In this document: in pieces, positions 1-25,596 of the stretch
Position numbering within the stretch: position 1 is the stretch's first letter
Layout: every line of letters starts with the position of its first letter
Source of the DNA: a virus
Direction: 5' to 3' (one strand)
DNA length: 25,596 nucleotides
Virus record (IMG/VR): IMGVR_UViG_3300017743_000106
Span: 1-25,596 of that record
Made by a program: the position numbers and the translations under genes
Notes under the pieces: model-generated
What the model was told of the DNA's origin: nothing
What the model saw: the letters and a program-made list of their open reading frames with translations, nothing else
Databases searched by the model: none

Positions 1-86
1 ACTCTGTTATTAGCAGAAGAAGAGGGTGCTTGTAAGCTGAAAGACCCACCACCTGATGCTGCGTTTAGTTTAATCTTTGCTGTCAT
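1..86 (-). CDS. Tail fibre protein, N-terminal fragment (cut by window edge)
   Basis: The first 28 codons are visible and read MTAKIKLNAASG followed by GGSFSLQAPSSS. This Gly/Ser-rich opening is one I recall at the N-terminus of many tail fibre and structural proteins of marine phages; the rest lies outside the window. The ATG overlaps the stop of the upstream gene in an ATGA arrangement, so translation is probably coupled to it. Its position after the J-like and fibre genes fits another fibre or receptor-interaction protein. The receptor-binding part cannot be seen, and the call rests on a short peptide plus context. Confidence 0.7.
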   Translation of the reverse strand, partial: MTAKIKLNAASGGGSFSLQAPSSSANNR

Positions 87-409
87 GGTTTAGGATATTT
101 GTCTTTTGTAACTTTGATAGTAGCTTTCCAAGCATCTATACCATTATTATAGATGTCGTCTAACTGGTCAACAATAGAAGGATATTCTGCTCTTCTTTTA
201 GATTTGTAACTATCATTTTCTAAATCCCATGCTGTTTGTAATGCTGTTAGTCCAGTTGTACAATCACTTTCAGTTGGTTTTGAACCGCCATCATGCACTA
301 TTAAGTTTGCATAGATTTTATTTTTTGAATCAGACCACCCAAACCATGCACCTGTTCTAACAGTTACTAGATAATCTTCTATTTGATCTGGTCTGCCATC
401 TCTTCTCAT
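83..409 (-). CDS. Small fibre-associated protein, possible tail fibre chaperone
   Basis: A 108-aa soluble protein. The N-terminus is Arg-rich, and the C-terminal half contains RRAEYPSIVDQLDDIYNNG followed by DAWKATIKVTKDKYPKP. This block resembles small proteins I recall next to tail fibre genes in marine phages and the C-terminal part of phage fibre assembly chaperones. No signal peptide or membrane segment is visible. The start ATG overlaps the stop of the preceding fibre gene (TAATG) with AGGAG-like bases just upstream, and its own stop overlaps the next fibre ATG. Lying between two fibre genes suggests help in folding or attaching fibres. The function is inferred from context and a remembered family resemblance; no catalytic motif is present. 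Confidence 0.6.
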   Translation of the reverse strand: MRRDGRPDQIEDYLVTVRTGAWFGWSDSKNKIYANLIVHDGGSKPTESDCTTGLTALQTAWDLENDSYKSKRRAEYPSIVDQLDDIYNNGIDAWKATIKVTKDKYPKP

Positions 410-1074
410 TATGTATCTCCTAATTTAATAAAGGTAAAAGAGTTTTCGTTATAACCAGTATTGCCAAGATATAAAACGCTGCTTCTATTTGTATAAGCTT
501 CAAATTTTACTTTATGAGTAGATGTGTTTGTTACATCAAAAAGAAAATGAGCGATTGCATTGCTTATATTGTAATCTGCCGCAAAAGTAGCAAATCCATC
601 GGCAGCAAGAGCATAACTACTATTATCTGTAGTAACTTCTATCTGTAAGTTAGCATATCTATTATCTCCAGAATTTCTTTTAAAAGACATTATTGCAATA
701 ACTTGGTAAATCCCAGTTGAAGGAAAAGTAAAAATTCCACTTGATTCAGTCATACCTGAACCAATTTGGCCATGACTATTAGTATCTCCTCTTTCCCAGT
801 TTGCAGTAAATCCTGTTGTTCCATCTGTAGTTAAAGTTCCACCAGAATTTACTCTCCATTGATCTGCCATCGCTAATCCACCAGAACTTATGCCAGTTCC
901 AGAGATACCGCTGTTTGTAATAGATATTCTTTCAACACCACCAGTTGAAAACTTGATAGTGTCAGCAGAAGGGAATGTTATACCAGTATTACTATCCGTT
1001 CCAGTTACAGCAGGGGCAGATACGCTTCCATCAACCCCAGAAATACCAGTAGTGCCGTTAATGTTTAAAGCCAT
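409..1074 (-). CDS. Tail fibre protein with C1q-like jelly-roll C-terminus
   Basis: A 221-aa protein. Residues 1-60 are a Gly/Thr/Ser-rich beta-type region (MALNINGTTGISGVDGSV, then TGITFPSADTIKFSTGG) typical of the shafts of marine phage fibres. Residues about 90-221 alternate hydrophobic and polar strands: IFTFPSTGIYQVIAIMSF, NLQIEVTTDNSSYALAA, AHFLFDVTNTSTHKVKFEA. They end in FTFIKLGDT, a pattern like the C1q/TNF jelly-roll heads of phage fibres. The protein is likely trimeric and exposed at the tail tip, with the C-terminal head contacting the host surface. The start lies 2 nt after the stop of the preceding fibre gene. The fibre call is strong from composition and position; the C1q-like fold assignment is moderate. 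Confidence 0.75.
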   Translation of the reverse strand: MALNINGTTGISGVDGSVSAPAVTGTDSNTGITFPSADTIKFSTGGVERISITNSGISGTGISSGGLAMADQWRVNSGGTLTTDGTTGFTANWERGDTNSHGQIGSGMTESSGIFTFPSTGIYQVIAIMSFKRNSGDNRYANLQIEVTTDNSSYALAADGFATFAADYNISNAIAHFLFDVTNTSTHKVKFEAYTNRSSVLYLGNTGYNENSFTFIKLGDT

Positions 1075-1076
1075 AA

Positions 1077-1661
1077 TTAAAGAATAACAAGAATTGCACC
1101 AGATGGCACAGTAATAGTAACACCCGAGTTAATTGTAGGACTTACTGTGTGTGCGTTTTTTCCAGAAGTTAACGTATATGATGTCGTTACATTTGTGTCC
1201 GACTCGAAAAACACCTCATCGCCGCCCGCGCCAGTTGCTCCCGCCCCGCCACCTACAGCAGCGAAAGCCGAGCCGTTATAAATTTCTGCTGAACCTAAAG
1301 TACTGTTAAATCTTAGCTCGCCTGTTGCGGGACTCCCCGGACGTTGCGCCGTTGTACCAACTGGTATTTTCAACGCGCCTGTATAGTTATGAACAACAGA
1401 ACCAGTAAAAGTAGCGCCAGCTAGAGGGGCTAAACCAAAGTTTGTTGTACCTACCGGGCCAACAGTTACATATCCATTATTTGCTGCATTTCTTATCTTT
1501 AAATTTCCATCAGAAGTATCAACGTGCCATTGGTACGCATAGTTAGTTGTCAACGCACCAGAATTACTATTGTTTGAAGCAATCGCTTGCAAAACATTAT
1601 TCAAGTCGGCTCTCACAGCCGAGCCAGTTCCGTTATCAATTACAAAATCATGTTGGGCCAT
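1077..1661 (-). CDS. Tail fibre protein of marine-phage type
   Basis: A 194-aa fibre-like protein. The N-terminal 80 residues (FVIDNGTGSAVRADLNNVL, then YAYQWHVDTSDGNLKIRNAA) match a module I recall from fibres of cyanophages and other marine phages. This is followed by GATFTGSV and by QRPGSPATGELRFNSTLG, a common fibre shaft motif, then a Gly/Ala hinge near residue 135-147. The last 45 residues (VFFESDTNVTTSYTLTSGKN, then SGVTITVPSGAILVIL) form a beta module also frequent at the ends of such fibres. It follows the J homologue by 5 nt, as expected for a side fibre. The receptor is unknown. Confidence 0.8.
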   Translation of the reverse strand: MAQHDFVIDNGTGSAVRADLNNVLQAIASNNSNSGALTTNYAYQWHVDTSDGNLKIRNAANNGYVTVGPVGTTNFGLAPLAGATFTGSVVHNYTGALKIPVGTTAQRPGSPATGELRFNSTLGSAEIYNGSAFAAVGGGAGATGAGGDEVFFESDTNVTTSYTLTSGKNAHTVSPTINSGVTITVPSGAILVIL

Positions 1662-1666
1662 GGCGT

Positions 1667-4600
1667 TTAGGTTCCTTTACCAAATCCTACCGCTTGATAG
1701 TTGAAATTTCTATCTATACTAACATTTGATGAATTTTTAAAGTGTACTGTGAAGCCACTCGTAGAAATATTTGACAAAACGAAATAATCTCCAGAAGCCA
1801 TATTACTTGCTGTTATGCCTACGCTTGGCAAGCTGCTATTGTTGCCACCAAGTACAGAAGTTCCTGTAAAAAATGGAGAATCAAAAGTTACATTTTTTGC
1901 CGCTGCTCCTGATGCTATTTCTGTGTTGCTTTGCTCTGTTCTTCTTTGGAATGAAGCAGTATAACCCAACTGAGTTACTTTAATGTCTTGCGCTGGGTCG
2001 TTTGAATTTAAAACAGCACGAAATTGAAACCCCCTACCTTTAAAAGTACCATTAGCAAATTTTCTAAAATCTGTATAAGTTGGCGAGCCAGAGCCGGGAT
2101 TATCTGAAGTAGTTCGTACAAATAGTTCTGCGTTGACGTCTACGGCTTCTGTACCATCAAAGCTAGTCCAAGTATCAAGGTTTGCTGTCCTCGAATCAAA
2201 AAGATCAGAGGGGTAAAAACCTTCAGTTAAAAAATGTCGTTTTAAATCTAAGCTGAATACTGCGCCTAAGTCTAGAGTGTCTTTAAAATCATAAGTACCA
2301 TTGGAAACAATCCCTCCAAAATCATCTAAAGAACCTACTAGGTCAAAATCAGTTATTTGATCGAAATTACCTCCGCCAACAAGATTTAAGCTGTTTGTGA
2401 CCGCATCAAAAGCTACATTGTTTAACGTACCTTGATATTTTGGATTATCTAAATCTTCCCTGCGAGTTTGGCTAACCAAAACACCTTGAGTATCAGGTAA
2501 ATCAACAATTACTGAAGTCTCTCCAGCGCTGAAACGACCTCCATCATCTTGAAATTTTAATATATATTCTCCTTCAATTATTGGTACAACAGCAGAGGTA
2601 GTATTTCCAGCAAGCCCCGGTATAAGATCAACTGCATTGGTAAAAGTACCGCTACCATTGGTTAAAGTACTATGACGTACATAAACACGCCCACCATGAA
2701 TTACGTCAACATCTGTTGATAAATCCCAGTTAAGGCGAATATTTTTAGAATCGACAGGCTCAAAAGTTAAATTTTGTACATTACCCGGTACAGCAGTTTT
2801 TCCAACAGCATTAAAAGTTGTGTCGGCTGAAGTAGCACTAATTTCTAAAGCAGCATTATAACTGAAAACTTGTATTTCATAAGCACCGGCTTCAGTATTT
2901 AAAATTTCATAGTCAGGTCTTGAAACAGTTTGACTTGTATAGTTTCCATTACTAAAACGATAATTTACTTGATATTGCGTGACGCCAAGAATAGGCTGCC
3001 AGCTTATAATTAATTTTGCTACAGCTTGATTGTTAATTTCAACAATTTTTTCAGAAACTGTTAAAGCGTTGGGGGGTTCTGACGGTTGATTTAAAACAGA
3101 AACCGTACGATCAGGTAAAGATATATTTTCTTCAATAAAACTGTATTTTTCGTTAACGTAAGAAAGTGCGGTAATTGTGTAATTTATTCCATCATTTTCT
3201 TGAACATCTACTACCCTAAATTTTTGGGCTAAAACTGTTGTATCTTGTACAAGCCAAACTGTATTTACGTTTGGTGTCGTTGACAATGCACTTTCTAAAG
3301 TAATAACAGCACCAGAAACACCAGTAATATTTTTTGTTTCAACCGTACCATCAGGCATTATTACGCTCATTGTTGGGCTGTTGGTTGTTGGTAAATCTGT
3401 AGCTGAAGTGTCGTCTACTGTAATTTGTGTTGTAGTTGCGGCGTTTACCCTGCCTGATCTTCTAACGCCCGCCCTAACTGGGTCATTTATTTCTATTACG
3501 CTTCCGGGTCTAACAACAACCCCAGAATCTATTGAAGTATTGAAGTTCACAACTTCACTTTCATTATTTTCGCTAAAAAGTATTGCCCTCCCGAATCTGT
3601 TGGCCTGACCCCGAGAAGTACAAGCAAATGCCCTTACTTGTTTTACAACGGTTCCTATTTTATTTATTAATGAGCTATCTTCAACCACTTCATAATCAAT
3701 GTCCTGTGAATCCATGTTGTAATAAGCCACAGAAACAACGCTATGTCTTGTTTTTAAGCTACTGCCAGAATACTTAAACCCTTCCTCGTCTACATTTGCC
3801 AAGCTAAAAAGGTAACTTGCATCAGTTGGTTTATCTTGAGTTATGGTAATCGTACCAGCCGACCAAATCGGCATACAGCGCATAACCCCGGCCAGTTCAT
3901 TGATAAGATCGAAAGCCTCATTAGAGTTCTGAATATTTACGTTGCATGAAAACCTTGCTTCTTGTCCTGATCTACCATTATTGACCAAAGTATTTGAAAA
4001 TTTTGAAGCCTCTACGAAAGAAAATAAATCTAAATTACCATCAACAATATGATCGCCAAAACCATAACGTGTGTTTGTGATTAGGTCCAATAATATAAGA
4101 GCCGGGCAACTTGTCCATTGTGCAGCACCCATAGTGCCGTTAAAAATATAGTTTGCGGGGTAAACTACTCTTCCAGTAGCAAGATCAACAGTTGGCGTTC
4201 CAGAGCCGCCAGCACCAGCACCCGGAATCCTTACCTTAATTCCTCTCAATCTAAATTTTCGTCTTGGTATTGAACTAAACTGCTGAGAATCTAGTCTCAA
4301 TGAAAGATATGCAGAGTTTGCATAAACTTGTTTGTCGTCTATTATTTCAGCAAAACTTGTCCATTGAAAAGCGTTTATTAAACTTGAACTTGTTGAATCT
4401 GCCGTAACTCGGACAACTCTTATGTCAACAGGAAAACTACCAGTTAAATTAATTCTGTATTCTTTTTGGTAAGCGTCTGCCGTACGTCCTGTGATGGTAT
4501 CTGAAATAATGTCTGAAAATCCACCGCTGTTGTATTGAACTTGTATCTTCAAATCAACCGATGAACCCAGCAAATCGCCTTTGTCTGTTGCTTCTTGTAT

Positions 4601-5062
4601 TTGAGGAAAAGTAATAATTATCTTGGCTGCGTCAACGTCACTATTTGTTAATGATCTTGTTACTGGACTAGCGGCGGTAACACTTACTCCAACCGCTGTT
4701 ATTGATTCACTAGATTCAATACCACTTATCGCTGCTTGATTTGATGTACCAAAACGTGCGTCAAAACCTACATCTTGAAAATTAAAATCAGTTGTAGCTG
4801 GACTAGTTGAATTAGCAGTCGATTTTAATATTGGGGTATCGTTTAAAAATATATCTTTTTTAAAAGCGTTGTTATATGCAGCGGTTCCCTTTGTAAGACC
4901 CTCTTTGGAAGCACTAGCAGAACCCTCTATTTCGCCTTCAGAAACTAGGTCTAGCAAAGTAGCAAACTGCTTGCTGTGTAGCGTGTCTGGAGTTCTTGTT
5001 GGTTGTGGTGGCGTTGGTGGCGGCGGTGGCCCTCCAGCGCCTCTAATAGTTTTTTTTGTCAT
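1667..5062 (-). CDS. Tail tip host-specificity protein (lambda J-like)
   Basis: At 1131 aa this is near the length of lambda J. The N-terminus has a Pro-rich stretch followed by DTLHSKQFATLLDLVSEGE and IEG, then FLNDTPI, the hallmark opening of J-type central tip proteins. The middle (about 350-560) has the conserved hub segment with NEAFDLINELAGVMRCMPIW and ITQDKPTD. Residues about 690-880 look like two fibronectin type III repeats (AKLIISWQPILGVTQYQVNY and NIRLNWDLSTDVDVIHGGRV). The C-terminal 250 residues are beta-rich and probably strain-specific. The family forms the central tip that contacts the receptor and starts DNA ejection. The start ATG overlaps the I stop by 4 nt (ATGA). Family identification is secure; the receptor cannot be read. 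Confidence 0.95.
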   Translation of the reverse strand: MTKKTIRGAGGPPPPPTPPQPTRTPDTLHSKQFATLLDLVSEGEIEGSASASKEGLTKGTAAYNNAFKKDIFLNDTPILKSTANSTSPATTDFNFQDVGFDARFGTSNQAAISGIESSESITAVGVSVTAASPVTRSLTNSDVDAAKIIITFPQIQEATDKGDLLGSSVDLKIQVQYNSGGFSDIISDTITGRTADAYQKEYRINLTGSFPVDIRVVRVTADSTSSSLINAFQWTSFAEIIDDKQVYANSAYLSLRLDSQQFSSIPRRKFRLRGIKVRIPGAGAGGSGTPTVDLATGRVVYPANYIFNGTMGAAQWTSCPALILLDLITNTRYGFGDHIVDGNLDLFSFVEASKFSNTLVNNGRSGQEARFSCNVNIQNSNEAFDLINELAGVMRCMPIWSAGTITITQDKPTDASYLFSLANVDEEGFKYSGSSLKTRHSVVSVAYYNMDSQDIDYEVVEDSSLINKIGTVVKQVRAFACTSRGQANRFGRAILFSENNESEVVNFNTSIDSGVVVRPGSVIEINDPVRAGVRRSGRVNAATTTQITVDDTSATDLPTTNSPTMSVIMPDGTVETKNITGVSGAVITLESALSTTPNVNTVWLVQDTTVLAQKFRVVDVQENDGINYTITALSYVNEKYSFIEENISLPDRTVSVLNQPSEPPNALTVSEKIVEINNQAVAKLIISWQPILGVTQYQVNYRFSNGNYTSQTVSRPDYEILNTEAGAYEIQVFSYNAALEISATSADTTFNAVGKTAVPGNVQNLTFEPVDSKNIRLNWDLSTDVDVIHGGRVYVRHSTLTNGSGTFTNAVDLIPGLAGNTTSAVVPIIEGEYILKFQDDGGRFSAGETSVIVDLPDTQGVLVSQTRREDLDNPKYQGTLNNVAFDAVTNSLNLVGGGNFDQITDFDLVGSLDDFGGIVSNGTYDFKDTLDLGAVFSLDLKRHFLTEGFYPSDLFDSRTANLDTWTSFDGTEAVDVNAELFVRTTSDNPGSGSPTYTDFRKFANGTFKGRGFQFRAVLNSNDPAQDIKVTQLGYTASFQRRTEQSNTEIASGAAAKNVTFDSPFFTGTSVLGGNNSSLPSVGITASNMASGDYFVLSNISTSGFTVHFKNSSNVSIDRNFNYQAVGFGKGT

Positions 5063-5679
5063 GCTGAAACTTGGTGTGTATCAACACCCGCAGAAATTAT
5101 AACTGAACCAGTAAAAATTTCCCCATATACCAATGGCACAGGAGTACCAGCCCTGCTAGTATTTTGCGTTCCACTAAACCCAAAAGAAATTCTAGGGTCA
5201 TTAGGCGATGAAAATTCTGGCATTTTTGGCTTAGGAAATAACATATCTGAAACACCACCAAGAACCATTGCAGCACCAACAGCACTTGTTAAAGTACCAA
5301 TACCGGTTAATATTCCACCCTTAACAGCAGCCGCGCCGCCTAAACCATAAGTACCAAACATACCAGCCCCGGGAAAAAGGAACGAGGCTCCAATTAACGC
5401 CGCACCAGTTAAAATTCTTCCCATGTTTCCACCTGCACCAGTAACAATAGGAACAATATGAACAGTTGATTTTCCAATAGGGTCATTTATTTGTGTCTCG
5501 TCTATTTGGTCTTGATTAATTAAAACTTTATAGGTGTTATCGGCCATGTGTTTTTCAAGCTCTGGAAAGTTAGTTACTAGAAATCTCATTGTTTGGCCTA
5601 CGCTGTTAACGTGCGCTTCTAGTTCTTCGTGACCTAAAAATTCTTTTAAAGGCCCATAAAATTTAATTTTCTTCAACAT
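5059..5679 (-). CDS. Tail assembly protein (lambda I-like)
   Basis: A 206-aa protein with the two-part look of the lambda tail assembly protein I family. Residues 1-80 read like a small beta-grasp domain (LKKIKFYGPLKEFLG, FLVTNFPELEKHMADNTYKV, VHIVPIVTGAGG). Residues about 84-150 are a long Gly/Ala-rich hydrophobic segment that could span or disturb a membrane. The C-terminal tail contains MPEFSSPNDPRISFGFSG and TPVPLVYGE, a motif common in tail-tip proteins. It sits between K and J as in lambda. The start overlaps the end of the K gene by 17 nt. Lambda I acts in tip assembly and is thought to be missing from, or minor in, the mature tail; the same role is inferred. Confidence 0.88.
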   Translation of the reverse strand: MLKKIKFYGPLKEFLGHEELEAHVNSVGQTMRFLVTNFPELEKHMADNTYKVLINQDQIDETQINDPIGKSTVHIVPIVTGAGGNMGRILTGAALIGASFLFPGAGMFGTYGLGGAAAVKGGILTGIGTLTSAVGAAMVLGGVSDMLFPKPKMPEFSSPNDPRISFGFSGTQNTSRAGTPVPLVYGEIFTGSVIISAGVDTHQVSA

Positions 5680-6370
5680 AACGTAGCCTTTTACCAGTAC
5701 ATTTTAGCAGCCATTCTGAATATGGCTCTCTTGAACTCAGCCTATCGGCCAAATGATGTAAAACTTCTCCTCCTAAAAAGATTGCAACATGATTTAATCC
5801 GGGGTGCAATATCGACATAAATAATAGATCTCCTTTTTGTAATTTTTCATCAAATCTGAGTTCTCGAAAACCTGTACGCCAAGCGCAACTTTCAAACATG
5901 GGATTTTCCAAAAATTTTTCTGGTGTAATTGGTCTTTGCCAATCTCTGAGTTCTATATTTTTTTCTTCTTTGTACCAATCCCTCACGAGACTCCAACAAT
6001 CTGTAACGCCCCAACACCAAGGCCGACCAACTAGAGGGGCTTTATATCCACTCGGTTCACAATAACCCCATAACTCAGTTTTTGGATTCACAATATGCCA
6101 TGGAATCCCACTATCTTCACAACTAATCTTATCTGCTTCGCTGGGGGCTGGGGGGGTACTTGGGTGTGAATGCACTATCGCAACGATTTCTCCCGCGTTG
6201 TCGGCCTTTACATAATCAACCGGGTCTAAAATAAAACATTGTTGCTGCGTCATTGATAAATTACCACAGGGAAAATATGTTTTTTTTCCTTTTTTTATAA
6301 TCAACAAACCTACACTTTCTTTTGGGTCTTGCTCTTTTGCGTGTTCTAATGCCGCAACTTTCCAATCCAT
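5663..6370 (-). CDS. Tail tip peptidase (lambda K-like: JAMM plus NlpC/P60)
   Basis: A 235-aa protein with the two-domain layout of lambda K. Residues 1-105 carry an Mpn/JAMM metalloprotease signature: a Glu in ESVGLLI, then IVAIVHSHPS and an Asp in PSEADKIS, giving HxH, Ser and Asp zinc-site residues. Residues about 115-235 form an NlpC/P60 domain: catalytic Cys in WCWGVTDCWSLVRDWY, His in PGLNHVAIFLGG, and the following LHHLADRLSS with the usual third residue. The family is thought to cut peptidoglycan or process tail-tip proteins so DNA can cross the cell wall. The key residues of both domains look intact. The start overlaps the L stop (TAATG), consistent with coupled synthesis of tip proteins. 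Confidence 0.93.
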   Translation of the reverse strand: MDWKVAALEHAKEQDPKESVGLLIIKKGKKTYFPCGNLSMTQQQCFILDPVDYVKADNAGEIVAIVHSHPSTPPAPSEADKISCEDSGIPWHIVNPKTELWGYCEPSGYKAPLVGRPWCWGVTDCWSLVRDWYKEEKNIELRDWQRPITPEKFLENPMFESCAWRTGFRELRFDEKLQKGDLLFMSILHPGLNHVAIFLGGEVLHHLADRLSSREPYSEWLLKCTGKRLRYVEEN

Positions 6371-7362
6371 TATCCAGTAACCAAACCGATTGAAGGAAAC
6401 TCAGCCCGGGTACATTGTCTTTTCGGCGCTCTAACACCAGCCATATCACTTGGTGCAGCCAATTCAAAACTTACAACCTCTCTATTTTCTGCTGCTTTTC
6501 TGTCTATTTGAAATATTTCTCTTGCGTATTCCGCTGTTGGGTCAGGCGTTCCAAGTGGGTTCAACTGTTGTGTCGTTGTTGTTGTTGTCTGTTGTGTTGT
6601 GGTATTTGGATTATTCATTGTGATCGTATTACCCATTCCATTACCATGAACGGTGCAATAATATCTCAAATCGCTTGGTGCTGATGGGTAAGCTGGCTGA
6701 TAAGTTACCGTTGCTCCTGAGTTTCCAGCGGTTCCAGAAACAGTTGTTGTTTGCGCCCCGCCAGCATCAGATTTAATGGCTAAAGGGTGGCCGCTGTTTG
6801 AACTATGTGATTGATCGAAAATGTAAGTAGAACCGCGTTTCATTGTCAATACTGGGTTATTACTGCCGTTGATTGCAAAAATATTGGAGCCACTCACATT
6901 AACCACCGTTACCGTATAAGTAACTGTTTCTGCGTCCGCTGGGTCAGCAATAGTTTCTGTGGTTGTGGTTGTAGTAACTGTAGGTTCAAAGTTGATAGCG
7001 TCCAAAAATTTTGCCTGTGTTCTAATTCTTGTAAAAGTCGCGCCAGTTAAATCATTGCCAACAGTTGTACCATTCACATTCAAAAGTATTGCTGTGATTG
7101 TTCCCAAAGCGTTACTAACTGTAAATGTAGGGCGTGGAATCTGACCGCGTTTGTATGCAAATCCTTCTGCTTCAACTGGAAATCTTAAATACTCATTACC
7201 AGCCCAGACAATTTTTCCATTCGCGTTAAGACTCGAACCGGCGTGAAATCTATAAGTCGTAGCTGAACCATGTAGCGTTGCATCAGTTGTTATTGTAAAA
7301 AGTTCAATCACAGCACTAGGATTGACGTTCTGTAAATCGCTAATAATACCTGCGGTACTCAA
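6370..7362 (-). CDS. Minor tail protein L homologue with inserted cupredoxin-like domain
   Basis: The 330-aa protein aligns by eye with lambda L in two pieces. Residues 1-127 have VNPSAVIELFTI, LRFPVEAEGFAY, GQIPRPTFTVSN and KFLDAINF; residues 268-318 have NPLGTPDPTAEYAREIFQID and RKAAENREVVSFELAAP. Between them is a 140-residue insertion with Thr-rich linkers on both sides. Its core (about 148-250) resembles a plastocyanin-like domain: TVVNVSGSNIFAI, LTMKRGSTYIFDQS, SGHPLAI (His192) and YYCTVHGNGMG (Cys236, His239, Met243), the residue set of a type-1 copper site. The C-terminus ends soon after a single Cys (KRQCTRAEFPSIG), so the four-Cys region of lambda L is absent. The start is TTG, supported by GGAGGT 9 nt upstream and a TTGA overlap with M. 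Copper binding is inferred. Confidence 0.88.
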   Translation of the reverse strand: MSTAGIISDLQNVNPSAVIELFTITTDATLHGSATTYRFHAGSSLNANGKIVWAGNEYLRFPVEAEGFAYKRGQIPRPTFTVSNALGTITAILLNVNGTTVGNDLTGATFTRIRTQAKFLDAINFEPTVTTTTTTETIADPADAETVTYTVTVVNVSGSNIFAINGSNNPVLTMKRGSTYIFDQSHSSNSGHPLAIKSDAGGAQTTTVSGTAGNSGATVTYQPAYPSAPSDLRYYCTVHGNGMGNTITMNNPNTTTQQTTTTTTQQLNPLGTPDPTAEYAREIFQIDRKAAENREVVSFELAAPSDMAGVRAPKRQCTRAEFPSIGLVTG

Positions 7363-7706
7363 GGCTCAAACACCTCCCGAAATGTGGTATTTATTCTAGC
7401 TCTGTTTTTATAAGGAATAGTTTTTGTCCAACTATCACAAACAAATTTTTGACTTGATGACTCGCCCGGTGCTGTGAAATCAAAACTAGCGTTATCGGTT
7501 GCCCTTGCGTCTAAAAAAGTTTCTATTGTGTCTGAATCTGTCTCGCTGACTTCAAAAGTAAGTGTATAAATTTTTGGGTTTTTATGTTGCGCTAGACCAA
7601 ATGTAATTCTATGCTCATATCCGTCAGCAAACTCAATAACTTTTTTTACCGGGGAACTACGTTTTACAACGCCGTATTGCGGATTGATCGAGGGAAAAGT
7701 AGCCAT
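7359..7706 (-). CDS. Minor tail protein M-like tail tip protein
   Basis: A 115-aa protein matching lambda minor tail protein M in length and pattern: FPSINPQYGVVKRSSPVKKV, IEFADGYEHRITFGL near the N-terminus, a central YTLTFEVSETDSDTIETFLD, and a C-terminal segment with FVCDSWTKTIPYKNRA and TTFREVFEP. The family forms a ring of the tail tip that links the end of the tail tube to the L/J hub. The gene lies between the tape measure and L genes as in lambda. It overlaps the tape-measure stop by 1 nt (TAATG) and the L start by 4 nt. Nothing is odd about it. Confidence 0.9.
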   Translation of the reverse strand: MATFPSINPQYGVVKRSSPVKKVIEFADGYEHRITFGLAQHKNPKIYTLTFEVSETDSDTIETFLDARATDNASFDFTAPGESSSQKFVCDSWTKTIPYKNRARINTTFREVFEP

Positions 7707-9688
7707 TATGCTAACAAACCTCCGGGCCTTTGCTGTCTTATTAGTTCTGATTGTATAGCAGAAGCTAGAACTCTGCCAAAGTCTCCCGCCCTTTGGTCGT
7801 CTCCTTGTACGTTTGACCCGCTTGCATCTACATTAACTACGATACTTGCACCACCTCCGATGTTTGGGCTAACCATACCGCTAGAACTTGGTGTAAATAT
7901 CTCCGGGCCTCTTTCTCCCACTAAATAACTAGAACCTCTCAAAGCTGCGCCACCATTAGCGCTACGACCACTTAAACTAAAGAACTCTCCAATACCACCC
8001 CCTAAGCTCCCGAGGAAAGCATTAACACCATATTGAATCAAAGACCTCTGTATCTGCCCAAAGACTGCTGAGGCGACCTCTCCAAGTGTTTTAGTACCAT
8101 TTATTGCACCTTCGATTGCGTTGACCAATCCATTTCTTATTGCCATTGACATATCTGTATAAAGTTGTGTTAATTCTGCGACCTGATCGTACTCCTTACC
8201 GCTTTCGCTTAATATTTGCTCAATTAATGAAAGTCTTTCTTTGGTTGGGTCTACTTGTTTTGTAACTTCTGCTGTTATACCTTCTTCCGCTTTAAGTTCT
8301 TGCATTTTTAATTCAATTCTTGTAATTAAATCCATTGCAAGCCCTTGTATGTTCTCTGCCTGTTCTGTATTTGGGCCGCCGGGTCTAGTCCGTGTAGTTT
8401 GATTTTGTATTCTTTGTACCAACTTGTTCATTCTTTCAAGTTGTTTTACATCGTTTATACCCTCTGGACTAAATCCAGTTAAGGCATTTTCGAATCTATC
8501 TAATGCCCCTGACTCCATTCCAAAGGTCATTTGTGTCCCACCTAGTGCCAGTTGCCTTGCACCTTCTCCCATATTGAGGTCTTGCATAAGTGCAATGGCT
8601 TCTGAAAATTTAGAAACTATTTCTCCAACCGTCCCTAAAATGTCTTTTAACGCCGGGCCAAGCGCTTTGTCCAAAATCCTAACCAAATTACCAATTTGTT
8701 TGACAAGGTTACTGAATTGCTGTGATAACGTGCCTTGAAATTCATTCGTGGCGTCTAAAGCAACACCAGAAGAATTAGCTTGATTAATCAAATTTTCGTT
8801 AAATTTCACAAGATCATCGTTTATTAATGGGAATACAGCCTTCATGGCTTCTACACTTCCAAACAATTTTGCTAATTGTTCAGTTGTTGCTCCACTATTT
8901 GCTATTTGTGCCAATATCCCTTCGAAACCTTTTGACTCTAAAGCCGCTGCATTAAATTCTATGCCTAGTTTTTTGGCAATTTTTTCTGCTTCCCCTGTAG
9001 GTTTTAATATTGATACGATTGCTTGATTTAATCCTGTAAAAGTCTGTTCAACTGGGACACCTTGCGCTGTAATTGTAGCTATAGCAGCGTTTAATTCATC
9101 AATACTTATACCCGCCGCTGAAGCCGTAGGTGCGATTCTACCTATCTGCCTTGCATATTGGTCAACAATTATTTTACCGTCATTTTGTGTTTGTATAAAT
9201 CCATCTACTATCTTTGCAGCCTTGTCTGATTCCAAACCGAAAGCATTCAAAACACTTGTAACAGCATCAGAAACAGTACCAAGCTCGGACATTCCACCAA
9301 CAGCACCTAAAGCTGAAGCCTCAAGTACTTGTGAAGCCTCTGCTGCGTCTGTAAAACCCGCTGAAGCTACGTCATAACTTGCGGCTAATAATTCGGTTTG
9401 TGAATACGCACCTTCTAGACTATTGCTCAAATGTAAAAGATTATTTGAAAGTACATCAACATCAACCCCTAAAGTTTTTACCGCTGTTCTTGCCTGCTCT
9501 GCCTCATTAAACCCTTTGAAATAATTCCGGACACCAGCCGCTACCAGTAAACCACCGGTTAAAAATCCAAACGCCTGACGTAAACCGCCAACCGATTTTG
9601 TTAATTGGTTTGATGCTCCTTGAGCCTGACGTAATCCACGAACTGCCTGTTGTGAATTAACTCTCAGGTCAATATTTGAAATAGCCAC
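7706..9688 (-). CDS. Tape measure protein
   Basis: A 660-aa tape measure of the TP901/lambda H type. The N-terminus is helical (NSQQAVRGLRQAQGASNQL) with a hydrophobic stretch near 40-57 (FGFLTGGLLVAAGV). The conserved core at about 60-290 includes LLAASYDVASAGFTDAAEAS, ASALGAVGG and AAGISIDELNAAIATITAQG, followed by VPVEQTFTGLNQ. The C-terminus has SYLVGERGPEIFTP, common at the ends of tape measures. By the usual relation of about 0.15 nm per residue, the tail would be near 100 nm. The start is GTG, with TAGGA about 8 nt upstream; that TAG is also the stop of the GT chaperone, tying its translation to the frameshift product. The protein is packed inside the tube and probably enters the host envelope at infection. 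Confidence 0.95.
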   Translation of the reverse strand: MAISNIDLRVNSQQAVRGLRQAQGASNQLTKSVGGLRQAFGFLTGGLLVAAGVRNYFKGFNEAEQARTAVKTLGVDVDVLSNNLLHLSNSLEGAYSQTELLAASYDVASAGFTDAAEASQVLEASALGAVGGMSELGTVSDAVTSVLNAFGLESDKAAKIVDGFIQTQNDGKIIVDQYARQIGRIAPTASAAGISIDELNAAIATITAQGVPVEQTFTGLNQAIVSILKPTGEAEKIAKKLGIEFNAAALESKGFEGILAQIANSGATTEQLAKLFGSVEAMKAVFPLINDDLVKFNENLINQANSSGVALDATNEFQGTLSQQFSNLVKQIGNLVRILDKALGPALKDILGTVGEIVSKFSEAIALMQDLNMGEGARQLALGGTQMTFGMESGALDRFENALTGFSPEGINDVKQLERMNKLVQRIQNQTTRTRPGGPNTEQAENIQGLAMDLITRIELKMQELKAEEGITAEVTKQVDPTKERLSLIEQILSESGKEYDQVAELTQLYTDMSMAIRNGLVNAIEGAINGTKTLGEVASAVFGQIQRSLIQYGVNAFLGSLGGGIGEFFSLSGRSANGGAALRGSSYLVGERGPEIFTPSSSGMVSPNIGGGASIVVNVDASGSNVQGDDQRAGDFGRVLASAIQSELIRQQRPGGLLA

Positions 9689-9697
9689 AAAGTTTTC

Positions 9698-10230
9698 CTA
9701 ACGTGTGCGGGACTTTGATTCCTCAATGTGCCGTTTTTCTCTTTCCGACTTCAGTTCAAAGTAAGCAGCGTAGAATAAAAATTCTTTGTCTGTTATACGA
9801 TTCCGAAGTTCGCCAACGGTCATTCCTAGCTCGCAAGATAAGAAAAACTCAAAGTTGAGCCAACTATCTTGCTCTAGGCGTTTTTTACTTCGCCCAATTC
9901 TGGAGCGGGGTCCATTCCGAACAAGAATAATTCAAGTTCGTTTAATACTTTTTCTGGTAGCTCGCGTTGTAGTTTTGGTGCATCAGCTAAAGCAAAAGCC
10001 TTTGAACCATCTTCCAATTCGGCTAACATACAAAGTATTCGGGTGCTGATCGCCAACGCATCTGTGCTATTTGTAGCTGAGTTTGCAGCGATTCTGTCTG
10101 ACCTTGTGAGTGGTCTGAAATATAAGTCGACTACTTTTTTACCGGCGTCATTTTTCAATTCAAACTTTCGTCTTTCTTGAATATTGAACTCAGTAGTTAA
10201 AAGGTCAACGGTGCGAGGATTTGTGGACAT
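9698..10230 (-). CDS. Tail assembly chaperone GT, made by -1 frameshift
   Basis: When ribosomes slip back one base on A AAA AAC at 9886-9880, codon 117 of the G-like protein joins a second frame of 60 codons ending in TAG at 9700-9698, for a product of 177 aa. The extra part reads RLEQDSWLNFEFFLSCELG, then MTVGELRNRITDKEFLFYAAYF. This is a good match to the T part of siphophage GT chaperones, which often have an ELRxRMTxxEFxxWxAYF pattern. The T part has no start codon of its own. In lambda, GT binds tape measure and tail tube subunits during tail assembly, and the G:GT ratio matters. Slip site, fusion frame and position just ahead of the tape measure are seen; the frequency is unknown. Confidence 0.9.
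9874..10230 (-). CDS. Tail assembly chaperone G-like protein
   Basis: The unshifted product is 118 aa and lies between the tail tube and tape measure genes, where lambda G is found. It contains LKNDAGKKVVDLYFRPLTRS near residues 25-45, resembling the usual beta-strand opening of these chaperones, and a helical C-terminal half (ALADAPKLQRELPEKVLNEL). The stop TAG follows the slip site by one codon. The ATG is 3 nt after the tail tube stop. It is expected to coat the tape measure and recruit tube subunits, and to be absent from mature virions. Identity rests on position, size and the frameshift arrangement more than on sequence. Confidence 0.85.
   Translation of the reverse strand: MSTNPRTVDLLTTEFNIQERRKFELKNDAGKKVVDLYFRPLTRSDRIAANSATNSTDALAISTRILCMLAELEDGSKAFALADAPKLQRELPEKVLNELELFLFGMDPAPELGEVKNA
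9880..9886 (-). promoter_or_regulatory. -1 ribosomal frameshift site A AAA AAC
   Basis: Read in the G frame (GTA AAA AAC GCC TAG), the heptamer is the classical X XXY YYZ slippery sequence A AAA AAC, placed two codons ahead of the stop. Reading in the -1 frame after it stays open for 60 codons and gives a T-like chaperone domain. No pseudoknot was verified downstream. The same kind of site is used by many siphophage G/GT pairs. Confidence 0.9.
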
Positions 10231-10233
10231 AAA

Positions 10234-10650
10234 TTAAACAGCAAGTGTAATAGCACCATTAGCGGTAAAGTTCACGGTTAGAACTTCTAAATCGCCAACA
10301 GCAGCCCCCATATCAGCAGAGGTAACAATACCAGAAAAACTGACTTTCTTTGCGCCAGACGTATCAAGAAATAATTCAAATTGTGCGTCGCCGGCGTCCT
10401 CTGCAACAATAACATCATCAATTAAGTTTGCTGTTTCGTTACCATCTGCGGCTGTATAAAGAAGCTCAACGCTCCCGGTAGCAGAAATCAATCCACCAAC
10501 GTATGCTCTAGAAGTGTCGCCATGATCGGTACATTCAAGAATCTCTTTGTTTACGGTAAGTGACCAGTTTCTAGTACTAACAACAGCTTCAGTTGTACCT
10601 GAGCCATTTTTAAAATTAACTGATCCTTCCTCTCCACGAAAAAAAGCCAT
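10234..10650 (-). CDS. Major tail tube protein
   Basis: A 138-aa beta-rich protein of the small tail tube family. It opens AFFRGEEGSVNFKNGSG and continues with VVSTRNWSLTVNKEILECTD, then HGDTSRAYVGGLISATGSVE, a signature stretch of tube proteins in which WSLT and the GL..ATGSVE turn are conserved. The end has DLEVLTVNFTANGAITLAV. Subunits form stacked hexamer rings around the tape measure. Order (terminator, tube, G/GT, tape measure) is canonical. No Shine-Dalgarno is visible: the bases before the ATG are pyrimidine- and A/T-rich. A perfect hairpin lies about 32 nt upstream of the start and may affect its translation or mRNA stability. Confidence 0.9.
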   Translation of the reverse strand: MAFFRGEEGSVNFKNGSGTTEAVVSTRNWSLTVNKEILECTDHGDTSRAYVGGLISATGSVELLYTAADGNETANLIDDVIVAEDAGDAQFELFLDTSGAKKVSFSGIVTSADMGAAVGDLEVLTVNFTANGAITLAV

Positions 10651-10681
10651 AATAAATAAGAAAGGGTGTGTTAGCTACATA

Positions 10682-10704
10682 TTAACTCTTTGAATCAGAG
10701 TTAA
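10682..10704 (-). other. Perfect 8-bp hairpin upstream of the tail tube gene
   Basis: TTAACTCT (10682-10689) and AGAGTTAA (10697-10704) form a perfect 8-bp inverted repeat with a 7-nt loop. In the minus-strand transcript the stem contains the TAA stop of the 49-aa ORF. No run of T follows in the direction of transcription, so it is not a typical intrinsic terminator. It could be an mRNA stability element or a structure separating expression of the abundant tube protein from the genes before it. That function is inferred. Confidence 0.5.
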
Positions 10705-10831
10705 CAGTAGTAGTTTTGTTTTTTTGCTGTGATCGCTGATAAGATTCACAGCGGGGGTCCCATAGTGCTGGGTTGCGCTTGCCTTTTACCTTTTCGATAA
10801 TGTCAAGCATTTCTTCTGTAATTTCGGTCAT
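10682..10831 (-). CDS. Small hypothetical protein, 49 aa
   Basis: An ORF starting MTEITEEMLDIIEKVKGKRN, then NPALWDPRCESYQRSQQ, and ending in a Lys/Thr/Ser-rich tail. Its ATG overlaps the stop of the tail terminator gene in an ATGA arrangement, which argues that it is translated. The N-terminal 20 residues look helical and acidic; the rest is polar, with no membrane segment or metal motif. I recognise no family. Position between the tail terminator and tail tube suggests a minor tail or assembly role. It is short enough that chance cannot be excluded, but it fills the gap exactly. Confidence 0.6.
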   Translation of the reverse strand: MTEITEEMLDIIEKVKGKRNPALWDPRCESYQRSQQKNKTTTVNSDSKS

Positions 10832-11253
10832 AAGTCCTCGTATGCTTCAAAGGTCATTCTAAGTTGTGTTTGAAAAAAACCTTCTGGCTCTGGGTTTGCA
10901 ACTGGGGTAGGGCCATTAACAGGGTCAAAAACCACACCCGAAACGACCTGTCGATTGTACAAGTCGCGAATACGTTTTCCAATTACATAATTAGCTCCCG
11001 CGCCAATGCTTTGTCCAGTAAATATATTGATTGTAACAGCACCCACAACCTTGTTATTACTATCGCTAGTACCGCCAAGACTTAAATATTCTCCCTCGCC
11101 AAAACTAAACAGACATTGGACAAAAGAATCTCCGGGGGTAGGTGTATAACTTTGGTTGTAAAAAACTACAGGAACGGCGGGGCTACTTGCAAGTTCTGTA
11201 TTCAATCTACTTTCGATAACGCCTCTAACTGTGTTCAAGTCTATTGCAGCCAT
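10828..11253 (-). CDS. Tail terminator-like protein (DUF4128/lambda U-like)
   Basis: A 141-aa protein beginning MAAIDLNTVRGVIESRLNTE. This start is preferred to a longer frame reaching 11295 because GAGGAG lies about 6 nt before it and the ATG overlaps the previous stop (TAATG). The order helix N-terminus, VVFYNQSYTPTPGDSFVQCL, GAVTINIFTGQSIGAGANY and the closing GFFQTQLRMTFEAYEDL resembles the DUF4128/tail terminator fold. Such proteins form the hexamer ring that stops tail tube growth and binds the head connector. Its place between the completion proteins and tube gene fits. Assignment is by pattern and context, so moderate. Confidence 0.7.
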   Translation of the reverse strand: MAAIDLNTVRGVIESRLNTELASSPAVPVVFYNQSYTPTPGDSFVQCLFSFGEGEYLSLGGTSDSNNKVVGAVTINIFTGQSIGAGANYVIGKRIRDLYNRQVVSGVVFDPVNGPTPVANPEPEGFFQTQLRMTFEAYEDL

Positions 11254-11702
11254 TATGTTCTCCTCAATATTTTTTGATATTCTTGTACCGACCAATCCTC
11301 AAGTTCTTTTGCAATCTTATCTACCCAAGGTCCAGATTGTTGGTCGCTTCCAGTTCTTCCGATTGCCTTCCATGAAGCGGGTACGCCCTGACCTGTCCCA
11401 GAAAGCGCCTCAGCGTACGGCAAATTGTTGTGTATATGATAAACATTCCCAATCTTTTCAGCAAACCCAGCGGGATAGTTTGACCCTTTTGGTGGTGTAA
11501 CCCCTTTTGAAAAACCTCCGTCTATATTTGGCTTGCCGTCGGGTGCGTTCTCTCCAATCTGCCAATCAGAACGAAATCTACCGGTATCTACCGGGCTACC
11601 CATTTTTGCCCTTGCATCTGCTTCTAAAACAACGGCCCTTAAAAGTTGATTTATTTGGAACTCCATGTGTCCACCTATTCTTTCTGGGGGAATAATCATC
11701 AT
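11253..11702 (-). CDS. Tail completion / HK97 gp10- or lambda Z-like protein
   Basis: A 149-aa protein with VLEADARAKMGSPVDTGRFR, SDWQIGEN and, later, IHNNLPYAEALSGTGQGV and PASWKAIGRTG. The segment PVDTGRFRxxW followed by NxxPYAxxLExG is the pattern of HK97 gp10-like/minor tail Z proteins, which complete the head-proximal end of the tail. Translation may start at 11702, where ATG overlaps the previous stop (ATGA), or at Met13 (MEFQINQLL), which has AGGTGG 4 nt upstream. I kept the longer form because of the overlap, but the shorter one fits the family opening better. Neighbours on both sides are head-tail joining proteins. Confidence 0.78.
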   Translation of the reverse strand: MMIIPPERIGGHMEFQINQLLRAVVLEADARAKMGSPVDTGRFRSDWQIGENAPDGKPNIDGGFSKGVTPPKGSNYPAGFAEKIGNVYHIHNNLPYAEALSGTGQGVPASWKAIGRTGSDQQSGPWVDKIAKELEDWSVQEYQKILRRT

Positions 11703-12064
11703 GTTCTTAAATAAAGCTCATAGGACAAAACACTAGCACCACTACGGAATGTTTTGATTCTGACAATTTGGTGTACTTTGCTATCAATTACAACACGATC
11801 TTTTGTTGTTGGCGTGTAAGCCAAGGCATCAGCAGCAACAGTACATTTTAGGTCTGCGGCTTGTACTAGGTCGTTAACTTCTCTGTCATTCACATCTTGC
11901 AAAACTGCTTTTACTGCTGTATCGGCGGTTGTTTCGCTAATGACTCCAGTTGAAGCGTTATAACTTCCCGGTGTTACTTTTCTTACCGTCACGCTTGTAC
12001 CAACGCCCGGTATTTCGGCAACTTTGTCAATTACTTTTTGTAGGGCTGCTGCAAATGACGGCAT
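11699..12064 (-). CDS. Putative head-tail connector / stopper protein
   Basis: A 121-aa protein with an N-terminal helix (FAAALQKVIDKVAEI), then strands TSVTVRKVTPGSYNASTGVI, VKAVLQDVNDREVND, LKCTVAADALAYTPTTKDRV and VHQIVRIKTFRSG, closing SYELYLRT. This order (GSYDPxTG, VKAVLxD, a DRVxxDxxxxxIV strand) resembles small beta-barrel head closure proteins that sit between the portal/adaptor and the tail terminator. The start overlaps the previous stop (TAATG) and the stop overlaps the next start (ATGA). Function is inferred from fold pattern and neighbours. Confidence 0.65.
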   Translation of the reverse strand: MPSFAAALQKVIDKVAEIPGVGTSVTVRKVTPGSYNASTGVISETTADTAVKAVLQDVNDREVNDLVQAADLKCTVAADALAYTPTTKDRVVIDSKVHQIVRIKTFRSGASVLSYELYLRT

Positions 12065-12285
12065 TATATTAAATAAGCAATGACAGTACCACTATCCAGC
12101 TTGACGCTTGTTATCACGCCTTCTATTGCTGTATTGGATTTAAATTGAAGTCCAGTTAAATCTCCTGTGATATTTTCGGCAACCAAAGTATTAATGACTG
12201 AATCTTGCAACGCTTTGATGCAACCGAAACGGCCAGTATGTGCGGCTGTATCGTTGATAATTTTTGCAGCGGGATAGTAGCTCAT
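12064..12285 (-). CDS. Small hypothetical structural protein, 73 aa
   Basis: The 73-aa product has an N-terminal part reading AAKIINDTAAHTGRFGCIKA and a beta-rich C-terminal half (NITGDLTGLQFKSNTAIEGV, then ITSVKLDSGTVIAYLI). The C-terminal pattern, in which a short strand precedes GxIxSVxLxSGxVIAY, is one I recall in small proteins encoded near the head-tail joining genes of marine phages, perhaps a decoration or collar protein. AAGGAG lies 8 nt before the ATG, one of the clearest ribosome sites in the window, which suggests high translation and a protein needed in many copies. Function is not established. Confidence 0.6.
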   Translation of the reverse strand: MSYYPAAKIINDTAAHTGRFGCIKALQDSVINTLVAENITGDLTGLQFKSNTAIEGVITSVKLDSGTVIAYLI

Positions 12286-12289
12286 TAGA

Positions 12290-12850
12290 TTAACTCCTTT
12301 TTAGTGAAATGTTACCCGGTCCGCTAATTCGCAGCCCAGTAAAATACCGCTCGAACATCGGCGGTACTCTATCAGCGCCAACAGCGCCAAATTTGTCTGG
12401 TTCAACGGCAACTCCGCCAACCCCAACTCTTTTATAATCCTCTAAACCTGATAAACCTAAACCATCTTTGTTGTTATTAAGATATACAGCCAATTCAACT
12501 TGTGCTTCTTGAACTTCTGGGGGTATTTCGGTTTCTGTATAATAATCTGTGGTTATACGATAAGGGAACCCAGTTGTATAAGTACTTGTAAATGTATCTG
12601 GTTTTCTTACACCTTGTCTGGGCCATTGCAAAGCCTGTGTACTTGCTGCTTTTGCGCCAAGAAATCTTTCACGGTCAATACGTTTTGTAGCGCTTACCAA
12701 CGCCCTGTTTTTATTGTCATCGGTTGAACTATCCCACGCTGCGGCGTCAGTACCTAAAACAAGACCCTCAATCAAAGAGTTTGCGGCAGCTAATGTCAGA
12801 TAGCTATTTGCTGTAGCGCTTCCTACTGTTGCTACTATTGTTATCGCCAT
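12290..12850 (-). CDS. Head-tail adaptor, DnaT-like/gp6-like connector
   Basis: A 186-aa mainly helical protein: SATANSYLTLAAANSLIEGL, WDSSTDDNKNRALVSATKRI, then DRERFLGAKAASTQALQWPR and IPPEVQEAQVELAVYLNNN. This matches the family annotated as putative DnaT-like ssDNA-binding proteins, which in phages are the adaptor ring docking under the portal. The conserved features are the T..K..AL..AT..ID pattern, Q.LxWPR and the xIPxxVxxAxxELA helix. The family name is misleading and replication is not implied. The start overlaps the end of the 48-aa ORF by 47 nt, with no clear Shine-Dalgarno, so coupling to upstream translation is likely. Confidence 0.82.
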   Translation of the reverse strand: MAITIVATVGSATANSYLTLAAANSLIEGLVLGTDAAAWDSSTDDNKNRALVSATKRIDRERFLGAKAASTQALQWPRQGVRKPDTFTSTYTTGFPYRITTDYYTETEIPPEVQEAQVELAVYLNNNKDGLGLSGLEDYKRVGVGGVAVEPDKFGAVGADRVPPMFERYFTGLRISGPGNISLKRS

Positions 12851-12950
12851 TTACTTTTGGTAGTTTGGTCTTTTTTTTTGCTTTTGGGGGAACTGAGGCC
12901 ACTTTTGCGGCCTCCTGTTCTCTTAAACGCCTAAATGCGAATATCCCCAT
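12804..12950 (-). CDS. Small basic protein, 48 aa, overlapping the adaptor gene
   Basis: The ORF begins MGIFAFRRLREQEAAKVASV and continues PPKAKKKTKLPKVNGD before a Ser/Asn/Arg tail. Small proteins opening MGxFxFRRxREREAA, with a Lys/Ala/Pro-rich tail, are something I recall between capsid and adaptor genes of other tailed phages. The ATG is in a TAATG overlap with the decoration-like gene, and GGAGG occurs within the coding sequence. The last 47 nt are shared, in another frame, with the adaptor gene. It is highly charged and lacks any catalytic motif. A minor head component or regulator of the overlapping adaptor is possible, but no function is established. Confidence 0.6.
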   Translation of the reverse strand: MGIFAFRRLREQEAAKVASVPPKAKKKTKLPKVNGDNNSSNSRKRYSK

Positions 12951-13315
12951 TAACCAGCTTTTAGAATCTGGTAATTAAGTACAATCGCTTCTGATAAAGA
13001 ACCCCCAGATACGTTTGCAACTGTGATCTTGAAAGACCCAGCAGCAATACTATTTGCTTGAACTAAATAAGAACCGGCTGTACCAGCGCTCGCGTGATTA
13101 ACCACAACTACATCACTTGCAGTAATTTCAGAGTTTGTAACTGTGAAAGATACTTCAGCGGCAGCGGCTAATGCAGCGTTGTTCAAAGTGACAACTCCAG
13201 CAACTTTGTTAAGAGTTACAGCAGTCCCTTTGTTTGTGGCCTGAGTGACAGAACCTGTCTGGTCAGAACCTACACCGAGGGCGGCCCCGGCTGTTGCTTC
13301 AAATACTGATGGCAT
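12950..13315 (-). CDS. Capsid decoration / head fibre-like protein
   Basis: A 121-aa Ala/Val/Ser/Thr-rich beta protein encoded directly after the major capsid gene. It reads GSVTQATNKGTAVTLNKVAG, VVTLNNAALAAAAEVSFTVT, NSEITASDVVVVNHASAG, then GSFKITVANVSGGSLSEAIV and LNYQILKAG. This succession resembles a beta-sandwich repeated in many phage structural proteins, often next to the capsid gene. Cys is absent. GAGGT lies 10 nt before the ATG. By position and composition it probably binds the outside of the capsid, either as decoration or as a head fibre. Direct virion evidence would be needed to separate these. Confidence 0.72.
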   Translation of the reverse strand: MPSVFEATAGAALGVGSDQTGSVTQATNKGTAVTLNKVAGVVTLNNAALAAAAEVSFTVTNSEITASDVVVVNHASAGTAGSYLVQANSIAAGSFKITVANVSGGSLSEAIVLNYQILKAG

Positions 13316-13327
13316 AATTAATTACCT

Positions 13328-14359
13328 CTAGTCTTGAGTAGATACGTTAGTAGATCTAACGATACCAATGTTCTTTGTGTCGTAAACTTTCGACCAGTTA
13401 GCTACGGTTCCTAGAACAGTTCTGTTTGGATTTGTTGTTGTAACAGCCCACTTAGACCCTACTGGGTGGTAGCAGTAATGTAAGTCAACAGCCATTGCGT
13501 CAGACTTCGCCAAAATGTCTCTGTCTGTCTCTGTTGTTAGACCTGCCTGCTCGCCACTTGCTACAGCGCCGGGTGTAAAGAAATATGTTGAATACTCTGT
13601 TGATGAAGCAGAACCAGTTGTTGAAACATCGTCTGATACGATCACGCGTAAACCGCAATATGTTGGAACTGTGTCGTTTCCACCGCCGTATGCTGGGGCA
13701 ATAGTACCACCAGATGCAGTTGCAGAACCACCATTTCCGTCACTTGCAAGAACATAGTCAACCATTTTTCTCTCAACGAGATCATAGTAGACCTTGCTAT
13801 GCATACAAACTACTGAAAGTTTGTCGCCTTGATCTCCAAGGATTGATCTAGCTTTAGCAACGTGTTTTGGACTAAGCCCTGTTGGTGTGTCGCTACTTTC
13901 AGAGTCAATACATAAATCAAAGAAAGCTGAGTTAGAATCGTTTGAATTTATAGAACCAAATACACCATCTAGGCAAGCTAAAAGGTCTTTTTGTCTTTGG
14001 TTAGCAATATATGCCCCGATCTTTTGACCGATTGCAGCCATTGGGTCAGAACCCGCTGCTAGTGCAGCTAAATCTCTTGATTCGAATGCACGACCTCTGT
14101 GTAAAATTACTCCAACTTGCTTGTCAGTTGTAATCTTACCGGGTGTTAAAGAACTTGAATCGGATAGAACCTCAAAATCTCCACTTAAGTTTGCAGAGAA
14201 AAAAGGTACATTTATTAGATCACCACCCTCAGTAGCGTTTAATTCAGCCATAGGTTGAACAACACCGCTTGCGAGGAAAGAATCCCTTTGTGTGGTCTGT
14301 TCTATAACATACGGCGTAAACACCTCGGGGATAATCATGTCACTACGAAGAGTAGCCAT
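13328..14359 (-). CDS. Major capsid protein (HK97 fold, gp13-like family)
   Basis: A 343-aa protein with the pattern of the gp13-like major capsid group: SDMIIPEVFTPYVIEQTTQR, DSFLASGVVQP, GGDLINVPFFSANLSGDFEV, then ITTDKQVGVILHRGRAFESR and DLAALAAGSDPMAAIGQKIG. The second half has ARSILGDQGDKLSVVCMHSK and VYYDLVERKMVDYV, typical of the HK97 A-domain in this group, and ends with DLHYCYHPVGSKWAV. No N-terminal delta domain is obvious; instead a separate scaffold is encoded upstream. It is preceded by the widest gap in the window (about 110 nt), which holds possible control elements. There is no strong Shine-Dalgarno. Confidence 0.93.
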   Translation of the reverse strand: MATLRSDMIIPEVFTPYVIEQTTQRDSFLASGVVQPMAELNATEGGDLINVPFFSANLSGDFEVLSDSSSLTPGKITTDKQVGVILHRGRAFESRDLAALAAGSDPMAAIGQKIGAYIANQRQKDLLACLDGVFGSINSNDSNSAFFDLCIDSESSDTPTGLSPKHVAKARSILGDQGDKLSVVCMHSKVYYDLVERKMVDYVLASDGNGGSATASGGTIAPAYGGGNDTVPTYCGLRVIVSDDVSTTGSASSTEYSTYFFTPGAVASGEQAGLTTETDRDILAKSDAMAVDLHYCYHPVGSKWAVTTTNPNRTVLGTVANWSKVYDTKNIGIVRSTNVSTQD

Positions 14360-14469
14360 TGAAAATCTTTGGATAAAGTGTACGATATTGCGGGCGCAGC
14401 CCTACAGAGTCCGGCGCAGCCTTTCCCTAGTTACGATCTATAATAACCAATAAACTACAAAATCAACAA
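14360..14469 (-). promoter_or_regulatory. Intergenic control region before the capsid gene
   Basis: This is the only sizeable non-coding gap. Two copies of GGCGCAGCC (14393-14401 and 14413-14421) lie exactly 20 bp apart, and each can fold as a 3-4 bp stem with a 3-nt loop (GGC-GCA-GCC). On the minus strand a weak sigma70-like pair is present: TTGATT (14466-14461) and TATTAT (14445-14440), 15 nt apart, which is shorter than ideal. A promoter boosting capsid mRNA, or an RNA element in the leader, is possible. Repeats are seen; promoter activity is a guess. Confidence 0.35.
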
Positions 14470-15177
14470 CTATTTCTTTGCTTGATCTCTTAATCTATAG
14501 TACAAATCTCTATCAACTTGATACAGTCTTGTTTGTTCTGTAAGATTTCCGCCGTTTTCAAAAGGGTTTTTTTCCATACCAACAGGCAAGTTGCCTGATG
14601 TTTTTCTACCAACTGGTGCGCCAGAGCCTCTCGCGGGGTCAGATTTTTTCAACCAATCTGGTAGGCTCTCAGCCCACTTGGCTACTGGGGTTTCTTCATA
14701 TCCATCAACAACAACAACTGTCCCATCTTCTCGCCTTTTTATTTGCTCGGGACTTAATTTAGTTTTTAATATCATGTCAGGGTCGTGAACAATTTCAGCT
14801 AGAGCAGAAACGGCTGGGGTTATAAGCTCTAACTCTTTTACTTTTTGTTCTAATTTTTTTATTTGTTCATCTTTTGTTGCACTTGCTTCCCTAAATTGCA
14901 AATCTCGGGCCTGTAATGCCTCAGAATACTTTCCTTTGGCCTCTAGTTCCGCTTGCTCGGCCTTTTGTTTGAACTCTAATAGTTTTTGTACATCTGTACC
15001 GTCTGGCATTGCAGAAAGCGTCTGCTCTAGCTTTTGAAATTTTTTCTTTTCGTCTAATAATTCTTTGTTTTTTGTGTCGATTGATTGAACACGATTTTCG
15101 AGAGCCTTGATTTGTGCTGTTAACTCATCGTTGTTGTTACCAGTTGGCGCAGCCTCTTGGTTAATTTCTTCTGACAT
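14470..15177 (-). CDS. Capsid scaffolding protein
   Basis: A 235-aa highly charged protein. Residues about 18-125 are a long coiled coil (AQIKALENRVQSIDTKNKEL, EFKQKAEQAELEAKGKYSEA, DEQIKKLEQKVKELEL). The middle includes IVHDPDMILKTKLSPEQIKR and WAESLPDWLKKSDPARGSG. A Lys/Arg-containing C-terminus (DRDLYYRLRDQAKK) could be the capsid-binding end. Position just before the capsid gene and this coiled-coil, low-aromatic make-up are typical of scaffolds used by phages whose capsid protein lacks a delta domain. No protease motif is seen. It is expected inside procapsids and to be lost on maturation. Identification is by composition and context. Confidence 0.85.
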   Translation of the reverse strand: MSEEINQEAAPTGNNNDELTAQIKALENRVQSIDTKNKELLDEKKKFQKLEQTLSAMPDGTDVQKLLEFKQKAEQAELEAKGKYSEALQARDLQFREASATKDEQIKKLEQKVKELELITPAVSALAEIVHDPDMILKTKLSPEQIKRREDGTVVVVDGYEETPVAKWAESLPDWLKKSDPARGSGAPVGRKTSGNLPVGMEKNPFENGGNLTEQTRLYQVDRDLYYRLRDQAKK

Positions 15178-15210
15178 AAACCCGCAGGGTAAATTTGTTC
15201 ACATACTAGC

Positions 15211-15489
15211 TTACCATTTCACTTTGTCAGCCCAATAAGTAGCACTTGTCTTACCTTTAGCTATATTCTTTGCGTGTCTTGCCTTAAAACTTTTGCGTTT
15301 TGCCTTATCTGCTGCGCTTTCTCCTTTTCTAGGTGGTTTTGTTGCCGCACCTTGCATACCAAATCTTATTAGCCGTTCTTTTCCTTCATCATTTATGACA
15401 ACAGCGTGAGATTTGCCGCTTTTGTGACCCGGCGTACGAATTGGTTTATTAACCCCTTGAAAAGTATGGCCACCTTTCTGTATTGGCAT
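15211..15489 (-). CDS. Small basic head-region protein, 92 aa
   Basis: The 92-aa product is strongly basic: FQGVNKPIRTPGHKSGKSHA, KERLIRFGMQGAATKPPRKG, DKAKRKSFKARHAKNIAKGK and TSATYWADKVKW. The closing RHxKNIxKGxTSAxYWAxKVKW is a pattern I recall from small proteins of marine phages, with no assigned function. It contains no Cys or membrane segment. The start overlaps the stop of the tudor-like gene (TAATG). It belongs to a run of five very small genes between MuF and the scaffold, most of them basic, suggesting nucleic-acid contact during packaging or a place inside the virion. That role is inferred only from charge and position. Confidence 0.65.
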   Translation of the reverse strand: MPIQKGGHTFQGVNKPIRTPGHKSGKSHAVVINDEGKERLIRFGMQGAATKPPRKGESAADKAKRKSFKARHAKNIAKGKTSATYWADKVKW

Positions 15490-15716
15490 TACTTCTTCTT
15501 TTTAGGTGCTGATTTTAATTGTGATCTTTTCTTTAATACTGCATTTCCTGTAGATTCAGACACTAAACGTATTACAGGGTCGCTATCTGTTCCAACCCTT
15601 GTGATAGTGCCGCCTGATGGTCCTTTGATAGACGCTCTTTTACCAGCTACGCCAGTTACTTTACCAAAAGTTCTTGTACCTTGATAAACCCAGCTAACCC
15701 TACTACCTTTCCGCAT
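15489..15716 (-). CDS. Tudor-like small protein (DUF2945/HVA-tudor type)
   Basis: A 75-aa basic protein: GSRVSWVYQGTRTFGKVTGV, KRASIKGPSGGTITRVGTDS, DPVIRLVSESTGNAVLKKRS and a KKKK end. It matches the layout of the DUF2945/hypervirulence-associated TUDOR family, in which KGDxVxWxYxxxxxxGxV is followed by DPAYxIExxxGxxVLKxxSEL. The fold is a small SH3-like barrel. In bacteria the family is of unknown function and often found as a stand-alone domain. Its presence in a head gene block is unusual. It overlaps the SAP-like gene by 14 nt upstream and the 92-aa gene by 1 nt downstream. Confidence 0.7.
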   Translation of the reverse strand: MRKGSRVSWVYQGTRTFGKVTGVAGKRASIKGPSGGTITRVGTDSDPVIRLVSESTGNAVLKKRSQLKSAPKKKK

Positions 15717-15885
15717 GATTTTTTAGTTGTGTAATTAATCTGGTTTTTGTTAGACGTTTATCTAACTCAAGTCCTATTGTACGACCATATTCTTCTAATT
15801 CAGCTTTTGACATTAAATCGAAATCAGGTTTTTTTGGCATCGGACAATTAACTGGTTCTGATTTGCCTGTATTAAATTGGTACAT
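15703..15885 (-). CDS. SAP/HeH-like small DNA-binding protein, 60 aa
   Basis: The 60-aa product ends in DFDLMSKAELEEYGRTIGLE followed by LDKRLTKTRLITQLKNHAER, which has the two-helix MxKxELxxYGRxxGxxLDxRxTKxxLIxxL pattern of SAP/HeH motifs that bind DNA in other proteins. The ATG at 15885 shares a base with the stop of the poly-Lys ORF (TAATG). A second possible start, Met16, would still give the full motif. As one of five small genes between MuF and the scaffold it may act in packaging or genome organisation, or regulate late expression. The motif is recognised by eye. Confidence 0.62.
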   Translation of the reverse strand: MYQFNTGKSEPVNCPMPKKPDFDLMSKAELEEYGRTIGLELDKRLTKTRLITQLKNHAER

Positions 15886-15953
15886 TATTTTTTACCCCCT
15901 TTTTTCTTTTTCTTTTTTTTCTTACCACCCATTTTGTACATTGAAGCTGGCAT
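15885..15953 (-). CDS. 22-aa poly-lysine micro-protein
   Basis: A 22-codon ORF starts MPASMYKMGG, followed by eight consecutive Lys, then GGKK. Both ends are joined to neighbours by TAATG overlaps: its ATG shares a base with the stop of the 100-aa gene, and its TAA shares one with the ATG of the SAP-like gene. That perfect fit argues for translation despite the size. Twelve of 22 residues are Lys. I recall other Lys-rich micro-proteins in marine phages but no function. It could bind DNA or RNA, or its A-rich codons may just pace ribosomes. Confidence 0.6.
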   Translation of the reverse strand: MPASMYKMGGKKKKKKKKGGKK

Positions 15954-16255
15954 TACGTAACTCCGGTTTTTTCTATTATACCTAATTCTTTGTCATCAGC
16001 TTTAACATCTTTCGCACCCTCCAAAATTTCAATGTTTTCTTGATCGAAAATATCAACCAAAAACAAATACAAGTCTAAAGGCCTAATGTAATCTAAACTC
16101 AACAAATGACCAACAGAATCATAAGCCCTTGGGCCAGAAAATAAAATTTCATCAACAATACTTTCGGCTCCGGATATTAACGCCGGTCCCGGGTACGTTT
16201 CAAGTTTTATTACTGCTGTTTCATCAAACAGCGTGACGAGAAATCGAACAGGCAT
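15953..16255 (-). CDS. Hypothetical acidic protein, 100 aa
   Basis: A 100-aa acidic protein: PVRFLVTLFDETAVIKLETY, SIVDEILFSGPRAYDSVGHL, then LDYIRPLDLYLFLVDIFDQE, closing with an Asp/Glu/Lys-rich tail. It is the only acidic member of the cluster of small proteins between MuF and the scaffold. I recognise no family and no catalytic motif; the hydrophobic stretch around LDLYLFLVDIF is too short and too charged for a membrane span. It overlaps both neighbours in TAATG arrangements. Partnership with the basic proteins encoded next to it is a possibility. Confidence 0.6.
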   Translation of the reverse strand: MPVRFLVTLFDETAVIKLETYPGPALISGAESIVDEILFSGPRAYDSVGHLLSLDYIRPLDLYLFLVDIFDQENIEILEGAKDVKADDKELGIIEKTGVT

Positions 16256-18576
16256 TAGTATTTAGTTCTTGTCAATGACATCATCATATAGAAGTGGTCG
16301 GGGTCAGCCTGATATAAACGAAACATTGCAGCCTCGTCAATAAAATGTTCTGCTCCCATACTAATAACCTCTGTTGCTTCATCGTATGTGTCCCCTAATT
16401 TAAAACCAGTTGGGGCAGCTGTTTCGTTGAATCTTGTTACTTGCCTTCTGTATGGCCTTCCAACATAAGGGTGTATAAAACTGTCTGTTAATACTTTTTC
16501 TCTTTGGTTATATCCGCCAGTTATAGTACCTTTCAATTTTTTGGGGCTGACCAGCTTCATATCTTTTACACGATTATTACGAAATGCTACAGCCATTGAT
16601 AAATTTTTCTCGTCCATTCCCTCCATCGAATGTGCCATTTCATGAAAAATTGTACCTTTGCCATAATTACCGTCAAATTTGTCAACGCCTGAAATATTTA
16701 CATTGACCATACTGAAATTACCTTCCGGCTGGTTATAAGCCCTTGCTGTTGAAACTTTTATTCTGTTGACTTGCTGAGGCACACCCGGCATTGCTCGTCC
16801 AAGTTTATTTTTACCACCGCCAGTTATACCGGCTCCGTTAAACATCAGCCCATATTCTTCAAGGTTTCTTTTGACGCCACCATAAAGAACATCATCTTCT
16901 TTAATGCCAATAACACGCCAATCATCAATTCTTTGCCTGATTTGAGTTCTTGTAACTGTTGAGGTTTTCATAGCTTCCTCCCTCAAATCTCTCATTATCA
17001 ATTTACCTTTTTTCTCTGTCTTGATTACATTATCTTTTGCTTTTGCTATAGCAGTTTTTATTTTTTCGTCACGTTTTTGTATTGCTGGAATCCCTGCAAA
17101 ATCTCCTTTTTTGACTGCTTTATTGAAATCTTTTACTATCTCATTTTTTTCTAATAGCAAATCATCATAACGTCTTAATTGTGTTTTGTAAGTAACCCGG
17201 TATTGGTCTAGTGGTGTTAGTCGTTTTCCTACAATGTCTTTCCCCCGGCTGATTGCAGTAGTTGGCGATGAAGTAGGACTGTAAAACTCTAGGGCTGCTT
17301 TTCTAGGAACTACTTGTTTTATTGGTGCTACTACACCCTTTTCTAAAATTGATTCTGGCTTACCATATCGTTTCTGTAATTCTCGCAAAGATACGCGGCT
17401 ACCATCTGCCCTGACAAATTTTGATAAAGCCTGTCTTGGGTCTTTTGTATTTTGTACCAACCTGTCGAAATACTTGAAAGCACCTTCATATTTGTTTGTA
17501 CCCGGGACAATACCTCCTCCTAAAATTTTGGCTTTGACATTATCATTCTGCAAATACAGCCATCGCCCATAATCCATTTTCTCCGGTACTGGTCCACCCG
17601 CTGAGGCCCTTTGTCTCCCTGTAGGTGGCGGGTCAAAAGGTAAGTTGTCATAATCTATTTCTGGAACTATGGTCGAACGACAATTAAAGTGCTGTGGTGG
17701 CATTGGTCCTTGCTCATATTCAAAAACTCGGCCATCTAAAGCGCCGCAAACAGCCGTTGTCCTACTGTCGAGGGTAGAAGTATATCTATATTTTTTAGTT
17801 AAATCACTATTTGCACGATAAACAGAAAGTGCGGCATTATTAGAAACTTGGTTAATACTGGTACGAACTAAGGTCCTAATTTGGTTTATTGGTGGGGTCG
17901 TCATAATCCCACCTTTTTGTGACATTTGCAAAATATTAGCCGTGTCCCCTTCTTTACTATTTCCCAGCAAACGCCGTGTAATCTGTGGCGTTGTTTCTCC
18001 TGTTAATAATCCATCTTGTACAGAACGCCTAAATAGTTGAACGGAATCATCAGCAATTTTATCAAAGGCTTGCTGTACTATATTTCCGTTTGGTAATGTC
18101 ATAATCGCACCAAGATTATCTGACAACGTAGGCTCTCCAAGAAATGCTGCTAACTGTTTACCAACTGCCCGGGAACGTATTTTTGTAGGGTCGACACTTA
18201 CAACAGACTCAGCAAACTTTGGCGATATTTCAATTCCATTAACTTGTATGTTTTGTCTCATACCTTTTGGTATTACTTTGGTTAATTGATTTTCTATAAA
18301 TCCTGCCTGTACCCCAGCCAACCCTTGCAACTCCCTTGTGACATTTGTATTAGCAAATTTTTTCCAACTACCTAAACTTTTTTGTAACTGGGCTACGATA
18401 GAACGTAATCTAGCCGCCCGGTAACTATCGCCCAAACCTCGGCGGTCTAACTCTGCTAGTTGCGTAACTGATTGAACACAAATATCTACAAACCTTTTTG
18501 AAACATCAGTAGAGACTTTATTTCCAAATCTATTAAGGTCAATAGCATTTCTATATATGGCATCAGGCAAGGCCAT
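16255..18576 (-). CDS. MuF head morphogenesis protein fused to HExxH metallopeptidase-like domain
   Basis: The 773-aa product has a MuF domain in its first 310 residues: IRTLVRTSINQVSNNAALSV, TSTLDSRTTAVCGALDGRVF and PPQHFNCRSTIVPEI, with the conserved C...H.NCRS set. A variable, Lys-rich middle (about 440-560) looks helical. The C-terminus carries a zincin signature: GTIFHEMAHSMEGMD gives H645-E646-x-x-H649, and EVISMGAEHFIDE near 736-748 offers Glu as a third zinc ligand. MuF proteins bind the portal in the procapsid and are carried in the virion; MuF fusions to toxin or enzyme domains are known in temperate phages. The peptidase might mature the head, or enter the host with DNA. It is long for a MuF protein because of the extension. 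Activity is inferred. Confidence 0.88.
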   Translation of the reverse strand: MALPDAIYRNAIDLNRFGNKVSTDVSKRFVDICVQSVTQLAELDRRGLGDSYRAARLRSIVAQLQKSLGSWKKFANTNVTRELQGLAGVQAGFIENQLTKVIPKGMRQNIQVNGIEISPKFAESVVSVDPTKIRSRAVGKQLAAFLGEPTLSDNLGAIMTLPNGNIVQQAFDKIADDSVQLFRRSVQDGLLTGETTPQITRRLLGNSKEGDTANILQMSQKGGIMTTPPINQIRTLVRTSINQVSNNAALSVYRANSDLTKKYRYTSTLDSRTTAVCGALDGRVFEYEQGPMPPQHFNCRSTIVPEIDYDNLPFDPPPTGRQRASAGGPVPEKMDYGRWLYLQNDNVKAKILGGGIVPGTNKYEGAFKYFDRLVQNTKDPRQALSKFVRADGSRVSLRELQKRYGKPESILEKGVVAPIKQVVPRKAALEFYSPTSSPTTAISRGKDIVGKRLTPLDQYRVTYKTQLRRYDDLLLEKNEIVKDFNKAVKKGDFAGIPAIQKRDEKIKTAIAKAKDNVIKTEKKGKLIMRDLREEAMKTSTVTRTQIRQRIDDWRVIGIKEDDVLYGGVKRNLEEYGLMFNGAGITGGGKNKLGRAMPGVPQQVNRIKVSTARAYNQPEGNFSMVNVNISGVDKFDGNYGKGTIFHEMAHSMEGMDEKNLSMAVAFRNNRVKDMKLVSPKKLKGTITGGYNQREKVLTDSFIHPYVGRPYRRQVTRFNETAAPTGFKLGDTYDEATEVISMGAEHFIDEAAMFRLYQADPDHFYMMMSLTRTKY

Positions 18577-18579
18577 TGT

Positions 18580-20010
18580 TTACGCCGCCTCTGGTTCGTC
18601 CTCTTGGTCCTCTGGCTCCTCTTCGTCCTCTGGTTCTGGTGGGGCCATTTCCATTAAGCCACCAGTTTGTGTGGCCTCAATCTCTTCTTCAACGTCAAAC
18701 TCGTCTCCTAATACCTCTCCTTGTGTGAGTTGATCTAATAATGTTTTTTGTGTAATCGTACCAGCAGTATAAAGCTGTAATAATGATTGTATTTCTTGTG
18801 GCTCTAGTCTTGTGCTTAAGAAATCACGATTAACAAAACTGCTACCAACTTCTGATGTGTTTAAATATTGAGCGTGAAAAGTCAAACAGTTGTCGATTAG
18901 GTCTTGCATTTGTTGGGCAACTACCATCATTGTGCTATCCCCTTGGCTTCTATCAATTCTTTTGGCCTCTGCTGTTTCTGCGCTTAATTTTTGTCCAAGT
19001 ACCGCTGCTAACCCAAGTTCATTAATTTGCTGCGCAAGTTGATCTAACCTTTGAAATTGTGAATTGAAAGACCTTCCAGTTGGTTCAATGTACTCGGCTC
19101 TACCGTCTGCTGGAAATGCAATAGCCTCCCCGGGTCCCGCGCTTACTTCTTCAGAACTTTGCGGAAAACCAAAGAAACCTAATAATGGTACAGCAGAAAT
19201 GTGTAGTTGGTTATCGAGATCACTTTGTACTTGATATGCCTTGATATTTAACTCTGCAATATCTTCAAGCGGTGGCCTTGATTCCATAAGACTTACACGG
19301 TTTGAATATGCAACTGCAAATGGTATTTCAGTTGTCGTTGTATTGCCTTCATCAAAAACTTTATACCTACCGTCATCATTCTTTCTATGTATCTCGTAAC
19401 GTCCCGGATATAACACCCTGACTTGTTCAACTAACTTTTCGCCATACTCGCCCTCAGCCTCATAAACTTTTTCCATGAGCCTAAGTTGCGTAAATGTAGT
19501 TTTACCATTAATTAATTCGGTACGATACCCTAAAATTTCTCTTGGTGTGTAAGCCACCCAATATGGTCTGCCATTGCCTTCAGCCGGTGTATCTACCAGC
19601 ACTCCAACGTGACCGTAACGAATCATTTTCCTAGCAGTTTCGTAGGTCCAAATATTTAAATCATTTCCTTGTAAATCGACATCAAACAGTTGCTCCCTTA
19701 TTGTGTCGTTTATATCTTGTAATTTTACAGGTTTTCTTGTGAGCATTCCCGCAAGCATACGCTCTAGCCTTTGAAAATATGGCGGGCAAGTACTTCTTGC
19801 TAATCTGTTTTCGTATGAATCGTCTTGCTCTCGTGGTTCTTGCGGCAAATATCGCCTATGTTTCATTCTTATGGAATATGTACCCCCTGCCAAATCTTCA
19901 ATAAGTAGCCAATGTGGTTCTTGATTAAACCAAGTTGAACTGGGGTCGTTAACATCAGTCGTTACCCCAGTATTTCCTCTGCTGTATTGTCTACCATATC
20001 CGCTATACAC
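18580..20010 (-). CDS. Portal protein (DUF4055 family)
   Basis: The 476-aa protein fits DUF4055 portals in length and pattern: HRRYLPQEPREQDDSYENRL and PPYFQRLERMLAGMLTRKPV near the N-terminus, AYSNRVSLMESRPPLEDIAE and LNIKAYQVQSDLDNQLHISA in the stem region, then LDQLAQQINELGLAAVLGQK. The last 40 residues are Glu/Asp-rich (EEIEATQ, then PEPEDEEEPEDQEDEPE). The dodecameric portal is the DNA gate and the docking site for the terminase and adaptor. The start is GTG, supported by AGGGAG about 7 nt upstream. It lies between the large terminase and MuF genes as usual. Confidence 0.9.
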   Translation of the reverse strand: MYSGYGRQYSRGNTGVTTDVNDPSSTWFNQEPHWLLIEDLAGGTYSIRMKHRRYLPQEPREQDDSYENRLARSTCPPYFQRLERMLAGMLTRKPVKLQDINDTIREQLFDVDLQGNDLNIWTYETARKMIRYGHVGVLVDTPAEGNGRPYWVAYTPREILGYRTELINGKTTFTQLRLMEKVYEAEGEYGEKLVEQVRVLYPGRYEIHRKNDDGRYKVFDEGNTTTTEIPFAVAYSNRVSLMESRPPLEDIAELNIKAYQVQSDLDNQLHISAVPLLGFFGFPQSSEEVSAGPGEAIAFPADGRAEYIEPTGRSFNSQFQRLDQLAQQINELGLAAVLGQKLSAETAEAKRIDRSQGDSTMMVVAQQMQDLIDNCLTFHAQYLNTSEVGSSFVNRDFLSTRLEPQEIQSLLQLYTAGTITQKTLLDQLTQGEVLGDEFDVEEEIEATQTGGLMEMAPPEPEDEEEPEDQEDEPEAA

Positions 20011-20046
20011 AATAAGTCTCCCTTGGTTTAATTACATAGTAGTGCA

Positions 20047-21390
20047 TTAATACAATCGAACACCAGTACCACGCCCAGAACGTGCAAAGAGTGGGTTAAA
20101 TTCACGCCATACCAGATAACCTAATGAGTCGTTCAAATGGTCATACCCGGCCTCTTTGTCCGGCTCTCCTTTTTCAGTATATGATTGCAACTCTAAACAT
20201 TCAATCATACGTTTGCAACTGGCATTGATTTGTAAACGTACTTGCCCTTTTCCGTTACATAACAAACCCTGTACGGCAGAGACTCTGTCGCGTATTGGTG
20301 GATTGCTTTTTGCTGAAAGATTTGTGAAACCGTATGTTTCAAGTATCTGTATGTCTGTTTTGCTTGCATTAGTGGAACGATTTCCTCCGCTGGCATCTGG
20401 ATATACATAAATTCTATGTGTAGGGTATCTACGTTTGATTTCTTGGGCAAGTGTATCTGTATCGTGTGCCGATACAATCTCATCAATTATTAACAATTCC
20501 TCATCTAATTTAACTCCTATTACAGCGCTCATATTTCCGATATTAAAATCTACCCCAATTCTTAATGGTTCCCGGGAAACATCAGGCATTGTAGGAATTA
20601 CATTATCAGCCCTAACAAAACGATCATAAACCTGACCTGTTGTGAGATTGGTAAACTCTCCGTTGAGATAGGCTTGCAACATACTCGAATCATAGTTTGC
20701 TTGCATTCGCTCAATGAAATCATTGGGCAAATGTGGATTATCTTGCGTTCTCATTTTTATTAGTTTTCTGTCCTCTCTTTCCTTGGCTTGATCTGACCCG
20801 AAAGTATTCCACATCCACCTAAAACCTTCTGGCGTACTTGCAGCGCAAAATTGTCTCACATTACCAGCCCTTAGCCTTCCAAGTATTTTAGGAAAAGCTC
20901 TATCACAAACACTTGGTGCTACTGTGTCAATTTCATCGGCTAACACAAAGGCCAAATTTAAACCAATTATTCTAGACCAGTTTTCAAAACTTCTGCATAA
21001 TATTTTTGTATCGCCTCCGGGTAGATGCAAAATATATTCTGGTAGTGGACTAGCACGAAATGTATAAGGTATTTCATAATGCTCCAAAAATTGCTCAAAG
21101 TCTGTTTGCCATATATCACGAATTAATGGGCCAGTTGGCTCCATAACAGCCCCAGTAAAACCTACGTTAAGTGCAGCAAGTTTCACACAAGCCGCACAAA
21201 GCGCCCTAGTTTTACCAGCACCATAACCAGCAGAAAGTCCTAAAATTTCTGTTGTATTATCATCAAAAAAAGCCCTTTGTGGCTCGTGTAAATCGTTTCT
21301 AATTCTTTCTAACAAAATATCAATATCAACAGAAATACCAGAACTACCCGGGCGATCTAATACTGAACCCTCCCTAGAAAGTATGCTCAT
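20047..21390 (-). CDS. terL: Terminase large subunit
   Basis: A 447-aa packaging motor. The ATPase half has Walker A LSAGYGAGKTRAL near residue 52 and Walker B NLAFVLADEID near 150, with coupling residues in CAASTPEGFRWMWN. The nuclease half shows acidic residues in LRIGVDFNIGNMSAVIG (about 277), IYVYPDASGGNRST and EAGYDHLNDSLGYLVW, consistent with an RNase H-like headful or cos-cutting nuclease. It drives ATP-dependent DNA entry through the portal and cuts the concatemer. The start overlaps the small subunit stop by 4 nt (ATGA). All main motifs look intact. Confidence 0.95.
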   Translation of the reverse strand: MSILSREGSVLDRPGSSGISVDIDILLERIRNDLHEPQRAFFDDNTTEILGLSAGYGAGKTRALCAACVKLAALNVGFTGAVMEPTGPLIRDIWQTDFEQFLEHYEIPYTFRASPLPEYILHLPGGDTKILCRSFENWSRIIGLNLAFVLADEIDTVAPSVCDRAFPKILGRLRAGNVRQFCAASTPEGFRWMWNTFGSDQAKEREDRKLIKMRTQDNPHLPNDFIERMQANYDSSMLQAYLNGEFTNLTTGQVYDRFVRADNVIPTMPDVSREPLRIGVDFNIGNMSAVIGVKLDEELLIIDEIVSAHDTDTLAQEIKRRYPTHRIYVYPDASGGNRSTNASKTDIQILETYGFTNLSAKSNPPIRDRVSAVQGLLCNGKGQVRLQINASCKRMIECLELQSYTEKGEPDKEAGYDHLNDSLGYLVWREFNPLFARSGRGTGVRLY

Positions 21391-21710
21391 GTTGATACTT
21401 GTGCAATCTTAGCCATTGCATTTATACACCCTAAAGCAACGTGTAATTGTCCATTATTTCTAGCCTCTTTTTGTAGTGTTGAAAGCTGGCTTAACATATC
21501 CGCGGTAAACTGCCTTCTGTCGATGTCAAAATCTTTCTTGAGAACTATACGAGCATCTTGGATATACTGTTCTGTTTGTCTGAGCTTAACCCCCCACTCA
21601 GCCGCGGTATATTTTATAATTTCTGACCGCGTTACACCACGAGCTAATAATCCAGCAATTCTGTAAATTCTATAATCTTTTTCTGACTGAGTCGCTTTCT
21701 TTTTTGCCAC
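21387..21710 (-). CDS. terS: Terminase small subunit-like HTH protein
   Basis: The 107-aa product has a helix-turn-helix-like segment (YRIAGLLARGVTRSEIIKYT, AAEWGVKLRQTEQYIQDARI) and a C-terminal helical part (FTADMLSQLSTLQKEARNNG) that would serve for ring formation. It is directly upstream of terL with an ATGA overlap, the normal place for the DNA-recognition subunit. The start codon is GTG, sharing a base with the TAG stop of the dioxygenase gene (TAGTG). Small terminases vary widely, so the call relies on motif, size and position. Confidence 0.82.
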   Translation of the reverse strand: MAKKKATQSEKDYRIYRIAGLLARGVTRSEIIKYTAAEWGVKLRQTEQYIQDARIVLKKDFDIDRRQFTADMLSQLSTLQKEARNNGQLHVALGCINAMAKIAQVST

Positions 21711-22495
21711 TAGGTTTTTAATTTGTTAAAAGAATCGAGGGCGTACCAAACATGAGAATTACGGTAGCCACCTTGATATGTTGGGATAATGGGCGTAACT
21801 CCGTGACGATTACGCCAAGCCGGGTAAACCAATAATGAATTGTCAGTTTGGTCAAAAGTAGCGTTGTAATCAGGTACATGAAGATTTCCTCCTCTACTGT
21901 TACGCCTTTTTGTAATTATCATATTTATAGCACCTTTTACGTTGGCGTGGTCTTGATGAACCGGTGCGGAAATATTGCAGTTAGAAATAGTTGAAGAAAA
22001 ATTATTAGCAAAACGCCATTTCTCAGGAATCCTGTCACGTATTTTTAAAAGGTGTGCATCAGCTACAGTTGGAATAAATTTTTTAACTAACTCAAAAGAT
22101 TTTATACCTGCTGCATACATTGCCTTAGCAAATATATTGGCACTTTTTACAGAATGAACAGATGATCTAGTAGCGTATGGCCTTCTCATGTGTGGTTTGG
22201 GCGGGCAAGACCCGCAAATTGTTGAATATTGCAATACTTCAGCTTTTTTATTGTGTAATCCGCTCGACCTTTTCATATCGGATTTAGGTACTCTTTTTGT
22301 CTGTATCTCCCGGTCTGCAATGTTAACCAAGTTTTGCAAATCATCAGGCAAAGTTTTTATAAATAAACCTACTGGGGTTCCATCAGGGTCGATCAAAATA
22401 CAATCATCAAAGACGTTAGGCTCAAAACCTCCTACAGAATCGCCAATCTTAAGGGGCGATGTAACAGGTTTCAGGATTAGTTCAGGTAGTTTCAT
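21710..22495 (-). CDS. TET/JBP-like Fe(II)/2-oxoglutarate dioxygenase
   Basis: The product is 261 aa from the ATG at 22495, chosen because it overlaps the previous stop (ATGA); an ATG at 22507 would add four residues. The C-terminal half has the Fe(II)/2OG double-stranded beta-helix residues: HQD in ISAPVHQDHANVKGAINM (H180, D182), the GG strand RGGNLHVPDYNATFDQTDNS, distal His in AWRNRHGVTPI (H231) and Arg in GYRNSHVWYAL (R245). The upstream block CPPKPHMRRPYATRSS resembles the Pro/Arg motif preceding the core in phage TET/JBP proteins. That family oxidises 5-methylpyrimidines in DNA. Neighbours are an FkbM methyltransferase, a ParB-fold protein and the terminase, consistent with genome modification before packaging. 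Fold call is good; substrate is inferred. Confidence 0.72.
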   Translation of the reverse strand: MKLPELILKPVTSPLKIGDSVGGFEPNVFDDCILIDPDGTPVGLFIKTLPDDLQNLVNIADREIQTKRVPKSDMKRSSGLHNKKAEVLQYSTICGSCPPKPHMRRPYATRSSVHSVKSANIFAKAMYAAGIKSFELVKKFIPTVADAHLLKIRDRIPEKWRFANNFSSTISNCNISAPVHQDHANVKGAINMIITKRRNSRGGNLHVPDYNATFDQTDNSLLVYPAWRNRHGVTPIIPTYQGGYRNSHVWYALDSFNKLKT

Positions 22496-23196
22496 AATGC
22501 AAAACAATAAACCATAGAGTTTTTAGGAAACCAAGTAGCACCCCAAAATGTAACGTCCCTTTCAACATAGTGCAGAGACTTATATTCTGCTTCTACCCGG
22601 TAATCTGCTTTTTGTTTGTCGATCACATTCCAAAGTTTTGGTATGTATGGGTCATAATCAAAACTCCATTCATAAACAAGTTTCTTAAAAGTTGCCATAC
22701 TGTGAGTCAGGATAGGGATTTCTGCACCCTCTATGTCCATTTTACAGTTGTCGGCTAGGTTAGCTTGCGTATCAAAATTTATACAAGGTACTTTTATACC
22801 TTTTTTTCTAATGCCTTTGTGCATTATCGAGTTACGCCAAACCCCGCCGTTAGGCCCGATTGTTAAAATTGTAGACTTTCTTTCATCATGGACTAGGGCC
22901 GCTTGTTTTACTTCAACTGCATTTTTAAAACCGTTTAATTTAAGGTTTTTTTGTATCATTTCGCAGTTAAAGGGGTCAGGCTCATAACAAACAGTTGACG
23001 CACCTTTAGAGGCTGCCAATAGTGAAAAAGCACCTACATTGCCGCCACAATCTAACCACGATTCATTGGCTTTGATATTCATGCCTTTTTTCTGGTAACA
23101 ATCTTGCTTAATTACTTCTATGAAAGTTTTGGCATCAGAAAAACCCTCACGGTAAAAAAAATTAATACCGTTTATTTCTCCTTTTGAAAGTTTCAT
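22492..23196 (-). CDS. FkbM-family SAM-dependent methyltransferase
   Basis: A 234-aa Rossmann methyltransferase. Motif I is SWLDCGGNVGAFSLLAASKG (about 47-66), followed by the acidic ribose contact in STVCYEPDPFNCEMIQKNLK and the FkbM-type NCKMDIEGAEIPIL (about 150-163). FkbM enzymes usually methylate hydroxyls, often on sugars. No DNA C5-methyltransferase PC motif or N6-adenine DPPY motif is present, so it is not a standard DNA methylase. It overlaps its neighbours by ATGA on both sides, placing it in the same unit as the dioxygenase. Methylation of an oxidised base or of a surface sugar are both possible; the linkage favours the first, but this is inference. Confidence 0.85.
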   Translation of the reverse strand: MKLSKGEINGINFFYREGFSDAKTFIEVIKQDCYQKKGMNIKANESWLDCGGNVGAFSLLAASKGASTVCYEPDPFNCEMIQKNLKLNGFKNAVEVKQAALVHDERKSTILTIGPNGGVWRNSIMHKGIRKKGIKVPCINFDTQANLADNCKMDIEGAEIPILTHSMATFKKLVYEWSFDYDPYIPKLWNVIDKQKADYRVEAEYKSLHYVERDVTFWGATWFPKNSMVYCFAL

Positions 23197-23813
23197 TTTA
23201 TAAGTTGTTCTAAAACCCTAACTAGCTCTTCGCCTACATAGATTCCTTTTTTCCTTGCGTCTGCAACTATAGTTTTGGCGTGTTCATAATCTTCCGGTCT
23301 AAACTCTATCTGAATTGCTTTGTAGACGTTATTTGCTAATGCGTCAGTTGGGTCCTCGAAATCGTCCAAGGAACCATAGTCAGGTTCATCTGCAAAGGTT
23401 GGTATATCGTCCCCCCAACCGAGAACTGAAAGGTCAAATCCAGAATCAGATAATGTTTCTAATTCTTTTTTCAATAGGTCATCGTCCCAAGATGAATTTA
23501 GAGCTAGTTGGTTATCAGCAATAATGTAGGCTTTGCGTTGCTCTTCTGATAGATGAGACAGCGTAATTGTTGGAACTGAATCCATTCCAATTTTTTTTGC
23601 TGCTGTAATTCTTCCGTGACCCGCAATAACATTACCGGTATCGTCTATAAGAACTGGATTTGTGAAGCCAAACTCTCTCAATGAATTAACTAATCTTTCA
23701 ATCTGAATGTCATTATGTACCCGGGGATTATTTTTGTACAAAGTTAAATCAATAATTCTAGATTGCTTGATATGTTCGGGGGCAACTATTGGATAGCTAG
23801 TTGTTGAGGTCAT
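23193..23813 (-). CDS. ParB/sulfiredoxin-fold protein without methylase domain
   Basis: The 206-aa product starts at ATG 23813 (MTSTTSYPIVAPEHIKQS), which overlaps the stop of a 56-aa ORF by ATGA; an upstream TTG (23888) in the same frame is less likely. The ParB domain spans about 20-130: IDLTLYKNNPRVHNDIQIER, PVLIDDTGNVIAGHGRITAA with the GHGR motif, then RKAYIIADNQLALNSSWDDD. In many phages this domain precedes a DNA methylase in one protein; here the C-terminus is only about 70 residues, acidic then helical, with no methylase motifs. Members may be nucleotide-dependent switches or nucleases. Its place before the FkbM and dioxygenase genes suggests DNA targeting. Confidence 0.85.
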   Translation of the reverse strand: MTSTTSYPIVAPEHIKQSRIIDLTLYKNNPRVHNDIQIERLVNSLREFGFTNPVLIDDTGNVIAGHGRITAAKKIGMDSVPTITLSHLSEEQRKAYIIADNQLALNSSWDDDLLKKELETLSDSGFDLSVLGWGDDIPTFADEPDYGSLDDFEDPTDALANNVYKAIQIEFRPEDYEHAKTIVADARKKGIYVGEELVRVLEQLIK

Positions 23814-23980
23814 AAGTCGAGGTGTAACTGATTCGAGTTTAGCTTTTTTTTGTGCGTGTAAAACTCTTGAGGTCTTGGCTGTAACCAAACACGCATACCA
23901 TCAACAATTCTGTAATTACATTTTTGTAATGGGTCATATACGAGATAGTCTTTAGATAGTCGGTAAGATAGTCCTTGCAT
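23810..23980 (-). CDS. Small hypothetical protein, 56 aa
   Basis: This ORF reads MQGLSYRLSKDYLVYDPLQK, then CNYRIVDGMRVWLQPRPQEF, and ends in HLDL. Its stop overlaps the ATG of the ParB-like gene (ATGA), and it begins inside the last 29 nt of the Cys-rich gene. It fills what would otherwise be a gap and fixes the ParB start. It is basic and has several aromatics but no known motif; I recognise no family. Its place in the operon ties it to the ParB/FkbM/dioxygenase group. There is no strong Shine-Dalgarno, so translation probably depends on reinitiation. Confidence 0.6.
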   Translation of the reverse strand: MQGLSYRLSKDYLVYDPLQKCNYRIVDGMRVWLQPRPQEFYTHKKKLNSNQLHLDL

Positions 23981-24425
23981 TTTTCAACTGTTCTTTTACT
24001 TTTTGCATTTCTACTGGTAGTGTTGCTTTATTACTTTTTAGGTTTTTCTGAATTAGTTTATTCATGAGTGTGGCAGTATCATTCCAGCCCTTTTTTCTTA
24101 TATTATGTAGCTCTCTAATTATATTTTTATCAACATCAATTCCAACATTATTTTTAATATCCCCCTCACCATTTCTGTAACCGTGAGATTCAATTTGTGC
24201 GTCATCATTATATTTTGGATAAACTGCTTCGCAATAACAAATGATAGCCAAATCACAGCCGCTAAAACGCTTTCCAGTTTCTGTTTTATCATAATCTGGC
24301 AAATAATTATTAATTAAACCGTCAGAATTATGAACAATTCCTGTATCATTGCAAGCATGACAGTTGTAATTTGGCGCTCTGAATGTAATATCGCGATCAA
24401 TCGCGGCTCTTTTATATGGTTTCAT
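23952..24425 (-). CDS. Cys-rich, probably zinc-binding protein
   Basis: A 157-aa protein. The N-terminal half contains NCHACNDTGIVHNSDGLIN (C22, C25) and FSGCDLAIICYCEAVYP (C57, C63, C65), likely a small zinc-binding module. The remainder is helical (IIRELHNIRKKGWNDTATLM, NKLIQKNLKSNKATLPVEMQ). The CxACxDTGIV, GLINNYL and DLAIxCxC sequence of motifs is one I recall from cyanobacterial genomes, with no known function. It directly follows the replication initiator-like gene, in the position of lambda P, but has no AAA or DnaC motifs. A replication or DNA-contact role is therefore only a guess. Confidence 0.65.
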   Translation of the reverse strand: MKPYKRAAIDRDITFRAPNYNCHACNDTGIVHNSDGLINNYLPDYDKTETGKRFSGCDLAIICYCEAVYPKYNDDAQIESHGYRNGEGDIKNNVGIDVDKNIIRELHNIRKKGWNDTATLMNKLIQKNLKSNKATLPVEMQKVKEQLKNARTILPTI

Positions 24426-24431
24426 GGGGTG

Positions 24432-25199
24432 TTAGAAAGGTTGATTGCTGGCTTTATTTTTTAGCCAAGGTTTTAATCTTGACTGATTTTCTGGTTTTCG
24501 CAACTCTAAAAATTGTTCATATTGACCATTTTTAATCCAACGGAAACAGTCGGGCCACATTGGTACAAATTTATCTTCACGTATTAGTTTTACCCTCAGT
24601 TTTGAATCAGCCTCTAGACATTCTTCAAGTTTTTCTTGCGTAGGTTTATCAAGTAGTTCCCATTCACGAAAGGCTGGTTTTTTCGATTGTGAAATACACT
24701 TGTTGTTTTGAGATTGGTATTTTTTCCAAAAAGATTCAAATTTTTCAGAATAACCCTTTTTCTTTTTAGTTAGTTGTTTTAGTTTAACTTGTTTTACTTC
24801 GGGTGTATGTGGTACACCGGGGGGGTGTATGTCAGCTACCGGGGGTGGTGTATCTGGTACACTAGTCGTTGAGATAGACCCCGGTTGCATACTAGGTTTT
24901 CTTGGAGAGGGTACATTGCATTCGTGCCAAACCGTTACCCGGTAGGCATTAGTTTTTTGACCGTGTTCATCGGTCCTCGAAACTTTTTGAAGCCAACCCA
25001 AAGAGCAAAGTTGTTCAACAGTATGAATTACCTTAGAACGGCACATACCAGCATCTTGCGCGATTGTGCTATAACTGGGCCATATATTCGGATAGTAGCT
25101 TTGCAGCACCCAAAGTACCGCTAATTGGTGTGGGTCAATTCTTCCCTTTAAAGCAGTAGGCAAAGATACGAAAGGAGTATTTTCTGGAATAAAACTCAT
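24432..25199 (-). CDS. Replication initiator-like protein (lambda O-like organisation)
   Basis: A 255-aa protein. Residues about 12-85 are a winged helix (DPHQLAVLWVLQSYYPNIWP, YSTIAQDAGMCRSKVIHTVE, LGWLQKVSRTDEHGQKTNAY). A Pro-rich linker spans about 96-135, and the C-terminal part (FESFWKKYQSQNNKCISQSK, KFVPMWPDCFRWIKNG) has the FxxFWxxYP and W...F.RWI pattern seen in phage replication and regulatory proteins. The linker-coding DNA contains three iteron-like repeats, as in lambda O where the origin lies inside the gene. Start codon is 5 bp from the divergent rusA start, and no Shine-Dalgarno is seen. A transcription regulator is the main alternative. Confidence 0.7.
   Translation of the reverse strand: MSFIPENTPFVSLPTALKGRIDPHQLAVLWVLQSYYPNIWPSYSTIAQDAGMCRSKVIHTVEQLCSLGWLQKVSRTDEHGQKTNAYRVTVWHECNVPSPRKPSMQPGSISTTSVPDTPPPVADIHPPGVPHTPEVKQVKLKQLTKKKKGYSEKFESFWKKYQSQNNKCISQSKKPAFREWELLDKPTQEKLEECLEADSKLRVKLIREDKFVPMWPDCFRWIKNGQYEQFLELRKPENQSRLKPWLKNKASNQPF
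24700..24862. other. Candidate replication origin: iteron-like repeats plus A+T-rich stretch
   Basis: Inside the initiator-like gene, GGTGTATGT or GGTGTATCT starts at 24802, 24824 and 24847, spaced 22 and 23 bp, close to two helical turns. Copies 1 and 3 contain the dyad GGTGTA-N5-TACACC (copy 3 ends TACACT); copies 1 and 2 are followed by CCGGGGG. Beside the array, 24700-24800 is very rich in A and T with many T runs, as expected of an unwinding element. Arrangement inside an O-like gene mirrors lambda ori. Repeats are seen; origin function is inferred. Confidence 0.55.
24802..24862. repeat. Three iteron-like direct repeats with dyad symmetry
   Basis: The unit is GGTGTA-N5-TACACC: copy 1 at 24802-24818 is a perfect 6-bp dyad, copy 3 at 24847-24863 has one mismatch, and copy 2 at 24824-24840 keeps only GGT/ACC at the outer ends. 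The spacing is 22 then 23 bp. They encode the Pro-rich linker PDTPPPVADIHPPGVPHTP, so part of the repetition might come from protein-level constraint, although the dyad itself is not needed for that. Confidence 0.75.
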
Positions 25200-25204
25200 T
25201 TTTT

Positions 25205-25596
25205 ATGAAATATGTAATTACTGTTGAAGGAATTGACGCTGCTCCACAAGGAAGTAAATCATATATCGGCAAAAATAAACTGGGCAGAGGTATGATGATT
25301 GAATCGTGTAAGAGGGTAAAGCCATTTAGGAATGCAGTTAGGGGTGAAGCAAAAAAAGTAGTTAGTAAAATAATTAAAGAACCAGTACACATAGAAGTAG
25401 AGTTTTGGTTCAAGAGGCCTAAATCTCATTTCGATTCAAAGGGCAAAGTATTACCATCGGAACCTAAATATCCAACGAAAATGAATATAGGAGATATTGA
25501 CAAATTATGTCGCAGCACTTTAGATGCTTTAACATTATCTGCGATTGCTGACGATTCGCAAGTGGTAAGTTTGCAAGCCCGAAAATATTACTGTGA
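25205..25596 (+). CDS. rusA: RusA-like Holliday junction resolvase (cut by window edge)
   Basis: The first 130 codons are visible on the plus strand. The N-terminus has VITVEGIDAAPQGSKSYIG and MMIESCKRVKPFRNAV, a known RusA opening (GxPxPQGSKxxxG, ...VExSKRVKPWR). The catalytic region has VHIEVEFWFKRPKSHF, then IGDIDKLCRSTLDALTLSAI and ADDSQVVSLQARKYY, with Asp97, Asp99, Asp107 and Asp116/117 matching the DxD...LDAL...DDSQV metal-binding set. RusA cleaves four-way junctions, resolving phage replication or recombination products ahead of packaging. It is the only plus-strand gene. The ATG is fixed because the frame is closed by TAA 13 nt upstream; no Shine-Dalgarno is at a normal distance (AAGGAG is 27 nt upstream). 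The C-terminal end is outside the window. Confidence 0.93.
   Translation, partial: MKYVITVEGIDAAPQGSKSYIGKNKLGRGMMIESCKRVKPFRNAVRGEAKKVVSKIIKEPVHIEVEFWFKRPKSHFDSKGKVLPSEPKYPTKMNIGDIDKLCRSTLDALTLSAIADDSQVVSLQARKYYC

Follow-up and report, generated by a model that had tools for sequence, protein, structure and literature searches.

A TET/JBP dioxygenase and an FkbM methyltransferase as candidate partners for DNA hypermodification in a phage cassette beside the terminase genes

What is an FkbM-type methyltransferase, a member of a family known for O-methylation in natural-product pathways, doing between a ParB-like gene and a TET/JBP-like dioxygenase gene, just ahead of the packaging genes of a phage? 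The question is raised by the window, by which we mean the whole stretch of 25,596 nucleotides analysed here, whose final 5.6 kb have about 76% DNA identity with the Prochlorococcus siphophages MED4-184, P-HS2 and MED4-117. A sequence-only reading had proposed four genes as a candidate module, and all four lie on the minus strand in the layout it gave: a 56-aa open reading frame (23810..23980), for which no family scored above cut-off; a ParB_N-domain protein (PF02195) of 206 aa from an ATG at 23813 (23193..23813; a longer frame reaches a TTG at 23888); an FkbM-type SAM methyltransferase of 234 aa (22492..23196; PF05050 and a class I methyltransferase fold); and a TET/JBP-family 2OG-Fe(II) dioxygenase of 261 aa from an ATG at 22495 (21710..22495; an in-frame TTG start is possible at 22507). 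On the same strand follow a probable terS, for the terminase small subunit (21387..21710), named from where it lies in relatives, after TET and before terL, and matching PHROG 34910, of unknown function, and terL, for the large subunit (20047..21390; PF17289 above cut-off, PHROG 2). This probable terS gene is a co-conserved neighbour downstream of TET. A RusA-like resolvase gene on the plus strand, incomplete at the window edge (25205..25594), was recognised by similarity to its RusA-like counterpart in MED4-184.

With ATG starts, the overlaps are of 4 nt each between the 56-aa frame and ParB, ParB and FkbM, FkbM and dioxygenase, and terS and terL; the third becomes 16 nt if the dioxygenase starts at the TTG. 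The dioxygenase overlaps terS by 1 nt, and the 56-aa frame overlaps an upstream 157-aa frame by 29 nt. These coordinates agree with the overlaps of 1-29 nt, and of 1 nt with terS, given in the sequence-only reading. Its inclusion of the 56-aa frame was not borne out: matches are confined to the closer relatives, so this frame lies outside the core module and outside the wider one.

Is the dioxygenase really a TET/JBP enzyme? The hallmark of this family is an HxD...H iron triad with a 2OG-binding Arg on a double-stranded beta-helix. In the window protein the motif reads H184-x-D186, GGNLHVPDY (206-214), H235 and R249, and H184, D186, H235 and R249 are invariant in alignments of 21 and 26 sequences. 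The match to Pfam Tet_JBP (PF12851) has E=1.1e-4 and 21.9 bits, under the cut-off of 34.9. When the AlphaFold2 model (pLDDT 90.6) was submitted to Foldseek, rows 1-26 were all TET2, CcTet, NgTET1 or CMD1; re-ranking with VIA-align put TET2, NgTET1, CcTet and CMD1 in the top 16 rows (Z 16.2-18.9, the best being TET2 at 18.9 and NgTET1 at 18.8), then FTO at 14.2. The profile search was weaker: a TET profile, run against the PDB at E 10, gave six sequences, namely CMD1 (0.021), a Rai1-interacting protein (0.023), TET2 in three constructs (0.046-0.047) and MinD (0.71). By its modelled fold and its invariant residues the protein is a TET/JBP enzyme, and activity on DNA is predicted for it. The sequence-only reading, which had called it TET/JBP-like, would have been refuted had the protein fallen among 2OG enzymes that do not act on nucleic acids; the outcome was the opposite, the solved structures closest to it being DNA dioxygenases of the TET family.

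Other names for this protein were considered. PHROG 6059, which it matches, and RefSeq label the family "queuine tRNA-ribosyltransferase", an identity that we rejected because the fold is that of TET enzymes; this label, like the "DnaJ/SNF2" attached to a TET discussed below, is misleading for the proteins studied here. TAL effectors (phmmer with a single TET against the PDB, best E 6e-6) and other matches were judged spurious, no single stretch passing alone. A single-protein TET query of genome contigs returned 22 pattern matches, 0 of them confirmed, and is uninformative on prophages or cellular homologues.

The FkbM protein scores 41.7 bits against PF05050 (cut-off 22.7). D49, G51-F57, E72-D74 and K152-E159, which include the SAM motif D49-x-GGNVGAF and EPD, are invariant in 17 sequences. 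Its model (pLDDT 82.7) has a class I methyltransferase fold, and a structure search returned class I methyltransferases in general, with no clue to the substrate. The ParB frame scores 28.5 bits against ParB_N (cut-off 26.3) and matches PHROG 620 and, in PHROG 498 ("DNA methyltransferase"), the N-terminal part; a Pfam scan at E 1 found no HTH family that would mark a centromere-binding part. Between the window and its relative L010, dN/dS (NG86) is 0.048 for ParB, 0.108 for FkbM and 0.076 for TET, and for FkbM it ranges over 0.043-0.131 across three pairs, two more pairs being saturated. All three genes are under purifying selection. This low dN/dS, and the repetition of the same gene order in MED4-184, MED4-117 and many IMG/VR loci, mean that the order is not due to chance.

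How general is the association of FkbM with TET? Relatives were collected as the best 80 of 164, of 191 and of 334 confirmed matches. From 243 loci with TET, 126 were left after dropping contained ones and 115 after removing 11 with the same TET region; these are 109 loci, the nearest part of the family, and six actinophage records hand-picked from 84 matched records that are not of MED4 type. The 109 are 107 IMG/VR stretches, MED4-184 and MED4-117, the window being merged with the identical L004. Eight rows classed as "other" were re-read by eye: L072 became FkbM, L078, L163 and L187 became TAGT, L173 became kinase, and three actinophages stayed "other", the three remaining actinophages being "none". 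In the slot between ParB and TET the 109 nearest loci have FkbM (69), TAGT, the TET-associated glycosyltransferase (31), a P-loop kinase (1) or nothing (5), and three are cut off; near-identical contigs are left among these loci, and the counts are not of independent events. TAGT was above the Pfam cut-off in all five slot genes scanned first. TET is present in 44 of 44 loci found with FkbM as query, L124 having the edge of FkbM only. In the survey of ParB-FkbM-TET co-occurrence suggested by the sequence-only reading, the three genes thus recur together and are under purifying selection, and FkbM in a glycosyltransferase slot is strong context for a part in base hypermodification. FkbM is not, however, the unusual partner that it was taken for: it is the commonest slot gene in the loci examined, and it recurs with a second TET lineage.

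We then ask whether the occupant of the slot is stable. A tree was built from 49 of the 102 TETs, those more than 97% identical with the same label being collapsed; long-branch warnings concern L120 and L242. On these 49 rows the FkbM label changes at least seven times, the starred branches forcing seven, and some of the changes are to "none" and not to TAGT. One starred clade has TAGT in L078, FkbM in L237 and nothing in L239. In the near-identical pair L046 (FkbM) and L071 (TAGT), nucleotide identity is 95.5% in ParB, 91.4% in TET and 92.4% in the next 1.3 kb, and 48% in the slot, where the alignment of unrelated genes is forced; FkbM and TAGT have been exchanged near the gene borders. The slot gene is repeatedly exchanged or lost. 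Because the slot is shared with TAGT, exchanged and recurrent, FkbM stands where other loci have enzymes presumed to add a cap to a 5-hydroxymethyl base.

The second TET lineage is that of the Pelagibacter phage HTVC112P, whose gp17-19 are ParB_N, TET (PF12851, 103.2 bits) and FkbM, and which the window TET, searched at E 0.01, did not reach. Beyond their own groups, HTVC112P and the MED4 phages find their best phage FkbM match in one another (3e-19 and 7e-17, the next being 3e-7 and 1e-7). FkbM lies directly 3' of TET in 25 of 36 HTVC112P-type loci, duplicates kept; of the 11 others, four were inspected at the level of single genes (L358, L362, L363 and L368) and have TAGT or ADDT with a kinase. 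TET relatives of HTVC112P with no annotated FkbM are P12024L, Cr30, DLP_6 and S-CBWM1. After TET, L357 has FkbM and TAGT, and L368 another methyltransferase and TAGT, which fits methylation of a sugar at those loci; in L073 TAGT occupies the slot and a second FkbM lies elsewhere. In the FkbM tree, which has long branches and three of 20 forks starred, the L357 FkbM and the second of the L073 FkbMs form a pair (100/100), and this pair stands beside the HTVC112P-type FkbMs (91/86, unstarred, long branches). By score HTVC112P is nearer to the window, with 85 bits against 50 and 36. A simple split of FkbM into direct-capping and sugar-methylating clades was considered; the placement of the L357/L073 pair speaks against it, and because this pair groups with the HTVC112P type, a common direct-capping clade is without support from the tree.

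The reading that we prefer, with a probability of about one half, is a post-replicative cassette beside the packaging genes. TET would act on a pyrimidine already incorporated in DNA, oxidising its 5-methyl group to 5-hydroxymethyl; FkbM would then transfer a methyl from SAM onto that hydroxyl, giving 5-methoxymethyl-uracil (or -cytosine), and the ParB_N protein may serve in DNA binding or targeting. At the same step sister phages would add a sugar (TAGT), other relatives would use kinase and amino-acid-transferase genes, and phages with no slot gene would leave the 5-hydroxymethyl base. The small neutral ether could keep DNA from being recognised by restriction enzymes and by nucleases specific for hydroxymethylated or glycosylated bases.

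Which pyrimidine would be modified? The sequence-only reading saw no C5-methyltransferase in the window, which ends at RusA, and we confirm this; it held that the methyl source must come from elsewhere. The close relative L011 has a 301-aa C5-methyltransferase about 0.7 kb beyond RusA (in L010 none was found in the 3 kb beyond RusA), and thymine needs no methyl source at all. For this reason, and because C5-methyltransferases are rare in relatives, thymine is on balance the somewhat likelier substrate, the other being 5mC. We also counted for thymine the actinophage relatives in which ParB-TET is paired with ADDT and Ploopntkinase3. The same pathway could run on cytosine, a C5-methyltransferase making 5mC, TET 5hmC and FkbM the cap; this is a variant of our preferred reading, whose odds it overlaps, and we regard it as the less likely form. 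It draws on the two of 30 related phage records, both near relatives, that have a C5-methyltransferase, L011 included, and on the phage TET systems with C5-methyltransferase and glycosyltransferases acting on cytosine that PMC12730594 describes. Against it, none was found in the other 28 records (MED4-184 and MED4-117 included, many records being fragments), in any of 10 records of a set with HTVC112P, or in 40 of 50 Prochlorococcus genomes (50 of 57 loci taken; MED4 not among them; many single-cell assemblies), ten of which have one.

FkbM could have other roles. Its target could be a sugar (or some other group) that a different enzyme of phage or host has put on the 5-hydroxymethyl base; this is unlikely in our view. 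The natural-product chemistry of the family favours such a role, as do the arrangements in L357, L368 and L073, and host glycosyltransferases exist, with 5-8 PF00535 matches in each of three Prochlorococcus genomes; FkbM is linked to FK506/FK520 in PMC5537653. However, the window-type FkbM replaces TAGT, no TAGT profile match lies beside it in the stretches covered of the 69 loci, and TAGT searched by its own profiles at E 10 is absent from the window, MED4-184 and MED4-117. Among 30 of the 59 MED4-184 proteins, mostly non-structural, there is no glycosyltransferase, methyltransferase or thymidylate synthase at E 1e-4, and the FkbMs beside TAGT in L357 and L073 pair apart from that of the window. 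A search with PF20691 in 19 records gave 0 matches, but it also missed the known TAGT of L081, and this negative was left unused. HTVC112P has a GT9-like gene beside its tail fibre. Neither 5hmU DNA kinase, ADDT nor PPlase occurs among eight window proteins or the 30 of 59 MED4-184 proteins scanned; 5hmU kinase/ADDT-type genes are present in the relatives L087 and L362.

Still less likely is that TET modifies DNA while FkbM merely shares its operon and acts elsewhere, on a host glycan, the virion or a small molecule. FkbM genes do occur in other phages (Wakanda and phiM19 have relatives with no annotated TET nearby), and ParB-TET stands without a slot gene in five of the 109 nearest loci; but the exchange of FkbM with TAGT and kinase, overlaps with TET that are mostly of 4 to 16 nt, the changes of label on the TET tree and the recurrence with a second TET lineage all speak against this reading. 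That the dioxygenase itself acts off DNA, for example as a tRNA or protein hydroxylase, is highly improbable: the database name cited above would suggest it, against the TET fold and motif and the partner families TAGT and ADDT, which are DNA-base enzymes. We must note that the sole TAGT activity that we found described, that in T6, adds a second glucose onto an already glucosylated base and not a first group onto the hydroxyl; we counted this against direct capping.

If our preferred reading of direct capping by FkbM is true, phage DNA modification gains a chemistry in which SAM serves to cap a hydroxymethyl base as an ether, and a DNA-acting FkbM group is defined. A wider claim, which we hold a little more tentatively, is that these phages make 5-methoxymethyl-uracil (or -cytosine), that FkbM would be a DNA hydroxyl O-methyltransferase, a new kind of DNA enzyme, and that the cap (methyl, sugar, phosphate or aminoacyl) is an exchangeable cassette on a ParB-TET-terminase chassis. 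Such swapping would make sense if the nucleases of the hosts adapt to each cap in turn. In the literature searched we found no description of a 5-methoxymethyl base in phage DNA, nor of FkbM beside a phage TET, which the founding TET papers may mention. Prochlorococcus and Pelagibacter are among the most abundant cells of the sea, and isolated phages exist for both lineages (P-HS2, MED4-184 and MED4-117; HTVC112P).

Finally, the cassette can be set beside known systems. Cytosine hypermodification by a phage TET with a glycosyltransferase, and in some cases a C5-methyltransferase, is described (Burke et al. 2021, as cited in PMC12730594). The window shares with it the TET-family dioxygenase, and 31 of the 109 nearest sister loci have TAGT in the same place; it differs in having FkbM there, and a C5-methyltransferase accompanies only the two related records mentioned. 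HTVC112P has the same three families, with FkbMs 29% identical, but in the order ParB-TET-FkbM, and the TETs, of which that of HTVC112P is annotated DnaJ/SNF2, are barely similar. Among the Bclasvirinae, gp2 of Cooper is named TET/JBP (PMC12730594), and the Mycobacterium phage KayaCho (NC_022061) shows the order ParB-TET-terS-terL, as in the window, but has no gene between ParB and TET. In the actinophages CaiB (PMC9302106) and Tonitrus (PMC11955845), for which ParB-TET-ADDT-kinase genes are described, ParB and then TET likewise stand with short overlaps ahead of the terminase, the TETs being about 27% identical to that of the window; theirs has a longer C-terminus and is accompanied by ADDT and P-loop kinase, where the window has FkbM.

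The window is a single IMG/VR virus record (25,596 bases). Its dioxygenase (21710..22495, minus strand) lies with FkbM (22492..23196) and ParB (23193..23813) ahead of a probable terS and of terL. The dioxygenase matches Pfam Tet_JBP with E=1.1e-4, under the curated cut-off; the annotation "Tet-like J-binding protein" is carried by some of its relatives from phages of Rhodococcus and Gordonia. Its AlphaFold2 model (26-sequence alignment) has a mean pLDDT of 90.6. When this model was searched against the PDB with Foldseek, rows 1-26 were all TET2, CcTet, NgTET1 or CMD1 (best E 1.6e-11). In a re-examination of this list with VIA-align, rows 1-16 were TET enzymes, including TET2 (Z 18.9, 249 residues, 3.8 A) and NgTET1 (Z 18.8, 215 residues, 2.9 A), the next being FTO at Z 14.2. 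Neither the iron-binding triad nor the arginine varies in alignments of 21 and 26 sequences. Together with these residues, the fold searches settle the main doubt of the sequence-only reading, which had proposed a TET/JBP-type protein: judged by its modelled fold, the dioxygenase is a TET/JBP enzyme, with a predicted DNA-oxidising activity.

The open reading frames and overlaps described in that reading are borne out in the window sequence. The last 5.6 kb of the window have 75.7-75.9% DNA identity, over 98% of their length, to the Prochlorococcus phages MED4-184, P-HS2 and MED4-117. The records of MED4-184 and MED4-117 have the window's gene order, ParB, FkbM, dioxygenase, small gene, terminase, in which ParB is labelled "DNA methylase", FkbM "hypothetical" and the dioxygenase "queuine tRNA-ribosyltransferase". 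Between the window and its relative L010, dN/dS is 0.048 for ParB, 0.108 for FkbM and 0.076 for TET; two other FkbM pairs gave 0.043 and 0.131, and two more were saturated. The three genes are under strong purifying selection. In most loci ParB, the capping gene, TET and the next gene before terL overlap by a few bases, which suggests co-expression with the packaging genes; this gene position suggests a modification acting on finished DNA, before or during packaging.

The sequence-only reading had called for a survey of the ParB-FkbM-TET association, and it proved recurrent. We took TET relatives from IMG/VR and classed the gene between ParB and TET (the slot) with profiles built in this analysis. 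Among 109 non-redundant loci, the nearest part of the family (from the best 80 of 164, 191 and 334 confirmed matches, and including MED4-184 and MED4-117), the slot holds FkbM in 69 and a TET-associated glycosyltransferase (TAGT) in 31; it is empty in five, where ParB abuts TET, lost to a contig end in three, and occupied by a P-loop kinase in one (L173, 164 aa; PF18751 match E 0.0033, below cut-off). The name TAGT is based on Pfam PF20691, above cut-off in all five slot genes scanned first. In a maximum-likelihood phylogeny of 49 TETs, 7 changes of the FkbM label are needed, several of them between FkbM and "none", and the well-supported branches alone force 7. In one clade, L078, L237 and L239 have TAGT, FkbM and nothing in the slot, respectively. 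Most strikingly, L046 and L071 share 95.5% DNA identity in ParB, 91.4% in TET and 92.4% in the following 1.3 kb (terS plus the first part of terL), whereas the FkbM of one and the TAGT of the other are unrelated genes (48% in a forced alignment); the breaks fall no more than some tens of bases from the gene borders. Elsewhere, an 84-aa ORF of unknown family is inserted between ParB and FkbM (L043:9071-9325), and a FkbM-TET gap of about 200 nt carries short tandem repeats with CTTTTACAC and AATGATAGTA units (L018:4592-4798); gaps of 164-266 nt are also found in L023, L035, L042, L102, L103, L106, L114, L115 and L116.

An FkbM-only query of IMG/VR returned 44 loci, close relatives with at least 53% identity over full-length matches, and TET is present in all of them. 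Distant phage FkbMs (e.g. Wakanda, phiM19) have no annotated TET nearby, and TET relatives in P12024L, Cr30, DLP_6 and S-CBWM1 no annotated FkbM. After the close relatives, the phage FkbM most similar to the window's is that of Pelagibacter phage HTVC112P, whose gene neighbours encode ParB_N (40.5 bits) and a protein labelled DnaJ/SNF2 that matches Tet_JBP (103.2 bits, above cut-off). We treat this TET as a separate lineage, since no Pelagibacter record is among the 89 matching the window TET (E 0.01) and profile comparison of the two TETs aligned just 84 columns (probability 13.6%, E 0.002). FkbM lies directly 3' of TET in 25 of 36 IMG/VR relatives of the HTVC112P locus. One of the other 11, L342, ends just past TET; four were read gene by gene. 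In the place of FkbM, L358 and L363 have TAGT, accompanied or not by a sugar-nucleotide enzyme, L362 has ADDT together with a P-loop kinase, and L368 has a methyltransferase and TAGT. In both TET lineages, FkbM occupies a place that other members give to enzymes with a known or predicted role in building on 5-hydroxymethyl-pyrimidine. The best non-self matches of the HTVC112P FkbM among 50,697 phage records are the MED4-phage FkbMs (7e-17; next 1e-7), and the reverse search gives 3e-19 (next 3e-7); a tree of FkbMs does not confirm a single clade of both FkbM types. In L362, ParB-TET is followed by a 712-aa protein that matches ADDT and aGPT-PPlase3 (4890-7028) and then by a P-loop ATPase/kinase (7025-7552); these genes form a candidate operon for amino acid:DNA hypermodification in uncultured phages. 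In L358 a fused cytidylyltransferase-like and mannose-6-phosphate isomerase-type protein (1587-2366), possibly a dedicated sugar-nucleotide supplier, lies between TET and TAGT.

FkbM enzymes O-methylate hydroxyls. TET would produce a 5-hydroxymethyl group, whose hydroxyl would serve a TAGT or kinase as acceptor, and FkbM standing in for these would turn it into a methyl ether. If FkbM replaces TAGT or the kinase, then, on the plain reading, its product would be 5-methoxymethyl-pyrimidine. Alternatively, FkbM might methylate a sugar on the base, which requires a glycosyltransferase: none was found in the 30 proteins scanned of the 59 of MED4-184, no TAGT turned up in MED4-184, MED4-117 or the window, and PF00535 was not found in any of the 11 phage records searched, although it is present in host genomes. 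TAGTs are well established as glucosyltransferases of DNA bases, and the T6 member glucosylates an already glucosylated base (PMC13216743); that TAGT also places the first sugar on the TET product is inferred from context. FkbM does adjoin TAGT in L357, and in L073 the slot holds TAGT, with another FkbM elsewhere. The FkbM tree groups these two FkbMs with the HTVC112P ones (91/86, long branches); we read them as a second kind, perhaps methylating sugars, for or against which the tree does not speak. For the slot FkbM we prefer the methyl ether, with moderate confidence. Downstream of TET, Arthrobacter phage Prairie (L090:5825-7155) has a TAGT-like gene, which at 24.4 bits narrowly misses the cut-off, and then a PIG-L deacetylase; this suggests that an N-acetylhexosamine is put on the base and then deacetylated.

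As for the base, described phage TET systems act on 5mC made by a C5-methyltransferase (PMC12730594). The corresponding family, PF00145, was detected in just 2 of the 30 records of related phages, a set with many fragments, was not found in MED4-184, MED4-117 or HTVC112P, and is present in 10 of 50 Prochlorococcus genomes searched, a set without MED4. Actinophage relatives with ParB-TET ahead of the terminase have ADDT and P-loop kinase genes, in which their authors see systems that may hypermodify thymidine or modify nucleotides (PMC11955845; PMC9302106). This rarity and these partners lead us to favour thymine, with modest confidence, as the putative substrate. Cytosine is a less likely but plausible alternative, as both phage records with PF00145 are near relatives of the window: in L011 the enzyme (301 aa) lies about 0.7 kb beyond RusA, i.e. 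past the window's end, while L010, of the same group, shows none in the 3 kb examined beyond RusA. Across the L011 gene (5231-6136, 143.9 bits), on its strand but in a different frame, runs an open 227-aa ORF (5391-6074); Pfam gives this ORF no match at E 0.01, and it may be an overlapping gene or a recombination remnant. Ploopntkinase3 proteins (L086:3234-3764, L087:2512-3057) match PHROG 800, "terminase small subunit", reflecting either a kinase-terS fusion or annotation transfer and hinting at a coupling of modification and packaging.

The literature searched, which misses some key papers, yielded none that describes FkbM as a partner of TET or reports a methoxymethyl base from phage DNA. 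There is a real chance that these phages carry a new DNA base, beside the known pairings of TET with glycosyltransferases and of TET with ADDT and kinase.
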